64,000 bases of DNA from a virus. Position 1 is the stretch's first letter. Every line of letters starts with the position of its first letter. The position numbers and the translations under genes were made by a program. The notes under the pieces were generated by a model. The model saw only the letters and a list, made by a program, of their open reading frames with translations. It was not told where the DNA came from and made no database searches. Below are positions 1-64,000 of the stretch, in pieces. The stretch spans positions 84,428 through 148,427 of IMG/VR virus record IMGVR_UViG_3300005096_000137. The stretch is one strand, 5' to 3'.

Positions 1-10
1 ACTAGCTGCT

Positions 11-349
11 ATGGGTACCCCTAGTGACGGCGGGAATCCCACTGGTTTTGTGGGTCAGCGTATCATCTGGGCTATTTCCCGAGTGGCCGAGAAGGATGCT
101 AAACAGAAGTTCCCTGCTGAGGCTATCAAAGAGGACATCCCTCTGGACCCTTGTGCCAACATTGAGACCCTGGATATGCTGGAGGTAGCCTGCCATACTC
201 CGGAAGATGTGATCCTTATCCATGCACGATTACGGGGTAGTACCAACCAAGAGATCGCGGATATCCTCGGAACCACAAAGACCGCTGTGTCTCTCCAATG
301 TCAAGACATTCGAGATCGATTTGAGATGTTACAAAGGGACGCCCAATGA
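11..349 (+). CDS. HTH protein, sigma-region-4-like, possibly 5'-truncated
   Basis: The C-terminal half (about residues 60-105: DVILIHARLRG, NQEIADILGT, TAVSLQCQDI) reads as a helix-turn-helix like sigma factor region 4, so DNA binding is likely. The frame is open to the left edge (two Ala and one Leu codon precede the ATG) and no ribosome site is visible in the 10 bases available, so the true start may lie outside the window. The stop overlaps the next ATG by four bases. Whether it is a sigma-like or repressor-like regulator cannot be decided. Confidence 0.6.
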   Translation: MGTPSDGGNPTGFVGQRIIWAISRVAEKDAKQKFPAEAIKEDIPLDPCANIETLDMLEVACHTPEDVILIHARLRGSTNQEIADILGTTKTAVSLQCQDIRDRFEMLQRDAQ

Positions 350-933
350 AACGAATAGTTCTTGATGTTGATGATGTACTCAATGGGCTCACCATGCACA
401 TTCTTCGGCATTTCAAGTGTGATGTAGGTCCTTTCGAGTACAATATCTTTCCGACGGAAGTCGGGTATGATGTCATGACCGCTTGCCAAGTACTTCGAGG
501 TGATGCCCCTACAGACCCGGCAGAGTTCTGGGATGAGGTCACACGGGCCGACCTATGGCGGACTGCCCCCAAGTCTCCCCAGTGTGATTGGCTCATGGAG
601 ATTGCTGCGGACATTGTGGGTCGGGACCAGGTGTTACTGGCCACCACACCAACGAAAGATCCCCAGTGCCATGCTGATAAGCTAGAGTGGATCTGGGAGA
701 ATTTACCTCCATGGATACACCGACAGTACAACCTCACTCCTCGGAAATGGTGTCTCGCCAAACCCGGGGTCATACTCTTTGACGATCATATAGCTAACTG
801 TGAAGAGTTCATCGAAGAAGGTGGCGAAGCCCTACTCGTCCCCCGTCCATGGAACCCCGACCACGTGAAAGACACTGATTCAACTATTAACAACTGCCTT
901 AACATCCTCAGATTGGAGATGACCTATGAGTGA
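346..933 (+). CDS. HAD-type 5'(3')-deoxyribonucleotidase
   Basis: Predicted cytosolic nucleotidase dephosphorylating dNMPs. The N-terminus carries the HAD nucleophile motif (LDVDDVLN, Asp7 and Asp9). Motif II appears as LLATTP around residue 100, and motif IV as LFDDH around residues 142-147, in the order expected of the family. At 195 aa it matches phage and bacterial deoxyribonucleotidases. It overlaps genes on both sides, so it belongs to the same transcript. It fits with the ribonucleotide reductase, MazG, ThyA and DHFR genes elsewhere in the window. Confidence 0.8.
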   Translation: MKRIVLDVDDVLNGLTMHILRHFKCDVGPFEYNIFPTEVGYDVMTACQVLRGDAPTDPAEFWDEVTRADLWRTAPKSPQCDWLMEIAADIVGRDQVLLATTPTKDPQCHADKLEWIWENLPPWIHRQYNLTPRKWCLAKPGVILFDDHIANCEEFIEEGGEALLVPRPWNPDHVKDTDSTINNCLNILRLEMTYE

Positions 934-1378
934 CCGATACCGTATTGCCCTATTGTATTTTGTGATATTCATGTGCCTGGGCGCCACTATCTTTCACACC
1001 TACATGGTTCGTGAAATGGCTACCAATTCGTTTATGGTAGACGCCTATGCCTCGTCCCTTTCAGTTCAAGCTGACCATATTGCCAAGCTTGACGGTCGTG
1101 TGGAACGTATCGCCAAACAGTTTGTAAACTTGGTGGAAATCAATCAGAATTTGGAGTTGCAGCTTGAGTTTTCGAGTATAATAATGAAAGGGCAGGATGA
1201 CTATGTCCGTCAACTCCTAGATACCCTGGGCACAAATGGGATTCCTATCCCACTGCCTAACAACCCCATTTTCCCGGAATTCCAACTTACACCCTTGGGA
1301 CCTCAGTCAGTGGTTCCCAGTGGTCTTGACAAGAATGGGAATCCGGTAAACCCTTTAGAGGTTGCACCCGCAACCTAA
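926..1378 (+). CDS. Membrane-anchored coiled-coil protein
   Basis: One hydrophobic segment near the N-terminus (about residues 6-27) is followed by a long polar helical stretch with coiled-coil character (about 45-105) and a Pro/Asn-rich tail. That suggests a single-pass inner-membrane protein with an extracytoplasmic coiled coil. An i-spanin-like role is conceivable, but no lysis gene is adjacent. The start overlaps the upstream gene and GGAG lies 8 bases before it. No family recognised. Confidence 0.6.
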   Translation: MSDRYRIALLYFVIFMCLGATIFHTYMVREMATNSFMVDAYASSLSVQADHIAKLDGRVERIAKQFVNLVEINQNLELQLEFSSIIMKGQDDYVRQLLDTLGTNGIPIPLPNNPIFPEFQLTPLGPQSVVPSGLDKNGNPVNPLEVAPAT

Positions 1379-1390
1379 TCGGAGATGATA

Positions 1391-2515
1391 ATGCCTGTTG
1401 CTACTGAACTCAAACGACGTGAATTTCTCCAGCTTGCCCATACATACAAGCCTGAGAAACCACCCAAGGGTGGTTGGAACTTGGGCGGTTACCTCTCGTC
1501 AGAGAAGTTGGACGGTGGGCGTTGCTTTTGGGATGGGGGTTTATCCCGAGGGATGAACACAGTCGATGTTCCTTGGGCGAGTGTGACTGACCCAAAGACA
1601 GGTGGACGTAAGAAGAAGATCAAGCCAAAAGCCACAGGGTTGTGGTCTCGCTATGGTAATCCCATTATGGCCCCCGACTTCTTCCTCAATGGGCTTCCTA
1701 CCTTCCCCCTCGATGGGGAACTCACAGCCGGTCGTGGTCGTTTTCAATACACCATGTCAGTGATTCGGAAAGACAATCCTGTCGAAAACGAATGGTCGGA
1801 CATCCAGTTTGCCGTTTACGGGAGCCCGCCACTCAGTGCAATCTTCGGCGATGGTGAAATCAAGAACGCCAATTTCCATTGTGCCCTCCGTTGGGACGCA
1901 ATTCGACCTTGGGTTCAGCAGCGGGCAAAGAAGCTTGGTGGCCACTTTCGTGAATGTGGGAATGGTGATACTTTCGCGCAGGAACTCATGGTCATCAAAG
2001 ATGTACTGGAGACCCAGACGGACTTTGCCTACCTTCATAGACAGGTTGTTTTACCATCCAATCATCAGTTAGCCCTCGACGAGATTGAACGTCAACTGGA
2101 AACAGTCCTGGACGCGGGTGGTGAGGGGTTGATTCTTCGAGCCCCCCAAGGTCTCTGGGTGCCCAAGCGGATGAAATACATCCTGAAGTACAAGCCCTAC
2201 CTCGACTCGGAAGCAACCATCACTGGCTTTACCTCCGGACGTATTGGTAAGACGGGTCAGCGGAAGGGTTTGATTGGTGCCATGATTACTGACTACAAGG
2301 GTAAGAGGTTGGAAGTTGCTGGGTTCAACTTTAAGGAACTCGAATTCGCTAAAGACTTGATGATTCAACATGCCGCGAACCACCCAGGTGAAGACATGCC
2401 ATCCGACTTCCAGGGTCTCCACTTCAAAGTGGGAGACACCCTCACCTTCCGCTACCGAGAACTTTCTGACGATGGCATCCCCAAGGATGCCCGTTACCTT
2501 CGCTCAGCCAACTAG
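1391..2515 (+). CDS. ATP-dependent DNA ligase
   Basis: Seals nicks in duplex DNA via a lysyl-AMP intermediate. The adenylation motif EKLDGGR puts the nucleophile at Lys39. Downstream are motif III-like LDGELTAGRG, motif IV GEGLILRAP, and the motif V region with LKYKPY, followed by an OB-fold-like C-terminus (FRYREL). At 374 aa it is typical of small phage ligases. An ATG at 1385 abuts the GGAG; the one at 1391 has a normal 6-base gap and is preferred. A 50-base gap follows the stop. Confidence 0.9.
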   Translation: MPVATELKRREFLQLAHTYKPEKPPKGGWNLGGYLSSEKLDGGRCFWDGGLSRGMNTVDVPWASVTDPKTGGRKKKIKPKATGLWSRYGNPIMAPDFFLNGLPTFPLDGELTAGRGRFQYTMSVIRKDNPVENEWSDIQFAVYGSPPLSAIFGDGEIKNANFHCALRWDAIRPWVQQRAKKLGGHFRECGNGDTFAQELMVIKDVLETQTDFAYLHRQVVLPSNHQLALDEIERQLETVLDAGGEGLILRAPQGLWVPKRMKYILKYKPYLDSEATITGFTSGRIGKTGQRKGLIGAMITDYKGKRLEVAGFNFKELEFAKDLMIQHAANHPGEDMPSDFQGLHFKVGDTLTFRYRELSDDGIPKDARYLRSAN

Positions 2516-2566
2516 TACCCAGTCACCAGTACCCTCAGTCCCCAAGTAATCCTAGAGGAGCCAGTA

Positions 2567-3622
2567 GTGAGAATTCCAAAATCGTTATCTCCGTCAGCAT
2601 TCATGCTGTGGGAGAAAGATCCTACCGAGTATACAATGAAGTATCTGGTGGACGAGAAACCACCCCGTGACCCTCAGAGCCTCCCGATGTCAGTTGGTTC
2701 GGCTTTCGATGCAGTGGTGAAGTCCAAGCTCCACTCTGCCATATTCGGCGAAGGTAATGACCCACAGTTTGAGTTTGACGCCCTGTTTGAATCCCAGGTC
2801 GAATCTCATAATCGGGATGAGGCCCGGAGGATGGGCCTCCATGTGTTCGAGGACTATGACGCTACAGGGTCCTATCAAGATTTACTTGATATGATGGATG
2901 GCGCTCAGGAGGCTCCACGATTCGAGTTTGATGCTGGCGCCACTCTGGAAGGTATCCCATTGTTTGGAAAACCTGACTGTTGCTTCATCAATCGAGACTG
3001 GGTCCGGGTTATTCTGGACTGGAAGGTCCGGGGTTACTGCTCCGTCCATAGTGCCAGCCCAACAAAGGGTTACTTGTTATGCCGTGATGGGCTTGGTTGG
3101 ATGGAACGGAACTTCACCAAAGCCAAGCTGAAGAAGATTGACGCAGGTATCGAAGGTGTGGTAGGCGCTCAGAGCCTAACTAACGGGAAGCCCCACAAAC
3201 TGGTTCTTCCGGGTGACATCAAAGGTTTCCCGATCAATCAAGGATTCCTGGAGACCTGTAGTCCCACGTGGGCAATTCAATTGTCTATCTACAGTTGGAT
3301 CACTGGTTCGGATGTCGGTGACGAAGATGTTGCAATCTGCCTTGATGAGGTAGCTTGTAAGTACATGGGTGAAGGTGAGAAACCCCTAATGCGTATAGCG
3401 AACCACCGCGCTCGTATTAGTTCGACTTTCCAGAAAGACCTTTTTGCCCGTATCCAGAAACTCTGGACAGCAATTAACGATGGTCATATCTTCCAGGAAA
3501 TGACCCGCGAAGATAGTGACAACCTCGTGACTATGCTTCAGGCGCGTGCCAGTGGCATGGGAATTGACACTGGTTCCGAAGACGATGAATGGTTTGCTAA
3601 CCTTGGGAGACCCACGTACTAA
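2567..3622 (+). CDS. PD-(D/E)XK exonuclease (RecB/Cas4-like fold)
   Basis: Predicted metal-dependent DNA exonuclease. The core is visible as GSAFD (44-48), then KPD with Asp137, then ILDWK with Asp151 and Lys153, and later a QLSIYSW stretch matching the QxxxY motif of RecB-family nucleases. The start is GTG with GAGGAG seven bases upstream. Located between ligase and acetyltransferase genes; probably acts in recombination or degradation of host DNA. No Cys cluster of the Cas4 type is visible, so an iron-sulfur form is unlikely. Confidence 0.82.
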   Translation: MRIPKSLSPSAFMLWEKDPTEYTMKYLVDEKPPRDPQSLPMSVGSAFDAVVKSKLHSAIFGEGNDPQFEFDALFESQVESHNRDEARRMGLHVFEDYDATGSYQDLLDMMDGAQEAPRFEFDAGATLEGIPLFGKPDCCFINRDWVRVILDWKVRGYCSVHSASPTKGYLLCRDGLGWMERNFTKAKLKKIDAGIEGVVGAQSLTNGKPHKLVLPGDIKGFPINQGFLETCSPTWAIQLSIYSWITGSDVGDEDVAICLDEVACKYMGEGEKPLMRIANHRARISSTFQKDLFARIQKLWTAINDGHIFQEMTREDSDNLVTMLQARASGMGIDTGSEDDEWFANLGRPTY

Positions 3623-4122
3623 TGACTGATTTCCGTGAAGCTGTGATGGGCGATTTACCACATTTACAAAACCTAGATTTGAAAGGATACGAACAACAGC
3701 CCGAGACCATGGACTGGTGGAAATCAGTCATCACCAACCCCTCAATGACGTGTGTTGTTGCCTGTCAGAACCAGACTCCCATTGGCATGGTAGTCTGGAC
3801 ACACCAGGAGTTTCAGAAACCATCTCCTATGTCTGGTCAAACTACGGTCCACGTTCACAAAATATGTGTCCAGAAGGGGTTTAGATACCGAGGGATTGGT
3901 TCCTCTTTGATGGCAAAGGCCCGCAAAGAGACCTACCGTCTGAAGTGCAAAACCATGAGTATCTCGGTGCCAGAGTACCAATGTATTTCGGATGACCCTG
4001 ACAATGTTAGTCAGTGGCTACACAAACTGGGATTCAAGGCAGATTCAGTCTTACCCGTACCTCTCCATTTATACGGGAAGAACTATGATCAGTACCTGTT
4101 TCTCTTTGAGGTGCCGAAATGA
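3622..4122 (+). CDS. GNAT-family N-acetyltransferase
   Basis: The acetyl-CoA binding motif A is clear: HVHKICVQKGFRYRGIGSSL, with the R-x-x-G-x-G signature at residues 88-93. A GMVVW strand precedes it, and a C-terminal LGFKAD segment follows, as in other GNATs. Substrate unknown; phage GNATs are proposed to modify host proteins or small molecules. TAATG-type overlap with the nuclease gene upstream. Confidence 0.85.
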   Translation: MTDFREAVMGDLPHLQNLDLKGYEQQPETMDWWKSVITNPSMTCVVACQNQTPIGMVVWTHQEFQKPSPMSGQTTVHVHKICVQKGFRYRGIGSSLMAKARKETYRLKCKTMSISVPEYQCISDDPDNVSQWLHKLGFKADSVLPVPLHLYGKNYDQYLFLFEVPK

Positions 4123-4565
4123 GCGAGACAACCCCAAATGTTGGAGGACATCCTGAGACTGAGGCCGGTCCTGATGGTTCCTTCCTGAACCCTGATGCTG
4201 GCCTCCAGGACTTTGATGCTGAAGCCCACCTCCGAGTCCTTCGTCATGATTCGGATCCTCGCATGGGTATTGTTCTCTTACTTGAACACACTGCTGTGCT
4301 CGCTGAGTCAATGGGGGTCAACATTGGGTGGCAGATTCATTCAGCAGTGGACGATTACCCCCTGGACCTTGATAAGTTCGAGGAGGCCCTCGGGTGGTTA
4401 TCCGCCACCCTTGTTGACACCAAGCTACGCAGTGAGATAGATGTGGACTCCCTGTTAGCCGAGTTAAATGCACCCAAGGCTCCCGTGGTTACTGGGATCA
4501 TTGTAGACCCCACAATCGATGTGGATTCATCAAGCAAGGGAGGGACTAATGAAGATACACCCTAG
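4119..4565 (+). CDS. Hypothetical protein
   Basis: Acidic 148-aa protein with a disordered Gly/Pro/Asp-rich N-terminus (first about 35 residues), a helical middle part, and a low-complexity C-terminal tail. It overlaps both neighbours. No recognised domain. Confidence 0.6.
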   Translation: MSETTPNVGGHPETEAGPDGSFLNPDAGLQDFDAEAHLRVLRHDSDPRMGIVLLLEHTAVLAESMGVNIGWQIHSAVDDYPLDLDKFEEALGWLSATLVDTKLRSEIDVDSLLAELNAPKAPVVTGIIVDPTIDVDSSSKGGTNEDTP

Positions 4566-4770
4566 GGCTCTTGAAGCCCTCAAGGGCGCAAAGATAACCG
4601 GTGAAACTCTAGCGGAGATATTCACTGTGATGGAAGCACAAACAAACGTGGTGGGTGGTATCAGTAACAATTACACCATTGACTACCAACACCCCGATTA
4701 CGAAGTCACCGCCGATACCCTCATACCCCAACTGATTCTGGTTTTACGTCCAGCGGAGGTCTGCGAATGA
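4549..4770 (+). CDS. Hypothetical small protein
   Basis: 73 aa beginning MKIHPRALEAL. GGGAGGG lies six bases before this ATG, which is why it is chosen over an in-frame ATG at 4519. It overlaps the end of the previous gene by 17 bases. No recognised family. Confidence 0.6.
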   Translation: MKIHPRALEALKGAKITGETLAEIFTVMEAQTNVVGGISNNYTIDYQHPDYEVTADTLIPQLILVLRPAEVCE

Positions 4771-5030
4771 TGGGTTCCTTGTTAGGGTGGTCCGGGAACA
4801 TTGCAACAGTTATGGGAATTGGGATGGTCTCATACAAACTGCGAATCGGGTTTCTGTTCGGTATTCTCGGAGGTCTGTTTTGGGGCATACAAGGTACCTT
4901 GACACACCAGATGGACTTGGTTATACTAGAGATTGTGATAGCAATTATCCAAGCTTTTTCATGGTGGAAGTGGGGGAAGGCAGATGTGGGACCAGTGTGT
5001 CGAGTTTGTTCAAAACCAGTTACAGAATAA
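4767..5030 (+). CDS. Small polytopic membrane protein, SemiSWEET/PnuC-like
   Basis: 87 aa with about three hydrophobic segments (roughly 8-22, 27-45, 50-68) and the pattern GWSGNI, GLFWGIQG, WWKWGK. This resembles small SemiSWEET or PnuC-type membrane proteins seen in phages, possibly for nucleoside or nicotinamide uptake. The tail has a CxxC pair. The resemblance is by eye; another small membrane family is possible. Confidence 0.55.
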   Translation: MMGSLLGWSGNIATVMGIGMVSYKLRIGFLFGILGGLFWGIQGTLTHQMDLVILEIVIAIIQAFSWWKWGKADVGPVCRVCSKPVTE

Positions 5031-6252
5031 CGACCTCTTCCAGGGTGGTCTTCTGCTCATGGTGGGTGGTGCCATTTTGGCGTTGGTTCGCTCATGGCCT
5101 TTCAGGTTCTGGGGATTCATTAAATACCATTCCATGGTCGTCATTGATATCCCAGACAGGGACAGGTCCTTCAAGTGGGTTGACAGATGGCTGTCAAATC
5201 ATAGTTATGCACTAAAGCATGCACGGGTGCTGACAGTGGACACTAAGGGATCACATCGTCCTCGACTATTGTCAAGGACACATATTATGTTCACGCCCGC
5301 ACCAGGCACTCACTGGCTGTTTTACAAGTACCGATTGATCATACTTAGCCGCTCACGGAAGATTCAAGAGAATGGCGACAGTGACGACGCCTATCGGGAA
5401 GCGTTTACCATCCGCGTCCTTGGACGTGACCGTGCTATCGTGCGGGAGTTGTTAGAAGAGGCTCGGGATACTTTCAAGCCTGAGAGTCAAAACAACATGG
5501 TCGTGTACACTCGTGGCCTAGGGTACTGGGATGATTATTATGTACCTACCAGGTCCATGGAGTCTGTGATACTTCCTGAAGGGCAGTCTGAAATGCTCAT
5601 CCAGGATATGACAAGCTTCCTAAGTTCGGAGGTATGGTACCGGGAAAAAGGAGTCCCATACCATCGGGGGTACCTATTCCATGGACCTCCTGGGTCAGGT
5701 AAGACTTCGTTTCTGTTAGCCCTGGCAACCCATCTGGAGAGGGACATAGCCCTCGTAAATCTCAAGTCTACGGACCTAGCTGACGGCGGTCTGGCGACTG
5801 CCCTTACGGAGGTCCCACGTAATACCATTCTCCTAATCGAGGACGTGGATTGTGTGGTACCTACACGGGAAGGTCGATCCACAGAGGGGATAAGCTTTGC
5901 GGGGTTACTGAACGCCCTGGATGGTTTGACAACTCCTCACGGGCAAATTGTCTTTATGACGACCAACCATCGAGAGAAACTTGATCCCGCACTAATCCGG
6001 CCAGGGCGATGTGACACTGAGGTTCTTTTTACACATGCTACCAACTTTCAAAAGGAGATGATGTTTACTCGGTTCTTTCCTGATTCACCTTTGGCCTCGA
6101 AGTTTGCGCAAGTTGCTGATGGCAATATCAGCATGGCGGAGATTCAGAAATACATGATGCTTTATACCGATAGCCCCCAAGCTGCCCTTGAGAATACAAA
6201 CCAACTACGGAGAGTGCAAGATGAGACGGAAGCGAAAACGCCAGAAGAATAA
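4984..6252 (+). CDS. BCS1-like AAA ATPase with N-terminal membrane anchor
   Basis: 422 aa with a hydrophobic segment at about 21-38 and a BCS1_N-like region (SFKWVDRWL, GTHWLFYKYRL, ILSRSR, AIVRELLEEAR). The AAA module follows, with Walker A GPPGSGKT at 234-241, Walker B LLIEDVD at 283-289, LLNALDGL, a sensor TTNH and an RPGRCD arginine finger. BCS1 family members are membrane-bound translocases; bacterial and phage homologues are poorly characterised. It starts inside the preceding membrane-protein gene, suggesting translational coupling. Confidence 0.85.
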   Translation: MWDQCVEFVQNQLQNNDLFQGGLLLMVGGAILALVRSWPFRFWGFIKYHSMVVIDIPDRDRSFKWVDRWLSNHSYALKHARVLTVDTKGSHRPRLLSRTHIMFTPAPGTHWLFYKYRLIILSRSRKIQENGDSDDAYREAFTIRVLGRDRAIVRELLEEARDTFKPESQNNMVVYTRGLGYWDDYYVPTRSMESVILPEGQSEMLIQDMTSFLSSEVWYREKGVPYHRGYLFHGPPGSGKTSFLLALATHLERDIALVNLKSTDLADGGLATALTEVPRNTILLIEDVDCVVPTREGRSTEGISFAGLLNALDGLTTPHGQIVFMTTNHREKLDPALIRPGRCDTEVLFTHATNFQKEMMFTRFFPDSPLASKFAQVADGNISMAEIQKYMMLYTDSPQAALENTNQLRRVQDETEAKTPEE

Positions 6253-7027
6253 ACGTAAGACACGGGACTACAGTCAGGACGCCCCAGAATCCCTATCACA
6301 CGAGGATGAAATGAGTCGGAGACGTCAGAAACGATTACGAGGTGAGAAGCCTAAATTCAGTGGATACAAACCTGCTAAAGTCGAACCCCGCTCGGAACAC
6401 CAAGCTCAGTACGTCAATTCCATCAATGCCAATGATCTCGTGCTCTGCCATGGTCCGGCCGGCACAGGTAAGACTCATCTGGCTGCTGGTATGGCTGTCA
6501 AGATGATGCGTGCAGGTGGCATTGAGAAGATAGTTCTGTGCCGCCCCGTCGTGGGTGTTGGTAAGGACATTGGCTTCCTGCCTGGTACAAAAGAAGACAA
6601 GGTAGGACCCTACCTCACCCCTTTGTTTGATGAAATGTCCTACTACTGTGAAAACAGCCTGGTCAAAGAGTGGATGGACCAGGGCAAGCTGGAGATCGTC
6701 CCACTGTCCATGATGCGAGGGCGGACGTTCAATGACTGCTTTGTCATTTTGGATGAAGCACAAAACGCATCCATGATGGAGCTACGTATGCTAATGACCC
6801 GTCTAGGTGTTGGGTCAACGATGGTCATTTCTGGCGATCTGACCCAGTCGGACCTCCCCGAGCATCAGCGTGGCGCTTTCAACACAGTTGTGGATCGTCT
6901 GAATCACGTCGAGTCTATTGGCGTCGTTCAACTTACAAACGAAGACATTGTTCGACACCAATTGATTGGTGTCATTGAATCATTACTAAATACGTCGCCG
7001 GTTGGAGATTTTGTGGGATGCAGTTAG
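6221..7027 (+). CDS. phoH: PhoH-family ATPase
   Basis: The very basic N-terminus (RRKRKRQKNKRK) suggests nucleic-acid binding. Walker A GPAGTGKT lies at about 78-85, CRPVV follows, and Walker B FVILDEA lies at about 174-180, then ISGDLTQ. This order is diagnostic of the PhoH P-loop domain common in phages; its role is probably RNA metabolism. The start at 6221 has GGAG eight bases upstream; an ATG-less extension to 6188 is less likely. Overlaps the next gene by 10 bases. Confidence 0.88.
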   Translation: MRRKRKRQKNKRKTRDYSQDAPESLSHEDEMSRRRQKRLRGEKPKFSGYKPAKVEPRSEHQAQYVNSINANDLVLCHGPAGTGKTHLAAGMAVKMMRAGGIEKIVLCRPVVGVGKDIGFLPGTKEDKVGPYLTPLFDEMSYYCENSLVKEWMDQGKLEIVPLSMMRGRTFNDCFVILDEAQNASMMELRMLMTRLGVGSTMVISGDLTQSDLPEHQRGAFNTVVDRLNHVESIGVVQLTNEDIVRHQLIGVIESLLNTSPVGDFVGCS

Positions 7028-9687
7028 AGACCATTCAGATGTCGGTGTTTGCGGACACCATCATGAAACAGAAATACTCACATGAACTCACGGGCTCGAT
7101 TGCCGAGAAGATGGAGGTACCTGACGGGACCAAAGAGGAATGGCCTAGTATTGCTTACCGTGTGACTAAGAACGTGTTGAAACCCTTGGGGTACACAATG
7201 CGGGACAAGGTATCCCAGGATATTTGCAAGATGATCACTGAGAGGAAGTTCCTCCCCGCCGGGCGGTATCTGTATGCCAGTGGACGTCCGTATAGTCAAG
7301 TTCAGAATTGCTACAGTGCGGAGACTGAGGTCATCACCAGTTTGGGGACCTTCACCATTCAGGAACTGTCCGAGACCAATGCAGGTAAGCATACCATCAT
7401 GACCTCCCAGGGTAGGTGGGTGGAAGCTGATTTCAGGTGTTTTGGTGTACAAACTCTCATGGAGGTTGAATTAGGCTTCGGACGCGGGGGTAAGACACTG
7501 TATGCCACAGCAGAACATAGTTGGCGAGTAGCTGAGTCGTTTGGGATCGATCAGTCCCGAGGGGGTCGAAGACGCTTTACACAGAAACATAAGGTTCTCA
7601 CTCAAGACCTGACACCCGGGGATACACTCTGGCAGACCTTCGGGTATGGTATGAGTCGCACCCCTATCAACCCTGTGGGTATCCAACATGGTTTTGTCTG
7701 GGGTGACGGGAACATTAGTACTAAGGGGCATCAGTGTACTGTGCGACTGTGTGGGGACAAGCAAGAGTACATGGATGAGTACTTCGCATTGTTCCCTAAC
7801 CATGTGATTGAGGATGACATTGAATTGTCACTCCTCCCAAGCCATTTCAAAAGCCTTGTGCCCCTCCAGTATGATAGGTCCTACCTTCTCGGTTGGTTAG
7901 TCGGGTACTTCGCAGCAGATGGGTGTGTCGCCGACAACGGACGCATGACCCTCCTCAGTCATGATATATCCTCGGTGCAACACGTAAAGGACGTCTGTGC
8001 TATCCTGGGTATTGGGTGCAATCAAATACTGACTGGCACCAAGACATCCAATCTGGATGGTAAGGAATACACCCACTATTCGGTGTCATTTGACCGTTCC
8101 ACTGTCACAAAAGACTTCTTCCTCAACCCTGAGCACCAAGACCGCTGGTTGGAAAACCCACCCCAGAAACAGACCTTCTGGAAGGTAAAGTCGGTCAAGC
8201 GAACGGATAGGGTCGAACCTGTGTATTGCGCAATTGTGCCTGATACTCATGAGTTTGTCTTGGCAGACAATATCCTAACGGGTAACTGCCTACTCTTGAG
8301 GTGCCATGACAGTCGAGAAGGTTGGTCAGAGCTACTCCACAATGCCAGCATGGCTCTGATGACCGGTGCTGGTATCGGAGTGGACTATTCGGACCTCCGC
8401 AGTGAGGGTGCCACGATTCGGGGAACAGGCGGGAAAGCCACCGGACCTATTGCCTTGATGCAGATGCTCAATGAGTGTGGTCGTGGTATTATGCAGGGAG
8501 GCGCGCGTCGCAGTGCTATCTGGGCTGGTCTCCGCTGGGACCATCCGGACATTCACAAGTTTATTCGTATTAAGAATTGGTCGGATGACGTCAAAGCCAT
8601 GAAGGCTAAGGACTTCAATTTCCCCGCTCCTCTGGATTGTACCAACATCAGTGTGCAACTCAACGACGAGTTCTTTGAAGCCTTCCACGACAACGAACAT
8701 GTAAAGCACTCGCTCGCACAATCAGTGTACTGGGCAGTGATTGAACAAGCCCTGGAGACGGCTGAGCCTGGATTCAGTGTGGACACTGGTAAGAACAGTG
8801 GTGAGACCCTGCGGAATGCTTGCACAGAAATCTCCTCCAAGGATGACTCCGACATCTGTAATTTAGGTTCAATCAATTTAGCGAGAATCGACGATATCGA
8901 GGAATTCGAGAAGGTGGTTGATTTGGGTACCCTGTTCCTACTTGCAGGCACAGTTTACAGTGATGTACCCTACGAGAAGGTCGATCGCGTGCGTACCAAG
9001 AACCGACGTTTAGGTCTTGGACTCATGGGCGTTCACGAGTGGCTTATCAAGCGAGGGAAGCCCTATGCTCCCGATGAGGACCTTGAGAAGTGGCTGAAGA
9101 AGTATAAGAAGTCGGGGAAGATTGCGAACAAGTATGCGGATCAATTTGGACTCTCGCGTCCGAAGAAGACTCGGTCCATTGCTCCCACGGGTACCATCTC
9201 GATTATTGCTGAGACAACCGGTGGGCTGGAACCACTGTTTTGTATTGCGTATAAGCGACGATACCTAAAGCACAACAATTGGTGCTACCAGTATGTCATT
9301 GACCCAACAGCAAAGCGACTCATTGATGCTGGTGCTGATCCCCATTCCATAGAGGACGCCTATACGTTGGCAGAAGACGTGGAAAGACGGGTCAAGTTCC
9401 AGCATTGGATTCAGCAGTTCGTCGACCATGGAATCAGCAGTACGGTCAACCTACCCGCATGGGGTACCAAATTGAACAACAAATCCAAGGTGCAGCCTTT
9501 TGGAACCATGCTAATGAAGTACCTCCCTGAGCTACGAGGGATCACCTGCTACCCAGATGGGTGCCGTTCTGGACAACCCTTCACGCCATGTGACTATGAA
9601 GAAGCCTTGCGTCACGAGGGTGCTGAATTGGTTGAAGAAGCCGTCCAAGCCTGTAGTTTGGCAAAAGGCGGAGATTGTGGAGATTAG
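7018..9687 (+). CDS. nrdJ: Class II (B12-dependent) ribonucleotide reductase with intein
   Basis: Reduces ribonucleotides to deoxyribonucleotides. Extein motifs: AGRYLYASGRPYSQVQN, CLLLRCHDS, GGARRSAIWAGL, NACTEI, CNLGSINLARI, APTGTISIIAE, and a C-terminal Cys pair (QACSLAK..DCGD) for redox relay. The precursor is 889 aa. An in-frame intein of 326 aa (residues 98-423) leaves about 563 aa after splicing, a compact class II enzyme. No separate small subunit or activase is nearby, which fits the cobalamin class. Overlaps phoH at its start. Confidence 0.9.
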   Translation: MQLETIQMSVFADTIMKQKYSHELTGSIAEKMEVPDGTKEEWPSIAYRVTKNVLKPLGYTMRDKVSQDICKMITERKFLPAGRYLYASGRPYSQVQNCYSAETEVITSLGTFTIQELSETNAGKHTIMTSQGRWVEADFRCFGVQTLMEVELGFGRGGKTLYATAEHSWRVAESFGIDQSRGGRRRFTQKHKVLTQDLTPGDTLWQTFGYGMSRTPINPVGIQHGFVWGDGNISTKGHQCTVRLCGDKQEYMDEYFALFPNHVIEDDIELSLLPSHFKSLVPLQYDRSYLLGWLVGYFAADGCVADNGRMTLLSHDISSVQHVKDVCAILGIGCNQILTGTKTSNLDGKEYTHYSVSFDRSTVTKDFFLNPEHQDRWLENPPQKQTFWKVKSVKRTDRVEPVYCAIVPDTHEFVLADNILTGNCLLLRCHDSREGWSELLHNASMALMTGAGIGVDYSDLRSEGATIRGTGGKATGPIALMQMLNECGRGIMQGGARRSAIWAGLRWDHPDIHKFIRIKNWSDDVKAMKAKDFNFPAPLDCTNISVQLNDEFFEAFHDNEHVKHSLAQSVYWAVIEQALETAEPGFSVDTGKNSGETLRNACTEISSKDDSDICNLGSINLARIDDIEEFEKVVDLGTLFLLAGTVYSDVPYEKVDRVRTKNRRLGLGLMGVHEWLIKRGKPYAPDEDLEKWLKKYKKSGKIANKYADQFGLSRPKKTRSIAPTGTISIIAETTGGLEPLFCIAYKRRYLKHNNWCYQYVIDPTAKRLIDAGADPHSIEDAYTLAEDVERRVKFQHWIQQFVDHGISSTVNLPAWGTKLNNKSKVQPFGTMLMKYLPELRGITCYPDGCRSGQPFTPCDYEEALRHEGAELVEEAVQACSLAKGGDCGD
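7309..8286 (+). mobile_element. Intein with LAGLIDADG homing endonuclease in nrdJ
   Basis: The intein begins at Cys98 (CYSAETEVIT) and ends ..ILTGN before the extein Cys424. Block B-like ATAEHSWRV is present, and block F reads CAIVPDTHEFVLADN. Two dodecapeptide-like motifs are visible: HGFVWGDG (about 7687-7710) and LLGWLVGYFAADG (about 7888-7926), each with an acidic catalytic position, so a DOD endonuclease is likely intact. The penultimate residue is Gly rather than the usual His. The insertion point is directly before the Cys matching the first active-site Cys of reductases. Confidence 0.9.
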
Positions 9688-9690
9688 GGG

Positions 9691-9719
9691 TTGACCTTAC
9701 TCTTTGGACCAACTAGGAT
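9691..9719 (+). promoter_or_regulatory. Sigma-70-type promoter for mazG
   Basis: TTGACC, 17-base spacer, TAGGAT. It lies just after the nrdJ stop and 35 bases before the MazG start. Confidence 0.6.
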
Positions 9720-9753
9720 AGAGGAATAGAAACAAACTCTCTGGAGACATACA

Positions 9754-10320
9754 ATGCTGATTGCTGATTACGTTGCACAAGCCCGTTCGGTTGCCCACTA
9801 CCATGACAAGGCTCCGAATGCCAATTTCATCTACCCCGCCCTGGGGCTCTGCGGTGAGATTGGGGAGGCTCTTGATAAGGTACAACACGTAGATGACGCG
9901 GAGGCCATCACTGGAGAATTAGGTGATGTCCTGTGGTACGTGGTAAACACCGCCTTGGATTTGGACATCACCATCCCTTCCGTCATTGATAGTATCATTC
10001 TTGGTGGTACAGAGTGTCAGACCTTTGACCAACTTCAAGGTCGTTTCCTTGCCCTGGATGCCTCCTGCTTTCTAGCCTTCGTGGTGTATGCCGGACGTAT
10101 TGCAGAAATTGCAAAGAAATCCATCCGTGATACCAACGGGTCTGTTTCTGACGAGAAAGTACAGATCATTCGCGAGAACTTAGGCTACATCCTCCTGGGC
10201 ATCACACGCTTTGCCGATATGTATAGCGTACCCCTCCAGGCTGTAGCACAAGCTAACATTAACAAACTGTTTTCCCGCCGCGACCGAGGGGTTCTCTCGG
10301 GTGACGGCGACAATCGCTAA
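9754..10320 (+). CDS. mazG: MazG-like nucleotide pyrophosphohydrolase
   Basis: Predicted NTP or dNTP pyrophosphohydrolase. The all-alpha NTP-PPase metal motif is visible: LGLCGEIGEALDKV (ExxE) followed by ELGDVLWYV (ExxD), about residues 30-70, in a 188-aa protein. A longer C-terminal helical extension (VVYAGRIAEIAKK) resembles a second half-motif. Phage MazG is thought to cleanse the nucleotide pool or adjust ppGpp. Own promoter upstream. Confidence 0.82.
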   Translation: MLIADYVAQARSVAHYHDKAPNANFIYPALGLCGEIGEALDKVQHVDDAEAITGELGDVLWYVVNTALDLDITIPSVIDSIILGGTECQTFDQLQGRFLALDASCFLAFVVYAGRIAEIAKKSIRDTNGSVSDEKVQIIRENLGYILLGITRFADMYSVPLQAVAQANINKLFSRRDRGVLSGDGDNR

Positions 10321-10334
10321 TACGGAGAAACACT

Positions 10335-10685
10335 GTGGCTGACTTTACGAGCTTTACAATCGAGAAAGAAGTGGACCTGGGATACTACCCAGCCCGTCTC
10401 TTTGACCGGAATCGGACGATTACGATACCTGTCGAAGGTACCCCCAATTCGGACGTCATCTTTACCCCGACCGTGAATACTAACCCACCCGAGGACACTA
10501 ACCCATCCGAGAGTCTGGAAACGGCCATCGTGAATACGTTGGATTTTCCAAATGAAGAAGAGTTTGACGCCCTGTTCAAACGCAATGATTCACTTCGGGA
10601 ACAAGGCCTCCAGACCTTGGAGGATGTTCCTGATATCACCCGAAGGGTGAAACTCCGGATCACCGTTGAAGTTCTCGACGACTAA
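10335..10685 (+). CDS. Hypothetical protein (GTG start)
   Basis: 116 aa; GTG start with GGAG eight bases before it. A Pro/Asn/Thr-rich middle (about 36-60) is flanked by beta-type segments. No recognised family. Last gene before a terminator. Confidence 0.6.
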   Translation: MADFTSFTIEKEVDLGYYPARLFDRNRTITIPVEGTPNSDVIFTPTVNTNPPEDTNPSESLETAIVNTLDFPNEEEFDALFKRNDSLREQGLQTLEDVPDITRRVKLRITVEVLDD

Positions 10686-10740
10686 CTTTATGCACGTTGC
10701 TTGCCATGTCCCTCTTTGGGCCCGCAGCGACGATGCACAA

Positions 10741-10790
10741 CCCCGACCGTGACGCCACCCCCCCCTATGGCTCATAGTCGGGGTCTTTTC
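10741..10790 (+). terminator. Rho-independent terminator candidate
   Basis: CCCCGAC (10741-10747) pairs with GTCGGGG (10777-10783), followed by TCTTTT. The loop is long (29 bases) and may fold further. It separates the nrdJ/mazG group from thyA. Confidence 0.65.
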
Positions 10791-10810
10791 ATTTACCTTT
10801 GGAGATTGAT

Positions 10811-11599
10811 ATGCAAAACTACTTGGATTTGATGCAGACTATCCTGGACCATGGGAACCGGAAGGGCGATCGTACTGGGACCGGGACTCTGAGTCTCTTT
10901 GGTCCTCAGCTTCGATTCGACCTAGCTGCTGGGTTCCCCTTGCTGACCACCAAGAAGCTCCACCTCCGTTCCATAATCTATGAACTGCTGTGGTTCATGC
11001 GTGGGCGTAACGACCTCGCCTACCTCCATAAACACGGGGTGAAGATTTGGGACGAATGGGCGTTGGATGACGGAACCATCGGACCTGGGTATGGTGTCCA
11101 GTGGCGTAGCTTCAATGAAGACCCAACCTGTGACCAACTCCAAGATGTACTTGACACCCTCAAGGGGAACCCCAACTGTCGGCGAATGATTGTCTCGGCG
11201 TGGAACCCCCTCCAGACGGGTAAGATGGCATTACCACCTTGTCATTTACTGTTCCAGTTCTATGTCGCCAATAACAAACTCTCGTGCAAGATGTACCAGA
11301 GAAGCTCCGATATGTTTCTAGGGGTGCCATTCAATATCGCCAGTTATGCCCTCCTCACTATGATGATGGCTAAGATGGCAGACCTAGAACTCGGGGATTT
11401 CATCTGGACATCTGGCGATTCACACATTTACTCGAACTGTATTGAACAGACCAAGACACAAGTCATGCGGGACTGCCGGAGGCTGCCGACCATGACCCTC
11501 AAAAATCGAGGTCAGGGGTTAAGTGACTGGGAGTACGACGATTTCAAATTGACCGGTTATGACCCCCACCCTCACATCAAGGCTAAAGTTTCCGTTTGA
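10811..11599 (+). CDS. thyA: Thymidylate synthase ThyA
   Basis: Makes dTMP from dUMP with methylene-tetrahydrofolate. Diagnostic segments: DRTGTGTLSLFG, FPLLTTKKLH, the WNP/PPCH catalytic region (Cys144 in LPPCHLLFQF), QRSSDMFLGVPFNIASYALL, GDSHIYSN, and a C-terminal DPHPHIKAKVSV. 262 aa, standard length. ATG at 10811 has GGAG six bases upstream. The DHFR gene at 41993 would regenerate its cofactor. Confidence 0.97.
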   Translation: MQNYLDLMQTILDHGNRKGDRTGTGTLSLFGPQLRFDLAAGFPLLTTKKLHLRSIIYELLWFMRGRNDLAYLHKHGVKIWDEWALDDGTIGPGYGVQWRSFNEDPTCDQLQDVLDTLKGNPNCRRMIVSAWNPLQTGKMALPPCHLLFQFYVANNKLSCKMYQRSSDMFLGVPFNIASYALLTMMMAKMADLELGDFIWTSGDSHIYSNCIEQTKTQVMRDCRRLPTMTLKNRGQGLSDWEYDDFKLTGYDPHPHIKAKVSV

Positions 11600-11624
11600 C
11601 AACCACAACTTTATCAGGTACACT
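11596..11624 (+). promoter_or_regulatory. Promoter giving a leaderless transcript (dam-type gene)
   Basis: TTGACA (11596-11601), 17-base spacer, TACACT (11619-11624), overlapping the 3' end of thyA. The predicted +1, seven bases past the -10 box, is the A of the ATG at 11631. Confidence 0.7.
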
Positions 11625-11630
11625 TGCAAT

Positions 11631-12155
11631 ATGGCGATCGTTTACGAAGCCACTGAGGATCGAGACTACTACGGGACACCCCCTGAATGGGCGGAACGTT
11701 GCCGCACAGTCTTGGATGGTATCGACTTAGATCCCGCTTCTTGTGAAGAAGCGAATCGACAGGTCATACGGGCAAACCGATTCATGGACAAGGAAATGAA
11801 CGCTTTGGAGCAAGATTGGAATTGCCGGTCCTTGTTTCTCAATCCACCATACAGCCGGACACTTCTCCCAGCATTTGCGAAGAAGTTTCGTACACAATGG
11901 AACCTTAACAACATTAGAGAATCGGCGATTGTTCTGATAAACAATTCCACAGAGACAGGTGCATTTGAACAGTTTAGTAGGTGTTCTGATCTTCGGGCAG
12001 AGCCCTGTGCCCGCATCCAGTTCGTGAGCACAGAAGGTCGGAGTGTGACAGGTAATCCCCGGGGTCAGGTCTTCTTTTATTATGGCCCTGATCCTGATTT
12101 ATTCTCCCGAGTCTTCCGTTGGGCGGGTTGTCGGATAATGAAGGTAGTTGAATGA
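11631..12155 (+). CDS. Phage DNA N6-adenine methyltransferase (Dam type)
   Basis: 174 aa in the phage N-6-adenine methyltransferase family: YYGTPPEWAERC at the N-terminus, DLDPAS (about 35-40) and the catalytic LFLNPPYSR (NPPY, about 66-74), followed by a conserved VLINNSTE region. Probably protects phage DNA from restriction. The ATG has no Shine-Dalgarno sequence: the -10 box ends six bases upstream, so translation is probably leaderless. An in-frame ATG at 11559 lies inside thyA and is rejected. Confidence 0.85.
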   Translation: MAIVYEATEDRDYYGTPPEWAERCRTVLDGIDLDPASCEEANRQVIRANRFMDKEMNALEQDWNCRSLFLNPPYSRTLLPAFAKKFRTQWNLNNIRESAIVLINNSTETGAFEQFSRCSDLRAEPCARIQFVSTEGRSVTGNPRGQVFFYYGPDPDLFSRVFRWAGCRIMKVVE

Positions 12156-12631
12156 TCACAGGCAACATTAGTTACGCGGCGGTCCAAATACAGGCGTTCA
12201 AGTATCGTCAGGGGGATTCCGTGTTCTGGGATGACATCAAGCACGAAGTTCCTTCGCATTCCTGCTGGGAAGATTTGACTGGCGCTGACTTCCCAGGCAG
12301 TCATCCCCTGCTCCGCATCCTGGAGGATGTGTACGGGCTCTATGTGAATTCGATCGGAGATTGGAACATTGGTTATTCGTCCTTCGTCGAGCATTATGAC
12401 TTTCAGAATCATCCAGAGGTCGGGCTACTTGAACACATGCCTCAGATAGTCAAGTTGCTGGAAGCCGAATTTGCGAAGCACCACGACAACCCCAAACAGG
12501 TGAGCATCACAACAATGTGGTCTGAGACCACATGGCAAACTCACGAAGGTGACTATGATTCGATGATTACGTTCCATGGCGGTTTCAACCTGCGTGACCT
12601 TGTAAGTCTTGCTACACCAATGGGTACCTGA
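12152..12631 (+). CDS. Tandem paralog family, copy 1
   Basis: 159 aa, unknown function. Shares with the next two genes an N-terminal pattern VQI..F..G..V..D...(V/L)P.HS.WD.L, and copy 2 also shares the C-terminal pattern TMWS.T.W......FHG.F...DL.SL. ATGA overlap with the methyltransferase. Confidence 0.65.
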   Translation: MITGNISYAAVQIQAFKYRQGDSVFWDDIKHEVPSHSCWEDLTGADFPGSHPLLRILEDVYGLYVNSIGDWNIGYSSFVEHYDFQNHPEVGLLEHMPQIVKLLEAEFAKHHDNPKQVSITTMWSETTWQTHEGDYDSMITFHGGFNLRDLVSLATPMGT

Positions 12632-12632
12632 T

Positions 12633-13148
12633 ATGTCGACCACTTACAGTATCGTCCAAATCCAGGGCAAGGCCTTCTCGAAGGGGGAGTTGGTGTACCA
12701 TGATCAATGTGATGACCTGACCCCTGGTCATTCGACTTGGGACAACCTTGCTGATGAGAAGGAGAGGTTCATCCCTAGTGGCGACCCTAATGTGGACTTT
12801 CGGGACACATCAGAGTGGGAGATAAAGGAGGATTGTATTGGGTTACGATTCACCGCGCTTGGTACACAAACCCTTCATTGGAATTCATTCTTCATCGAGT
12901 TTGTGGAGAAGTATGGGATCTTGCGGGTTGTTGAACCTTTTCGGAAGGTTATTGTAGCAGATGTTCAGGCTGCAATGGATAGGGCCTCCGAGGACTTCTG
13001 GGCACTCAAATACCACCAGACTATCAACACTCTCTGGTCGTACACCCACTGGGATACCGCAAAGCCACACAAGACACACAAGCCAGCTCTCGTGTACCAC
13101 GGACCCTTTGATATCAAAGACCTTTTATCCCTGACTCCAAGAAACTAA
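12633..13148 (+). CDS. Tandem paralog family, copy 2
   Basis: 171 aa starting MSTTYSIVQIQGKAF. Shows GHSTWDNL and a C-terminal TLWSYTHWDT..YHGPFDIKDLLSL, matching copy 1. Overlaps copy 3 by one base (TAATG). Function unknown. Confidence 0.65.
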   Translation: MSTTYSIVQIQGKAFSKGELVYHDQCDDLTPGHSTWDNLADEKERFIPSGDPNVDFRDTSEWEIKEDCIGLRFTALGTQTLHWNSFFIEFVEKYGILRVVEPFRKVIVADVQAAMDRASEDFWALKYHQTINTLWSYTHWDTAKPHKTHKPALVYHGPFDIKDLLSLTPRN

Positions 13149-13657
13149 TGAATACCATAAATAGCCACTCAATTGTCCAGGTAATTGCGGAGAGGTTCCA
13201 CAAAGGTCAGCCAGTGCTCTTTGAACGCCTCAAGGACATGGTTCCTTGCCATTCTTCTTTTGACAAACTGACTGACGCCCTGGGTTGTAGTGAGCAACCA
13301 TGTGCTAGTGTGCTCCCCACTGATGAGAGAACGTTCAAGGAAGCAGCATTCGGTATGACATTTCATTCGGTGGGAGAGCCAACCGGCGGGCATCCCTCTT
13401 GTTTTGAATACACACGGAGCCAGCAATCTCTGGAGGAGATGGTGGCCCCCTACCACACCAAGTTCGTGACCTATTGCAAGCAACACTTTCAAGCAGCCCA
13501 GAATGCCAGGACTGTCAGTAGCAACATTGTTTCGATACTCACCCTCTGGGGGAGTGCAGTTTGGATGGACAGGACGGGTAAGATTGTTACTGACAACCAG
13601 TTCCGTGGTATCCTGAACATGAACGTGTTGACAGATAATTTACTTGACAGGCAGTAG
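13148..13657 (+). CDS. Tandem paralog family, copy 3
   Basis: 169 aa. Shows SIVQVIAERFHKG, CHSSFDKL and ILTLWGSAVW, a diverged copy of the two genes before it; its end is shortened at NVLTDNLLD. The stop is followed closely by the promoter of the Tat operon, whose -35 box lies within this gene's last codons. Confidence 0.62.
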   Translation: MNTINSHSIVQVIAERFHKGQPVLFERLKDMVPCHSSFDKLTDALGCSEQPCASVLPTDERTFKEAAFGMTFHSVGEPTGGHPSCFEYTRSQQSLEEMVAPYHTKFVTYCKQHFQAAQNARTVSSNIVSILTLWGSAVWMDRTGKIVTDNQFRGILNMNVLTDNLLDRQ

Positions 13658-13672
13658 TCTATGGTGTACACT
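13644..13672 (+). promoter_or_regulatory. Promoter of the Tat-signal operon
   Basis: TTGACA (13644-13649), 17-base spacer, TACACT (13667-13672), followed by GAGAGTAA, a motif also seen after other -10 boxes here. Expression by host sigma-70 is predicted. Confidence 0.72.
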
Positions 13673-13699
13673 TGAGAGTAAACCTGTTGGAGACTTCAA

Positions 13700-14635
13700 A
13701 TGCTTGATCGTCGTGTATTTCTAAAGACCCTAAGCGCTGGTGCAATTGCGGCTATCCATGCAGCTAATGCAGCTAATGCAGCTAATGCAGAGACACCCCC
13801 GCTACCTCACTCTCACCCACTCCCACGTCCACAGTTTATCTGCCTTCCAAAGCGGTTCCCGGAGCCCCCAAGACAAATTCACATAGGTCCTCGAAAAGGA
13901 AAGCATGCGCCACGCCTCTGGCAAGTCCCACAAGGTTGGTTTAAGTATCGGGACCATAAACTACTGGGCACTTGTGGCGCTGGCAGTACCACAGAAGAGG
14001 ACATCGGGACCTTTACAGCAGGTCCCGGAGAAGACAAGCTTCAGTACCGTTTTGGCAAGACCCTGGAGTGCGACGGTTTTATGCGAATAGGTGCCAGTCA
14101 CACTGGTTGGACAAATCCCATATTCCTCCTGGCAGTTCATGACGGACCTGTTGTTGAATTCGGGTGTTACGGTCGCCAACCCGGCGATCTGGCGTTGGAA
14201 TTGGGGTCCCGTCCATACTATCACCCCTGCTCGTTTGTCTCAGTGTTCCGACCCAATAGTCCACTACCTGATGATGGTCACTACGAGACCACGATTGATT
14301 GGGACCTAGGTTCCCAGAAGGCAGACCCATACAAAACTGCCCTTCGCTTGAATTTTGCATACGAACATTACAGTCTTTCACGATCCCAGCGGATGGCTGA
14401 TTTCGTGATGCCTCCTCGAATGCTGGCTTTTGAATATGACAATGATGCGTATGATGCAATTATGTATGCTATGGATAGTTACAAGGTTGCTCCCACCCAG
14501 GGCTTCCGGATATCAAGCCACGGGTACAATTTCCAACTCTCTACCCGAAATCCACCAGTCCTGGCTCAGAATTACGCAATACAATCAGCCAGTGCCATGC
14601 GAGGCAGTCCAGTATGCTTAGACGAGACTTCCTAA
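13700..14635 (+). CDS. Tat-signal exported protein 1
   Basis: 311 aa. The N-terminus MLDRRVFLKTLSAGAIAAI is a textbook twin-arginine leader, with likely cleavage after ANA near residue 31. The leader contains a 9-bp DNA repeat giving AANAANAANA. The mature part has a core shared with the next three proteins: ECDGFMRIG .. IFLLAVHDGPVVEF. Cys and Pro content is high. Exported folded by Tat; function unknown. First gene of a five-gene operon; GGAG lies before the ATG. Confidence 0.75.
   Translation: MLDRRVFLKTLSAGAIAAIHAANAANAANAETPPLPHSHPLPRPQFICLPKRFPEPPRQIHIGPRKGKHAPRLWQVPQGWFKYRDHKLLGTCGAGSTTEEDIGTFTAGPGEDKLQYRFGKTLECDGFMRIGASHTGWTNPIFLLAVHDGPVVEFGCYGRQPGDLALELGSRPYYHPCSFVSVFRPNSPLPDDGHYETTIDWDLGSQKADPYKTALRLNFAYEHYSLSRSQRMADFVMPPRMLAFEYDNDAYDAIMYAMDSYKVAPTQGFRISSHGYNFQLSTRNPPVLAQNYAIQSASAMRGSPVCLDETS
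13760..13786 (+). repeat. 9-bp tandem repeat in Tat leader
   Basis: Three copies of GCAGCTAAT encode Ala-Ala-Asn at the end of the hydrophobic core of the signal peptide. Length changes by slippage would alter the cleavage region without a frameshift. Confidence 0.9.
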
Positions 14636-15207
14636 AGGCAACGGGCGCGAGCCTAGCACTGTCAAGCATGGCAGTTGCTGGGCTCCCGGTGTTGACACCA
14701 CCACCAAAATGCAAACCTATACCCCAGTACCTGGAACTGTTCCAGCCATACCATCGCCGACTCGACGGTGTAAAACCTGGTCAGTTCTTTACGTACAAGG
14801 GTCATTGGAAACAAGTCGAGAGTTACGGAAGTGAAGTACGTTGTGACGGGTACATGTACCTGGGTGATCGTTTGATGCCACCAAAGAATCGATGGTCCAT
14901 TGGAGATGCACCAGTGTTTTTGATTGCACTCACTAATGGTCCCATTGTTGAATTGGTAGGCGACTGCTTGGAAGACCCAGCATTCGCGAAACTCCTGGGA
15001 CCAATAACTCACCCGTACCCATTTGAATTGTACACCATGATGAACGAGGATGTGCTGTCCGACTTCACATGGTATTATGCGGACGTCACACAGAATGCGT
15101 GCGAAGAAATGACTTATGGTTCACCCAGCTACCTGGACGTTGAGTCCAGAATGCAGAAGGTGCGAAGTTATTATAACATTGACGAGCACGGTATGGTTCA
15201 GAAATAG
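14614..15207 (+). CDS. Tat-signal exported protein 2
   Basis: 197 aa. The leader MLRRDFLKATGASLALSSMA is twin-arginine type. The core RCDGYMYLG .. VFLIALTNGPIVELVG aligns with protein 1, while the C-terminal half is shorter. It starts 22 bases inside protein 1, so translation is probably coupled. Function unknown. Confidence 0.73.
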   Translation: MLRRDFLKATGASLALSSMAVAGLPVLTPPPKCKPIPQYLELFQPYHRRLDGVKPGQFFTYKGHWKQVESYGSEVRCDGYMYLGDRLMPPKNRWSIGDAPVFLIALTNGPIVELVGDCLEDPAFAKLLGPITHPYPFELYTMMNEDVLSDFTWYYADVTQNACEEMTYGSPSYLDVESRMQKVRSYYNIDEHGMVQK

Positions 15208-15217
15208 GGGATTTCAG

Positions 15218-16048
15218 ATGGACAGACGCGGATTTCTAGGCAAGCTTGGTATTGGGGTAGCAGCGGCTGGTGTTTTGGGCCGTGAGGCTATCGCGCGGAT
15301 TCCCAAGGAGACCAAGAAACTTCCCAAGGAGCTATTACTACCTCCCGAGAAACTCACCTTGGCTGAGGTGACCACTGCTGAGGTGACCACTGCTCTCAAG
15401 AGTAATTTCCCGGGGTTTGTGGACCAGGTTTCAAATACCGCGACAAAAGTTCCCCGCCGGTTGCCCACTCACATTGCCCACCACCTCTACCCAGACAATG
15501 GTTTGTACCTCCAATTGATGAACTGCGATCACCATGTCCCTAACAAACGTTACGGTAAATACCGATCGGGAGAATACGTGATCCAGAGTATCAATGACCC
15601 ACCTGGCTTACAGGTCCTTGGTTCAGAGTTTACCATTGATGGCGCTGCCATGGCAGGTTATGTGGCGGTACACAGTCCAACGGGGATTATATCCGAGGAC
15701 CTAAAGAGTCCATTGTTCACTGATTTCCAACTCATGGCCAAGCGGAACCCACTCGACTATCATGTTGGCTGTGTCATGTGGTTAGCCCTGAGGAATGGTC
15801 CAGTGGTTGCATATAACTTCTTGAACAAAGCCCAACATCGGTGTGCCCGTACCCTTCGAGGCTCTCAGGACGTTGCATATCCTTGGTGTCTACAATCACG
15901 GGAATTTCGCAACAATGTGGGTGTGAATCACATTCGCTTTTATTACATGGCTGTGGCTGGAACTACACACGAACCCCGGACTACACCCGAATCAATACGT
16001 GAGAGATTTGTGGAAGAAGGTATGTCTAACCCTGGAGAATTACGATGA
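15218..16048 (+). CDS. Tat-signal exported protein 3
   Basis: 276 aa. The leader MDRRGFLGKLGIGVAAAGVL is twin-arginine type. A 15-bp direct repeat encodes AEVTT twice after the leader. The family core is AGYVAVHS .. VMWLALRNGPVVAYN. ATG at 15218 has AGGGG upstream; an earlier in-frame ATG at 15116 would bury the signal and lies in the previous gene. Function unknown. Confidence 0.73.
   Translation: MDRRGFLGKLGIGVAAAGVLGREAIARIPKETKKLPKELLLPPEKLTLAEVTTAEVTTALKSNFPGFVDQVSNTATKVPRRLPTHIAHHLYPDNGLYLQLMNCDHHVPNKRYGKYRSGEYVIQSINDPPGLQVLGSEFTIDGAAMAGYVAVHSPTGIISEDLKSPLFTDFQLMAKRNPLDYHVGCVMWLALRNGPVVAYNFLNKAQHRCARTLRGSQDVAYPWCLQSREFRNNVGVNHIRFYYMAVAGTTHEPRTTPESIRERFVEEGMSNPGELR
15362..15391 (+). repeat. 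15-bp direct repeat in Tat protein 3
   Basis: Two exact copies of GCTGAGGTGACCACT, in frame, just after the signal peptide. Confidence 0.9.
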
Positions 16049-16848
16049 GTTTGAATCGACGCGGCTTTCTTGGATTCCTTGGACTGGGTGCAGTTGCTGC
16101 TGGAGCAGCATCTATTCCAGCCAAAGCTTTGGCGGGCGCCAAGGACGTGCTCCCTGAGTCTTTATTGACAGAGGTCTCAACCCCTGAGGCTCTTGTGCCC
16201 CACCAAGGGGCTCACTTAGACCCCACCACGGATTACCCTCACATACTCCGCTTGGTCCATGGGAATAGCCATTGGGCACGCCGTGGGCAGGCTGAGGCTG
16301 GGGACTGGATTACCCATGCGTGGAGGTCCAAGCAGTGTGTCTCCCATGGTCGCCGTCTGAGGTGCATCGGGTTTCGACATTTGGGCGATGTCGCCTTCCA
16401 CTTCCACGAGCTGGAAGCAGGCACTGTGACAGACAAGTACACAGATCCGGATAGTCCAGAGTTCAAGGAGGTTGTCCAGAAGGCAGGCGAGTCCCGAGTC
16501 CCTTATGGTGTCAGTCATTATGCCTGGGGACCCCGCTATTCCATAACCCTTGTAGGTATTGGAGCTGTCGAATTCACGGGGTTGAACCGGAGCAACCGGG
16601 GGTTTATGCGGCAGGCGATGGGCAAGCGGACCTCTTGTGACGCATTCACACTGGTGTCCCAAAAGGTGGTTCACTCAACTGGCGGAACCTGGTTTAAGCC
16701 TACGATGGAATTCATTGATTCAAATGAGAGTAAGCTGTGGACACCCAGCTTAACTCAGCGAGTTGGAAAGAGTCAAATCTCCAAGTTCGCCAACATGTCC
16801 TCAACCCAGTTTGAATCAATGTATCGTGATGACAGGGATATGAGATGA
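16045..16848 (+). CDS. Tat-signal exported protein 4
   Basis: 267 aa. The leader MSLNRRGFLGFLGLGAVAAG ends in a probable ALA cleavage site. The core RLRCIGFRHLGD .. YSITLVGIGAVEFTG is a diverged version of the family pattern. ATGA overlap with gene 3 and with gene 5. Function unknown. Confidence 0.73.
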   Translation: MSLNRRGFLGFLGLGAVAAGAASIPAKALAGAKDVLPESLLTEVSTPEALVPHQGAHLDPTTDYPHILRLVHGNSHWARRGQAEAGDWITHAWRSKQCVSHGRRLRCIGFRHLGDVAFHFHELEAGTVTDKYTDPDSPEFKEVVQKAGESRVPYGVSHYAWGPRYSITLVGIGAVEFTGLNRSNRGFMRQAMGKRTSCDAFTLVSQKVVHSTGGTWFKPTMEFIDSNESKLWTPSLTQRVGKSQISKFANMSSTQFESMYRDDRDMR

Positions 16849-17861
16849 ACAACCGACGTGATTTCTTAAAGACATTGGGACTTGGAGCCGCTGGGGTTAC
16901 CCTGGTGGGTCGGCAGTTGTTGGTAGGGTCTCCTAAGGGTGTCCCCTCAGTCAAACTCCCACCAATTAGGGCTCTGGGGAGTGACTCACTTCCGGTTGAT
17001 CCCCCGAGGATTGAACTTCCACCAGTTGGAATGACCTACCCTACTCAGGATAACCTACTGCCCTCAATGTGGGCAGTCAGTGCTCAGAGACTCCTTGAAC
17101 AGAATCTGGTCATGGGTAATCTGGTTCACCGGGATTGTAGCGACGAGGTGTCACAGTTTGGGGACATAATCAATTTGAGAAGCCCTGGCTGCAATATCCC
17201 AATACCACTGGACCAGCTTTTCTCCACACACTTTGTCATCAGAGATGGGGATGCCTCCAAGTCCTTTCAAGAATTAAGGGAGCAATACCTCCGCCCGAGT
17301 ATCCAAAAGCTTGCTCGCCAGATTGACCAGGCACTCATTGGGCAAGCTGTCCACTACACGGATAATACCGTTGGGGGTCAGTACTCTCTCTATGGTGCTA
17401 ATGCAACCAACACCATCATTGATGCTCGCCGGAAACTAAACGATAATAGGGCACCCCTCTCTGACCGTAACCTGGTGTTGTCGACTGCCAGCTCGCAAGC
17501 CCTAAAGTGTTCAGAGATACTCCCGGTCATTCGGGATGGGGGTGGGTATCCGCCTCAAATCACTGCTCTCGAAGAAGCACGTCTGGGAAAGTACATTGGC
17601 TTCACCTGCTGGCATGTTCCTGATATGCCGTGGCATATCAACCTGGGTTTCCACCCTGACACAATGGCCCTGGTCACCCGACCATTACCTCTGGCCCTAC
17701 CTAGACTCCCCATCCGCTCAGGTATTGGTGTTCACAACAACCTTGCACTCCGGGTGTCAATGATGTATGACGTGCAGACGTCTGGGACACGGATAACCAC
17801 GGATGTGTTGGCGGGTATTGGTGTTCTTGACACTAACTTAGGCGTTATCATAGAAGGCTAG
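16845..17861 (+). CDS. Tat-signal protein with P22-coat-like (HK97-fold) domain
   Basis: 338 aa. The leader MNNRRDFLKTLGLGAAGVTL is twin-arginine type. From about residue 63 the sequence follows the P22 coat family: RLLEQNLVMGNLVHRD, GDIINLRSP, YLRPSIQKLARQIDQAL, RKLNDNRAPLSDRNLVL, LGKYIGF, then LGFHPDTMALVTRPL and GIGVLDTNLGVIIEG near the end. Such proteins normally assemble capsids in the cytoplasm; an export leader is unexpected. No portal, protease or scaffold gene is adjacent. It could be a repurposed capsid protein or a misread leader on a true coat protein. Confidence 0.78.
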   Translation: MNNRRDFLKTLGLGAAGVTLVGRQLLVGSPKGVPSVKLPPIRALGSDSLPVDPPRIELPPVGMTYPTQDNLLPSMWAVSAQRLLEQNLVMGNLVHRDCSDEVSQFGDIINLRSPGCNIPIPLDQLFSTHFVIRDGDASKSFQELREQYLRPSIQKLARQIDQALIGQAVHYTDNTVGGQYSLYGANATNTIIDARRKLNDNRAPLSDRNLVLSTASSQALKCSEILPVIRDGGGYPPQITALEEARLGKYIGFTCWHVPDMPWHINLGFHPDTMALVTRPLPLALPRLPIRSGIGVHNNLALRVSMMYDVQTSGTRITTDVLAGIGVLDTNLGVIIEG

Positions 17862-17868
17862 ACATATT

Positions 17869-18945
17869 ATGTACAGAATAATCAGAGGCGATAATTTGGA
17901 CTGGTTTGACCAGACCTATCGGAGGTTTGACACCATCTTTGCCGACCCACCTGATAACATCGGGCTGGGGTACAATGAGTACGTGGATAAGGTGGTCGCG
18001 ACCACTTACACCACAAGTCTAAGTATGTGGCTCCATGCCTTTATTCCTCGCGCTGAGACTACCTGGCTGTCCTTCAATTCCCGATGGTTATTACCGATGG
18101 CAGCCATTGCACAGCAGGTGGTTGATAAGTTTGGTGTCGAATTCAAACCCTGCGTCCAGACCTTCAGCTTCTATCAGAACAACAAGTTCGACTTGGGCAA
18201 TGCCCACCGTCCCCTCTGGAGGTTCTGTCATCCTGGGGTCAAGCTGTATCCAGAGGCTGTGAAGGTCCCCTCCTGGCGTCAGCTCAATGGCGACAAGCGT
18301 GCAACCGCCGGCGGGAAGGTCCCGGGCGATGCGTTTGACTTCACTAAGCTTCCCGAGAAGCAACGTCGAGATTGGCACACCAGAGCGGTTCAGAGCGGCG
18401 AGTGGGTCGTGGACGCCCTCATCCCTGATGATCACTTCGATTTCACCCGAGTCACTGGGAATAGTAAACAGCGTCGAAACTGGCATCCCACCCAATTGGG
18501 GGAGGGACTTGTCGAACGGTGCGTCCGGCTGACAACACCCAACGGGGGAACTGTCATGGACCCCTTTGCAGGTACAGGTACCACCCTCCGGGTATGCAAG
18601 AGCATCGGGAATCTGGATTGCACCCTGGTTGAATTAGATCCAAAGTACTGCCAACATATTGCGGAGGAACACAATTTGACTGTCGAAGCAATTAAACAAG
18701 AGTTTTGTGCGAAGTGTCACAATACAGACCCAAACAAGACAACAGGAGTCGAGTATGCTTACGGATCACCAGACCGATATGATGGCGTCTCTGAATGGCG
18801 CTGCGCTGTATGTCATGCCCGCACCGGTCGTTGGTCTGGGAAAGTGCTCACCGGTGGCGAGAAGGAGCGTAGATTTGGCGTGGATTATAAAGACCAAGAA
18901 ACCCTTGAAGACGGAACCACCCTCCAACATAGGTACGAACGATGA
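17869..18945 (+). CDS. DNA methyltransferase (DPPD type) with zinc ribbon
   Basis: 358 aa. The N-terminus RIIRGDNLDW..DTIFADPPDN carries catalytic motif IV as DPPD. The SAM-binding motif DPFAGTGTT follows much later (about 227-235), the order of beta-class amino-methyltransferases (N6A or N4C). A C-terminal region has paired CxxC motifs (CAKC, CAVC), a likely zinc ribbon. No partner endonuclease nearby; probably self-protection. Eight bases after the coat-like gene, so perhaps co-transcribed. Confidence 0.8.
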   Translation: MYRIIRGDNLDWFDQTYRRFDTIFADPPDNIGLGYNEYVDKVVATTYTTSLSMWLHAFIPRAETTWLSFNSRWLLPMAAIAQQVVDKFGVEFKPCVQTFSFYQNNKFDLGNAHRPLWRFCHPGVKLYPEAVKVPSWRQLNGDKRATAGGKVPGDAFDFTKLPEKQRRDWHTRAVQSGEWVVDALIPDDHFDFTRVTGNSKQRRNWHPTQLGEGLVERCVRLTTPNGGTVMDPFAGTGTTLRVCKSIGNLDCTLVELDPKYCQHIAEEHNLTVEAIKQEFCAKCHNTDPNKTTGVEYAYGSPDRYDGVSEWRCAVCHARTGRWSGKVLTGGEKERRFGVDYKDQETLEDGTTLQHRYER

Positions 18946-18982
18946 CTGATTCCATTTACGATTTACGAATGCGGAGACAACA

Positions 18983-19201
18983 ATGAGTACAATGAATGAC
19001 TGTCGAGGTACAACAATCCATCTTGGTGATCGAGTGGTGTTTCCCGATGAAAGGGATGGTTATCTGAGGCTGCGCGAAGGGGTGGTGACCAATGTGAGCC
19101 AAGAGAGGGTATGCGCGATGCCACTCCCTGAGAGTGACATCCCTCATTGTATCTACGTCCTTCGTTCACCTCACTTGATGATGGTTACGAACGGTGACTG
19201 A
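18983..19201 (+). CDS. Small barrel-like protein, family member 1
   Basis: 72 aa, GGAG upstream. Pattern CRGTTIHLGDRVVF..EGVVTNVS resembles small SH3-like beta barrels and recurs in four genes between 19891 and 20731. Function unknown. Confidence 0.6.
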   Translation: MSTMNDCRGTTIHLGDRVVFPDERDGYLRLREGVVTNVSQERVCAMPLPESDIPHCIYVLRSPHLMMVTNGD

Positions 19202-19841
19202 AACAATTGGCTTCCCGCACGGGCACCATTGGTACTCGTTGATGGACCGTATGGGCATACCACATCGGAAATCAGTGTTTGAACGACTCCGGGATAGTTA
19301 TTCTGAACCTGCCCGAGCGTACCACAATGGGGTTCATCTCTCGAACTGTCTGGCTGAGTTGAGTGTGTGGCATGGGCTTGCCAGGTATCCTGATGAAGTT
19401 GAGTTTGCCTTGTGGTTTCATGACATAGTCTATGACACACATCGTGATGACAATGAAGACCACAGTGCCGCATTTGCTGCGGAAATTCTCGATTATGCTG
19501 GTTGTGATGAACAAGTCCGCTACCGTATCATTGGGAATATCCTCGCAACCAGTCACACTGAGGGTTGGAACCACACAGACGAGAAACTTACTGCTGATAT
19601 TGACCTCACTACCCTGGGTGAGTCAGAGTGGGTGTACTGCGAATTTGAGAGAGCAATCCGGCTGGAATACCTCTGGGTGCCCCTTCCGGAGTATTGTAAG
19701 AAACGGATCGAGGTTTTGCAGGGCTTCCTCGATCGGGAACGTATTTACCACCATGCTGCAATTGCCGACCTCTTTGAGGAACCAGCTAGGCGGAATTTGA
19801 AACGGGCAATAGGGTGGGTGTCCGCAAGCAGTGGCATTTGA
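19194..19841 (+). CDS. HD-superfamily phosphohydrolase
   Basis: 215 aa. Metal-binding HD motifs: RAYHNGVHLSN (His), LWFHDIVYD (HD) and DNEDHSA, then NILATSHTEGW, as in the predicted HD hydrolases of COG4339. Likely a nucleotide phosphohydrolase; substrate not known. GTG start overlapping the preceding gene by eight bases; the ribosome site is weak. Confidence 0.78.
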   Translation: MTETIGFPHGHHWYSLMDRMGIPHRKSVFERLRDSYSEPARAYHNGVHLSNCLAELSVWHGLARYPDEVEFALWFHDIVYDTHRDDNEDHSAAFAAEILDYAGCDEQVRYRIIGNILATSHTEGWNHTDEKLTADIDLTTLGESEWVYCEFERAIRLEYLWVPLPEYCKKRIEVLQGFLDRERIYHHAAIADLFEEPARRNLKRAIGWVSASSGI

Positions 19842-19880
19842 CAACTTCCACTTGACAACTTCCACTTGATAAACTAGAAT
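19838..19880 (+). promoter_or_regulatory. Promoter with duplicated -35 boxes
   Basis: TTGACAACTTCCAC occurs twice (19838 and 19852), followed by TTGATA. The second TTGACA has a 17-base spacer to TAGAAT (19875-19880). Predicted +1 lies about four bases before the ATG at 19891. Confidence 0.65.
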
Positions 19881-19890
19881 TGAGAGTAGG

Positions 19891-20106
19891 ATGAACGACA
19901 TGTATTTAACTGACTTCCGAGGCGTAATCATCCGGCATGGGGACACCATTGTCTGTGCCATGTTCGTACTCGGAACACTGACGATGGTGGAAGGTAAGGT
20001 CACGTCTATTGGTGGCAATTACCTGACAGTCGAAGACATTACAGGGGAGTCCCACAGTATTATGGGCATGAATTTGGTTACTGTTTTGGAGGATCACCGT
20101 GCTTGA
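19891..20106 (+). CDS. Small barrel-like protein, family member 2
   Basis: 71 aa. Pattern DFRGVIIRHGDTIV..EGKVTSIGGNYLTVED matches the neighbouring small genes. Very short 5' leader predicted from the promoter just upstream. Confidence 0.6.
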   Translation: MNDMYLTDFRGVIIRHGDTIVCAMFVLGTLTMVEGKVTSIGGNYLTVEDITGESHSIMGMNLVTVLEDHRA

Positions 20107-20311
20107 TTGTGCCGGACTGGATATTGACGTCAGAGACGAAGTTGTGTTTGTGGATATCGACGAGTTGGGACATCAATGCCTGACCTGTGCCAACGTGTCT
20201 GTCGTGAATGATGTTGGCATTAGGGTGGTTGAACAAGATGGTACAGCTTGCAACATCACAGAGTCAAAGAAGGTTGCTGTCACTTGGAAAGAGGGTTACA
20301 GACAAGAATGA
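20099..20311 (+). CDS. Small barrel-like protein, family member 3
   Basis: 70 aa, overlapping member 2 by eight bases. Pattern GLDIDVRDEVVFVD..ANVSVVNDVGIRVVEQDG. GTG start with AGGA a few bases upstream. Function unknown. Confidence 0.55.
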   Translation: MLDCAGLDIDVRDEVVFVDIDELGHQCLTCANVSVVNDVGIRVVEQDGTACNITESKKVAVTWKEGYRQE

Positions 20312-20499
20312 ACGACTATTGGGGCGATGAAATCCAGAAGGATGATGTGCTTGCCTTCAGCGACGGCAGCCGAATGATCCAAGTCAGGGTAGTGAAACTA
20401 TTCTGTAATGGTGTCGACGTGATCCATGAGGGGGGCACCCCTGATATGTTCTTCATCGAAGATACCGAAGAATCCACAATCATTAAAGCCCGAGTCTAG
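20308..20499 (+). CDS. Small barrel-like protein, family member 4
   Basis: 63 aa from the ATGA overlap with member 3. Pattern WGDEIQKDDVLAF..RVVKLFCNGVDVIHE. Acidic C-terminus. Function unknown. Confidence 0.55.
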   Translation: MNDYWGDEIQKDDVLAFSDGSRMIQVRVVKLFCNGVDVIHEGGTPDMFFIEDTEESTIIKARV

Positions 20500-20500
20500 C

Positions 20501-20731
20501 ATGCCCAATACTTACGACGACACTGCCCCCCAGACTGACTTCTATGGGAAGGAAATCAAAGTGGGCGACCGCCTACTCTGTATTGGGTATTTCAAGGAGT
20601 TCCTGGTTGTCAATGTTACCGAGGTGTACCAAGACAGAGTGATTACGGACCATCCCAATGGTGCCTTCTGTGGCTTCTCGCTGACCCGGACTAACAGAAA
20701 CACTATCATCCAATCAAAGGAAACCACCTGA
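20501..20731 (+). CDS. Small barrel-like protein, family member 5
   Basis: 76 aa. Pattern DFYGKEIKVGDRLLCIG..VNVTEVYQDRVITD. Starts one base after member 4 ends and overlaps the next gene by one base. Function unknown. Confidence 0.58.
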   Translation: MPNTYDDTAPQTDFYGKEIKVGDRLLCIGYFKEFLVVNVTEVYQDRVITDHPNGAFCGFSLTRTNRNTIIQSKETT

Positions 20732-20955
20732 TGCCCGTTTATGATTACGTTTGTGAAGCCTGCGAAGTTATTTCCACCATCACTCATGGTATGCACGAGA
20801 CAAAGAAGAAGTGTCCAGAGTGTGGTAAGCTCAAGTTGAAACGGTCGTGGCAGAAGGTCGCCGCGTATCACACTCGCGTGTCCAACATGCACCCCCGGGT
20901 CAACCGGGGCAAGGGTAACACCGGAGTCTACAAAGGGGGTAAACATGACAAATAA
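20731..20955 (+). CDS. FmdB-type zinc ribbon protein
   Basis: 74 aa. MPVYDYVCEAC .. KCPECG gives two CxxC knuckles with spacing of the FmdB putative regulatory family, followed by a basic tail rich in Lys/Arg/Gly. Probably a small nucleic-acid-binding protein. Overlaps the exonuclease gene. Confidence 0.78.
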   Translation: MPVYDYVCEACEVISTITHGMHETKKKCPECGKLKLKRSWQKVAAYHTRVSNMHPRVNRGKGNTGVYKGGKHDK

Positions 20956-21652
20956 ACCCTTCTCCAGGTTCGTTTCGATTGACATCGAGACCACTGGGCT
21001 GGACGAGAATACCTGTGATATCATCGAGATTGGTGCAGTGATTGATGATTGGCTGGAACCCCTTGAGGACCCACCAACGTTCCACTGTTACCTGAAACGG
21101 GGTAGCTACAAGGGTGAACCTTATGCTCTGTCCATGCACCCAATCATCTTCCGACGCATCGCCGAGGAGGAGGAAGGGTATGATTATCATTACCCCAACC
21201 AAGTCGCTAAGATATTTGGCAGTTGGATGCGGGAAAATGGCGCATACTCCATGGGTGAGGACGGACGGTATGGTCGCGCCAATGTTGCAGGCAAATGTTT
21301 TGCAAACTTTGATCATCCATTCCTAAAGAAACTACCTGACTGGGTGGAGCAGACCCGGTACGTCCGACGAGTCTTGGATCCCGGTATGTTGTACTGGAAT
21401 CCACTTGAGGATGATTGTTTGCCCAGCTTGGACCAGTGTATGGCACGGGCTGGTATTGAGGGTATTGTACCACACACTGCATTGGAGGATGCCATTCTCA
21501 CTGCCCTGGTAATCCATAAGGGTATCCACCGCCTCAAGTGTATGCCCAATTCAGTACCAGGCGGCGAACACCCTCCATTTAATACCGAAGGTACACTGAG
21601 TGGTCGGTTATCTGGAAAACACCCTAATGAATCCAACGGGGGTAAACCGTGA
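20945..21652 (+). CDS. DEDDh 3'-5' exonuclease (RNase T/DnaQ-like)
   Basis: 235 aa. Exo I SIDIETTGLDE, Exo II ANFDHPFLKK and Exo III HTALEDA are in order, matching the DEDDh family that includes RNase T, oligoribonuclease and DnaQ epsilon. Likely degrades RNA or DNA 3' ends. The C-terminal 40 residues look disordered. Confidence 0.87.
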   Translation: MTNKPFSRFVSIDIETTGLDENTCDIIEIGAVIDDWLEPLEDPPTFHCYLKRGSYKGEPYALSMHPIIFRRIAEEEEGYDYHYPNQVAKIFGSWMRENGAYSMGEDGRYGRANVAGKCFANFDHPFLKKLPDWVEQTRYVRRVLDPGMLYWNPLEDDCLPSLDQCMARAGIEGIVPHTALEDAILTALVIHKGIHRLKCMPNSVPGGEHPPFNTEGTLSGRLSGKHPNESNGGKP

Positions 21653-22041
21653 ACGCCAACAATATCATCCAACAGATACGAGGTATGAAGGGGTTGGTCC
21701 TGGAAGGGAACCGAACTACTATTGCGATCAGGTTCCGTGACCTGATTACCGAGTCTTTGAAAGCAGCCGGGGAGTCCACCTCTGGCTATATGAAGTGGGT
21801 TGAGAACGACGCTAAGTTGTTCATCAAAGCCTGTGACCTGACACACCCTCCGACTCGGACTGACGTCGACATGTCTGCACCAGCAACCTTACTTGCCCAA
21901 TTCGTTGACAAGTGGGCAGCAGTGGATTCAGTTAAGGTCGACGATGGTGAATTCCAACAGATGTCTCAAGAAACCTTCAATGTGAAGAGCAGCCTCCTCC
22001 AAGAATTGAAAGCCGTGATTGATGCTGGGGGTCCAGACTAA
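21649..22041 (+). CDS. Hypothetical protein (GTG start)
   Basis: 130 aa, mostly helical by composition, GTGA overlap with the exonuclease and TAATG overlap with the next gene. No recognised domain. Confidence 0.6.
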   Translation: MNANNIIQQIRGMKGLVLEGNRTTIAIRFRDLITESLKAAGESTSGYMKWVENDAKLFIKACDLTHPPTRTDVDMSAPATLLAQFVDKWAAVDSVKVDDGEFQQMSQETFNVKSSLLQELKAVIDAGGPD

Positions 22042-22217
22042 TGAAACTGATTGTCATGGATTTGGTCCTCCGTAAATTTGAGGAGGCGAGGTTGGCGGAG
22101 ATGGATGAGTTAGGCAAGGCTTATGCAGAAGATGCCGACCGTACTTCCCCCGTTTTTCCACAACCACCTCTCCCTCCCAACCCTCACCCTAAACCCCCTT
22201 ATTGGAACTTTTGGTAA
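22041..22217 (+). CDS. Short proline-rich-tail protein
   Basis: 58 aa. An amphipathic helical first half (RKFEEARLAEMDEL) is followed by a Pro-rich tail ending PYWNFW. TAATG overlaps join it to both neighbours, and it fills the only gap before the RNA ligase, so it is probably real. Confidence 0.55.
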   Translation: MKLIVMDLVLRKFEEARLAEMDELGKAYAEDADRTSPVFPQPPLPPNPHPKPPYWNFW

Positions 22218-23296
22218 TGTCGAAAACAATAGTTAGCGTCGAACGTGTTAATGCTGTAGAAGCCCATCCCAATGCTGATCGTCTGGAAGTTATCCGGGTG
22301 CTTGGTTATCAAGTGGTTACCCAGAAGGGTAACTACAAGGTTGGAGACCTTGCTGTATACTTCCCTCCGGATATCCTCATCCCGCTTGACGCGGCTGAAG
22401 AGTTGGGGGTCGCGAAGTATTTGAAACATGCGATATTTCCGGGTGAGGAAGTTCAGACACAGTGCCGAGTCGGAGCCACTCGTTTGCGAGGGAAGCCTTC
22501 GCATGGGTTCTGTACGCCCACCACCCATGACTGCCGAATACCGGCTGGTACACCCCTTGGGACTAACGTCTCTGACTACTACAATGCCCACAAGTATGAC
22601 CCACCGGTTCGGCTTGGCGCTGGAGATGCGGCCAGCCCCTTGGAAGCTTTCCATGGGTATACTAGTATCGAGAATGTACAACGATACACTGATGCGTTCC
22701 AAGAAACGGATCAGGTAGTTATTACCGAGAAGCTTCATGGCGTCAATTGCCGGTTGGGTCTCATCCGTGACCCCAGTGGTGAGTACCAGTTCTGCGCTGG
22801 GTCCCACAATGTCCGTCGAAAAGAGGGCGGGTTGTATTGGCACTTCATGCAGGAACAGGTCCTCCATATGCTTACGTCCCTAGTTGCGGGACGGGATGGT
22901 GAACCCTGCCATAACGCTATTATCTTCGGGGAAATCTTTGGACCTGGCATTCAAGACTTGGATTATGGGCGGTCTGAGAAGTCATTCCGGGTTTTCGACA
23001 TCTCCATTGATGGCGAGTACATGAACTACTGGGATATGGTGAAACACTGTGATGCCCACCGGCTGAGGTGTGTTCCCCACCTGTATACAGGTGCCTACAG
23101 TGCTGATGTCGTGGAACACCATACCTATGGGGACACCACCTTTGATGACACAAAGAGTACGTTCAAAGGGCGGGAGGGCTGTGTAGTCCGACCTATCCAC
23201 GAAGCCTATAGTGACATCCTTGGCGGACGTTTGATTGTGAAGTCAGTCTCAGCCGACTATCGGGACCGTAAGGGTGCCAAAGACACTGGTGAGTAG
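22217..23296 (+). CDS. RNA ligase, DRB0094 (Rnl5) type
   Basis: 359 aa. The N-terminal OB-like domain has VEAHPNADRLEVIRV..KVGDLAVYFPPD, typical of DRB0094 ligases. The nucleotidyltransferase domain has motif I TEKLHGVN (Lys172), motif III-like IIFGEIFGPG, motif IV EGCVVRP and motif V LIVKSV. Seals RNA, possibly 3'-OH/5'-PO4 nicks. The RlaP-like gene downstream and RtcB at 51 kb point to RNA repair. Confidence 0.88.
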   Translation: MSKTIVSVERVNAVEAHPNADRLEVIRVLGYQVVTQKGNYKVGDLAVYFPPDILIPLDAAEELGVAKYLKHAIFPGEEVQTQCRVGATRLRGKPSHGFCTPTTHDCRIPAGTPLGTNVSDYYNAHKYDPPVRLGAGDAASPLEAFHGYTSIENVQRYTDAFQETDQVVITEKLHGVNCRLGLIRDPSGEYQFCAGSHNVRRKEGGLYWHFMQEQVLHMLTSLVAGRDGEPCHNAIIFGEIFGPGIQDLDYGRSEKSFRVFDISIDGEYMNYWDMVKHCDAHRLRCVPHLYTGAYSADVVEHHTYGDTTFDDTKSTFKGREGCVVRPIHEAYSDILGGRLIVKSVSADYRDRKGAKDTGE

Positions 23297-23300
23297 CGGC

Positions 23301-23352
23301 GCATAACTGACGCATAACTGACGCATAACTGACGCATAACTGACGCATAACT
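23301..23352 (+). repeat. 11-bp tandem repeat after RNA ligase
   Basis: GCATAACTGAC repeated four times plus a partial fifth, between the ligase stop and the next ribosome site (GGAG at 23355). Confidence 0.9.
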
Positions 23353-23364
23353 TCGGAGAGACAG

Positions 23365-23613
23365 ATGGAAATCGGAGAACTCGTTAAATTCCTCAATGAC
23401 CGGTGTGTAACCACCAGTGCCAACCTCCCACTCGCTTCCTTTATGAAGGCACTTCGGGACTGGCTCCCGGTGGGTACACCCTTTGTGTCCATCTCCGAGA
23501 TGGAGGACATGCTGATCACTACTGGACGGTTTAGGACATCTCAGGTTGGTGGGCGTCTTGTGGTGATCGGGTGTGCTATTCCGGATGTTCAACGGGACAT
23601 GGGGAGTTCATAA
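23365..23613 (+). CDS. Hypothetical, possible winged-helix protein
   Basis: 82 aa with GGAG upstream. The layout FLNDRCV..SFMKALRDWL..SISEMEDMLITTGR..VGGRLVVIG resembles a small winged-helix domain of the kind attached to phage primases. Resemblance is weak. Confidence 0.5.
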   Translation: MEIGELVKFLNDRCVTTSANLPLASFMKALRDWLPVGTPFVSISEMEDMLITTGRFRTSQVGGRLVVIGCAIPDVQRDMGSS

Positions 23614-23666
23614 ACCAATTACCGATCGAGTGATCCCCTTGCTTGACCATGAGGCAGCTCTTTTAT

Positions 23667-23695
23667 TTGACAACGGGCAGTTTGTAGTGTAAGCT
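23667..23695 (+). promoter_or_regulatory. Promoter giving a leaderless transcript
   Basis: TTGACA (23667-23672), 17-base spacer, TAAGCT (23690-23695). Predicted +1 is the A of the ATG at 23702. Confidence 0.65.
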
Positions 23696-23701
23696 TAGGG
23701 T

Positions 23702-24001
23702 ATGAACATCAAACAACAAGTCGCAGACTTCGAGAAGTACCAAAAACAACTTAATCAGACCATCATGGTTCAGCTTGCCGCACGCGCCACGAAGCAGGGC
23801 ATCACAAGCATGTTGTTTACTGATGGAGTCGGGCATTACCGACGAGGTCACCATCTCGTTCGGGATGTGGACTTAGACACTCTGGGGTTGTCCTACGTGC
23901 GGACAATGGCTCTGGGGTTAACAGACGTCTCTTGGGATCCGAAATACGGCTGGCTAGGTCCTAGTGGCAAAGTTATCACGTTTGATTCGAGGAATCTATA
24001 G
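23702..24001 (+). CDS. Hypothetical protein, leaderless
   Basis: 99 aa. No ribosome site is possible because the -10 box ends six bases before the ATG. A helical N-terminus (QQVADFEKYQKQL) is followed by mixed structure. No recognised family. About 60 bases without a gene follow. Confidence 0.6.
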   Translation: MNIKQQVADFEKYQKQLNQTIMVQLAARATKQGITSMLFTDGVGHYRRGHHLVRDVDLDTLGLSYVRTMALGLTDVSWDPKYGWLGPSGKVITFDSRNL

Positions 24002-24063
24002 AAACATGGGGTATCAGGTTTGGATCCACATGGTCCCGATATGCAATGGCTTGAAATAAGCGG

Positions 24064-24639
24064 ATGGAAGATGACGGAATGACAAACGAAGATTCACAAA
24101 TCGTTCACGCAGGTGACCCAGTCTACCAGACCGAGAGTTTGGTGACGTGCGACTTACCACCAGAACCATTGGAGTCCCACTATGTTGTTGAGAAGGACGT
24201 GATGCTCCACCAAATGCTTCAGATGCAACTCATGGAAGTCAAGCACTATGGGAACACACATCTTGCCCAGTACAGTGTATCTCAGGCATTCCGACTGATT
24301 GGTGATGGTACCGACAAACTGAGCATCCTCTTACACAATTGCAAAGTGAAGCTGTGTTCACAGAGGTACTCGCTTTTCCAGAACCAACGAGTGTGTGTCA
24401 ATTGTGGGGTAGAGGGTAAGGTGTTCTGTCTGGATTTACCCCGCTCCGAACGGCAGCGGTGGAACAAGACTACCAACCCGCTCCGCGCCCACTTCAATCT
24501 GTATGGGATCATGTCCTCGGGTCGGATTGTGATGCTGACCAAGGATCACATCGTCCCCTCGTCTAAGGGTGGGAAGTGTGTGATGAGTAACTACCAGTGC
24601 ATGTGTGAAACATGTAACGCAGAGAAAGGTGACCGATGA
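24064..24639 (+). CDS. HNH endonuclease 1
   Basis: 191 aa. The C-terminal HNH module is clear: CVNCG knuckle, DHIVPSSKGG, NYQCMCETCNAEKGD. The N-terminal 90 residues are unrelated. A second in-frame ATG at 24079 is possible. Free-standing homing-type nuclease; tandem with a paralog that shares the CETCNA.KG ending. Located between the RNA ligase and RlaP-like genes. Confidence 0.8.
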   Translation: MEDDGMTNEDSQIVHAGDPVYQTESLVTCDLPPEPLESHYVVEKDVMLHQMLQMQLMEVKHYGNTHLAQYSVSQAFRLIGDGTDKLSILLHNCKVKLCSQRYSLFQNQRVCVNCGVEGKVFCLDLPRSERQRWNKTTNPLRAHFNLYGIMSSGRIVMLTKDHIVPSSKGGKCVMSNYQCMCETCNAEKGDR

Positions 24640-25067
24640 AACTTCGCACCCTTCAGAGAAAGCAGATATTATCGCGGCACCTAGCCCCTGGTAATGTCTA
24701 CCGGAATCGTCGATATTTACAGACCTTTGAACCCATGTATATCTTTGATTTCCTCTCACGACATGGTGGTAGTACCACCTCGTTTCTCAGTGGATATACG
24801 GTTCAGATAACTGTGAACTTCAAGCGAGTCTGTGCATCCCCAGTATGTACTCGATGTGGGTGTTGTGGGCTCTTAGTGAGCCTTGATCACGACTTGTCGA
24901 GGGGCTCCTGTAACTTATTACACCTCTACACCCTCGATAGACAAGAACAGCCTGTGATGATGACTATTGATCACATTATCCCTAAGCGACATGGTGGTAC
25001 CAATAACCGTCAGAATCTCCAAATTATGTGTGAAACATGTAACGCGAAGAAGGGGCATATGGTATGA
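24636..25067 (+). CDS. HNH endonuclease 2
   Basis: 143 aa. Paralog of the gene before: CTRCGCCG knuckle, DHIIPKRHGGTNNRQNL, CETCNAKKG. ATGA overlaps with both neighbours. Likely a mobile nuclease inserted in the RNA-repair region. Confidence 0.8.
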   Translation: MKLRTLQRKQILSRHLAPGNVYRNRRYLQTFEPMYIFDFLSRHGGSTTSFLSGYTVQITVNFKRVCASPVCTRCGCCGLLVSLDHDLSRGSCNLLHLYTLDRQEQPVMMTIDHIIPKRHGGTNNRQNLQIMCETCNAKKGHMV

Positions 25068-25972
25068 GCAGTTTACTTCAACGACTTACGGAAGATGGGT
25101 ACATCAACCCACCCAAGTACATTGATAATGTGTGCTTTGAAACTATCACCGGTAGCCAGGCATATGGGGTGAGCACAGATACCAGCGACTGTGATGTGGT
25201 AGGGTTCTATATTCCACCAGCCAATATGTTGTTCCCACACTTGGAGGGTCACCTGTTGGGCTTTAACAAGGATCCTAAGCCGCCTAAGATATGGCAGCAA
25301 CACCACATCAGGACGGACCCCGACGGACGTCATAAGGGGAAACACTTCGACATTGCCATGTACCCTATTACAACGTTCTTTAAGTTGGCAATGGAGTGCA
25401 ATCCTAACATCATTGATGTGTTGTATGCCCCTCGGGATTGCATATTGTCATTAACAATGGTGGGCGAGATGGTTCGGGATAATCGTGACCTGTTCCTCCA
25501 CCGTGGTGCATGGGTCAAGTACAAGGGATATGCCTACCAGCAACTCCATAAGATGGACATCAAGCAGCCTAAAGAGGTGAGTGCTAGGTATGCCAGTCAT
25601 CAGGAGCATGGGTACGACTTGAAATTTGCCTACCACCTGGTTCGGCTCTTGCTGGAGTGCGAAATGATGTTGACGGAGCACACCATTGATCTTCGTCGTC
25701 ACAGGGAACACCTCAAGGGTATCCGACGTGGGGAACATACCTTTGAGTATATCAAGCAATGGTTTGTGGACAAAGAGAAGTACCTGGAGAGGTGCTACGA
25801 AGAATCGACTCTCAAGGATTTACCGGCTCGGGAGTCTATCAAACGGCTTTTGATAGCCTGCCTGGAGCCCCATTATGGGGACCTCAGTGCATTAAAGACT
25901 GTGCGGGCATCATCCACCCCTGACAGGGAAACTCTTCTGGCTATCCAGGCTCTGTGTGATGGAGTACTCTGA
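25064..25972 (+). CDS. RlaP-like nucleotidyltransferase (Pol beta fold)
   Basis: 302 aa. The nucleotidyltransferase signature GSQAYGVSTDTSDCD (about 30-44, Asp42 and Asp44), then VVGFYIPP, with a helical C-terminal half, matches the YcgL/RlaP family (PF10127 type), named for association with RNA ligases. Predicted to modify or repair RNA ends. It lies 1.8 kb after the RNA ligase with two HNH genes between. Confidence 0.8.
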   Translation: MSSLLQRLTEDGYINPPKYIDNVCFETITGSQAYGVSTDTSDCDVVGFYIPPANMLFPHLEGHLLGFNKDPKPPKIWQQHHIRTDPDGRHKGKHFDIAMYPITTFFKLAMECNPNIIDVLYAPRDCILSLTMVGEMVRDNRDLFLHRGAWVKYKGYAYQQLHKMDIKQPKEVSARYASHQEHGYDLKFAYHLVRLLLECEMMLTEHTIDLRRHREHLKGIRRGEHTFEYIKQWFVDKEKYLERCYEESTLKDLPARESIKRLLIACLEPHYGDLSALKTVRASSTPDRETLLAIQALCDGVL

Positions 25973-26130
25973 TGCGTGGCGACCAACTTATTGAGGACCT
26001 GCTGGACGAGTGTATGAATGTGCTCCATCATGATGGTGAAGAGGATGAGCCGTCCACCCTCTGGGAACTGAAGCTCTTAGAGATGAAGTTCCGTCATGTC
26101 CTCGTAAAACATGGAGTCCTTGATGCTTGA
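25972..26130 (+). CDS. Short acidic helical protein
   Basis: 52 aa (MRGDQLIEDLLDEC). The start overlaps the RlaP stop and the end overlaps the next ATG. No family recognised. Confidence 0.5.
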   Translation: MRGDQLIEDLLDECMNVLHHDGEEDEPSTLWELKLLEMKFRHVLVKHGVLDA

Positions 26131-26449
26131 GCTTTGGGAAATACTGGTCCCCTGTACAAGCAACAGCGGGAAGCCATTTCGGACCCGATGCCACAAGGAG
26201 TGGGACCGTCGCATCCGGAAGATTACGGGAGGTTTGACCATCTTCCCGCCAGTCAAAGGCCAGTGGGTTGCTCCAAGTGGTGAGATATTCTCGGAACGTA
26301 TGATCTGCGTACGTGTTGCAACCACCGCCAAGTTTATGCAAAAGATAGCGGACATCACAGCAGTGTTTTATCAGCAAGAAGCCGTGATGTATTACAAAGT
26401 CAGTGACACCGTGATCATCAAAGAGTACCCCGAATTTAAGGCAGAGTGA
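26123..26449 (+). CDS. Hypothetical protein
   Basis: 108 aa starting MLELWEILVPC. GGAG lies six bases before this ATG, preferred over 26111. Contains FPPVKGQWVAPSGE. No recognised family. Confidence 0.55.
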   Translation: MLELWEILVPCTSNSGKPFRTRCHKEWDRRIRKITGGLTIFPPVKGQWVAPSGEIFSERMICVRVATTAKFMQKIADITAVFYQQEAVMYYKVSDTVIIKEYPEFKAE

Positions 26450-26781
26450 TGTTTATTCCCGAGCAAGACCCTGATCATCCAAACCACCCTAGTAAGGGTT
26501 TTTATCCTGGACCCACGGTCAGTCGGTACATTACACATGGACACATGGGGCGGAGTTTACCGCACATACACATAGTGTCTCGGGTGGATACCCCACATGT
26601 CATCACTGTGTACTATGAGACTATCCAACGACTCCTACGAGACTGTGGGAGCTTCCGACATCTCGTGACTCTGGATTGTCGGACACCCTCACGAGGTTTC
26701 AAACTCCCTGATACTTATCAAACATTTCACGCTGAAAGACCTTATTATGAGTCGATTTCAAGTAAAGCTCGCGGACGCTAA
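26446..26781 (+). CDS. Hypothetical protein
   Basis: 111 aa, His/Pro-rich N-terminus (PDHPNHPS). Start at 26446 or 26449. Overlaps the next gene by 35 bases. No recognised family. Confidence 0.55.
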   Translation: MMFIPEQDPDHPNHPSKGFYPGPTVSRYITHGHMGRSLPHIHIVSRVDTPHVITVYYETIQRLLRDCGSFRHLVTLDCRTPSRGFKLPDTYQTFHAERPYYESISSKARGR

Positions 26782-27052
26782 TCTCCAGGATTTGGGAAGG
26801 TCCCTAGACTTTGATTTCGCAGATGCTATGCTTCTTAGTGTAGTCTTGGAAGATGGGCGCACCTTCAAACTGAATTTCCACACAGACGGGGAGTTGTCCA
26901 TCATAACATTCGGGAACCATCCGCACCTTACGGGGTATGTCCCTCAGTCAAGGTTTCTGACGAAGATTCACCCTGAGAAACCCTTTACCTGCTCCAGTTG
27001 CGGGGCTGCCGTATTTGATGAGGAAGTCCCTCATTGTGACTATTGTATTTAG
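26747..27052 (+). CDS. Zinc-knuckle protein
   Basis: 101 aa. The C-terminus CSSCGAAVFDEEVPHCDYC has two CxxC pairs for zinc; the N-terminal part is beta-rich. Function unknown. Confidence 0.6.
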   Translation: MSRFQVKLADANLQDLGRSLDFDFADAMLLSVVLEDGRTFKLNFHTDGELSIITFGNHPHLTGYVPQSRFLTKIHPEKPFTCSSCGAAVFDEEVPHCDYCI

Positions 27053-27062
27053 GAGAGCGAAG

Positions 27063-27365
27063 ATGTTGAATCTAAAGAACCACTTAAACACACAACTGAA
27101 TATCGCTGATGCAGAGTGCCCCCTAATCACTGAAGCCTATGAGAAGGTACAGGGTTACCTTGAGCAGTGTGCTTGTGACCATTTCTGGCAGGCGGTTGTG
27201 GAGGTCGGCTCACCCTTAGTGGCGAGTCTGAAGGTTCGCCGTCAGTACGAGGGTTTAATGCGGCGACTCAGTGCTGGTGGGCTGACGGTGCAGGATGACC
27301 TTCACAAGGACATGAGTGGCTCCATACTTATCACCTGGGGCAAATTCCCTGGTGGCTACAACTAA
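27063..27365 (+). CDS. Hypothetical protein
   Basis: 100 aa from the ATG with GGAG eight bases upstream. Helical; SLVASLKVRRQYEGL region. No recognised family. Confidence 0.55.
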   Translation: MLNLKNHLNTQLNIADAECPLITEAYEKVQGYLEQCACDHFWQAVVEVGSPLVASLKVRRQYEGLMRRLSAGGLTVQDDLHKDMSGSILITWGKFPGGYN

Positions 27366-27384
27366 ACTATCGAGGACATCAGAG

Positions 27385-27999
27385 ATGCCACAAGTTTATT
27401 CTATTTCAGTTGAAGTCCAGCTCCAGGGTGGAGACCGGGAGCCTGGTGACCCCCTAATCCCCATTGCAGCCAATATATCGGTGGCTCAGGGTGACAAAGG
27501 GTATGACAAGGTTGTCGGGCACATTCAGGGCACACTGATTCCAAGCTCTTGCCGGGGTCAACGGGTCGACATGCTTCTGGCAGCGGACGATGAGTCTCAA
27601 GACCTATACGAACTGGTCCAGACGGTATCCAATGGTACTCACTGGCATGTGGGCAATGACCTGTGTTTAGACCACATCACGGGTGGCCTCCTTTGTCTTG
27701 AGACCGCCAACATTGACCCCGAATACCGGGGTTTCAACATTGCACCTGTGGCAGGGTCTGAACTCATTGACATTCTTGGATGTTGCGTCGGTCTGGTGGT
27801 CACCCGACCCCACCCTATCCTGGATGAGTTGCACCCCATCACAGATGAGGCTATCGCCACCGCTATCCAGAAGATTGCAAAACACTGGGAACAGGTCGGG
27901 TTTGTGGAAAATCCACTACACCCAGGCTACATGTATCTGGATCCTACTCTACGGCGACCATATCCACTTTTGAAATGTGGCTTGACAACCGACAAATAG
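27385..27999 (+). CDS. Possible GNAT-fold protein
   Basis: 204 aa. The middle and end (LLCLETANIDPEYRGFNIAPVAGSELID .. IAKHWEQVGFV) recall GNAT motif A and the C-terminal GNAT helix, but the R-x-x-G-x-G signature is imperfect (YRGFNIA). Tentative. Its last codons overlap the next promoter's -35 box. Confidence 0.5.
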   Translation: MPQVYSISVEVQLQGGDREPGDPLIPIAANISVAQGDKGYDKVVGHIQGTLIPSSCRGQRVDMLLAADDESQDLYELVQTVSNGTHWHVGNDLCLDHITGGLLCLETANIDPEYRGFNIAPVAGSELIDILGCCVGLVVTRPHPILDELHPITDEAIATAIQKIAKHWEQVGFVENPLHPGYMYLDPTLRRPYPLLKCGLTTDK

Positions 28000-28010
28000 T
28001 GTGGCATACT
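27982..28010 (+). promoter_or_regulatory. Sigma-70-type promoter
   Basis: TTGACA, 17-base spacer, CATACT, followed by GAAGAGTAACC. Drives the gene at 28060. Confidence 0.68.
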
Positions 28011-28059
28011 TGAAGAGTAACCAATCGGATGAAATGTACCCAACCATGAGGAGTCAGCG

Positions 28060-28308
28060 ATGAGCAATCCAATTCAAGGCATCAATGCGAATCGACTCCC
28101 CCGGGAACCCCTCGAACGGAAGTTTAGTGTTCTCTGGGACCATATAAACGATAGACAGCGGGTGCTCTCATACATTTTGGATAGGTCCCAGGCAAATCGA
28201 GGGGATTATAACCCCACCAAAGTTGAGATAGAGGTCGTGGCCACAGTCATTCAGTGGTTAGGGAGCCCTGTTGGTCAGGGTTTTCTGGCAGATATCCCGA
28301 CCAGTTAA
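28060..28308 (+). CDS. Hypothetical small protein
   Basis: 82 aa with GGAG upstream and its own promoter. Helical. No recognised family. Followed directly by the 13-bp repeat array. Confidence 0.6.
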   Translation: MSNPIQGINANRLPREPLERKFSVLWDHINDRQRVLSYILDRSQANRGDYNPTKVEIEVVATVIQWLGSPVGQGFLADIPTS

Positions 28309-28311
28309 CTA

Positions 28312-28444
28312 CACGAACAATTCACACGAACAATTCACACGAACAATTCACACGAACAATTCACACGAACAATTCACACGAACAATTCACACGAACAATT
28401 CTTCACACGAACAATTCACACGAACAATTCACACGAACAATTCA
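28312..28444 (+). repeat. 13-bp tandem repeat array
   Basis: Ten copies of CACGAACAATTCA; the seventh carries a three-base insertion (28400-28405 region). The array lies between two genes, has no spacers and no stop codon in any forward frame, and ends 16 bases before the ATG at 28461. Confidence 0.95.
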
Positions 28445-28460
28445 CTACGAGGATTTTGAG

Positions 28461-29861
28461 ATGAGCGACCAACCTTACTTGATGATTGAGAACAAGGGTG
28501 AAGCCCCAGTAGAGGGATACACCGTGCTTGGTCTGTCCACGACTCGGGGTAGCAAAGCTGATGGAGTAATCGGTCAGTTTGGCTCCGGAAACAAGCATGC
28601 CATCAATGTGTGCCTGCGAAACGGGCTTACCGTCTGGGTCTATTGTGGGACCACTCGCTTGGAATTCAGTACCCAATCGGAGATGGTGGATGATGGGTTG
28701 GTCAAGACTGAGGCACGACATGTTGTGTACCGCAAGGGTGCCAGTGCCTGGAAGAAGACTGGTTGGGTTTTGGACATGGGGGTCCTGGACTGGGATAGTG
28801 TTGGGATGGGGCTCCGAGAGTTCGTCTCTAATGCGATTGATCGAACTATCCGAGAAGGTGATATAAACAGCCAGGTCCTTGTCATTAAGACAGTGGACCC
28901 CAAAGACCGCCGTGCCCGGGCTGGGTTCACGCGGATCTTCGTGGAACTCAATACCGATGTTCGTCAGTATTATGAGGAATTGGGTAGTAATTTCCTTCAC
29001 TTCTCAGATGATCCCAGCAAAGCTGTCCCCGGTATTCTGGAGAAGACTGAAGAGGGTGGCGCTAAGATTTACCGCGAGGGTGTCTATGTCCGTGCCCTAC
29101 GGGAGCCGAGCTTGTTTGACTACAATTTCAGTAAAGATGATTTGCCCATCGACGAATGTCGTAATAGTTCCGAGTACGTGATTAAGGCCTCAGTCGCGCG
29201 GATGCTGGGAAACGCTTCACAGGGTATTATTGAGCAAGTGCTCCAGGAGGTCCAGTGTGAAGGTAATTGGCTCGAAACTAACTTGGACACCGATTATCTC
29301 TTTGGATCCTGTTACACAGACCCGGATGATTCCCAGTCAGAAAGTTGGAGCAATGCCTGGGCTGCGACCGCAGGTGTTGGCGCTGTTGTGTGTCGTGACT
29401 CCCATTCAAGTGGGTTCGTGGAACGCAAAGGTTTATCCCCTGGTGTAGTGAAAGAGGGTTGGTTGAGACCCCTGTCTAAGGTGGAGGGGGTCCAGACCTG
29501 CGACGATGTACTGGATGACGCTGAATCAGCAGGAAAAACAATCACACCTGCGGGGATACTTATTGAGAGTGCGATGGATAAAGCCTGGGATGTGTTTGAG
29601 AGCGCAGGTTTGACCAGGTACCTTAGTCAGCCTCAGGTGCTGTGCTTTGAGCAAGCGGGGGAAGACGCGCATATCGCCGACTCTTACTACTGTGGTGTGG
29701 GTAATCTTGTGTATATCAGGTCTCACCTAGCAGGTCCAGAGTGCCACAATGACAGATACCAGGCGGCCATCGGCGTGTGTGCCTTGCACATCAGTTCAGA
29801 TGACGGTTGCGAGTTGACACCCGATGATTTGCTCATCAAGCTGGTGGCAGAACTTACTTGA
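28461..29861 (+). CDS. GHKL-like ATP-binding protein with unusual motif order
   Basis: 466 aa starting MSDQPYLMIE, AGGA upstream. IGQFGSGNKHAI (about 37-48) resembles the G2 box of GHKL ATPases, and LREFVSNAIDR (about 118-128) resembles the N box, but in reverse of the normal order. The rest has no recognised domain. The open frame continues upstream through the 13-bp repeat, but that extension has no ribosome site and low-complexity sequence. Confidence 0.55.
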   Translation: MSDQPYLMIENKGEAPVEGYTVLGLSTTRGSKADGVIGQFGSGNKHAINVCLRNGLTVWVYCGTTRLEFSTQSEMVDDGLVKTEARHVVYRKGASAWKKTGWVLDMGVLDWDSVGMGLREFVSNAIDRTIREGDINSQVLVIKTVDPKDRRARAGFTRIFVELNTDVRQYYEELGSNFLHFSDDPSKAVPGILEKTEEGGAKIYREGVYVRALREPSLFDYNFSKDDLPIDECRNSSEYVIKASVARMLGNASQGIIEQVLQEVQCEGNWLETNLDTDYLFGSCYTDPDDSQSESWSNAWAATAGVGAVVCRDSHSSGFVERKGLSPGVVKEGWLRPLSKVEGVQTCDDVLDDAESAGKTITPAGILIESAMDKAWDVFESAGLTRYLSQPQVLCFEQAGEDAHIADSYYCGVGNLVYIRSHLAGPECHNDRYQAAIGVCALHISSDDGCELTPDDLLIKLVAELT

Positions 29862-29886
29862 CAAACCTTGATCCATCACCTATGAT
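29858..29886 (+). promoter_or_regulatory. Sigma-70-type promoter
   Basis: TTGACA overlaps the stop codon of the upstream gene; 17-base spacer; TATGAT at 29881-29886. Drives the small-gene cluster starting at 29921. Confidence 0.68.
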
Positions 29887-29920
29887 TGAGTTGTAAGCCA
29901 ATTTAACCAGGAGAAACACC

Positions 29921-30145
29921 ATGCTGCCAACCATCATTGAATTCGACTACAAAGAAAAGCGTCGGCTGGTCATCGAGATTGGCGACGATAAGCGGGGCAA
30001 CGGTTGTATCCTGTGCCAGCAACTGAGTCCCAAACGTGGATTACGCTCCTTCAAACCCGAACAACGGACCAATCTAAAGAAGCTTGGAATACTCAGAACT
30101 ATATACCACCTTGGGAGGAGAGAATGGGCGATATTGAGAACCTGA
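29921..30145 (+). CDS. Hypothetical small basic protein
   Basis: 74 aa, strong GGAG. Beta-rich start then a basic C-terminus. First gene of a cluster of very small membrane proteins. Confidence 0.6.
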   Translation: MLPTIIEFDYKEKRRLVIEIGDDKRGNGCILCQQLSPKRGLRSFKPEQRTNLKKLGILRTIYHLGRREWAILRT

Positions 30146-30261
30146 TCAAGTGGATCGCCTGCATCAGGATTACCTGTTTTGTGTTTGTGATGATCTCAAT
30201 TATTACGACTTGTAGCCTCATTGGTTATGTGGTCTGGCGACTATTCGCCACGAGCGGTTAG
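30124..30261 (+). CDS. Tiny membrane protein 1
   Basis: 45 aa, GGAGGAGAG upstream. One transmembrane segment ending in LIGYVVWRL; paralog of the next gene, which ends LLGYVVWRL. Confidence 0.65.
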   Translation: MGDIENLIKWIACIRITCFVFVMISIITTCSLIGYVVWRLFATSG

Positions 30262-30286
30262 GTTTAACACTACTGGAGAATATCAG

Positions 30287-30466
30287 ATGATGAACAATCT
30301 CGGAAGACCAGTGAACAAACAGATGATTGACATGGAGAAACAGATGAAGTTGGGTTTTCGCCTCGTCGTAGGTTGGTTTGTGTTTGTGGCGATATCTGTT
30401 GTCACAGCCCTCAGCCTCCTAGGCTATGTGGTCTGGCGTCTGCTCGTCGCGAATGGGTTGGTCTAA
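30287..30466 (+). CDS. Tiny membrane protein 2
   Basis: 59 aa with GGAG upstream (start 30287 or 30290). Transmembrane segment VVGWFVFVAISVVTALSLLG then YVVWRLL, clearly related to tiny protein 1. Confidence 0.65.
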   Translation: MMNNLGRPVNKQMIDMEKQMKLGFRLVVGWFVFVAISVVTALSLLGYVVWRLLVANGLV

Positions 30467-30487
30467 CTTCATCGGAGAGGGCTATGG

Positions 30488-30640
30488 ATGGGTTTTAGAC
30501 ACATTATGGATTCTGCGAATCGACGGGCGTACAAGGATACTTTTGGGTTGATCATGACTTTTGTAAGTATGCTCACCCTGACCGCCACATTTGTCCTGTT
30601 TATCATGTGGCGTGTTTTGATATCTTATGGGATCATGTGA
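30488..30640 (+). CDS. Tiny membrane protein 3
   Basis: 50 aa, GGAGAGG upstream. Same plan: polar N-terminus, one hydrophobic segment, then IMWRVLISYG. A diverged member of the series. Confidence 0.6.
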   Translation: MGFRHIMDSANRRAYKDTFGLIMTFVSMLTLTATFVLFIMWRVLISYGIM

Positions 30641-30657
30641 GCTTTGAAAGGGCGTCT

Positions 30658-30765
30658 ATGTTCAAGAAGTACATTATTGCGGTCATCCTCCTGGTACTGG
30701 GTTGCTTTGCCATCCTGGTCGGTCTGTGGGTCTATATGTTAGCCTATGCTGGCTGGGGTATGTAA
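30658..30765 (+). CDS. Tiny membrane protein 4
   Basis: 35 aa, almost all one hydrophobic segment (IIAVILLVLGCFAILVG). AAGGG upstream; TAATG overlap with the next gene. Confidence 0.58.
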   Translation: MFKKYIIAVILLVLGCFAILVGLWVYMLAYAGWGM

Positions 30766-30998
30766 TGACTCACTTTCAGAAGTGGTGGCTGAAGTTCAAG
30801 AGGAAGAACCCGAACTTTGACCAACCTAACGACACCAAGTTCACGATGACCATCGGCAATCTCCGGAAGGTCCTGACCCAGGCCCACAAGCATGGGTTCT
30901 CCTGTGGGATGGAGACTTCCAAGGACATCGAGAAACTCAAGGGCACTGACCCAAATTCATTTGGAGATTTAATGAACATGTTTAAGGGGCATAAATGA
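30765..30998 (+). CDS. Hypothetical protein
   Basis: 77 aa starting MTHFQKWWLKFKRK. Basic N-terminus; contains NLRKVLTQAHKHGFSCG. Overlaps both neighbours. No family recognised. Confidence 0.6.
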   Translation: MTHFQKWWLKFKRKNPNFDQPNDTKFTMTIGNLRKVLTQAHKHGFSCGMETSKDIEKLKGTDPNSFGDLMNMFKGHK

Positions 30999-31411
30999 AC
31001 ACAATTTGGAAGTCCAACCTGTCCGGATCACTGGGCACATTTGAGTGGTACAAACCCGGGACCAGGGAAGTCCAGAATCTTGGACCTGTCCTGGACATCT
31101 GTGTTCGGGCGCAGGTGGTGCCACCTATCACGTCCCCAAAATCGAACTGCATCATGTATCTGGTGGAGGTGCTCTACAGTAGAAAGCACATCAAGGGCGA
31201 CCGGTTTGATGCCCAATACTCGCTCGCCCACCTAAAAGCGACCATGGGTGACGATGCACGGATTTGTTTGGCAACATTCAAGAGTGATAAATTCGGGCAG
31301 GCGTACCGACTTGCATTACATGAACAGGCTGAGAGCGGATACCACACCCACTCTTTGACCATTGACAATTGGGTGTGGGATAATGGATGTCAACCTCTGG
31401 CTGGCAAGTAA
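30995..31411 (+). CDS. Hypothetical protein
   Basis: 138 aa, mixed alpha/beta, ATGA overlap with the gene before. Contains SNCIMYLVEVLYSRKH. No family recognised. Confidence 0.58.
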   Translation: MNTIWKSNLSGSLGTFEWYKPGTREVQNLGPVLDICVRAQVVPPITSPKSNCIMYLVEVLYSRKHIKGDRFDAQYSLAHLKATMGDDARICLATFKSDKFGQAYRLALHEQAESGYHTHSLTIDNWVWDNGCQPLAGK

Positions 31412-31437
31412 ATTATGTTAAAAGGACTAGCAACACT

Positions 31438-31719
31438 ATGATAACTCGCGTGAACTTTACGAAATTGGACGGTCGACGAATCACCCTGGACCTCATGGAT
31501 GTGTGCAATGTCGAAGACACCCCTGAGGGGGTTGTTGTACTCTACGCAGTGCTAGCCACTGAGAAGAAATCCTTCATAGCGGGTATGACTTATGATCAAG
31601 TGGTCGCCGAACTGGACCGGGGTCGTAATCTCATGATGCCCTTTTCACAGGGGGATGAGGATGGTGAGTTCGAGTCCGGGGATGAATGGAAGGCAGGCGG
31701 TGAAAGTGACGAGTATTGA
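31438..31719 (+). CDS. Hypothetical acidic protein
   Basis: 93 aa starting MITRVNFTKLDGRRI; acidic low-complexity C-terminus. AAGGA lies 13 bases upstream, so the start is uncertain (31387 is an alternative). Confidence 0.52.
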   Translation: MITRVNFTKLDGRRITLDLMDVCNVEDTPEGVVVLYAVLATEKKSFIAGMTYDQVVAELDRGRNLMMPFSQGDEDGEFESGDEWKAGGESDEY

Positions 31720-32134
31720 GCTAGGACCTCAGCCACTACCAGCTCCCCAGCAACGTTACAGGGACTGTAGTGGGTTTCAAGGGGACGTGAGATTCCGTGA
31801 CTACGCGGATATGCTCCATGCCGGAGACATCTTGGGTTGCGAGGAATTCTGTAAGGAACACGTCGAGGACCCAGAGATACTCAGAAAGGTACGTACCCTG
31901 GAGCGCCAGTGGGTTACGGAGATGTCACGCCTCGTGCGGGAACTCCAGATTACTGCCCGCGAAAGCCTTGGGTATCGGACATTATCTGAGGGCTACTGTA
32001 AGCAGGCATATGGCACCCAAGCCTCAACGTGGGTAAAGCGTAAGCTGAAGGCTGGCAACAACTTACTTCGCAATGCTGATGCCGCCCGCCTTGACCACGA
32101 ACGTGTCGAAGTCCCGGTCGGTTTCAAGAAATGA
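31700..32134 (+). CDS. Hypothetical protein (GTG start)
   Basis: 144 aa. GTG at 31700 is preceded by AAGG; no ATG fits except one well upstream at 31655. Largely helical (RTLERQWVTEMSRLVREL). No family recognised. Confidence 0.52.
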   Translation: MKVTSIELGPQPLPAPQQRYRDCSGFQGDVRFRDYADMLHAGDILGCEEFCKEHVEDPEILRKVRTLERQWVTEMSRLVRELQITARESLGYRTLSEGYCKQAYGTQASTWVKRKLKAGNNLLRNADAARLDHERVEVPVGFKK

Positions 32135-32135
32135 T

Positions 32136-32163
32136 TTGACAAGCTGCTTTTGCAAGGTAGTAT
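32136..32163 (+). promoter_or_regulatory. Sigma-70-type promoter
   Basis: TTGACA, 16-base spacer, TAGTAT, directly after the upstream stop. Drives 32187. Confidence 0.62.
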
Positions 32164-32186
32164 TGGTGTAGAAAGGGACTACGACA

Positions 32187-32513
32187 ATGAACGAACACGA
32201 ATACGAAACAGACGACCTCCTGGGCGGGACCGCAAAGGCAACCGTTTGGGTCCAGTACACTACTGAGAACCAGATTCGATACAATCCTGACGGGGGTGGA
32301 TTCGAGTCTAGTATCATTGAGGTTGAAGTCTGGGACGCCAAGGTCACTAGCTACAGTACTCCAGGATGTGACCTGGACCGGGCTGGGATCGAGAAGCTGG
32401 GTGGCGATGGTTCATGGGCAAAGTTGGCGGATGGTTTATTGCTTGACCACCTCAATGACGCGATGGTGGACGACACATTCGAGTATCATGAGTTGGTTGA
32501 ACAGGTCCTTTGA
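32187..32513 (+). CDS. Hypothetical acidic protein
   Basis: 108 aa, strongly acidic, beta-rich N-terminus (AKATVWVQYTTEN). No family recognised. The stop is followed by GAGTTTCTATTTTATT, which recurs after the next gene. Confidence 0.6.
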   Translation: MNEHEYETDDLLGGTAKATVWVQYTTENQIRYNPDGGGFESSIIEVEVWDAKVTSYSTPGCDLDRAGIEKLGGDGSWAKLADGLLLDHLNDAMVDDTFEYHELVEQVL

Positions 32514-32558
32514 GTTTCTATTTTATTGAACAAACTAGTTAATTGGAGGAACAAGAGA

Positions 32559-32939
32559 ATGACCGAATCGAAACCAAGTGAGCAGAAACCCCTAGGTGTT
32601 GTTGGGTTCATTGGAGTCAGTGTGTTCGCAGTCTTCGGGGGTTTATTTGTTTTAGGAGGCATTCAACATGATATGTCCAATGCCCCCTCATCCTTACTCC
32701 AAGCTGCCACTGCCCCTATTATGGGCGACATCCATCGACAGGTCGCCGACGATTCAATTGACCAGTATTGGTTGGCAAAGACACATGGCAACCCCGTGGA
32801 CGCATACGTCCATGCAGGTATGGTCTGTGCCGCGATGTCCCAGGCAGGCGACAAAGCTGGATACATCAAGTGGAAGGCTATCGAGAAGCGTGAGAAGGCG
32901 ACTTTTGAGTCTGACCTGAAGTCACAGTTTAGTCTTTGA
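32559..32939 (+). CDS. Single-pass membrane protein
   Basis: 126 aa, GGAGGA upstream. Transmembrane segment at about 14-33 (VVGFIGVSVFAVFGGLFVLG), then a polar helical domain. No family recognised. Confidence 0.62.
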   Translation: MTESKPSEQKPLGVVGFIGVSVFAVFGGLFVLGGIQHDMSNAPSSLLQAATAPIMGDIHRQVADDSIDQYWLAKTHGNPVDAYVHAGMVCAAMSQAGDKAGYIKWKAIEKREKATFESDLKSQFSL

Positions 32940-32981
32940 GTTTCTGAGTTTCTATTTTATTCCTTGAAAGGTCCACGACAC

Positions 32982-33644
32982 ATGCGATTCAAAACACTAC
33001 TCTTTCTCCTGCTTTCCCTCAGTGTAACCAGTATCTCGAACGCCCAACCACAGGTGGTCAACAATCCGTTTGTTAACCAGGTGACTACCCCCAAAGGTAG
33101 CCCTAGGTTAGATGCCAAGGCGTTTCTCCAGTTTACGGCATCCGCGCCCGCGACGTTGGTTGAGTTTCACCACCAGTACCCCCATGCCCAGGGCTTTCTG
33201 GACTTTGGGGTACCTGGAGTCTATGCCCGTTATGATAGCCGTCTAGCTATTGTTCCGCCATTACCCACTGGGTCAACCCTACTGGCTCCCGCATACAAAA
33301 CAGTCGCCTATTATAAGGGGCAGGTGTTTGCGTATGAGAGCTGTCTGAAATCCCAACCCCTCCCCGAATCATACGTCCTTTCGACCCTCACCCCTACTTT
33401 TGACAATGGCGACTACACCCGGGTTTCCACAGTAGATAGCAAGGGGATTGTGTGGGCTGCCAACGCAGACCCTAAGGTCAAGACCCGCCTCTGGTTTGAG
33501 TACAACAAAGTGGGGCAAGTTACCGTCACCCATCTTGCTGTGGTTAACGTCCCCATGGCAAAACAGGCAATTAAAGCCATAAAAGACTTCATCAAACAAC
33601 AGAAAGAGAAACAGAATGTCGTTCCTAAACGAAGAACCGCCTAA
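32982..33644 (+). CDS. Secreted protein with Sec signal peptide
   Basis: 220 aa. MRFKTLLFLLLSLSVTSISNA is a Sec-type signal peptide with a likely AxA-type site before QPQ. The mature part is beta-rich; the last 40 residues are basic and helical. ATG at 32982 has GAAAGG upstream. No family recognised. Confidence 0.65.
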   Translation: MRFKTLLFLLLSLSVTSISNAQPQVVNNPFVNQVTTPKGSPRLDAKAFLQFTASAPATLVEFHHQYPHAQGFLDFGVPGVYARYDSRLAIVPPLPTGSTLLAPAYKTVAYYKGQVFAYESCLKSQPLPESYVLSTLTPTFDNGDYTRVSTVDSKGIVWAANADPKVKTRLWFEYNKVGQVTVTHLAVVNVPMAKQAIKAIKDFIKQQKEKQNVVPKRRTA

Positions 33645-33891
33645 AGCCAATCGACGGCGACTATTCCTGATGGGACTTGTCCCCGTCAGTGTCCTCGGTG
33701 CCCTACTCGCGGTAGTCGTGACTAACTCGGTAGAAAGTCACCGAGATGCAGCCGTCGAACATGCGGTCGACTATTCCGTGGAGAAAGCCGAAGACAAGTT
33801 CCAAGATGCTACGGTCAAACTCAAGGACAAGTTCCAAGATGCGAAAGACTCGCTTAAAGAGAAATTCAATGGACTCAACAAATCGAAATGA
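33616..33891 (+). CDS. Membrane-anchored amphipathic-repeat protein
   Basis: 91 aa. Basic N-terminus, one transmembrane segment (FLMGLVPVSVLGALLAVVV), then an 11-residue periodic helix (EDKFQDATVKL, KDKFQDAKDSL, KEKF) like apolipoprotein or LEA repeats. Overlaps the preceding gene by 29 bases. Confidence 0.65.
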   Translation: MSFLNEEPPKANRRRLFLMGLVPVSVLGALLAVVVTNSVESHRDAAVEHAVDYSVEKAEDKFQDATVKLKDKFQDAKDSLKEKFNGLNKSK

Positions 33892-33989
33892 TCCAACGTA
33901 CATGTAGAGGGGTTGATAAATCTGTCAAAATTGGTGGCGTTGGTGTAACCCTCGCCAATGGGTAACGATTATACCGGTCCCTACTTTCT

Positions 33990-34025
33990 CCCCGCTTCTG
34001 GCTTATGGTCAGGGCGGGTTTTTAT
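33990..34025 (+). terminator. Rho-independent terminator
   Basis: CCCGC (33991-33995) pairs with GCGGG (34014-34018), extended by G-T pairs, followed by TTTTTATTT. The promoter for 34061 begins in the T-run. Confidence 0.7.
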
Positions 34026-34054
34026 TTGACAACCTGCCATTTATGTGGCATACT
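34026..34054 (+). promoter_or_regulatory. Promoter giving a leaderless transcript
   Basis: TTGACA (34026-34031), 17-base spacer, CATACT (34049-34054). Predicted +1 is the A of the ATG at 34061. Confidence 0.7.
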
Positions 34055-34060
34055 TCTAGT

Positions 34061-34546
34061 ATGACAATCGACTACTACCAACATGACGACATATACCTGG
34101 CAACCACCGGAAAACACCCCTCGGGTTTCAAGGGGGTTCTCCAGATTGTGTTCACGGGTCCAAGCGTGGATCAAGTTACTGAACAAGTCATATCAGTCTT
34201 GGTCCTCGACGGACTGGACCAAGTGGCAGATGTCCCTGCTGACTGGGAAGCGGCCTTTGAAACACTGGGCTGTATTTCGACACCCCAAAAACGGGTCCGG
34301 AAACGATCCGAGTATCCAAACCACGCCCGCCCACCACGCCGTGCAGGGAAGCGTCAGGAGTTCTTTGACCACTTGTCCGCCGGGACTGATGTGGCGACTG
34401 CGGTGGCTGCTTCCGGCTATGATTTCGAGGAAGTTGAAACAACCACAGGGATGACTGTCAAGGAGAAGGAAGAAGCGTTGGTAGGGTTTACCTACCTCAT
34501 CCTGGGTTCGATTCTGATTCCGATTGTATGGAGTTTATTCACATGA
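34061..34546 (+). CDS. Possible HTH membrane protein, leaderless
   Basis: 161 aa. A basic middle (KRVRKRSEYPNHARPPRRAGKR) precedes a short helix-turn-helix-like stretch (FFDHLSAGTDVATAVAASGYD), and the last 22 residues form a transmembrane segment. The -10 box leaves no room for a ribosome site. Function unknown. Confidence 0.58.
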   Translation: MTIDYYQHDDIYLATTGKHPSGFKGVLQIVFTGPSVDQVTEQVISVLVLDGLDQVADVPADWEAAFETLGCISTPQKRVRKRSEYPNHARPPRRAGKRQEFFDHLSAGTDVATAVAASGYDFEEVETTTGMTVKEKEEALVGFTYLILGSILIPIVWSLFT

Positions 34547-34995
34547 GTGAAGATTATCGAAACGTTTATGACTACCGGAATGCACCTCATGGGGAGGGTC
34601 CATTCGCGGGGCATTGGAACGACAAGCCACATCGACTCTTCTGGGATGTCTGTGACATCATGGAGGAGATGCAACCCATTCAGCCCACATTGCTGATTCA
34701 CAAGGCAAAGCATGGTGATCGCCATGTTATCATCCTTAGCAAGGCACACGAGTCCTTTGCTTGGTCACGGTTATTTGAAATCCTTGATGCAGAGGGATAC
34801 TACGTTCCCGAACACTGGGATGATGAGGAGATGGTTGCCCTCTATAAGCAGGTCAAGTCGCATGGCCAGGGTAAGGACGCGAAATACTTCCTGCAATGGC
34901 GTAGCGATCATGGTTATGAGTACGAACACATCGAGATTGAGTACCCCAGCACCCATGAGATGCTTTCAGACGAACTGGAGCGGAAGAAGGCTTGA
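34543..34995 (+). CDS. Hypothetical acidic protein
   Basis: 150 aa starting MSEDYRNVYDYRN; ATGA overlap with the gene before. Rich in Tyr, Asp and Glu. No family recognised. Its stop lies within the next promoter's -35 box. Confidence 0.6.
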   Translation: MSEDYRNVYDYRNAPHGEGPFAGHWNDKPHRLFWDVCDIMEEMQPIQPTLLIHKAKHGDRHVIILSKAHESFAWSRLFEILDAEGYYVPEHWDDEEMVALYKQVKSHGQGKDAKYFLQWRSDHGYEYEHIEIEYPSTHEMLSDELERKKA

Positions 34996-35020
34996 CAACC
35001 GGCAAATCATCACCTATACT
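34992..35020 (+). promoter_or_regulatory. Sigma-70-type promoter
   Basis: TTGACA, 17-base spacer, TATACT, followed by TTCAGAGTAACC. Drives 35057. Confidence 0.72.
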
Positions 35021-35056
35021 TTCAGAGTAACCACTTAATCATCGGAGAACACAACC

Positions 35057-35755
35057 ATGCCACGACCCACGACGCCCGTCACCATTAAGCCAGGACATTT
35101 CCCTGAGGACGAAGTCCATACACACCCCTCATATGGGGTCATTCAGATATCTCGCATGTCAGGGCAGGCAGATTTATTCAATTCGCCAGTGAAGCACCAA
35201 CACTTCATTGCACTCCGGGTGTCTACCGCCAAGCTCCACACGGATGGTCTCCATGATAATATCTGGGGTGACGACCAACTGGTCGAGGTGTACATGTCCG
35301 AGAGTCAGTTCGCTCGGGCAATCACGAGTATTGGGATGGGCGCTGGCGCTCCATGTACTATTTCCAGCACCAAGGACGAACGAATGACGCCCGGGGCAGA
35401 GCCCCGAGACCTAGCTGCACAGCAGAAGACCATGATCCGTGACAAGTTTGAGAAGGTCATGGACGGTCAACAGGAAATTACAAAACAGATGCAGGAGTGG
35501 CACACGGCAAAACACCGCCCTACCTTGAAGGAGATGGATGACATCATCCACCGGATGGAGGTCGCCACAGGGAACTTTGCAAGTAATACCCAGTTCTACA
35601 CGGATGCCTACATCGAGCGTATCGAGGGGATTGTTGATGACGCCAAGACGGAGCTTGAAACCCACGCCCTAGGAGTAGCCGGTAAGCTGGGCATATCGGA
35701 AGACCAGTGTCCGACTATTTCGATGAGAAAACCTGAGCCTGGGTTACTCGAATGA
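35057..35755 (+). CDS. Hypothetical protein with coiled coil
   Basis: 232 aa. The N-terminal half is beta-rich (YGVIQISRMSG, FIALRVSTA); residues about 115-215 form long helices (KFEKVMDGQQEITKQMQEW). Own promoter and GGAG. No family recognised. Confidence 0.62.
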   Translation: MPRPTTPVTIKPGHFPEDEVHTHPSYGVIQISRMSGQADLFNSPVKHQHFIALRVSTAKLHTDGLHDNIWGDDQLVEVYMSESQFARAITSIGMGAGAPCTISSTKDERMTPGAEPRDLAAQQKTMIRDKFEKVMDGQQEITKQMQEWHTAKHRPTLKEMDDIIHRMEVATGNFASNTQFYTDAYIERIEGIVDDAKTELETHALGVAGKLGISEDQCPTISMRKPEPGLLE

Positions 35756-35997
35756 TACTGTACTTAGTTATCGTAAGCGACAAACATACGGATGACGAGT
35801 ATCACGCCCACTCATCTATCGAGGGTGCTCATACAAGGGTCAATGCTTGCCTCGTTGACCTGATAACAACATACCAACGAGCGCCCGAGACCATCAAGAT
35901 TTCACCAAGTGCTAGGTCAGAAGGTTGGCGGTTCCTCGCTGATGATCCACTAGGGGTTTGGCAGGCGGCTATCAGGGAGATTGAGGTATCCGAATGA
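35752..35997 (+). CDS. Hypothetical small protein
   Basis: 81 aa, ATGA overlaps at both ends. Begins MILYLVIVSDKH; related in plan to the genes at 35994 and 37053 (short strand, then helix). No family recognised. Confidence 0.58.
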   Translation: MILYLVIVSDKHTDDEYHAHSSIEGAHTRVNACLVDLITTYQRAPETIKISPSARSEGWRFLADDPLGVWQAAIREIEVSE

Positions 35998-36248
35998 GAG
36001 AGCAGCATTATTTCATGGTGGTGTGCATCTCTCCGAGGGAGGAACCTCAGATTGAATTGTTCACCACCATCCTGAAGGCAAATATCGCTGCCTCCATATT
36101 TATGACTCGGGAGTGCTGGATACGCCGTATCCCCCAGAAGGATATAGAGACCGTCGAACCCCCGGACATCCTTGGATGTTATCGACGTATCCGAACAACC
36201 TGTGAAAGGTGGTCCGCCACCGTGAAAAACACCTGGGTAGTAGATTGA
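35994..36248 (+). CDS. Hypothetical small protein
   Basis: 84 aa starting MREQHYFMVVCIS. Overlaps neighbours. No family recognised. Confidence 0.57.
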   Translation: MREQHYFMVVCISPREEPQIELFTTILKANIAASIFMTRECWIRRIPQKDIETVEPPDILGCYRRIRTTCERWSATVKNTWVVD

Positions 36249-36691
36249 CAGTACACATTCGAGCTTACCCGCCTCAGGGTAAACAATATGAACCACCTGG
36301 ACCCTTCACTGAATGCGTGGTAGGCGGTAACGGCGATTCAATCGTTCAGGGGATGGGTAAACAATGGGGTTCGGTGGACATCACACGCTTCAATCTGGAG
36401 GATCGGGTTGTTCGTAAGACCTACTTTCGGCACACTATGAATATCCAGGATGTTTGGGTGTACTACCTGGTCGAGGACGACTTCGGGACCCCATACCCCC
36501 ATCACCAGATTTACAAAACACTCTCTGAGGCATACACGTTTGCCGAGAAACTCTGGTCCCATCATTCCTCGGATGCTCTGTGCAGCGTCACCACACGGAT
36601 GAGACACATCGAACTGACGGTGACCCAGCCATGGACCCAGGCAGTGGGTAAATCCTACGTTAGAGTCAAGGAAATTGAGGTACCAGTATGA
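36245..36691 (+). CDS. Hypothetical protein (TTG start likely)
   Basis: About 148 aa. No ATG fits; a TTG at 36245 forms a TTGA overlap with the previous stop, in keeping with neighbours, though GTG at 36209 is possible. Contains WVYYLVEDDFGTPYPHHQIYKTLSEA. No family recognised. Confidence 0.52.
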   Translation: MTVHIRAYPPQGKQYEPPGPFTECVVGGNGDSIVQGMGKQWGSVDITRFNLEDRVVRKTYFRHTMNIQDVWVYYLVEDDFGTPYPHHQIYKTLSEAYTFAEKLWSHHSSDALCSVTTRMRHIELTVTQPWTQAVGKSYVRVKEIEVPV

Positions 36692-37014
36692 AAAGGTTTT
36701 TAGGCTTCCTAATTAAGACGCAAGTATGTGGATTCGTCGTTGGCGCAATCCTGATGACTGCGGTAATCCCAACCATGTACCTCTGGACAATGGATGATTA
36801 TGTACCCCTGACACGTCCCGAGCTTCAGAAGGGGGTGGAGTCTGGGTATGGAGTCATCAACTACCTAGGTGGCGACTGGTACCTGGTGGAGGTCCAACGG
36901 GACTATTGGACTACCAACCCTTTACCCTTTGGGAAGAAGGACATTAAGGTCCGAGTGCCTCACTTGGTCAGATTGCGGAAAAGAGAGCTTGACAAAGTGC
37001 TGAATGGGAGGTAA
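36688..37014 (+). CDS. Membrane-anchored hypothetical protein
   Basis: 108 aa. Hydrophobic segment about 5-33 (VCGFVVGAILMTAVIPTMYLW) followed by a beta-rich domain and a basic tail. ATGA overlap with the gene before. Confidence 0.6.
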   Translation: MKRFLGFLIKTQVCGFVVGAILMTAVIPTMYLWTMDDYVPLTRPELQKGVESGYGVINYLGGDWYLVEVQRDYWTTNPLPFGKKDIKVRVPHLVRLRKRELDKVLNGR

Positions 37015-37052
37015 GCTTGGAGTGTTCACTTAATTTGGATTCGGAGCCACCC

Positions 37053-37577
37053 ATGATACAGTACCTAGTCGTCAATCAACCTGCTGATGTCCCTTGCGAA
37101 TACACAATTTGGAAATCGATCATCGACGCGATTAGTTATGCTCAGAATTGCTTAAAGGTTCCCGCCTCTGGACCTCCTAGCACCCACCGCTATGATGATC
37201 GGGCAGATGGGGTTCGGTTTGTTGGGACTCGTGCGTTCCCACTCAGTATTGTGGTTGTGAGAGAACTGGAGGTGGAGGGGCTCGCGAAAGGTGAGATGGA
37301 AGACCCTACGATGTCTTTCAAACAGGCAATGGTTCTATTCACTGTGATGTGTGGGGACCACGAAATAGGCGTTGATGAGGAAGGGACTCTTGCCTCAGAC
37401 TGGATCTCACCTGAGGTCAATAGTGCCATACGGCTTGCATGTTCCTCAGTGCCTCACTACGACACTTGGCGCAGGGCCCAGAACAATCATATGGTCGCCC
37501 GCGAAACAATTACAGGCTTTGTAACCTACATGCGTGGGTGGCTTAATGCACTTGAACTTGGAATGGAGAAACCATGA
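37053..37577 (+). CDS. Hypothetical protein
   Basis: 174 aa from ATG with GGAG eight bases upstream. N-terminus IQYLVVNQPADVPCEYTIWKS resembles the plan of 35752. No family recognised. Confidence 0.58.
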   Translation: MIQYLVVNQPADVPCEYTIWKSIIDAISYAQNCLKVPASGPPSTHRYDDRADGVRFVGTRAFPLSIVVVRELEVEGLAKGEMEDPTMSFKQAMVLFTVMCGDHEIGVDEEGTLASDWISPEVNSAIRLACSSVPHYDTWRRAQNNHMVARETITGFVTYMRGWLNALELGMEKP

Positions 37578-37993
37578 GATTTCGAGACACATTACTTATT
37601 TTGATTATCGCATTTGTTACACCCGGTGCGATTGGTACGGCTGACATCATCAAAACGACTAAGACTGTACGGACCTTCGAGACTCCTCGGGGTACTGAGA
37701 CAACCCAGATTACTGAGACCTTCCATGCACCAACGGCAGGTCAGAATCCCGCGACTAAGATCATGGCGGTTGCTGCCCCAGCGGTTGCTGCCCCAGCGGT
37801 TGCTGTCCCAGCGGTTGCTGCCCCAGCGGTTGCTGTCCCACACCCAGTTCGGGACCAATTCGCGATCGCGGCTTTTCAGCACCTTGCTAAGAGTAACAAG
37901 TGGTTGGGGCTCAATAATTCATCTGAGAAGACTGCCGACAAAGCTTATGAACTCGCGGATGCCATGATGTCCCGCCGAAAGGAAGTAAAATGA
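37574..37993 (+). CDS. Exported protein with AVAAP repeats
   Basis: 139 aa. Sec-like signal MRFRDTLLILIIAFVTPGAIG. A central stretch repeats A-V-A-(A/V)-P five times from a 15-bp DNA repeat, probably an extended linker. The C-terminus (KTADKAYELADAMMSRRKE) is repeated in diverged form in the next gene. Confidence 0.65.
   Translation: MRFRDTLLILIIAFVTPGAIGTADIIKTTKTVRTFETPRGTETTQITETFHAPTAGQNPATKIMAVAAPAVAAPAVAVPAVAAPAVAVPHPVRDQFAIAAFQHLAKSNKWLGLNNSSEKTADKAYELADAMMSRRKEVK
37766..37840 (+). repeat. 15-bp coding tandem repeat
   Basis: Five copies of GCGGTTGCTG(C/T)CCCA, in frame in 37574. Copy number could vary by slippage. Confidence 0.92.
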
Positions 37994-38268
37994 GAACTCG
38001 AAATGAGAAGTGGCTCAATCGCATTCCCCTGGTATTTGCTCTCACCCTGACACTGCTACTGGTGGGTATCATTGTTAAAGGAATCTCCGCAGGCGAGCGA
38101 TCTCCAAACCGGAGCGCGTTGGTTCAACGAGACGTCATTGCCATACACATCATGGCGGAGATGGCTGGACCTCAGGGACCAGGTCTCCCGAAGGCGTTGG
38201 ATTCCCGGTATGCCAAGCGGTCATACGAACTCGCTGATGCGTTAATCAAAGAAGGGAGGCGAAAATGA
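37990..38268 (+). CDS. Membrane protein sharing tail with upstream gene
   Basis: 92 aa. One transmembrane segment (about 13-32) and a C-terminus RYAKRSYELADALIKEGRRK matching the tail of 37574. Probably a paired protein or a partial duplicate. Confidence 0.62.
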   Translation: MRTRNEKWLNRIPLVFALTLTLLLVGIIVKGISAGERSPNRSALVQRDVIAIHIMAEMAGPQGPGLPKALDSRYAKRSYELADALIKEGRRK

Positions 38269-38738
38269 ACCTGTCCCAACTGACTGCCCCACACCGGGAC
38301 TCACCCTCCGAACCAATGGTCTACCTTGCTGACCAGGACCGCCTGTATGGTCGTGTGCTGGACTATGGGTGTGGACATGGCTATGACGCTGACTACTATG
38401 GTCTGGACGGCTACGACCCCTACCTCCGACCCAAGAAGCCGAAGGGTAAGTATGACACCATAACTTGCATGTTTGTTCTCAACGTCCTAGAAAATGAAGC
38501 CGAGGCAGTAAGGGTCCTCACAGACATACAGAGCCATCTCAAGAGGAATGGTATGGCGTACATTGTAGTGCGCAACGACAAACGGGCGCTGACCGGTGGT
38601 CCAACAGAGATTGGGACCTACCAACAGCATGTCGTCCTCCGCCTCCCCGTCCGCAGATGTCAGGACGGCTATGTGATGTACACTCTGGACAACGAGGACA
38701 ACCTTACTCCAAGTGTGGTTGCCTTTTTCACTTACTAA
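38265..38738 (+). CDS. Small class I SAM-dependent methyltransferase
   Basis: 157 aa. SAM motif VLDYGCGHGYD (about 30-40), then GYDPY, YDTITCMFVLNVLE and LKRNGMAYIVV, the usual Rossmann order. No target-recognition domain, so the substrate may be a small molecule, RNA or protein. ATGA overlap with the gene before. Confidence 0.78.
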   Translation: MNLSQLTAPHRDSPSEPMVYLADQDRLYGRVLDYGCGHGYDADYYGLDGYDPYLRPKKPKGKYDTITCMFVLNVLENEAEAVRVLTDIQSHLKRNGMAYIVVRNDKRALTGGPTEIGTYQQHVVLRLPVRRCQDGYVMYTLDNEDNLTPSVVAFFTY

Positions 38739-38749
38739 CGGGGGTTCGG

Positions 38750-38977
38750 ATGTTGATACTTGTATGCCATGTAGCCGCACGGTTTACATTGCTATGGCAG
38801 ATGTCCCTGTGGGTATCTATCTACTTCACCCATGACTCAGGTAACTACCGGGTCTTTACTGTGAGTGAGATGTGTTGTGTCACCATTGTCGTACTGTTGT
38901 GTAGGGCAAAGCCACCAACTAGGACTAGTGTGAATCCCCTTTTACCTCCAACAACCCCTATGTACCCACGCCAATAA
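38750..38977 (+). CDS. Small membrane protein
   Basis: 75 aa. Two hydrophobic segments (about 2-24 and 41-53) and a Pro/Thr-rich tail. GGGGG upstream. No family recognised. Confidence 0.52.
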   Translation: MLILVCHVAARFTLLWQMSLWVSIYFTHDSGNYRVFTVSEMCCVTIVVLLCRAKPPTRTSVNPLLPPTTPMYPRQ

Positions 38978-38993
38978 GAATCAAGGACATGTG

Positions 38994-39413
38994 ATGAAAC
39001 TACGAGACTTGAATAAGCTGGAGCAGATACATGTCAATGCTATGTTGGCTACCCATGGGTACTGTCTGTATTTTGATGACACCCCAGTACCTACGAAGTA
39101 CCGAGACACAAGGAAAACCTATAAGACCTACCTTGGTAGGGGTAACTATACCCATATCTTCTACCAAAAGACTGATGCTGGTCAATTTCCGCAACTCTGG
39201 TCGGCAATAAAACTTCTGGTCTGGAGCGCAGGGTTGGTGTCCTCTGGGCAGACCTTCCTGGAATTCGCGGATGGGACGGTTGGAGAAGGTCTTGGCGATA
39301 AATATGTGTGGTGTAAAATGGACTGGCGGTCCTTGACAGACCTAGGTATGTCAGCAACTGACCTCGCGGAATTTGATGAACTGTTCTCTTACTTGAGCTT
39401 TACGGATGACTAA
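38994..39413 (+). CDS. Paralog family A, member 1
   Basis: 139 aa; AAGGA before ATG 38994. The family core is LVWSAGLVSSGQTFLEF .. DWRSLTDLGMSATDLAEFDELF. Seven genes between here and 43915 share the FLEY .. W..LQ.LG pattern. Function unknown. Confidence 0.65.
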   Translation: MKLRDLNKLEQIHVNAMLATHGYCLYFDDTPVPTKYRDTRKTYKTYLGRGNYTHIFYQKTDAGQFPQLWSAIKLLVWSAGLVSSGQTFLEFADGTVGEGLGDKYVWCKMDWRSLTDLGMSATDLAEFDELFSYLSFTDD

Positions 39414-39945
39414 CTACAAACCAACGCCAATTCAGTATGATGCTCAAGATCGACTCATTGCCGGGCATGGGTTTGAGATGGAGGCCATTTGCTGTGGACC
39501 CTGTGGCGATGCCATGCCCAAGGGGTACCTCAACTTCCAGGTGACGATTAAGCGGGGTTCCATTAACTGGAGCCAGTTGGTTCAGGAGCTATCAAATCAC
39601 CCACCACGACTTGGGGACCTGATGGTGAACGCACTGAACGATGCAGCCCGATACCGGCAGGACCCTGAGTGTACTGACTTCCTCGCGAAGGGGTGGGGAC
39701 GGACACTTGAGGACTACCAGAGGTGTTTTGGGTGCTTCGAGGGATTGACCCGTCTTGGAGTCAATAAAGCAGAGTATCACGAATTGATCAATTCCTCGGA
39801 TCGGGTGATGTTTGGTTTCCAGATGACCGAGGAGTTGGACAAGCAGGATGCCGAGAGGTTGGAGGTAGAATTTAAGGCGTTAATGGCTGAGCCGTCCAAG
39901 GGTACAGACGCGGACGGGGATACCCGAGGTTCCCAACGTGACTGA
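39406..39945 (+). CDS. Paralog family A, member 2
   Basis: 179 aa. Diverged core: CTDFLAKGW .. CFEGLTRLGVNKAEYHELI, plus a longer acidic C-terminal tail. Overlaps both neighbours by eight bases. Confidence 0.62.
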   Translation: MTNYKPTPIQYDAQDRLIAGHGFEMEAICCGPCGDAMPKGYLNFQVTIKRGSINWSQLVQELSNHPPRLGDLMVNALNDAARYRQDPECTDFLAKGWGRTLEDYQRCFGCFEGLTRLGVNKAEYHELINSSDRVMFGFQMTEELDKQDAERLEVEFKALMAEPSKGTDADGDTRGSQRD

Positions 39946-40345
39946 TATTACACCAGAGATGGAAGCTTTGATGGATAAGGCGCTCGGAATGTGCGGCTTC
40001 TCCTTTACTTGCAGTATGATACCTGACACCCTGGATGACTCCGGGACTGCTGAGTATCGAGCTGCCATTCAACGGGGATCAACGCAACTCTGGGGTACCT
40101 ACATACTAGCCCATGAGCCAGCAATGTGGGAGATTGTCCAAGGTTTAGTCTGGAGTGCCGTGCGAGTATCTCAGGGGCAGAGCTTCTTGGAGTATGCAGC
40201 TTCTCAGGACTTTGACGAGTGTGGGGTGTCTTACCCTCTTGATATCGAGATTTGGACGGGGTTACAAGACCTGGGTTTGAACCATGAATCCCTGGCCCCA
40301 CTCGTGAATCTATTTGACACAATTCAAGGTGTGGAGGGTGGGTGA
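39938..40345 (+). CDS. Paralog family A, member 3
   Basis: 135 aa, GTG start. Core LVWSAVRVSQGQSFLEY .. IWTGLQDLGLNHESLAPLV is close to members 1 and 5. Confidence 0.63.
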   Translation: MTDITPEMEALMDKALGMCGFSFTCSMIPDTLDDSGTAEYRAAIQRGSTQLWGTYILAHEPAMWEIVQGLVWSAVRVSQGQSFLEYAASQDFDECGVSYPLDIEIWTGLQDLGLNHESLAPLVNLFDTIQGVEGG

Positions 40346-40779
40346 CGAATATGACGACACAGTTGATAACCCCTGAGAACATGACCTTGTTAAACATTGA
40401 CCTGGTATGTCGTGGATTCTCGGTGAGCTACTACATCGGTGAGGCAGTTGACTACATCCCTGAGGGTTGGTCAGGTGGACCTCTGGGAGTCACCAACGTC
40501 CAGGCAGTGCTGTCCCGAGGTATGAAGCAGTTTACATATAGTTATGGTATCCAGGCACCACCAGACCTCTGGGCTGTGGTCGCCACAGTAATACGTGGCG
40601 CTGAACGTATTGCCCGGGCCTCCTCCCTCCTAGAGTACACCCTGACCCGGACTTGTGATAATTGTGGAGCACTTTATGCACGAGACCTCGCACTCTGGGA
40701 AGGGTTACAGACACTAGAGGTTTTTCAGCCAGAGCGAGAATCAATTTACCGTCTGATGGGTTTTGCAGGTTGCAATTAA
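40342..40779 (+). CDS. Paralog family A, member 4
   Basis: 145 aa, GTG start in a GTGA overlap with GGAGGG upstream (ATG 40351 is the alternative). Core ARASSLLEYTL .. LWEGLQTLEVF. Confidence 0.6.
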   Translation: MTNMTTQLITPENMTLLNIDLVCRGFSVSYYIGEAVDYIPEGWSGGPLGVTNVQAVLSRGMKQFTYSYGIQAPPDLWAVVATVIRGAERIARASSLLEYTLTRTCDNCGALYARDLALWEGLQTLEVFQPERESIYRLMGFAGCN

Positions 40780-40812
40780 GAAAACACGAGCTATACTTAG
40801 GGTGAGGTTCAA

Positions 40813-41073
40813 ATGTCACAGACAAGTCAAACACAGATAGTGAAACGAATCAAAGAGATTACTGCGGCGTGCATCAGAGCCAATGGCGGCTGTACCACGC
40901 GGGAGTGCTCACAGGCGCATAACCGGCAGTATGGGTTCGGGATCGGCGAAGAATACATCAAGAGTGTCTGGGAACAATTAGATAATTTGGAAGTGACTGC
41001 CAGCCAGCACTATCACATCGCAACCGAGAAAGACATTAAGGAAAACACGGATGACACAACGGACTCTGACTGA
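40813..41073 (+). CDS. Paralog family C, member 1
   Basis: 86 aa. Pattern IKEITAACIRANGGCTTRECSQAHNRQYG .. YIKSVWEQLDNL, with conserved Cys and His, recurs in the next gene and at 44290. Possibly a small metal-binding or HTH domain; function unknown. A TATACT box 20 bases upstream lacks a good -35. Confidence 0.58.
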   Translation: MSQTSQTQIVKRIKEITAACIRANGGCTTRECSQAHNRQYGFGIGEEYIKSVWEQLDNLEVTASQHYHIATEKDIKENTDDTTDSD

Positions 41074-41386
41074 ATTCACGGAGCAGATACGTGGTATTAC
41101 AGAACGGCAGATTGACTTCTGTGGGTTCTGCACCATGCAGGCTTGCCAGCGGAATCACAAACTTATGTATGGTGGGACAACAGGGGAACGTCCAATCCTC
41201 CGTGTCTGGACTACCTGGGACGCTGTCACACTCGTGGAAGATGAGCATTCCTTTAGTGCCGTCGGGGAGCTAGAAGTCGAGTGGATTGAGACAGATGAAT
41301 GGGCTCTGCAACTTGCGCAACATGAACACCCTGAGTGGCTCGTCGAAAATGACCTCGCAACTGAATCCCCTAATGGAGATAATTGA
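41051..41386 (+). CDS. Paralog family C, member 2
   Basis: 111 aa. Core IRGITERQIDFCGFCTMQACQRNHKLMYG .. ILRVWTTWD matches member 1; acidic tail. Overlaps both neighbours. Confidence 0.6.
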   Translation: MTQRTLTEFTEQIRGITERQIDFCGFCTMQACQRNHKLMYGGTTGERPILRVWTTWDAVTLVEDEHSFSAVGELEVEWIETDEWALQLAQHEHPEWLVENDLATESPNGDN

Positions 41387-41907
41387 TGGCCGACATAACG
41401 ATTAAGTACCACCTCTACTGTGGTGACAACGTCCAAACCAAACTCAATGAGTTCAGTGTTACTGAGGATTTGGAGAGTGACATCCAATTACATGGCGAAT
41501 CACTTTGTGAAGACTTAAACTACGAACTCCCACCTGCCCCCGAAGAATCAGCGGACACAGCTTCGGAGGCTTGGGCGGTCGACTCCGTTGATGTTGAGGA
41601 ATGGGACTACGACTTTGAGAACCCCGAGAACTTTGGCGACCTTGACGAGTACGGGGAGTACATCGAGGCATGTCAACAGTATGGTGACGCTTACCGGCTC
41701 CGCCACGAAGCCAGGGGCTCCTGTGACATGGACGAGTACGAGGGTGAGTACAACGAAGACGAGGATTTCGCCCGTGAATACATTGAACGAAGCTGTTGCA
41801 TTCCCTCGGCAGTCGAAGACTTCATCGATTGGGGTGACCTGACCAAGTCGGTCATGGAGGAATTCGACAGTTACACTGATGGTGGGTGTCACATATTTAC
41901 TAAATAG
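41386..41907 (+). CDS. ArdA-like antirestriction protein 1
   Basis: 173 aa, strongly acidic. GGAG seven bases before ATG 41386. Shares with the genes at 58446 and 59480 the ArdA-like series FGDLDEYGEYIEAC, EDEDFAREYIE, IPSAVEDFIDW and a C-terminal HIF. ArdA proteins mimic B-DNA and block type I restriction enzymes. Family assignment is by pattern. A terminator follows. Confidence 0.68.
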   Translation: MADITIKYHLYCGDNVQTKLNEFSVTEDLESDIQLHGESLCEDLNYELPPAPEESADTASEAWAVDSVDVEEWDYDFENPENFGDLDEYGEYIEACQQYGDAYRLRHEARGSCDMDEYEGEYNEDEDFAREYIERSCCIPSAVEDFIDWGDLTKSVMEEFDSYTDGGCHIFTK

Positions 41908-41928
41908 TGGGGTGGTTACCCACAAACA

Positions 41929-41976
41929 GCGGACCAGCCAGAGTTGCGTGCTCTAGGTTAGGCTGGTTCGCTTTCT
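41929..41976 (+). terminator. Rho-independent terminator
   Basis: GCGGACCAGCC (41929-41939) pairs with GGCTGGTTCGC (41961-41971) over 11 positions with one G-T pair, followed by TTTCTT. Confidence 0.78.
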
Positions 41977-41992
41977 TACATTCGGAGAAGTT

Positions 41993-42487
41993 ATGGATCT
42001 TGTAATAATTGCAGCGGTCGCGGACAACGGAGTGATTGGGCTGGCTGGGAAGATGCCTTGGCATCTCCCTGATGATTTGTCTGACTTCCGCGAACGAACC
42101 CTAGGTCACCCTCTCATCATGGGGCGGAATACCTTCCGCTCGACTGGTGTGTTACCCGGGCGGGACACCATCATTCTCACCAGGGATGTGAACTTCCGTA
42201 TCCGTGACCCTTGCTGTCATACCGCGAACACGTTGGAACACGCCTATGACATTGCAAAACGTATTGCTGAGCCCGAAGGGGTGACCAAGGCGTTTGTCTG
42301 TGGAGGTGCTGAGATATACCGACTGGCAATGCCCGCCATCACTATGATGTACATTAGCTGGCTGGATGTCCAGACTCAGGGCGACACTTATTTCCCGGCG
42401 ATCAATCCCAGATATTGGTGTGTCAAATACGAGAAGAGGACGTCCTATGGGTGCGTCACAAAGTACATTCGGCAAAGAAGCGACTAG
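41993..42487 (+). CDS. folA: Dihydrofolate reductase
   Basis: 164 aa. VIIAAVADNGVIGLAGKMPWHLPDDL at the N-terminus, IMGRNTF, LPGRDTIILTR and FVCGGAEIYRLAMP are in the canonical DHFR order. Regenerates tetrahydrofolate consumed by ThyA. GGAG upstream, between a terminator and a promoter, 31 kb from thyA. Confidence 0.95.
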   Translation: MDLVIIAAVADNGVIGLAGKMPWHLPDDLSDFRERTLGHPLIMGRNTFRSTGVLPGRDTIILTRDVNFRIRDPCCHTANTLEHAYDIAKRIAEPEGVTKAFVCGGAEIYRLAMPAITMMYISWLDVQTQGDTYFPAINPRYWCVKYEKRTSYGCVTKYIRQRSD

Positions 42488-42492
42488 TGCCC

Positions 42493-42520
42493 TTGACAAA
42501 CCCCTGGTGCAACCTATACT
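42493..42520 (+). promoter_or_regulatory. Sigma-70-type promoter
   Basis: TTGACA, 16-base spacer, TATACT. Drives the family A genes from 42560. Confidence 0.7.
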
Positions 42521-42559
42521 CTTGGGGTACCCCAATGCGTCCAGGACAGGCAAGGTAAC

Positions 42560-42943
42560 ATGGCAACATCACAGCAAATCAAAGATGTCACAGTGGAACT
42601 AGAGCGGCGGGGCTTCTCTGCGGTTCCGATACCAGGGGACGTCACTAACAAGGGAACTATTTGGAATGTCCCTATACGTCGCTTTGCCAGGTGCTATCAG
42701 ATCCAAATCACTCAGACACCACCCCCACCCATATGGTTTACGCTCGGGCTAGTGGTATGGCGCGCTGGGCAAGTTGCGACAGGTCAATCATTCCTTGAGT
42801 ATACTGCCAAAGCAAACAGGGATGCCTGTGGCATTGCATGGGCGGAATTTGAGAGCGACTGGCTTGGGCTCCAACGGCTCGGCGTTGATATCAACGAGCT
42901 TGGGCAACTGTCAGAGATGTTCGTTCCATTTGAGATTCTGTAA
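42560..42943 (+). CDS. Paralog family A, member 5
   Basis: 127 aa. Core VVWRAGQVATGQSFLEY .. WLGLQRLGVDINELGQL. Own promoter. Function unknown. Confidence 0.65.
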   Translation: MATSQQIKDVTVELERRGFSAVPIPGDVTNKGTIWNVPIRRFARCYQIQITQTPPPPIWFTLGLVVWRAGQVATGQSFLEYTAKANRDACGIAWAEFESDWLGLQRLGVDINELGQLSEMFVPFEIL

Positions 42944-42977
42944 GATTGAGCAATAAAATCTATTCAAGGAGAAGAGT

Positions 42978-43355
42978 ATGAAGTACCGACCATCACGCGC
43001 TGCAACACTCAACGATTGGGGCTTCACAGTGAAGACTCGTTTCGACGAGCCCCAACCCACCGTGTCTTTATTCCTGGGGACAGGTGCTTACACCTTCAAT
43101 GTAGGTACCCCTAGAGATATGTCAGTGGTTCAAGCCCTGCGACACCTCATCCCACGCGCCAGGCTTGTGTCCCGACACCCTGCGTATCACGACTTCGCCG
43201 AGTCACTACCCCACAAGGGCGTCACTTGGGATCAGTACCAAGCCTGTCAGCGTGACCTCCAAGGTCTCCAGTCACTTGGGTTGGATGAGATTGACCTCAT
43301 GCACCTGGCAAACCTTACCCAATCCCCGGAGTGTTACTTGCGCGATGAGATTTAA
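42978..43355 (+). CDS. Paralog family A, member 6
   Basis: 125 aa, AAGGAG upstream. Core DLQGLQSLGLDEIDLMHLANL with a diverged middle. Confidence 0.62.
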   Translation: MKYRPSRAATLNDWGFTVKTRFDEPQPTVSLFLGTGAYTFNVGTPRDMSVVQALRHLIPRARLVSRHPAYHDFAESLPHKGVTWDQYQACQRDLQGLQSLGLDEIDLMHLANLTQSPECYLRDEI

Positions 43356-43617
43356 CGAAATAGATGATAATATCGTAGACCTCTGTAAAAAGTCCGAGAT
43401 CCTCATTAAACAGCAATGTGACGAGTTTGCGTTCCAGGATAGTGGGGAGTCGCTGTTGGCTCTAATGTCCAATTCGCTGGCGTATATCACATCCTGGCCA
43501 GATGCTCCAATGGTAACACCTGATCAGGCAATTCTGGTGTATGCTCAACGAGGAATGCTTGCCCACTTCCACGAGATAGCAAAGACGGAGCCACGCGGTG
43601 AATACGAAAGCAATTGA
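43345..43617 (+). CDS. Hypothetical protein
   Basis: 90 aa starting MRFNEIDDNIVDL, overlapping the preceding gene by 11 bases. Helical. Not clearly a family A member. Confidence 0.55.
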   Translation: MRFNEIDDNIVDLCKKSEILIKQQCDEFAFQDSGESLLALMSNSLAYITSWPDAPMVTPDQAILVYAQRGMLAHFHEIAKTEPRGEYESN

Positions 43618-43915
43618 CGCAGCAGGGTTTGAACTCCACATTGCACATGGGTGGGCCACCTTGACGCGGGGTGGTAACGCATTTACCATTGAGTGGTCAG
43701 CCCTTGGTGGGTCAGTGCCTGACTTCCTCGGGTGTATTGAATCAGCAGTGGAGGTAGGGTTCATAATGAACTCAATGGCAAAGGCAGAGGATATGCACAT
43801 TCTGGACTACATGCGCCAGGTAGGGATGACCAGGCACTACAAACAGTGTCGGGATGCGTACGTGGGTATGCTCCGTCTTGGGGTCACTGAGGCAGAATGG
43901 GAGTCGTTTTCATGA
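43598..43915 (+). CDS. Paralog family A, member 7
   Basis: 105 aa, GTG start. Core DAYVGMLRLGVTEAEWESF at the C-terminus; the most diverged member. Confidence 0.57.
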   Translation: MNTKAIDAAGFELHIAHGWATLTRGGNAFTIEWSALGGSVPDFLGCIESAVEVGFIMNSMAKAEDMHILDYMRQVGMTRHYKQCRDAYVGMLRLGVTEAEWESFS

Positions 43916-44187
43916 AGGGTTTAGATAGAAGCTTCTCCACCGCCGAATCATGTCAGAATTGCAAATACCGGCACACCAGCCAAGGTATCACCTTCCCGGG
44001 TATGGTTAGATTCACTCACTGTATCCACGAGTGTGAGCCATATGCGGACATACTACACTACCAACCGACACAGGAACAACTGAACGCTGCCAGTGCTGCA
44101 CGTAAAGAATTCAATGAGAACCGTGAGGTTCCATTGGATGGTCACTGTAAATACTGGGAGCGTAAGAGAAAGTCGAAGAAGAAATGA
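43912..44187 (+). CDS. Cys-rich, probably zinc-binding protein
   Basis: 91 aa. CQNC, then a Cys before HECEP, then CKYW near a very basic end (ERKRKSKKK). GGGAG precedes ATG 43912. Metal-binding is inferred. Confidence 0.6.
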   Translation: MKGLDRSFSTAESCQNCKYRHTSQGITFPGMVRFTHCIHECEPYADILHYQPTQEQLNAASAARKEFNENREVPLDGHCKYWERKRKSKKK

Positions 44188-44297
44188 GCTGTCGAATACA
44201 GGACCCATCAAGTATGTCCGGGTCCTGGCTGCATGTAAGGGCTGGAAAGCTATGGATGATTTTGGTACACTTCCCGAGGAGGCTGCACATTGACTGA
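44184..44297 (+). CDS. Possible tiny gene (37 aa), frame uncertain
   Basis: An ATGA overlap gives 37 codons ending at 44297. A competing frame ending at 44293 reads VRVLAACKGWKAMDDFGTLPEE and forms a TTGA junction with the next gene, but has no obvious start codon. One of the two is probably translated. Confidence 0.3.
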   Translation: MSCRIQDPSSMSGSWLHVRAGKLWMILVHFPRRLHID

Positions 44298-44670
44298 GAC
44301 ACCCCCATATCAATCGCTCCGGTGCACCCCGCGAACGGACACCAGCTTCATGGGTCCACTAGTCGACCTGCATACCCCTGGCATAGCCAAGGACTTGGAC
44401 GAGTACATCAACCCACCCCAGCATGTTATCACGGTGCGGGTGCGGAAGATATCCCGTTGGCTCTCAGAAGAGTTCGGGGTGTGTACTGTGATGTCCTGCC
44501 AGCGACGGTACGGTGCAATTTACCACTCGGGCGTCGAGTCTGCCGACATACTCCGGGTCTGGCGGTCCTGGCACTATGGCAAGATTTACATTGACAAAAC
44601 CGGACATGAGTGGTTTAGTTTCGAGGAACCACCCACACCAGAAGACCTGCCCAACATACCACCTAAATAA
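44290..44670 (+). CDS. Paralog family C, member 3 (TTG start)
   Basis: 126 aa. Core VRKISRWLSEEFGVCTVMSC then Q-R-R-Y-G and ILRVWRSWH, matching 40813 and 41051, plus an N-terminal extension. TTG start with GAGG upstream. Confidence 0.58.
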   Translation: MTETPPYQSLRCTPRTDTSFMGPLVDLHTPGIAKDLDEYINPPQHVITVRVRKISRWLSEEFGVCTVMSCQRRYGAIYHSGVESADILRVWRSWHYGKIYIDKTGHEWFSFEEPPTPEDLPNIPPK

Positions 44671-44700
44671 TCCAATGGCGGGTTCTTCAAAGAATCTGAT

Positions 44701-44729
44701 TTGACAACCAGCGAACCATGATGTATGCT
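44701..44729 (+). promoter_or_regulatory. Promoter, AGGGTGTTCAC variant
   Basis: TTGACA, 17-base spacer, TATGCT, then AGGGTGTTCACTTAAC. A close match recurs at 46245. Confidence 0.7.
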
Positions 44730-44758
44730 TAGGGTGTTCACTTAACCCGGAGACACGC

Positions 44759-45499
44759 ATGCTAGGTTCCATTTACGAGGCTGAATTGTTCTGCACAAGT
44801 TGTGCAGCTCGATTGAGGCATAAGGATTTGATCAATGTCTCTCGGGAGTCTGACCTTCCGGAGCATTGTGGTGGGTGTGGTGTCTTCCTGGAGAATTCGC
44901 TAACCCCTATTGGGTACGAGCACGTCCAGTGCATCATTGAGGATTCAGCGTGTGAGCCTGATTGTGTTGCCATCAAGACTTGGCTCCCGTTTTATTGTGT
45001 CGGCGAGGTCTGGCAACCTGTGCAGGGTTACGAAGAGTTGTACGAGGTATCTACCTATGGAGATATACGTCGAACGTGGGTGAATGTGGTTCTCGACAGA
45101 CCAGGGAGACCACCTAAAGACCCTGTAATGGTGACTCAGTTGAAAGAAGGCGATGGTCTTCGCGTACAATTACGGAGTGAAGGAGGCGTTCGAGTCTCAC
45201 ATGCTGTTCACAAGTTAGTCCTTCAGGCTTTTAAGAAACCCTGCTTTCATGGGTACAAGTGCTGTCATAAGGATGGGAACAGGCAGAACAACCACCTGGA
45301 GAACCTGGTCTGGGTGCCCCAAACCGGGATGATTCCTCAGAAGGTGGAGCGGAGTGACGGGGTGGTTTTCCCATCTGCGAGTCGTGCTGCAACTCTCATG
45401 GGTAGTCCCGATGTTTCTGCCTCTGGAATACACCGTGCTTGTCGCACCGGTTGGTTTTACAAGGGCTACACATGGAATAAGGTTGACGATGAACCATAA
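44759..45499 (+). CDS. NUMOD4-HNH-NUMOD1 protein with N-terminal zinc ribbon
   Basis: 246 aa. An N-terminal ribbon (CTSC at 12-15, CGGC at 37-40) is fused to NUMOD4 (EVWQPVQGYEELYEVSTYGDIRR, about 83-105), an HNH core (CCHKDGNRQNNHLENLVWV, about 168-186) and a NUMOD1 DNA-binding repeat (SDGVVFPSASRAATLM, from about 199). The last three are standard for homing endonucleases; the ribbon is not. Confidence 0.82.
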   Translation: MLGSIYEAELFCTSCAARLRHKDLINVSRESDLPEHCGGCGVFLENSLTPIGYEHVQCIIEDSACEPDCVAIKTWLPFYCVGEVWQPVQGYEELYEVSTYGDIRRTWVNVVLDRPGRPPKDPVMVTQLKEGDGLRVQLRSEGGVRVSHAVHKLVLQAFKKPCFHGYKCCHKDGNRQNNHLENLVWVPQTGMIPQKVERSDGVVFPSASRAATLMGSPDVSASGIHRACRTGWFYKGYTWNKVDDEP

Positions 45500-45617
45500 T
45501 CACAGACGTGTATGTCTGGTGACCGGCAAGTTCTCGAAGTACCTTTTGAGATCATGTTACCGCTTTTATCGAAGTGTTCAGAGTTTCTTGACAAACTCAA
45601 TACGGAGAAGATTTAAT

Positions 45618-45938
45618 ATGTTTCGAGCAATAGCCTACGTCAACCAAGAGACTGGTGAGAAGTACATTCAGTTGCAAGGGGCACGCCGGGGTCATGTCCT
45701 CTATAAGTGTAATGACGATGACTATGGGGGTCCCGGAGAACTCGTGAACACACTAGTCCGGGCATACGACCACCTTCCGGTTGGGGATAATGTGGCATTA
45801 ACACAGTCTTCAATCAATGATTATTGCTCGATAATTGCCACATTTGCTGGCACCAACGTCGAACTGCATCTCAAAAACATGGGTCGACGGTCAGACATTA
45901 TTAGCGCCTGGGTTGGTATTTCTGAGTCACTACTTTAA
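45618..45938 (+). CDS. Paralog family B, member 1
   Basis: 106 aa from ATG with GGAG upstream. Family pattern: LYxA strand, central helix, then IATFAGTNVELHLKNMG..ISAWVG; other members have (I/V)A.YDG. Six genes to 53299 belong here. Function unknown. Confidence 0.55.
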   Translation: MFRAIAYVNQETGEKYIQLQGARRGHVLYKCNDDDYGGPGELVNTLVRAYDHLPVGDNVALTQSSINDYCSIIATFAGTNVELHLKNMGRRSDIISAWVGISESLL

Positions 45939-45949
45939 GCGAGGTTAAG

Positions 45950-46240
45950 ATGGATGTAACGATTTTGATGGCAGTGAAGTCCAATCGCCATAACGCCAAT
46001 CTCAAGGACGACCTCCAATTCGTCATGTTTGCTAGTATCAAAGGCGACCCTACCACAGGGTGTGTCCATGAGGACTACACGGCAGTTAGCCCGACTCACA
46101 CCCTGAAGGGGCAGGGTAATCTGCTCTGTGGCAACCCCTATAGTCTATTTGGTGAAGCAGTTCAAGCGTTCACCGGTGAGAAGGACAACACCATCCACGC
46201 CTACCACGGAAGTGCTGAGGGTTTGAAAATGTGGAACTAA
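45950..46240 (+). CDS. Hypothetical protein
   Basis: 96 aa starting MDVTILMAVKSNRHN, AGG upstream. No family recognised. A promoter follows at once. Confidence 0.57.
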   Translation: MDVTILMAVKSNRHNANLKDDLQFVMFASIKGDPTTGCVHEDYTAVSPTHTLKGQGNLLCGNPYSLFGEAVQAFTGEKDNTIHAYHGSAEGLKMWN

Positions 46241-46244
46241 TTAT

Positions 46245-46273
46245 TTGACAGAGGGCAGAACATGATGTATGCT
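46245..46273 (+). promoter_or_regulatory. Promoter, AGGGTGTTCAC variant
   Basis: TTGACA, 17-base spacer, TATGCT, then AGGGTGTTCACGCAAC; matches 44701 closely, including CATGATGTATGCTT. Confidence 0.72.
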
Positions 46274-46320
46274 TAGGGTGTTCACGCAACTTAACCGCAC
46301 ACCTCAGATGGGGAAACAAC

Positions 46321-46617
46321 ATGGGTACAATCACACTCGAATTCAACTTCCGATCCAGTCAGGCAGCCTTGAGTACCACCTATACCTTCGAGCTAGGTGG
46401 GAGCCACTTCTTGGATGAAGTACGGGCATTCCAGGATGATTATTTGGACGAACTTATCCGGGACAATGGTGCGGACTGGTCAGCACTCGACTTTACTGTT
46501 GAAGGATGGTCTGTGCTGGATGCTAACCCCTTCGACTTTGATGACCTGGATGCGTACAGTATTCATGTATGTGAGGTCAACGAGAAGCACCACAGATGTG
46601 TCAGGAGCTACGCATGA
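46321..46617 (+). CDS. Short ArdA-like protein (N-terminal part only)
   Basis: 98 aa. The start MGTITLEFNFRS and the segment NPFDFDDLDAYSIHV match the first part of the longer ArdA-like proteins (for example NDFDSLEDYAEYI at 58446). The C-terminal FIDW and HIF parts are missing. 54729 has the same short form. Confidence 0.58.
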   Translation: MGTITLEFNFRSSQAALSTTYTFELGGSHFLDEVRAFQDDYLDELIRDNGADWSALDFTVEGWSVLDANPFDFDDLDAYSIHVCEVNEKHHRCVRSYA

Positions 46618-46901
46618 AATTCTATGGACCAGGGGGTGTGCCAACCCAACCCCTCAATTTACAGCAAGTCTGGGACGCGCTTGTCCGGACTAATTGGATG
46701 TTCACGCAGGCTAAAGGGCATGAGCTGCACTGGGTGCGAGGTCCACTTGCCTGTGTGATTCGGATTGACACAGACGAGTCACTAATAAATCGTGATTTGT
46801 CTACAGTTAGTGTTGTGTTGACGAAATGGGTTAACGTGGGGGTAGATTCTTTGGGGAATGTTTGGGTTCACAGAAATGAGGTTGAGGGGTTTTATGCTTG
46901 A
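46614..46901 (+). CDS. Hypothetical protein
   Basis: 95 aa starting MKFYGPGG, ATGA overlap. Contains QQVWDALVRTNWMFTQAKGHELHWVRG. No family recognised. Confidence 0.55.
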   Translation: MKFYGPGGVPTQPLNLQQVWDALVRTNWMFTQAKGHELHWVRGPLACVIRIDTDESLINRDLSTVSVVLTKWVNVGVDSLGNVWVHRNEVEGFYA

Positions 46902-47751
46902 CGCACCACAAGTATTGAATCTGGACGGGACAGTTGCCACCCAGGTTACCCGAGGTCAGGACTACCTAGTCCCCTCGGTGTTTGGCATCCCTATTGTTTG
47001 TCCCTCGCACATTGACGAAGGGAACCAGGATGGTCCAACCGGGCGACACTGGCACACCGATGGGCGCTGGGGTAACCTGGATCGACCAAAGAAATGGTTC
47101 CATGGTCCAGCAGTGGAAGCTCTCCCGGACTTGGGAATTGACCACACAATTCAGTCTGCCATTATCGCAGACGAGGGTCAGAAGGTTAGTCACACCCAGT
47201 TCACTGCACATGAGACTGAGTGTATGCCCAGCGGTGGTATTTTCACCTCCCTGGCATGGCTGTACCACCTATATGGGGACCAGTATGCCAAGGATGGTCG
47301 GTGCCCACACCACCCAACGCCTCTGGCCGACTACCAAGGGCACCAGCGGTGTCCATCACACGGGCTCCGATTCAAGGCAGACGGGTCGCCATTTTACAAG
47401 GCCCCATTCTACGTCAGCTTGGATTACGTCAACACAGAGGGCATTGAGAACCAACTCAAGGTGCCAGTGGCGTTTCTCCCTGAAAAGATGAACTTTGTGT
47501 TCTACGAAGAGGGGACCCCCTCGTCCAGCTTCAACTTGGAAGATGCCCATGGGGAGGTGATTGATGTTTGCGAAGTAGATTCCATGGGCTTGGTCCACTG
47601 TGGGGACGCCCTTGTGTTCAGAATTAGTGCCTTCACGAAGCAAATTGTATGCCCCTATCTGTGCAAAGAAGATCCCAGGAAGGGATCAAACGAGTGGCAT
47701 GGCGGGGGTTGTGGCGAGGTCGCTAAGACCCCACTACCATTTGAAGCTTGA
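46894..47751 (+). CDS. Protein with Rieske-like CPHH..CPSHGLRF motif
   Basis: 285 aa. CPHH (Cys137, His139) and CPSHGLRF (Cys153, His156) match the C-x-H / C-x-x-H ligand pairs and the CPxHG turn of Rieske [2Fe-2S] domains, with a slightly short gap of 13 residues. A second CPSH occurs near residue 36. Around it are TGRHWHTDGRW and many aromatic residues. It could instead bind zinc. GAGGGG upstream. Confidence 0.55.
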   Translation: MLDAPQVLNLDGTVATQVTRGQDYLVPSVFGIPIVCPSHIDEGNQDGPTGRHWHTDGRWGNLDRPKKWFHGPAVEALPDLGIDHTIQSAIIADEGQKVSHTQFTAHETECMPSGGIFTSLAWLYHLYGDQYAKDGRCPHHPTPLADYQGHQRCPSHGLRFKADGSPFYKAPFYVSLDYVNTEGIENQLKVPVAFLPEKMNFVFYEEGTPSSSFNLEDAHGEVIDVCEVDSMGLVHCGDALVFRISAFTKQIVCPYLCKEDPRKGSNEWHGGGCGEVAKTPLPFEA

Positions 47752-47776
47752 CAGCCTGCGGAACACAATGTATACT
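47748..47776 (+). promoter_or_regulatory. Sigma-70-type promoter
   Basis: TTGACA overlaps the stop codon of 46894; 17-base spacer; TATACT. A 10-codon reading frame (47791-47823) lies between it and the next gene and overlaps that gene's start. Confidence 0.72.
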
Positions 47777-47815
47777 TGGGGAGTTGAATCATGCTGTCTA
47801 ATTGGGGGAAGGCAA

Positions 47816-48118
47816 ATGAATAATCGAAGAGTTGAAGTGCTGGAGTCTTGTAACAGCTACCTCTATCTTGCGGTCATTGAGAACCACAAGCTCCGTTTGC
47901 TGGTGAAGACAACAGGAAACTACAGCAGGATGGTTGGGACTTTGGAATCAGTGTTTCAGGGTAGTACAGAGGTCGGTTTGAAGTGCCCACATGCTGAATA
48001 CGAGGACCCCCAGTTACGGAGGGTTGCAACGTACGATGGCATGTCGATGCAGTTCGACGTTACAAAAATGGGTACTGCTTCGCGGACGTGGGCAGGCCTG
48101 GAAACAGTGGGAGTCTGA
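47816..48118 (+). CDS. Paralog family B, member 2
   Basis: 100 aa. GGGGGAAGG upstream. Core SYLYLAVIENHKL .. RRVATYDGMSMQFDVTKMG .. WAGLE. Function unknown. Confidence 0.62.
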   Translation: MNNRRVEVLESCNSYLYLAVIENHKLRLLVKTTGNYSRMVGTLESVFQGSTEVGLKCPHAEYEDPQLRRVATYDGMSMQFDVTKMGTASRTWAGLETVGV

Positions 48119-48309
48119 TGAAATACAAAGTAACGGCAGTGGTAGAGTTCGCGGACGCACCCCCTCTGGTTTGTAATCTAGAGTCAGACGCACCTATTGG
48201 GCAGGAGCGGGCGGGTCACGCCTTGTTCGCCAAGTATGGTTTCGAGGTGGAAGATGGGGCGTTGTTTCTGATATTTGACCCGGACCATATTAACCTGGAT
48301 GAGGGCTAA
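48118..48309 (+). CDS. Hypothetical small acidic protein
   Basis: 63 aa from an ATGA overlap. Beta-rich (KYKVTAVVEFAD, LFLIFDPDH). No family recognised. Confidence 0.57.
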   Translation: MKYKVTAVVEFADAPPLVCNLESDAPIGQERAGHALFAKYGFEVEDGALFLIFDPDHINLDEG

Positions 48310-48312
48310 GGC

Positions 48313-48795
48313 ATGTTTAAGCAATTGATTCTGATTGGTTGGGAGCCAGGGATTGCAAGATGGGTCACTTCGGACACCCACATCACTATGGAAATGGTCC
48401 GCGAACACATCTCAACACTCGGTGGGGACCCAAGTTGCCCCGTGGAATTCCTTGATGATCCCAAAGAGATACAGATTGATAGCTGTATCCGAATCCACGC
48501 GATGCAGGGTGGTGGTGGAAACCGTTTGTACATCGCGAAATTAGAACACACAGTCTGTGTGGACTTGTTCGAGGTATTCAAGCAGAACACACCAATGGGG
48601 ACCATGCAGGACGACCTGGCACGTGCCTACCGGTCCGTGGAGGGTATTGCCAACCCAGTGAATCCCAACCTCTCACATGCACTCAGGTCAATAGCCTGGT
48701 ACAGCGGTAATAGGTTTGTCGCGCGTACGTGTGAGATGTCTCAGCGTGGCATCGACTGGGTTGGGCAAATCACCGTGAATCTCGAATCACTGTAA
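48313..48795 (+). CDS. Paralog family B, member 3
   Basis: 160 aa. Core NRLYIAKLEHT .. TMQDDLARAYR .. RSIAWYSGNRFVARTCEMS .. DWVG, with an N-terminal domain (LILIGWEPGIARW) that members 5 and 6 carry in related form. Confidence 0.62.
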   Translation: MFKQLILIGWEPGIARWVTSDTHITMEMVREHISTLGGDPSCPVEFLDDPKEIQIDSCIRIHAMQGGGGNRLYIAKLEHTVCVDLFEVFKQNTPMGTMQDDLARAYRSVEGIANPVNPNLSHALRSIAWYSGNRFVARTCEMSQRGIDWVGQITVNLESL

Positions 48796-48828
48796 AGACG
48801 CCTAAGATAATTTAAGGACACCAATGTT

Positions 48829-49755
48829 ATGGAAACCTGGAAAAACGTAGTTGGATTCGAGGGAGTATATCAGGTTTCTGACCTGGGTCGAGTCAGGTCT
48901 GAGACAGCTATGTTAGCTCCCTATTTTAGTGATAAGGGTTATTTGTGGGTGACACTAACTGTGAAGACGCGGAACAGGAGGTCTCCGAAACCACACCCTG
49001 TTGCGAGACTTGTGCTCTCGGCGTTTAGGGGTCCCCGACCAGATGGGTATGGTAGTTCCCATGATAATGCCGTTGAAACAGATAACCGCCTTTCAAACTT
49101 ACAGTGGAGTGTCCGCCCTGAATATACGTCCGAGGGTGCCTACAAGTCCCCAGATACTACCCGACAGGCTGGACACCCTGTGTACCGTTCGGATGGCATA
49201 CGGTTCACGAGTGCCGGGAATGCAGCCAAGATGACAGGGGTTCTGGCCAGTAGTGTGCATGCAGTGTGTAACGGTGGGCAACATAATTCCAATGGGTTTG
49301 GTTTCAAGTGGGTCGAAGACTGTGATGGTACCCCCTGGGAGCTTGAGAAGAAGCCCGACTATTCAACAGCGATTTACCGAAGCGATGGGGTCTGGTTCCC
49401 CAGCCTGGCACGCGCTGCTCACTCAGTTGATTCGATACCTAGTCAAGTTGTCAGGACTTGCAAGGGTTTGCACTCAGAGATAAAGGGGTTTGGTTTCCGG
49501 TTCGCAAGTGACTGGAAGGGCGGTCCCTGGGACCTCGAACAACTAGCCCCACCAAAAGCAAGCAAATGCGAGGATCCACCAGTACCTGTGGTACGCTCTG
49601 ATGGGGAGTGGTTCCCGAGTCTGTATGCTGCGAGCCAGGATATTGACCGCCTACCCCACCACGTCAAATCAGTGTGCCGAGGGGCAACCCGACAATGTGC
49701 CGGCTATGACTTCCGGTACGCGAAACCCGAAGATACACCTACGGAGGTGTTATGA
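48829..49755 (+). CDS. NUMOD4 protein with three NUMOD1 repeats, degenerate HNH
   Basis: 308 aa. NUMOD4 (METWKNVVGFEGVYQVSDLG) starts the protein. The HNH region reads SSHDNAVETDNRLSNLQW, lacking the usual CHxDG N-terminal pair. Three NUMOD1 repeats follow, each beginning (Y/V)RSDG..F(P/T)S and ending G.(G/D)F(K/R). Probably a homing endonuclease that has lost cleavage or become a DNA-binding protein. Sits between family B genes. Confidence 0.78.
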   Translation: METWKNVVGFEGVYQVSDLGRVRSETAMLAPYFSDKGYLWVTLTVKTRNRRSPKPHPVARLVLSAFRGPRPDGYGSSHDNAVETDNRLSNLQWSVRPEYTSEGAYKSPDTTRQAGHPVYRSDGIRFTSAGNAAKMTGVLASSVHAVCNGGQHNSNGFGFKWVEDCDGTPWELEKKPDYSTAIYRSDGVWFPSLARAAHSVDSIPSQVVRTCKGLHSEIKGFGFRFASDWKGGPWDLEQLAPPKASKCEDPPVPVVRSDGEWFPSLYAASQDIDRLPHHVKSVCRGATRQCAGYDFRYAKPEDTPTEVL

Positions 49756-50102
49756 GATCTAAGGTTACTGAAATACTACAAAGTGATGACGATTCAGTGT
49801 ATTGTGCCAAGCTACTCAAGCGGGAATGTATCAGGTTGATACTTGTCAAGTTGAATAAGTATGGTCCTGACATGATGTCTGAGTTAATAGGTCAGCAGCA
49901 GGGTACTGGGTGCATCCCCGGGAAGCATGCAGATGTCCGTATATACCCAGAGCTGCATAGAATCGCTCGTTATGATGGCGCTAACCTACACTTGAACGTC
50001 TCGAAGATGTGCCGACCCGCGTTGGATTGGCTGGACGACTACCATTTTCAGGAATATGAAGATGGTTACTTTGAACCCTATAGGACATCAACCCATGAGT
50101 GA
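49752..50102 (+). CDS. Paralog family B, member 4
   Basis: 116 aa. Core SVYCAKLLKRE .. HRIARYDGANLHLNVSKMCRPALDWLDD with an acidic tail. ATGA overlap with the HNH gene. Confidence 0.62.
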   Translation: MRSKVTEILQSDDDSVYCAKLLKRECIRLILVKLNKYGPDMMSELIGQQQGTGCIPGKHADVRIYPELHRIARYDGANLHLNVSKMCRPALDWLDDYHFQEYEDGYFEPYRTSTHE

Positions 50103-50355
50103 CCCCGAAATCCGTTATGAGATGGACCCTGAAGCACTAACATCCTTGAAAGAGATTATTCCCGAGTTGGAGAAATTGGGCCGAGAGTACTTTAAGAAGG
50201 ACCCCCTAATGGTCACTCGTTTGGTGAGTGAGGCAATGACACGAGTGATGGCGTTGGGGCATTCTAGTAGTCTTACGGACACTCAGATAACGTTGATGTT
50301 CGCGCTGACACAAATGATTCCCCTTGTTATCCAGGAGGTTGAGAAGAATGCCTAG
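50095..50355 (+). CDS. Hypothetical helical protein
   Basis: 86 aa starting MSDPEIRYEMDPEAL. All-helical composition. Overlaps both neighbours. No family recognised. Confidence 0.58.
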   Translation: MSDPEIRYEMDPEALTSLKEIIPELEKLGREYFKKDPLMVTRLVSEAMTRVMALGHSSSLTDTQITLMFALTQMIPLVIQEVEKNA

Positions 50356-50686
50356 TGAACCCAGAAACCAAAGGTCCAATACGATTGACAGAAACGAAGT
50401 CGCGCAGAACCTTTGGAAACTTGCAGGTAGTCCCGGAATCTTTGGGTACGCCTATAAAGGGAATGCCAATTCCATCATAGAGTATGCAAAGCAGAAAGTC
50501 CGCGACAAGTGCCATGACGCTGAGAAACTGCTTGATATGTACAATGGGTGGTCACCTCAGTTTCCAACCTTTGACGAATTGACCGACCACATTAACTGGG
50601 TAACCTTTGCGGAGTCACTGCATGCAAAGTATACATTTTATCATGAAGATGGTATAGTGTATGTGTTCTCGAAAGAAGGCAAATAA
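50348..50686 (+). CDS. Hypothetical protein
   Basis: 112 aa starting MPSEPRNQRSN, overlapping the gene before. Contains IIEYAKQKVRDKCHDAEKLL. No family recognised. Confidence 0.57.
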   Translation: MPSEPRNQRSNTIDRNEVAQNLWKLAGSPGIFGYAYKGNANSIIEYAKQKVRDKCHDAEKLLDMYNGWSPQFPTFDELTDHINWVTFAESLHAKYTFYHEDGIVYVFSKEGK

Positions 50687-51207
50687 TGAAGTATGAGAAA
50701 TTCGTAGCGTACAAGTGTCGGGTTGGCGCCTTTTCCGGGCAGCCACGGTTGGTACGGCTGGTGTCTGAAAAACCCATTTCCGGGGAGATGATGCGTCGGT
50801 ATGTGTCCAAGAACTCATATATCAACCTCAAGGACTGCCAGCATACAGATTGCCAAGACAGTCCTTGTTCGTGTGGAGACTCTGTGTGGTACTTTGCAGA
50901 TGTCGAGCAGGTGGTGAGTGTCCCTAAGGTGCTGGCCTTCATCATGCAAAGCTCTGGTGGTTGGCTATACGTTGCACGTCAAGAGGACAGTAACGCAGGA
51001 CCTATTCAGTCCATTGTACCTTCTTCTTCTTCAACAATGCAAAGTGTTCTCAGGTCTACCTATCACAAAGAGCTTCCCAAGGGTGAGGCATGGGGCGGGG
51101 ATTATCGTGACTTGACCCCAGTTGCCCGCTATGACGGCAACGAGATACAATTGTATACAGGTAAGATGAAATCTCCAGCCCTCCGTTGGTCAGGGTGCGA
51201 GGGGTAG
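50686..51207 (+). CDS. Paralog family B, member 5
   Basis: 173 aa. N-terminus MKYEKFVAYK .. RLVRLVSEKPIS and core GWLYVARQED .. TPVARYDGNEIQLYTGKM. The closest relative is member 6 on the other side of rtcB, so the two flank that gene. Confidence 0.64.
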   Translation: MKYEKFVAYKCRVGAFSGQPRLVRLVSEKPISGEMMRRYVSKNSYINLKDCQHTDCQDSPCSCGDSVWYFADVEQVVSVPKVLAFIMQSSGGWLYVARQEDSNAGPIQSIVPSSSSTMQSVLRSTYHKELPKGEAWGGDYRDLTPVARYDGNEIQLYTGKMKSPALRWSGCEG

Positions 51208-51226
51208 GGTGGTCTATTTCACCTAC
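51204..51226 (+). repeat. Small hairpin with GTCTATTT loop
   Basis: GTAGGGTG folds against CACCTAC around GTCTATTT, starting at the end of 50686. The GGTCTATTT part recurs in larger hairpins at 53313 and 63151. Confidence 0.5.
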
Positions 51227-51276
51227 ATGTGCATGACTATTTGATGGAAACACTTTCTATAACCCTGGACAGGATT

Positions 51277-52764
51277 ATGACTACAGATACCAGACCAGAA
51301 ATCATCCCTACCGGCGAAGCAACAGCAATTCTACCCGTGGGTAAGGGTAAACCTATCACGGTCATCGGAACCGAAGCGATTCGCGAAACGTTCGATGATG
51401 TTTGCTTACAGCAGGCTATCAACTCACGGATGTCCCCTGGTGTCACTGATGTCGTGCTTAATCCAGATGCCCATCGTGGCTATGGGGCACCTATCGGTTG
51501 TGTGATGGTTTCGCCGACACACATTTATCCTGGCCCAATTGGTGTCGACATTAAATGCTCGATGAGCCTACTGCAATTGGATCTGCCAGCCGAGGCTATT
51601 GACGATCGCAAGACACGTCGCGCGCTCATCAATGCTGTGTGTGAACGTACGCCCACAGGTATGGGACGTGGGCAGCGTAATGTGCCGAAGTCACGACCGG
51701 TCGACGGGTCGCTCGGAGAGAAGGTGATGATCGAGGGTGCGTCACGCAGTGTTTGTGAATCGCTTGGCATCCCTCCTGAGTGGGCAGACCGCTGTGAAGA
51801 TTCTGCACACACTGGGCATGATGATACCCAAGAGGCGCTGGCGATTCGTATGGAGTACCTCAAACCTCACTTTCACAAGTTCGATACAAAGATGTCACAG
51901 CTTGGTTCATATGGAGGTGGTAACCATTTCGGTGAGTGTGAAGTAGTGCAGGTCAGGGATGACCAGCGGTCTCGCCGGGCGGCTGAAGTATTTGGTTTAC
52001 GTGATGGTCAGGTGGCGTTTCTCTCGCACTGTGGATCTCGTGGTATTGGGCACCAACTAGCGATGGGGCAGTTCAAGTCACTCCAAGCAAAGTTTGCCCA
52101 GTGGAATATCCCGCTGCCAGGGCAAGACAAAGAACTCGTCTATGCCCCACTAGGTACACCCGAAGCAGATGCGTACCTGGACGACATGGCTCTCGGCGCG
52201 AACTTTGCCACCGTCAATCACATGCTCATCAACGCGCTAGTGCTTGAGGCCTTCCAAGAGGTGATACCAGGTACCACCGGTCGCTTGGTCTACTTCATCA
52301 GTCACAACATTGCTCGCAAGGAGGTCGTCAACAACCGACTTGCTTGGGTGCATCGTAAGGGTGCAACCCGTGCTTATCCGGGTGGACATCATACGCTCAA
52401 AGATACGCCGTTCGCCGAAACAGGGCATCCCATCTTACTGCCTGGCAACCCACAAGCAGGGTCAGCCGTGATGGTTGCCGATGAAGGTGCAGAGCTAAGC
52501 TGCTACAGCATCAATCATGGCGCTGGCCGTCGGTTGGGACGTAAGGCTGCGAAGCGTGTTCTGGATAAGGTCCAAGTCAACCAGTCGTTTGATGATGCTG
52601 ACATCCTGACAAACTGTCGTTCCTACCCAGTTGACGAAGCGCCAGAAGCCTACAAGAACTTTGAAGAGGTGCTGAAGTCAGTCAAGTCCGCTGGGTTGGC
52701 AACCGAGGTGGCTCGGCTCAAGGCACGGTTTGTGATTAAAGATGGCGACAAGGCAGACGATTGA
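51277..52764 (+). CDS. rtcB: RtcB-type RNA ligase
   Basis: 495 aa from ATG 51277 (GGACAGG upstream; ATG at 51229 also in frame). Ligates 2',3'-cyclic or 3'-phosphate RNA to 5'-OH with GTP and Mn. Motifs: GVDIKCS (metal Asp and Cys), GSYGGGNHFGE, LSHCGSRGIGH, HRKGAT, PGNPQAGS and INHGAGRR (guanylated His region). No archease seen. The base composition looks slightly different from neighbours, and paralogs flank it. Confidence 0.93.
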   Translation: MTTDTRPEIIPTGEATAILPVGKGKPITVIGTEAIRETFDDVCLQQAINSRMSPGVTDVVLNPDAHRGYGAPIGCVMVSPTHIYPGPIGVDIKCSMSLLQLDLPAEAIDDRKTRRALINAVCERTPTGMGRGQRNVPKSRPVDGSLGEKVMIEGASRSVCESLGIPPEWADRCEDSAHTGHDDTQEALAIRMEYLKPHFHKFDTKMSQLGSYGGGNHFGECEVVQVRDDQRSRRAAEVFGLRDGQVAFLSHCGSRGIGHQLAMGQFKSLQAKFAQWNIPLPGQDKELVYAPLGTPEADAYLDDMALGANFATVNHMLINALVLEAFQEVIPGTTGRLVYFISHNIARKEVVNNRLAWVHRKGATRAYPGGHHTLKDTPFAETGHPILLPGNPQAGSAVMVADEGAELSCYSINHGAGRRLGRKAAKRVLDKVQVNQSFDDADILTNCRSYPVDEAPEAYKNFEEVLKSVKSAGLATEVARLKARFVIKDGDKADD

Positions 52765-52769
52765 TAGGG
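52752..52769 (+). repeat. 18-bp direct repeat, copy 1 (rtcB 3' end)
   Basis: GGCAGACGATTGATAGGG spans the rtcB stop codon and is repeated exactly at 53299-53316. Confidence 0.9.
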
Positions 52770-52807
52770 TGGGCGGGTTACTAGTACTCCTTTGAAAGGC
52801 TACTGAT

Positions 52808-53299
52808 ATGCAATACGAGAGATTCGTCACATACAAGCGACCTGGTGGTGGTTACCAAGGGCAGACCAGGTTATTGAGGTTCTGGTCAGATAAACCAATC
52901 TCGGACACGCGGCTCCAACATGGTGTCGAGGACCACCTTGGACTTGCAACCAACGTGAGTCACGATGTGCATATCGAATACCTGGGACACCCCACAGGGG
53001 TATTGGTTGTCCCTAGGATACTAGCAAAGGTTATGCAGGGCAGCGATGGGATCCTGTACATGGTACGTATCAAAGCAGGTACCTGTTATCCAAAGGTCCA
53101 GTTGGTTAGCCCATATGGTACTCTACAACAGGCACTAATCTCTGTGCAAAAGGATGGTTACAACTGGGACCAAGGACCAGTGTGGACAGGAGACCCGGAG
53201 GATTTCATTGTGGTGGCGTACTATGACGGTGAACAGATGGACCTTGATATCGCCGTGATGATGGACCAAGCACTGGATTGGGCGGGATTATGCACCTAG
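52808..53299 (+). CDS. Paralog family B, member 6
   Basis: 163 aa, GAAAGG upstream. MQYERFVTYK .. RLLRFWSDKPIS and ILYMVRIKAG .. VVAYYDGEQMDLDIAVMMDQALDWAG. Closest relative of 50686. Confidence 0.64.
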   Translation: MQYERFVTYKRPGGGYQGQTRLLRFWSDKPISDTRLQHGVEDHLGLATNVSHDVHIEYLGHPTGVLVVPRILAKVMQGSDGILYMVRIKAGTCYPKVQLVSPYGTLQQALISVQKDGYNWDQGPVWTGDPEDFIVVAYYDGEQMDLDIAVMMDQALDWAGLCT

Positions 53300-53316
53300 G
53301 CAGACGATTGATAGGG
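53299..53316 (+). repeat. 18-bp direct repeat, copy 2
   Basis: GGCAGACGATTGATAGGG directly after the stop of family B member 6; identical to the rtcB 3' end copy. Confidence 0.9.
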
Positions 53317-53380
53317 GTGGGTCTATTTCGTTCAAATCTGATACCACCCCCAGTAGAAAACCAAATCCAAAAGCGCGCTG
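53313..53380 (+). repeat. Conserved intergenic element, copy 1
   Basis: AGGGGTGGGTCTATTT, then a variable part whose CCACCCC can pair back with GGGGTGG, then a 29-base block at 53352-53380 (AGTAGAAAACCAAATCC and on to GCGCGCTG) found exactly at 63189-63217. A structured RNA or regulatory element is suggested. Confidence 0.75.
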
Positions 53381-53456
53381 ACATACTCCGGAAAGGTTAA
53401 AGCAACCCGATGCACTGCCGAGGACCACCAACACGAACCACTTACGTGAATTAGGG

Positions 53457-53506
53457 GCAAGCAGGGTGTACCACTGGCGCGTGGGTATTCCCTGCTTGCA
53501 TTTTAT
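53457..53506 (+). terminator. Strong hairpin terminator
   Basis: GCAAGCAGGG (53457-53466) pairs perfectly with CCCTGCTTGC (53490-53499), followed by ATTTTAT. The loop can extend the stem. Closes the family B / rtcB region. Confidence 0.78.
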
Positions 53507-53539
53507 GACCCGCCACTACTTCTGTGAGACCTAATACCT

Positions 53540-53989
53540 ATGCTTATCCTAACCCCTGTGAATTCAATTAAGATACCAAAGGCGTTCTTAGGCTTTGCGC
53601 GTCGCCGGCACACTGTTCAGACACCTATCTTAAAGCGAATGGCGGACACTTGTTCGTTGAAGCTCCCGCCACTTCCAAAACGGACTGAAATACTGTCCCA
53701 TGTGGACCACCGATACGGGAAGTACCTCACCCTCTTCCTGCAATTAAATGTGGAGCTGTCTATGCCTGATATGGAGCAGATAAAGAAAGATGGGGTGGTC
53801 AAGGTAGTACACATTGAGACTGATGATATCAATGATGATCCGTGGCTCGATGGACGACTGTGTACCGACTTCGGACTTTGGTCGTTCCGCGTGGTTGAGC
53901 GGTTGCAGATAGACTACAAGGATATATTGTCCCGTATCAGGATTAAATCTGGTTCAGACCCGGCTTCCGGGCTTCCTGGAAATTACTAG
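53540..53989 (+). CDS. Hypothetical protein
   Basis: 149 aa. No clear ribosome site. Basic N-terminus (FLGFARRRH), then beta-rich (YLTLFLQLNVELS) with an acidic VVHIETDDINDD. No family recognised. It is isolated between a terminator and a repeat-rich gap, so is less certain than others. Confidence 0.48.
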   Translation: MLILTPVNSIKIPKAFLGFARRRHTVQTPILKRMADTCSLKLPPLPKRTEILSHVDHRYGKYLTLFLQLNVELSMPDMEQIKKDGVVKVVHIETDDINDDPWLDGRLCTDFGLWSFRVVERLQIDYKDILSRIRIKSGSDPASGLPGNY

Positions 53990-54662
53990 GCCAGATTCGT
54001 GGAATCCGTACCACTCCTGAACCGCCAAAATTCCGTGGCGCTTGGAAATTGCATGCTAGTGTTGGTTTGACCTGCCCCGCTCACCTGGCTGCTACAGATG
54101 AGACCAGCCGCATAACCCACGTAATCAGGATAATCCATTCAGTCCCTATAACCCCACAAATGTGGACCATAGGTGTAACCCGGATAATCCATCCAACCCC
54201 TATAATCCATCTAACCCGGACCATAGGTACAGCTAGGGGTGTTGGTACAATTCGCAGAGTTGCGGGGCAGGGCAGTTGGTGGGGTATGGGCACACGGTGC
54301 GGGCAGGGTGTGGAAACACCAATAGCCCGGTACAATGCCGGGCTATGCGTCCAATCAGTTTCTATTGTGTTGTACTGGTCGATAAACTGCCTCTTGTGGT
54401 AATGGTCTAAACTTGGTGTAGACCGGTAGCCCTAGACCACTCTACACCCTCTACAAGAGCCGAGACTGGTCACCAAGACTGGTATAGAAGTGTCTTGACT
54501 GGTATAATCTACACCAATTGGGACACATCTACACCAGTCCAGAGATATTTCACGTATGCCATAATTCTAACACGGGGAATCGGTTTGTCAAGCTTGGAAA
54601 GTGTTTACAAGTCCTAAACCCTTATGCGATAACAGGTTATGGGTTTCGCTTGAAATAATCAT
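53990..54662. other. Non-coding repeat-rich interval, origin-like
   Basis: No convincing gene over about 670 bases. The left half has imperfect repeats of (G)GATAATCCATC(C/T)AACCC and GGACCATAGGT (54120-54230). The right half has TCTACACC at 54441, 54508 and 54528, its inverse GGTGTAGA at 54415, several AGACTGGT(A/C) units, and TGGTATAAT (extended -10) at about 54500. Iteron-like organisation suggests a replication origin or regulator-binding region. Confidence 0.5.
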
Positions 54663-54690
54663 TTGACTGCTGGCGAAACCAACGTATACT
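54663..54690 (+). promoter_or_regulatory. Early cassette promoter 1
   Basis: TTGACT, 16-base spacer, TATACT, then TCTAGTGTTCAAGCAAC. First of 15 near-identical modules. Confidence 0.8.
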
Positions 54691-54728
54691 TCTAGTGTTC
54701 AAGCAACACAACCACGGAGCAACAGGCA

Positions 54729-55031
54729 ATGGGAACTATCACAGTGAAATTCTACTTCAAAAGTGGTCGGACGGTAACGGGTGTGCGTGAAACCTTTGGC
54801 GTTGGGGGTAGTCACCTCCTTGATGATGTGCTCGCTTTCCAGACAGACGAAGCAAAACGCCTCAATGATAGTCCCGTCACGGGTGATAGACCCGATGGTT
54901 CGTGGTCCCCGTCCTCGTGGTCGATCGAGTCTGCTTCACCAGACTATTTACACCCACATGCCTTTCGAGATTTGAACGAGTACAGTATCTATGTGAAAGA
55001 TGAACGCGAAACGCGAAACGTGGTACGTTAA
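54729..55031 (+). CDS. Short ArdA-like protein
   Basis: 100 aa. MGTITVKFYFKSGR .. GGSHLLDDVLAFQ .. FRDLNEYSIYV parallels 46321 and the N-terminal half of 58446. The ArdA C-terminal part is absent. Driven by cassette promoter 1. Confidence 0.58.
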   Translation: MGTITVKFYFKSGRTVTGVRETFGVGGSHLLDDVLAFQTDEAKRLNDSPVTGDRPDGSWSPSSWSIESASPDYLHPHAFRDLNEYSIYVKDERETRNVVR

Positions 55032-55074
55032 CCCTTGAACCTGTAAGGGTTTACGTCAATTCCGAGAAAGTCAC

Positions 55075-55102
55075 TTGACAAGTGGCGCTGGCGATGTATA
55101 CT
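55075..55102 (+). promoter_or_regulatory. Early cassette promoter 2
   Basis: TTGACA, 16-base spacer, TATACT, TCTAGTGTTCAAGCAAC. A GTAAGGGTTTAC inverted repeat lies at 55043-55054. Confidence 0.8.
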
Positions 55103-55140
55103 TCTAGTGTTCAAGCAACGACAACCACGGGGGATACAAC

Positions 55141-55620
55141 ATGTTCTGTATTGTGACTAAGAATTCAGATTCCGAGTTTTCTACGGTTTTAGAGCAATGG
55201 GGCTGCCTAGCGACGGCTGGCACTCATCAGGTCGCAGAGGGGTGTCTTGAGGGTTTCCGTGAGATAACTTCGCAGAAGTTTATCGTACAGGTGCTCCACC
55301 AGTTCACCGATACACCTTGGTCGGGGGATCCCAATTACTCTTCAGACATTATTAAAAAGGCCAAAGAGGTTGGGTGGTCAGTCGCTCTTGACTACTTCGA
55401 TATTATCTTGGTGTACCGACACGGTTTGTTTTTCACCTGCCAAGCCCCTTGTGCGTGTGAAACTGATGCAAACTTCTACCCCGGTATCCCTGGTGTGCTG
55501 GCTAATCTGATTGACGGAAACCTACCTGATGATCATGACGTTCAACGTTGTGATATGTGCCAACTATACGAATCCGACGATGCCGCAAAGGTGGCACTAC
55601 TGGTACACTTAGACGGGTAA
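55141..55620 (+). CDS. Hypothetical acidic protein
   Basis: 159 aa with several Cys (CQAPCACET, CDMCQLYE) that may bind metal. Own cassette promoter; GGGGG upstream. No family recognised. Confidence 0.6.
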   Translation: MFCIVTKNSDSEFSTVLEQWGCLATAGTHQVAEGCLEGFREITSQKFIVQVLHQFTDTPWSGDPNYSSDIIKKAKEVGWSVALDYFDIILVYRHGLFFTCQAPCACETDANFYPGIPGVLANLIDGNLPDDHDVQRCDMCQLYESDDAAKVALLVHLDG

Positions 55621-55653
55621 TGTACTTGTAGTGTACCATCTGAGAATTCTCAC

Positions 55654-55681
55654 TTGACAATGGGCGCTGGCGATGTATACT
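55654..55681 (+). promoter_or_regulatory. Early cassette promoter 3
   Basis: TCTGAGAATTC box, TTGACA, 16-base spacer, TATACT, TCTAGTGTTCAAGCAAC. Confidence 0.8.
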
Positions 55682-55718
55682 TCTAGTGTTCAAGCAACAC
55701 AACACAAGGAAACACACC

Positions 55719-56501
55719 ATGACAAACGAACCCACGCCAAGCATGCCAAGCGCCCTAGTCCAATGTGTCGACGGCTCTAAGATTCGGTGGGGCGATTGCT
55801 TTACTGATTGTGCCGGTGGGTTCCACCAGACGCAGGAAGACCGGGAGGCGCAGGATGTCCTGGTTGTGACGGAACTGCTGGAGTCTATCGAAAAGGGCGC
55901 TGACGAGTATGCTACCGAACACTCCGATTATGCGGATGGTTACGATGTTTGTGTCGATGAGAATTCCCAAGAGTGGCCAGCTATCATGGCGGGGTGGGTA
56001 AGAGCCACCTATGGCAAGTATGGGTATCGCGACGATGTTACTCGCTTTGATGATTGTCTGGATAAACTCGCTGATCACATGGCTGACAACTTTGATGGGG
56101 CTATTGATTGTGAGGTTGAACACAATCATACCGATTACTCCAGTTACAATGGTGATGGCTGTTGCTTCTTTGGCTTCAAAATTGAGGAATTGGAGACGCA
56201 AATTGACATTAACGATCATCCGGCTTTGAAGCATCTGCACGAAATGGGGCGTCTTGATGATGTGCTCGATTGTGTCGACCGTGAGTTCTGCATTGGACGT
56301 GATAGACGTAGGGAAAAGAACGAGGAAACGGGAAATTATGAAGAGGTGGGTCGCAAGACCTATGACCGTGGGTCTAATTACCCCACCCTAGAGATATACA
56401 CGATGCCCTCGGGTGGGTGGGACTTTGTGGTTAGCAAGGAAAGTATGGATGAACGGTTTACTGCTGCAATCATATTTTACTGTAACGAGGTTGACGGATG
56501 A
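55719..56501 (+). CDS. Highly acidic hypothetical protein
   Basis: 260 aa with dense Asp/Glu throughout (for example ADEYATEHSDYADGYD), AAGGAA upstream. Contains IKWRW-free beta and helix mix and a C-terminal YPTLEIYTMPSGGWDF. Strong negative charge and early promoter suggest a possible DNA mimic. No family recognised. Confidence 0.6.
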   Translation: MTNEPTPSMPSALVQCVDGSKIRWGDCFTDCAGGFHQTQEDREAQDVLVVTELLESIEKGADEYATEHSDYADGYDVCVDENSQEWPAIMAGWVRATYGKYGYRDDVTRFDDCLDKLADHMADNFDGAIDCEVEHNHTDYSSYNGDGCCFFGFKIEELETQIDINDHPALKHLHEMGRLDDVLDCVDREFCIGRDRRREKNEETGNYEEVGRKTYDRGSNYPTLEIYTMPSGGWDFVVSKESMDERFTAAIIFYCNEVDG

Positions 56502-56665
56502 TCAATAAGAGAAAAGATGGCGCATACTCGAAAAACCCGGCTGTGATAGCTCGTCGGAACCAAGAGATATATTGCTGGTTTGGTATCCGGGACAGCCTAG
56601 CGGGGAAACCCCCGCGATCCAAGCACCCTGTTTACCTTGACGGGTACTACCACGGGAAACTCTAA
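56498..56665 (+). CDS. Short basic protein
   Basis: 55 aa (MINKRKDGAYSKNPAVIARR) from an ATGA overlap. Basic with a Tyr-rich end. No family recognised. Confidence 0.5.
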   Translation: MINKRKDGAYSKNPAVIARRNQEIYCWFGIRDSLAGKPPRSKHPVYLDGYYHGKL

Positions 56666-56667
56666 AC

Positions 56668-56748
56668 GTGTTTGCCTGGCAGGTATGGAAAATGAACGGT
56701 GGCTATGGCTGGGAATACGTAGACAATTCGCAACCTATTGATCCGTAA
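56668..56748 (+). CDS. Possible 26-aa peptide (GTG start)
   Basis: GTG two bases after the previous stop opens 26 codons (VFAWQVWKMNGGYGWEYVDN). Plausible but unsupported beyond its position. Confidence 0.25.
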   Translation: MFAWQVWKMNGGYGWEYVDNSQPIDP

Positions 56749-56777
56749 GCACTTACGACCAATCTAAGAATTCTCGC

Positions 56778-56805
56778 TTGACTTCGTGCGATAGTGGTCT
56801 ATACT
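56778..56805 (+). promoter_or_regulatory. Early cassette promoter 4
   Basis: CGTAAGCACTTACG palindrome (56744-56757), TCTAAGAATTC box, TTGACT, 16-base spacer, TATACT, TCTAGTGTTCAAGCAAC. Confidence 0.82.
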
Positions 56806-56846
56806 TCTAGTGTTCAAGCAACACAACACCCAACGGAGCACAAGCA

Positions 56847-57599
56847 ATGACCATCGAACGCCGAGTCAGAATCCTTCAGGAAACAGATTCCATGAACCCC
56901 CGAACGGATTGGGACTGCAACACCGGGAGAATGCTTTGCTTCCACTCACGCTATGACCTAGGCGACAAGCATGATTATGATAGCGACAATCTGAAGCGAG
57001 AATTGGCTTGCGAAGCGGTCGACGATCTTGAAGAGGAATTGTTAAGGTTGGAAGAGGTTGCCGACGCCCTCTACAATCGCGCCTGTAATGAGGGTATTGA
57101 GGACCATCAGGACTGTATGAAATACTCCTATCGTCTGGTTGGTCCGCGTATGGAGAAATTGATAGATGAGGCGTTTGATAACAATTATGTCGCGCTGACT
57201 CTTTCCCTGTACGACCATTCCGGTATTTCAATGTCCACCGGTGGTGCCATTTGTGGTTGGGATTCCAGTAATGTCGGTATTATCGTTGCCACCAAAAAGG
57301 ACATTGAGGAGACTTTCAACGGTAATGAGGGTAATGCCATTGCTGCGATGGAGCATGAAGTTGTCGTTTATGACGCTTATCTACGAGGTAGCGTTTGGGG
57401 CTTCATTACCGAATATCGGGAGTGTGCCTCCTGCAACGCTTGTGTCGAGCATGACGAATGCGACGAGAACGCCCCTTGGATTGACGATGAGAGTTGTTTC
57501 GGTTTCTATGGCGATGACCATGAGGCTAGTGGCCTCAAATCTGAGGTTGGTCCTGATTATGCCGACCTTGTCGACTCGGCAGAGATCGAGTACGCATGA
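56847..57599 (+). CDS. Conserved phage/plasmid-type acidic protein (YDHSGI family)
   Basis: 250 aa, acidic. LYDHSGISMSTGGAICGWDSSNVGIIVATKKDI (about 115-150) resembles a hypothetical family seen on plasmids and phages, often near ArdA-like genes. Residues about 50-110 (LEEELLRLEEVADALYNRA .. VGPRMEKLIDEAF) look like a helical insert that recurs alone at 59049. Cys cluster CASCNACVEHDEC near the end. Confidence 0.62.
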   Translation: MTIERRVRILQETDSMNPRTDWDCNTGRMLCFHSRYDLGDKHDYDSDNLKRELACEAVDDLEEELLRLEEVADALYNRACNEGIEDHQDCMKYSYRLVGPRMEKLIDEAFDNNYVALTLSLYDHSGISMSTGGAICGWDSSNVGIIVATKKDIEETFNGNEGNAIAAMEHEVVVYDAYLRGSVWGFITEYRECASCNACVEHDECDENAPWIDDESCFGFYGDDHEASGLKSEVGPDYADLVDSAEIEYA

Positions 57600-57664
57600 G
57601 TTACAGGGGAACCCACAAGGGGTGTCCAATACACATACTGCCCACTTGCACGAAAGGCGAATCG

Positions 57665-57910
57665 ATGAAAGTCCACGAACTACAAAAGGCGCTAGGGGTT
57701 TTGCTCGAACACCGAAAAGTATCGAACGAACATCGGTATCTTGAGCACCGTGTCCGCTCCGAGATTGTCTATCAACGTGGTCGTGAAGATAGGCAAGCTG
57801 GTAAAGGCGCCCTAGAAACCCTTGGGCGGTATCTCGATGGTTGGTACGATGAAAGTGGTACGCCAGCGTGCCTATCCTCTATGGATATCGAGAGGCTGCG
57901 AAGATTGTAA
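57665..57910 (+). CDS. Hypothetical basic helical protein
   Basis: 81 aa from ATG with AAAGG upstream (ATGA overlap at 57596 is an alternative giving 104 aa). Contains RYLEHRVRSEIVYQRGREDRQ. No family recognised. Confidence 0.57.
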   Translation: MKVHELQKALGVLLEHRKVSNEHRYLEHRVRSEIVYQRGREDRQAGKGALETLGRYLDGWYDESGTPACLSSMDIERLRRL

Positions 57911-57954
57911 ACCAGTGTGGTGTAAGGGACTACGTTCAATCTGAAATAATCCAC

Positions 57955-57982
57955 TTGACTCTGTGCGGTTGTGGTGTATACT
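57955..57982 (+). promoter_or_regulatory. Early cassette promoter 5
   Basis: GTAAGGGACTACG upstream, TCTGAAATAATC box, TTGACT, 16-base spacer, TATACT, TCAAGTGTTCAAGCAAC. Confidence 0.82.
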
Positions 57983-58024
57983 TCAAGTGTTCAAGCAACG
58001 GCAACATATCGGAGAAACCAAGCA

Positions 58025-58324
58025 ATGACACTTCCGACACCCGACGAACGCACACGGATATATGAGGCCGCCGTTTACCTTTCTATGCAGTCCGGTGAAC
58101 GGGTCAGTTGTCTCGATCTGGTGGACGAATGTCCTGTTGCCGCCGATCTTCCCGATTACGAACTGTATGCGATTGCCGCACGGGCGAACGGGTACGTTTT
58201 GGGCGAGCTTATCGCCAACGTTTGGGAGTCTCCCGATAGTTCGTTCGAGCCAGTCAGTCATGGCGACACGTCGTTTCAGCGACTCGACAAGGTATGTGAA
58301 ATACACCAAGCATTTTCTCTATAA
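58025..58324 (+). CDS. Hypothetical acidic protein
   Basis: 99 aa, GGAG upstream. Helical N-terminus (RTRIYEAAVYLSMQSGE). No family recognised. Followed by a short GGGGC/GCCCC hairpin. Confidence 0.6.
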   Translation: MTLPTPDERTRIYEAAVYLSMQSGERVSCLDLVDECPVAADLPDYELYAIAARANGYVLGELIANVWESPDSSFEPVSHGDTSFQRLDKVCEIHQAFSL

Positions 58325-58375
58325 TGGGGCATTGCCCCTTGACGCACGGGCTTACGCCTATTCTGAGAATTCCAT

Positions 58376-58403
58376 TTGACTTTGCGCAGAACCAACGTAT
58401 ACT
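58376..58403 (+). promoter_or_regulatory. Early cassette promoter 6
   Basis: TCTGAGAATTC box, TTGACT, 16-base spacer with TGCGCAGA, TATACT, TCAAGTGTTCAAGCAAC. Confidence 0.82.
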
Positions 58404-58445
58404 TCAAGTGTTCAAGCAACAGCAACATATCGGAGAAACCAAGCA

Positions 58446-58955
58446 ATGATCTCTATCACATTGAAGCTGCACTACAAGTCTAATGGTACTGGGGGCACTG
58501 AAACAGAGGTTAAGGAATTTGAAGTTTCCGCCAACCTGGAGTTTGACGTTGAGGAGTATACAGGTGAGTGGCTTGGCTCCGTCAATGCCATGCTTGAGGA
58601 CGCTTCTGATGAGTGGGAATACACCGGACACGAGGTTCAAGTGTATGATGATGATTTTGCCGACCCCAATGACTTTGACAGTCTTGAGGACTATGCCGAA
58701 TATATCGAAAAGTGTGAAGAGCACGGGGAAGCCTATGTTCTACGCTTTGAGGACATTGGCGAGAATGACTTTGATGACCAATATCATGGTTGTCACGCAA
58801 GCGAGGAAGATTACACTCGTGACCTCTTTCTGGAATGTACTGAGATTCCTAGTAGGGTTGCTTGCTACATTGATTGGGAATGTGTCAATCGTGATATGAT
58901 GATGGATCATTCCAGTTACCAGGGTGCTGAGGGTTTTCACATCTTCAGTGATTGA
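58446..58955 (+). CDS. ardA-like: ArdA-like antirestriction protein 2
   Basis: 169 aa, strongly acidic. Series FADPNDFDSLEDYAEYIEKCEEHGE, YHGCHASEEDYTRDLFLE, IPSRVACYIDW and C-terminal GFHIFSD, the order seen in ArdA family proteins (B-DNA mimics of type I restriction enzymes). Begins MISITLKLHYKS like the short forms. Early cassette promoter. Confidence 0.72.
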   Translation: MISITLKLHYKSNGTGGTETEVKEFEVSANLEFDVEEYTGEWLGSVNAMLEDASDEWEYTGHEVQVYDDDFADPNDFDSLEDYAEYIEKCEEHGEAYVLRFEDIGENDFDDQYHGCHASEEDYTRDLFLECTEIPSRVACYIDWECVNRDMMMDHSSYQGAEGFHIFSD

Positions 58956-58964
58956 GAATTCCAC

Positions 58965-58992
58965 TTGACTTTGCGCAGAGTCGACGTATACT
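58965..58992 (+). promoter_or_regulatory. Early cassette promoter 7
   Basis: TTGAGAATTC box, TTGACT, spacer with GCGCAGAGTCGACG, TATACT, TCAAGTGTTCAAGCAAC. Confidence 0.83.
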
Positions 58993-59048
58993 TCAAGTGT
59001 TCAAGCAACGCAACTTGAACCGGGCAACCACAACGAAAGGCTAAGCCA

Positions 59049-59306
59049 ATGTCAAAACCTCGTTTCCATACCGTTATATGCTCAAAGGAAGGTATAGCTT
59101 GTGAATTGGATCGGACACTGGAGGGTGAACTGGTAAGGCTACGGGTAGACGTCTACAACAGATTGTATGCCCGCGCCTTGAAAGAGGGTATTACGGGGCT
59201 CGGCAATCTCTGTGATTATGCGGCCCGTCTTGTCAACCCACGGGTCGAAAAGCTGATCGACGAAGTTTATGTTGCCGAATTCGGAGGGGACTCACACGAT
59301 GATTGA
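59049..59306 (+). CDS. Short protein related to the helical part of 56847
   Basis: 85 aa, AAAGG upstream. ELVRLRVDVYNRLYARALKEGI .. ARLVNPRVEKLIDEVY aligns with residues about 60-110 of 56847. It is a stand-alone copy of that module. Confidence 0.6.
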   Translation: MSKPRFHTVICSKEGIACELDRTLEGELVRLRVDVYNRLYARALKEGITGLGNLCDYAARLVNPRVEKLIDEVYVAEFGGDSHDD

Positions 59307-59412
59307 ACCAACACAAGACGGCGAACTGACCCCGGAACAAGAGGGCCCTCTCTTCCCTGCTCTTGATGGTGCGATAGGTGTTGATTACCACGAATACGAG
59401 AATTCCATTTGA
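59299..59412 (+). CDS. Short acidic protein ending in the next promoter
   Basis: 37 aa from an ATGA-type overlap. Ends ..YENSI, where the GAGAATTC box codes ENS and the TGA stop lies in the next TTGACT box. Confidence 0.48.
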   Translation: MIEPTQDGELTPEQEGPLFPALDGAIGVDYHEYENSI

Positions 59413-59436
59413 CTTCGCGCAGAGTCGACGTATACT
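59409..59436 (+). promoter_or_regulatory. Early cassette promoter 8
   Basis: GAGAATTC box, TTGACT, 16-base spacer with GCGCAGAGTCGACG, TATACT, TCAAGTGTTCAAGCAAC. Confidence 0.83.
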
Positions 59437-59479
59437 TCAAGTGTTCAAGCAACGCAACCACCTAACGGAGAACCAAGCA

Positions 59480-59989
59480 ATGCCTTCCATCAAATTGAAT
59501 TTGCACTTTGTCGCCACCGGTCAAGACGTCACACTGTCCAAGCGTTTCGACCTTGACACAAGCCTAGGGAGTCTAGAGGCAACTGTCAAAATGGTAATCA
59601 CGGGATGGTTGGCGCAACATGACCCCAAGAAACTGACCGGGTGGTGTTACACGGGTTATACGCTTGACAGTTATGACACTGATTTCGCGAGCCCTAGCGA
59701 TTTCAACAACCTTGACGACTATGCCGAGTATATCGGTAAGTGCGAAGTACATGGCGAGGGCTACACGTTGTGTCATGCGGATGTTGGCGATTTTGACTTT
59801 GATGCCTTGTCTGAGGGTTGTTACGAAACTGAGGAACAGTTCGTTCAGGAGGCTTTTGAGAGGCATGGCAGTATTCCGGATCATGCTATTCCGTTCATTG
59901 ATTGGGATGAAGTCGAGAAGACCATTATGCAGGATTATGTCGCTTACGAGGGCAATGAAGGGGTTCACGTTTTCCAGCGTATGGAATAA
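59480..59989 (+). CDS. ardA-like: ArdA-like antirestriction protein 3
   Basis: 169 aa, acidic. FASPSDFNNLDDYAEYIGKCEVHGE, EGCYETEEQFVQEAFE, IPDHAIPFIDW and GVHVF parallel 58446 at the same spacing. GGAG upstream. Recent-looking paralog under a cassette promoter. Confidence 0.72.
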   Translation: MPSIKLNLHFVATGQDVTLSKRFDLDTSLGSLEATVKMVITGWLAQHDPKKLTGWCYTGYTLDSYDTDFASPSDFNNLDDYAEYIGKCEVHGEGYTLCHADVGDFDFDALSEGCYETEEQFVQEAFERHGSIPDHAIPFIDWDEVEKTIMQDYVAYEGNEGVHVFQRME

Positions 59990-59994
59990 TCCAT

Positions 59995-60022
59995 TTGACT
60001 TTGCGCAGAGTCGACGTATACT
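59995..60022 (+). promoter_or_regulatory. Early cassette promoter 9
   Basis: GGAATAATCC box, TTGACT, spacer with GCGCAGAGTCGACG, TATACT, TCAAGTGTTCAAGCAAT. Confidence 0.83.
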
Positions 60023-60060
60023 TCAAGTGTTCAAGCAATACACTCGAAAGGCACAACCCA

Positions 60061-60591
60061 ATGATTGACGAAGACTTGACAGAAGAAGAACGAATCGAAG
60101 CAGTCGAGAAACTAGGAATCGATTTTACCTTTGAACTGGTTCGGGATGAATGGGATGGTCGTGAGGGTCAGTCACATTGGAAGGTGATCTTGGTTAGGGG
60201 TCGGGCGACTTACACGTCATCCTTCTCTCATGGGTCACGCATTTACAACAGAAAGGCAGCTACCAACTCGTTTCATGGCGACGAACGCTATAAAGCGGGC
60301 GCTAAGATACGCCAGCATTTGGGTCGGCGATCCGTGCTGGAATTTGAAACGGACCGGGATTGCACATACCCGGTTGATCCAGAATTATTGGATGTTTTGG
60401 ATTGCCTGGTGTCCGATGCTGGTTGCGTCTGCAACGGCGAAACCTTTGAGGAATTTGCCGATAATCTGGGTTATGACAGTGATTCCCGGCAAGCAGAAAC
60501 TACCTTCCATACGTGCCGAGATATGCAAGCTGCACTAGTTCGGCTTGGCCTCGACTTGGAAGAACTGCAAGATATCTTCCAAGGCTACTAG
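60061..60591 (+). CDS. Hypothetical acidic protein
   Basis: 176 aa, AAAGG upstream. Mixed alpha/beta with CTYPVDPELLDVLDCLVSDAGCVC. No family recognised. Confidence 0.6.
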   Translation: MIDEDLTEEERIEAVEKLGIDFTFELVRDEWDGREGQSHWKVILVRGRATYTSSFSHGSRIYNRKAATNSFHGDERYKAGAKIRQHLGRRSVLEFETDRDCTYPVDPELLDVLDCLVSDAGCVCNGETFEEFADNLGYDSDSRQAETTFHTCRDMQAALVRLGLDLEELQDIFQGY

Positions 60592-60646
60592 ACCCACACA
60601 ACCACAACCGACCAACACGCAAACCAATGAAGGAACCAAAACGATC

Positions 60647-60949
60647 ATGTTCAACCGAAACCGAAAACCACCCGTCAATTGCAAGTGGACCCGTGAAGCT
60701 ATCCAGAAGAGGCTACGGCAGGCAGGTAGCTCCTTTGATATGCCAATGGAGCGGCAAGTCTGGCAAGGGGCTGGCGGGGTCTATGCTGTGGTGTCTGAAG
60801 TCTGGCAAGCAGACCGCTTCTACTCTGTGGTTGAGTATCTTCCCCGTGAAAATACGCTCAAACTAGTCTCAGCTAGTGGCGAGTTTTCGACCGCGAAACG
60901 CGCTAGTGATTTGGCGAGTGACCACGCCAATGGTCGCGTTTGTGTGTGA
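60647..60949 (+). CDS. Hypothetical basic protein
   Basis: 100 aa starting MFNRNRKPPVNCKW; AAGGA lies 13 bases upstream, so the start is uncertain. Beta-rich C-terminal part (YSVVEYLPRENTLKLVSAS). No family recognised. Confidence 0.52.
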   Translation: MFNRNRKPPVNCKWTREAIQKRLRQAGSSFDMPMERQVWQGAGGVYAVVSEVWQADRFYSVVEYLPRENTLKLVSASGEFSTAKRASDLASDHANGRVCV

Positions 60950-60964
60950 ATCTGAAATAATCAT

Positions 60965-60992
60965 TTGACTCCTTGCGGATGTGGTGTATACT
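60965..60992 (+). promoter_or_regulatory. Early cassette promoter 10
   Basis: TCTGAAATAATC box, TTGACT, 16-base spacer, TATACT, TCAAGTGTTCAAGCAAT. Confidence 0.82.
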
Positions 60993-61031
60993 TCAAGTGT
61001 TCAAGCAATACACCCAACGGAGAACCAAGCA

Positions 61032-61448
61032 ATGAAAACCTATGTCGATTCGATCAAGATACCCGCCAAGTTTGTCGAGCTTGCTGAAGGGTGGTACAGT
61101 GGCGTAGGTGACCTACTCTACGCCGTCGCCAGCACCAAGGGACTCACACGGGGCAGCACATGCCCGGTGGAGCTATGCCACCTGCCACATGGTGACGAAC
61201 GCGATAAGCGGTGGTATCTCAAATTGTGGACCGAATTGTCCCATGACGTTCGGGTTGCCTGGCTCTGTGCTGAACAGAGTGATAATGCCGAACACGTCGC
61301 CGACGCTAAACCACTGGCAGCCTTTGAAAAGTGGGTCGATAAGGTGGTTGAGGAATTATCGAAGGCTTACGGCTTTGACCATTGGATGCCTGATGATGGT
61401 GACAACGATGGTGCATGGGTTGACGGTTGTTGGGTTCCCACTGGTTGA
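61032..61448 (+). CDS. Hypothetical acidic protein
   Basis: 138 aa, GGAG upstream. Trp-rich acidic tail (HWMPDDGDNDGAWVDGCW). No family recognised. Its stop overlaps the next TTGACT. Confidence 0.6.
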   Translation: MKTYVDSIKIPAKFVELAEGWYSGVGDLLYAVASTKGLTRGSTCPVELCHLPHGDERDKRWYLKLWTELSHDVRVAWLCAEQSDNAEHVADAKPLAAFEKWVDKVVEELSKAYGFDHWMPDDGDNDGAWVDGCWVPTG

Positions 61449-61472
61449 CTTCGCGCAGAGTCGATGTATACT
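61445..61472 (+). promoter_or_regulatory. Early cassette promoter 11, orphan
   Basis: TTGACT, 16-base spacer with GCGCAGAGTCGATG, TATACT, then TCAGGGTTGACTC instead of the usual downstream block. It has no gene of its own before promoter 12. Confidence 0.72.
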
Positions 61473-61503
61473 TCAGGGTTGACTCTCAATCTGAGAATTC
61501 CAT

Positions 61504-61531
61504 TTGACAATTCGCGCTGACGACCTATAAT
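61504..61531 (+). promoter_or_regulatory. Early cassette promoter 12
   Basis: TCTGAGAATTC box, TTGACA, 16-base spacer, consensus TATAAT, then TCAAGTGTTCGAGTAAC. Confidence 0.83.
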
Positions 61532-61568
61532 TCAAGTGTTCGAGTAACCCCAACGGAGCAACCACACA

Positions 61569-61919
61569 ATGCTTTACATTTGCAGCAACCGTGAAGCCGT
61601 CGCGCAAGCCTACCATCTTGATACTACCTGTTATGAGGATTGCCACGAAGTGTTCGCTAAAGCGGCTCGTGATCGCCTCGAATTTGCAGGGTTCAGTGTC
61701 AACGATTATAAGTTTGCAACCAACTTTGAGGACTGGACCCTTGGGCTCTTGAACCAGTCCAATATACCCGCCGGTGATTTCTCAAGTGGTTTGGTATCTG
61801 GACCCACGGAACACGCCAACCATATCGACCTTGCCCATATTGCGGGACACCTTGCCCTTATGGAGTACATTAGTCTGATACGTAAAGACCGTGAATGTAA
61901 GGGGTTACGCTCAATCTGA
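61569..61919 (+). CDS. Hypothetical protein, paralog of 63253
   Basis: 116 aa. Pattern LEFAGFSVNDYKFATNFEDWTLG .. IDLAHIAGHLALMEYI matches KNRGFKAGEDYHLEPHPDDWNGG .. EARISGHNALMMAL at 63253. Function unknown. Confidence 0.6.
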   Translation: MLYICSNREAVAQAYHLDTTCYEDCHEVFAKAARDRLEFAGFSVNDYKFATNFEDWTLGLLNQSNIPAGDFSSGLVSGPTEHANHIDLAHIAGHLALMEYISLIRKDRECKGLRSI

Positions 61920-61928
61920 GAATTCTGC

Positions 61929-61956
61929 TTGACAATTCGCAGAGTCGACCTATACT
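61929..61956 (+). promoter_or_regulatory. Early cassette promoter 13
   Basis: GTAAGGGGTTAC (61897-61908), TCTGAGAATTC box, TTGACA, 16-base spacer, TATACT, TCTAGTGTTCAAGCAA. Confidence 0.83.
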
Positions 61957-61998
61957 TCTAGTGTTCAAGCAAAACCAACCTATCGGAGAAACCAAGCA

Positions 61999-62265
61999 AT
62001 GCTTCCAGCACCAAGACCCGGCGAAACTGCAACTGAGTACCTAGGTCGGTGCGGATTGTACCCCATGACTCTATGGCGCCCTGATGATGTTCACACTACC
62101 CACAATGAAGAGAATCCGGATAGCCTACCCCTAACGGAAGGGCAGGCGGTAGGTGTCCTCAAGCTAATGCAACGGCGATACTCAATAGAAGGTGGCTTGC
62201 AGGGTTGGGATCTACTCTCTGACTGTTTAGCTGACATTCTGGACGCTTCCGAGAATTCTGCTTGA
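61999..62265 (+). CDS. Small paralog pair, member 1
   Basis: 88 aa. MLPAPRPGETATEYLGRCG .. DDVHTTHN .. LTEGQAVGVLKLMQRRY; pairs with 62330. Ends DASENSA with the stop inside the next -35 box. Confidence 0.62.
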   Translation: MLPAPRPGETATEYLGRCGLYPMTLWRPDDVHTTHNEENPDSLPLTEGQAVGVLKLMQRRYSIEGGLQGWDLLSDCLADILDASENSA

Positions 62266-62289
62266 CTTTGCGCAGAGCCAACGTATACT
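62262..62289 (+). promoter_or_regulatory. Early cassette promoter 14
   Basis: GAGAATTC box within the preceding gene, TTGACT, 16-base spacer, TATACT, TCTAGTGTTCAAGCAAC. Confidence 0.83.
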
Positions 62290-62329
62290 TCTAGTGTTCA
62301 AGCAACACAACCCAACGGAGAAACCCACA

Positions 62330-62620
62330 ATGTTAACTGCACCCAAACCCGACGAAGATATCCAAGATTACCTCAAGCGGAATGGGTTCGGGTTCGCCCC
62401 ATCCCTCATGCACATTGAGGACGTTCACGCCTCAATGAGTTTTGAGCATAAGGAGCACACTAAACTCACTGACGATCAGGCCCATGAAGTGCTGGAACTG
62501 ATGCACACCCGGTATAGGGCAGGTTTCGGTGATTGTGGCTATAATGGTCGACTTGGCGAGGAATTGTTGGACAACTGCCTAGAGGATTACCTCGAAGGTC
62601 AATCTGAGAATTCTGCTTGA
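62330..62620 (+). CDS. Small paralog pair, member 2
   Basis: 96 aa. MLTAPKPDEDIQDYLKRNG .. EDVHASMS .. LTDDQAHEVLELMHTRY, parallel to 61999. Also ends SENSA in the next promoter. Confidence 0.62.
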   Translation: MLTAPKPDEDIQDYLKRNGFGFAPSLMHIEDVHASMSFEHKEHTKLTDDQAHEVLELMHTRYRAGFGDCGYNGRLGEELLDNCLEDYLEGQSENSA

Positions 62621-62644
62621 CAATGCGCAGAGTCGACGTATACT
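62617..62644 (+). promoter_or_regulatory. Early cassette promoter 15
   Basis: TCTGAGAATTC box, TTGACA, spacer with GCGCAGAGTCGACG, TATACT, TCAGGTGTTCAAGCAA. Confidence 0.83.
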
Positions 62645-62683
62645 TCAGGTGTTCAAGCAAAACCACCCAACGGAGAAACAAGC

Positions 62684-63148
62684 ATGCGATGCCTCATCAT
62701 CCTGATTGTACTGACTGCAACGACTAATGTATCTGCGCAGAGGCGTGGCGGTGGTAAGGGTGGTAAAGATCAAACCAATTATAACGCACAGAACCACCAG
62801 CTACGAATGCAATCATTGCATCGGATGCGAGAGGATACGCATCGGAATAAACTCTATATGGATATGATGAGGTTTGACCGGCTGATGAGCGACCAACTCT
62901 ACAGTCAGCCAACGCATGGGGCAATGATCGAGAATCCATACTTCCAAGCGAAGGGGGCACCACCCGTGCCCTCTGTTGCCAAGCGGAAACCCAAACCAAA
63001 ACCCAAACTGACCTACACGGAGAGGCTTGACCAACTGGAGCTATTTGGGGGTCCGGGTGCAGATGCACCAACACCAGAGCCAAGAGCACCCAAGCCAACG
63101 CCAGCCGGGCGCCCGTTCTTCCGATTCTCCCTTGACTTTGGATTCTAG
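62684..63148 (+). CDS. Secreted protein, basic and Pro-rich
   Basis: 154 aa. Sec-type signal MRCLIILIVLTATTNVSA before QRRGGG. Mature part: Gly/Lys-rich start, a helical His/Arg/Met-rich middle, KPKPKPK and a Pro-rich tail. Predicted periplasmic or surface protein expressed from a cassette promoter. No family recognised. Confidence 0.63.
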   Translation: MRCLIILIVLTATTNVSAQRRGGGKGGKDQTNYNAQNHQLRMQSLHRMREDTHRNKLYMDMMRFDRLMSDQLYSQPTHGAMIENPYFQAKGAPPVPSVAKRKPKPKPKLTYTERLDQLELFGGPGADAPTPEPRAPKPTPAGRPFFRFSLDFGF

Positions 63149-63150
63149 GG

Positions 63151-63217
63151 AGGGGTGGGTCTATTTGATACCAAATTGAATACACCCTAGTAGAAAACCA
63201 AATCCAAAAGCGCGCTG
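63151..63217 (+). repeat. Conserved intergenic element, copy 2
   Basis: AGGGGTGGGTCTATTT and the same 29-base block (63189-63217) as at 53313. The flanking stem differs (CTAGGG / CCCTAG) but can still form, suggesting conserved structure. Confidence 0.75.
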
Positions 63218-63252
63218 GCACTTTATTCCGAACAACCTGGAGAACTGAAACC

Positions 63253-63633
63253 ATGCGTAAGATCCATATTTGCACTGATCCCAAGACAATCTCCAAGGAG
63301 TACCGTCTGGGCGTCATTATCGATGATGAGCTTTGTGCTGGTATCTTTGTTAATGCCGTCGAATCCAGTTTGAAGAACCGGGGATTCAAGGCAGGGGAAG
63401 ATTACCATCTGGAACCACACCCTGATGATTGGAATGGCGGGCAGTTTGATATTGGTGGGCACGCCGCTAGGATGGGGCCACCCCGGCTACCCTTTCAAAA
63501 CCTGGTAGTTGGGGACATATCCAAGGGTGTCGAAATAACCGAAGCCCGCATATCTGGACATAATGCCCTGATGATGGCTCTACACCGTCCAGACGAGGTT
63601 ATCCGAGCTACTGTGCCACCTGATGGGTGCTGA
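63253..63633 (+). CDS. Hypothetical protein, paralog of 61569
   Basis: 126 aa, GGAG upstream. MRKIHICTDPKTISKEY; shares the DY..DW..G and GH.ALM segments with 61569. No cassette promoter: the conserved intergenic element lies upstream instead. Confidence 0.6.
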   Translation: MRKIHICTDPKTISKEYRLGVIIDDELCAGIFVNAVESSLKNRGFKAGEDYHLEPHPDDWNGGQFDIGGHAARMGPPRLPFQNLVVGDISKGVEITEARISGHNALMMALHRPDEVIRATVPPDGC

Positions 63634-64000
63634 GTGACTTGGGGTAGTGTGTCGGCTGGTATCATGATGCTGTCGAGTGTCTCAAATGGTTGGGCGGTTC
63701 AACGGCTTGGTGTGGCTTGATTCGGCGTGGCTTGATTCGATGGCTGAAGTCCGTGGCTTTCAGTAGTCTAATTGAATAATCGGTGGGGCGGGTAGCCTAG
63801 GAGGGGTGGGCGATCACGGTCGGTAGATTTTATAGAATCCTGAAAATCCTGAAATCCTGAAATCCTGAAAATCCGTGGGATCCCTAAAATCGGTATAGTC
63901 CAGAAAATCGTAGGAACCCATCCAATCCGGACAGTCCATCCAATCCGGACAGTCCATCCAATCCGGACAGTCCATCCAATCCGGACAGTCCATCCAATCC
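63634..64000. other. Non-coding repeat-rich right edge
   Basis: No gene seen. Contains GGCTTGATTCG twice (63712-63740), four ATCCTGAAA units (63837-63875) and an 18-bp tandem array at the end. Related in style to the gap at 53990-54662. Confidence 0.6.
63919..64000 (+). repeat. 18-bp tandem repeat array, cut by window edge
   Basis: CATCCAATCCGGACAGTC repeated four times plus a partial fifth, continuing past the window. Confidence 0.93.

What the first reader, a model, noticed from the sequence alone, without database searches (positions are those of the whole stretch)
16845..17861. P22-coat-like (HK97-fold) protein behind a Tat leader
The last Tat gene carries a long P22-coat-type pattern (NLVMGNLVHRD, GDIINLRSP, RPSIQKLARQID, RLGKYIGF, FHPDTMALVTRPL) after RRDFLKTLGLGAAG. 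Major capsid proteins assemble in the cytoplasm and no portal, protease or scaffold gene is adjacent. An exported capsid-fold protein would be new: perhaps a periplasmic shell, a decoy or a repurposed paralog.
Basis: partly seen in the sequence, partly recalled or inferred. Interest (0 to 1): 0.9.

Follow-up and report, generated by a model that had tools for sequence, protein, structure and literature searches.

The report
Tat-leadered, assembly-stripped copy of phage capsid protein
A large tailed phage carries a second, stripped-down copy of its lineage's capsid protein fitted with a signal for export out of the cell interior, and at least one other exported-looking protein resembles its tail tube, which suggests that the phage has turned virion parts into tools working at the host's cell envelope.

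Summary
ORF 16845-17861 (338 aa, "T8") is a ~65-residue twin-arginine (Tat) leader plus linker fused to a P22-coat-type HK97-fold domain (PF11651 1e-10, phrog_283 6e-26; AlphaFold/Foldseek agree). The window is part of a 148-kb fragment. Collinear relative G002 shows that the fragment starts just downstream of the head module, so the true capsid gene is missing from the record and T8 is not it.

T8 groups with the capsid proteins of the closest relatives (support 97/99) on a 5-9 times longer branch. It lacks exactly two blocks: ~20 residues of the E-loop tip, and a ~140-170-residue inserted domain. All of more than 150 intact relatives keep the E-loop; none has a Tat leader. T8 lies in a 7.5-kb block absent from G002, last of five consecutive Tat-leader genes. 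The record has eight such genes: T3 resembles the tail tube, T2 holds a short capsid-like segment.

Best reading: a duplicated capsid protein stripped of assembly elements and sent through Tat to the envelope. A periplasmic shell is unlikely. Export and function are inferred; superinfection or competitor interference is the favoured guess. Weak points: no AxA cleavage site in T8, and weak T2/T3 homology.

The parts
16845..17861 (+). T8: Tat-leadered HK97-fold protein, 338 aa
16845..16934 (+). Tat-type leader, residues 1-30 (MNNRRDFLKTLGLGAAGVTLVGRQLLVGSP); NRRDFLK motif, h-region LGLGAAGVTLVG, no AxA site
   Evidence: PF10518 25.7 bits; hydropathy and SD-like AGGG with 7-nt spacing
16935..17039 (+). 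Pro-rich linker, residues 31-65, predicted disordered; real capsid proteins begin at about residue 66
17040..17858 (+). HK97/P22-type capsid core without E-loop tip and without the lineage's inserted domain
17184..17195 (+). site where ~20 residues of the E-loop tip are missing (RSPG|CNIP)
   Evidence: E-loop region 31 aa here vs 48-53 aa in 81 relatives and 51 aa in 80 lineage members
17613..17636 (+). site where the lineage's ~140-170-aa inserted (I-like) domain is missing (around VPDMPWHI)
16045..16848 (+). T7, Tat-leadered, no known family, ATGA overlap with T8
15218..16048 (+). T6, Tat-leadered, no known family
14614..15207 (+). T5, Tat-leadered, paralog of T4 (BLAST 5e-6) and T7 (1e-4)
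13700..14635 (+). T4, Tat-leadered with classic AxA repeats (HAANAANAANAE)
10335..17861 (+). 7.5-kb block (thymidylate synthase-like gene, small paralogs, T4-T8) absent from relative G002, where the flanking genes adjoin
   Evidence: own 94181-94747 = G2_8861-9427; own 102296 = G2_8100-8864
17869..18945 (+). N6/N4 DNA methyltransferase, right flank shared with G002

Best explanation
T8 descends from a duplicate of the capsid gene of this phage's own lineage. The duplicate lost the two parts that build or elaborate a shell (E-loop tip and inserted domain), so the product should fold as a monomeric core that neither assembles nor poisons the real capsid. It gained a twin-arginine leader and a Pro-rich linker. 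The folded core is then handed to the host Tat translocase and ends in the periplasm, probably tethered to the inner membrane because no clear cleavage site is present. It is made as the last gene of a run of Tat-leader genes (T4-T8). A second Tat-leadered gene, T3, looks like the same conversion of the tail-tube protein. Shown by computation: homology, fold, tree position, missing blocks, insertion relative to G002, Tat-type leaders. Inferred: export, monomeric state, and the role. The role I favour is interference at the cell envelope with superinfecting or competing related phages (about 0.3 on its own).
For: Capsid homology and fold. Place in the tree with the closest relatives' capsid proteins L123 and L124, support 97/99, branch 1.54 vs 0.17 and 0.34. 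Precise absence of the E-loop tip and inserted domain; the model of relative L123 has a ~22-residue extended loop between strands 58-62 and 85-89, where T8 has a 2-residue turn between strands 108-113 and 116-121. The true capsid gene in G002 adjoins the counterpart of own_3471, i.e. it would lie just left of this record's start. One capsid gene in each of 16 related records. Eight Tat-leader ORFs in 148 kb, against one clear case (L105/L106, the same gene) in about 1.17 Mb of other viral DNA, judged by eye from the scan. T3 vs tail tube: BLAST 2.5e-6, best of 133 profiles, above 2000 shuffles. A Tat-leadered protease-like gene in related records.
Against: Export is not shown: T8 has no AxA site and the Pfam score is borderline in one of two scans. 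T3 (hhalign probability 21%) and T2 (27 residues) are weak matches taken singly. T4-T7 and T1 match no virion protein, so the 'exported virion copies' theme is not general. I know of no periplasmic role for a capsid core. T8 occurs in one assembled record only.
Confidence: 0.55

Rival explanations
1. Cytoplasmic assembly modulator: the leader is not used or is bypassed, and the capsid core acts in the cytoplasm on capsid assembly of this or a competing phage or satellite, as SaPIbov5 Ccm does.
For: Ccm is a capsid homolog (24% identity) that redirects helper assembly (PMC8569155); the record also holds three short ORFs like the C-terminal part of the scaffold; an in-frame ATG lies at codon 63.
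Against: Ccm keeps an E-loop, T8 lacks its tip; the first ATG has an SD-like AGGG, codon 63 has no clear SD; an assembly modulator needs no Tat leader, and seven other genes share it.
Confidence: 0.22
2. It is the virion's only major capsid protein with an unusual removable N-terminus.
For: Only capsid-family gene in the held record; strong family match.
Against: The record lacks the whole head module because it is truncated there; E-loop tip and inserted domain missing; only 45% identical to the G002 capsid protein although the tail tube is 78% and several other structural proteins 54-83%; placed among DNA-metabolism genes in an insertion.
Confidence: 0.04
3. Periplasmic shell or encapsulin-like compartment.
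For: HK97 fold; encapsulins among Foldseek matches.
Against: E-loop tip absent; Tat moves folded proteins, not shells (general knowledge); no cargo gene evident.
Confidence: 0.04
4. Decaying duplicate or assembly chimera without function.
For: Long branch; single record; several fragments of structural genes elsewhere in the record.
Against: 338 open codons with core residues kept after about 1.5 changes per site; both deletions in frame; ATGA overlap with T7 and SD-like site; flanks collinear with G002 on both sides; flat GC.
Confidence: 0.1

Closest known systems
P22 coat / phrog_283 major capsid proteins (Hiyaavirus, Gordonia phage Aleemily; lineage of L123/G002)
   Same: homologous HK97 core, about 22-46% identical
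   Different: T8 lacks the E-loop tip and, against its own lineage, the inserted domain; has a Tat leader; lies outside the head module
Ccm of SaPIbov5 (PMC8569155)
   Same: diverged capsid paralog (24% identity to the helper's) put to another use
   Different: Ccm keeps E-loop and N-arm and builds pentamers of a procapsid; T8 lacks the E-loop tip and carries an export leader
Encapsulins
   Same: HK97 fold outside a virion
   Different: encapsulins form shells with cargo; T8 lacks the E-loop tip, and shell formation is not expected
Tab tail assembly blocker (PMC10884400)
   Same: phage-encoded interference with other phages through virion proteins is the kind of role suggested
   Different: Tab blocks tail assembly through the tape measure protein; homology not tested
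Tat-leadered papain-like protein of the same phage lineage (G002, G027, G036)
   Same: phage gene with the same leader type in the same lineage
   Different: protease-like sequence; located about 8-10 kb upstream of the capsid gene

Membership tests
P22-type major capsid protein | profile match over N-arm, P/A core and C-terminus | tested here: met
   PF11651 1.2e-10, phrog_283 5.6e-26 in three stretches
P22-type major capsid protein | HK97 fold | tested here: met
   AlphaFold pTM 0.68; Foldseek 5.8e-13
P22-type major capsid protein | full E-loop | tested here: not met
   31 vs 48-53 residues
P22-type major capsid protein | gene next to scaffold and portal | tested here: not met
   neighbours are Tat genes and a methyltransferase; intact capsid genes sit in head modules
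P22-type major capsid protein | present in virions | not testable with these tools
   needs mass spectrometry
Tat substrate | twin-arginine motif and moderately hydrophobic h-region | tested here: met
   NRRDFLK, LGLGAAGVTLVG mean KD 1.76; PF10518 25.7 bits
Tat substrate | AxA-type cleavage site | tested here: not met
   none in residues 1-60 of T8; this bears on cleavage, not on targeting
Tat substrate | Tat-dependent export | not testable with these tools
   needs tatC mutant assay
Encapsulin | self-assembling shell with cargo | not testable with these tools
   E-loop tip absent; assembly needs purified protein; cargo not searched systematically
Tail tube protein (for T3) | profile match to the lineage tail tube | tested here: inconclusive
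   BLAST 2.5e-6 to G23 tube, HMM 0.006, above 2000 shuffles, hhalign 21% but best of 133

The most novel reading that the evidence does not exclude
A phage has a system of Tat-exported, assembly-disabled mimics of its own virion proteins (capsid core T8, tail tube T3, perhaps T2 and others) that act in the periplasm against superinfecting or competing phages: an exported, non-shell use of the HK97 fold.
Probability: 0.35. Interest if true: 0.9.

Novelty: new variant of a known kind. Interest (0 to 1): 0.74.

Why it matters
HK97-fold proteins are known as shells (capsids, encapsulins) or shell modifiers. A monomeric core sent across the membrane would show that the fold can be used as a plain domain, that phages recycle virion genes into envelope proteins, and that Tat is a route for phage proteins. 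It would also give a testable lead on exclusion between related phages.

Tried and rejected
Single-protein scans of viral contigs with T8, T7 and the DNA polymerase found no relative; genome contigs matched only Tat leaders, in Bacteroidota genomes. A mixed capsid alignment was too diverse to search. A terminase hit (phrog_2) was a PhoH gene. L198/L199, which looked like cores without the inserted domain, are capsid genes with only part of that domain missing, a full E-loop and no Tat leader. T1 and T4-T7 gave no virion-protein match. The portal-like hit own_39539 (42 residues) was not pursued. Literature searches showed no Tat-exported virion protein among the titles and abstracts listed; the library is open-access only.

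Full report
OBSERVATION. It matches the P22 coat family (PF11651 1.2e-10) and major head protein phrog_283 (5.6e-26), and begins with a Tat-type signal (PF10518 1.7e-4 as a protein; 25.7 bits, over the cut-off, in the genome search). AlphaFold with ten relatives gives an HK97-like core (pTM 0.68; residues 1-67 disordered) whose best solved matches are the capsid proteins of mycobacteriophages Douge and Che8, then encapsulins; in BFVD most of the named top matches are major capsid proteins.

WHERE IT LIES. The window is bases 84428-148427 of a 148427-base IMG/VR fragment. I fetched the rest. The fragment starts in virion genes upstream of the tail tube; the tape measure gene is at 7539-11405. 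No portal or terminase was found (the phrog_2 hit is a PhoH gene). A tail-tube search found relatives. The closest large one, G002 (104 kb, tail tube 78% identical), is collinear with our record. In G002 the intact capsid gene (66949-68364) is followed by the counterpart of own_3471, with scaffold, portal-like and terminase-like genes upstream. So in our virus the true capsid gene should lie just left of the record's first base, in the missing part.

WHAT IT IS. Capsid proteins of actinophages and of more than 150 IMG/VR contigs align to T8 from about residue 60-71 onward; the first ~65 residues are extra. T8 alone lacks about 20 residues at the E-loop tip: 31 residues in the region against 48-53 in 81 relatives and 51 in 80 members of its lineage (one further hit, L252, is a gene fragment without that region). 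Against its lineage it also lacks a ~140-170-residue inserted domain. The model of a relative's capsid protein (L123) shows a 22-residue extended loop where the E-loop tip belongs. The tree puts T8 with L123 and L124 (97/99), the contigs whose tail tubes are 79% and 73% identical to ours, on a branch of 1.54 against 0.17 and 0.34; the tree program warns that long branches are placed with less certainty. Sixteen related records have one capsid gene each. T8 is thus most likely a fast-evolving paralog, not the coat protein.

THE OTHER TAT GENES. Eight ORFs of the record begin with a twin-arginine motif plus a hydrophobic stretch. They lie in three places, each an insertion relative to G002: record 66087-69986 (T1, T2), 71077-72495 (T3) and 94763-102290 (T4-T8). 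Most have purine-rich, SD-like sequence upstream of the start. T3 resembles the tail tube (BLAST 2.5e-6 to the G23 tube; HMM 0.006; best of 133 profiles though only 21% probability; 11.9 bits vs 4.3 for the best of 2000 shuffles). T2 holds a 27-residue capsid-like segment (HMM 0.002; 12.9 vs 6.0 bits). T4, T5 and T7 look like paralogs of each other and match nothing known. Relatives G002, G027 and G036 carry a different Tat-leadered protein about 8-10 kb upstream of the capsid gene, papain-like to the eye (Pfam only 0.043), so the lineage uses such leaders in any case.

HOW IT MAY WORK. Tat carries folded proteins (general knowledge). A capsid protein that must leave the cytoplasm should not assemble first; loss of the E-loop tip fits that need, since E-loops overlap the neighbouring subunit's spine helix in HK97-type shells (described for CP and Ccm in PMC8569155). 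Loss of the inserted domain fits too. The product would sit in the periplasm, perhaps anchored, since no AxA site follows the h-region. A role in excluding or disturbing related phages is my favoured guess, on the ground that part of the set appears to derive from virion proteins; nothing here tests it. Defence systems that sense capsid or tail-tube proteins (several listed in PMC10884400) act inside the cell as far as I know, so an intracellular decoy fits the leader poorly.

NOVELTY. Repurposed capsid paralogs (Ccm) and HK97-fold compartments (encapsulins) are known; a Tat-leadered core without the E-loop tip was not found in the searches made. I file it as a new variant of a known kind, because export and function are unproven.

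Noticed in passing
record 74201-74572, 74565-74891, 75527-75844 (L005:17201-17572, 17565-17891, 18527-18844): Three short ORFs without Tat leader match the C-terminal part of the lineage's scaffolding protein (HMM 4e-8, 2e-5, 7e-6); possible free coat-binding domains.
   Followed up: partly
record 68687-68929 (L005:11687-11929): 80-aa ORF between T1 and T2, 49% identical over 74 aa to the C-terminus of the virion-region ORF 75-938.
   Followed up: partly
L277:7-1563 (G036): Tat-leadered papain-like protein that appears to contain an intein-like insertion (CFAAGTMVQ...VHNC) relative to its homologs in G002 and G027; judged by eye.
   Followed up: no
window 12152-13657: Three consecutive ORFs (159, 179, 169 aa) that look like paralogs of each other, no family match.
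   Followed up: no
record 12377-20218: Tandem series of eight 296-369-aa genes, two paralogous groups, in the tail region; the first one weakly matches tail fibre families.
   Followed up: no
window 13700-16848: T4-T7 have Tat leaders and partly share a motif (CDGF/YM.LG ... GPVVEF) but no known relative.
   Followed up: partly
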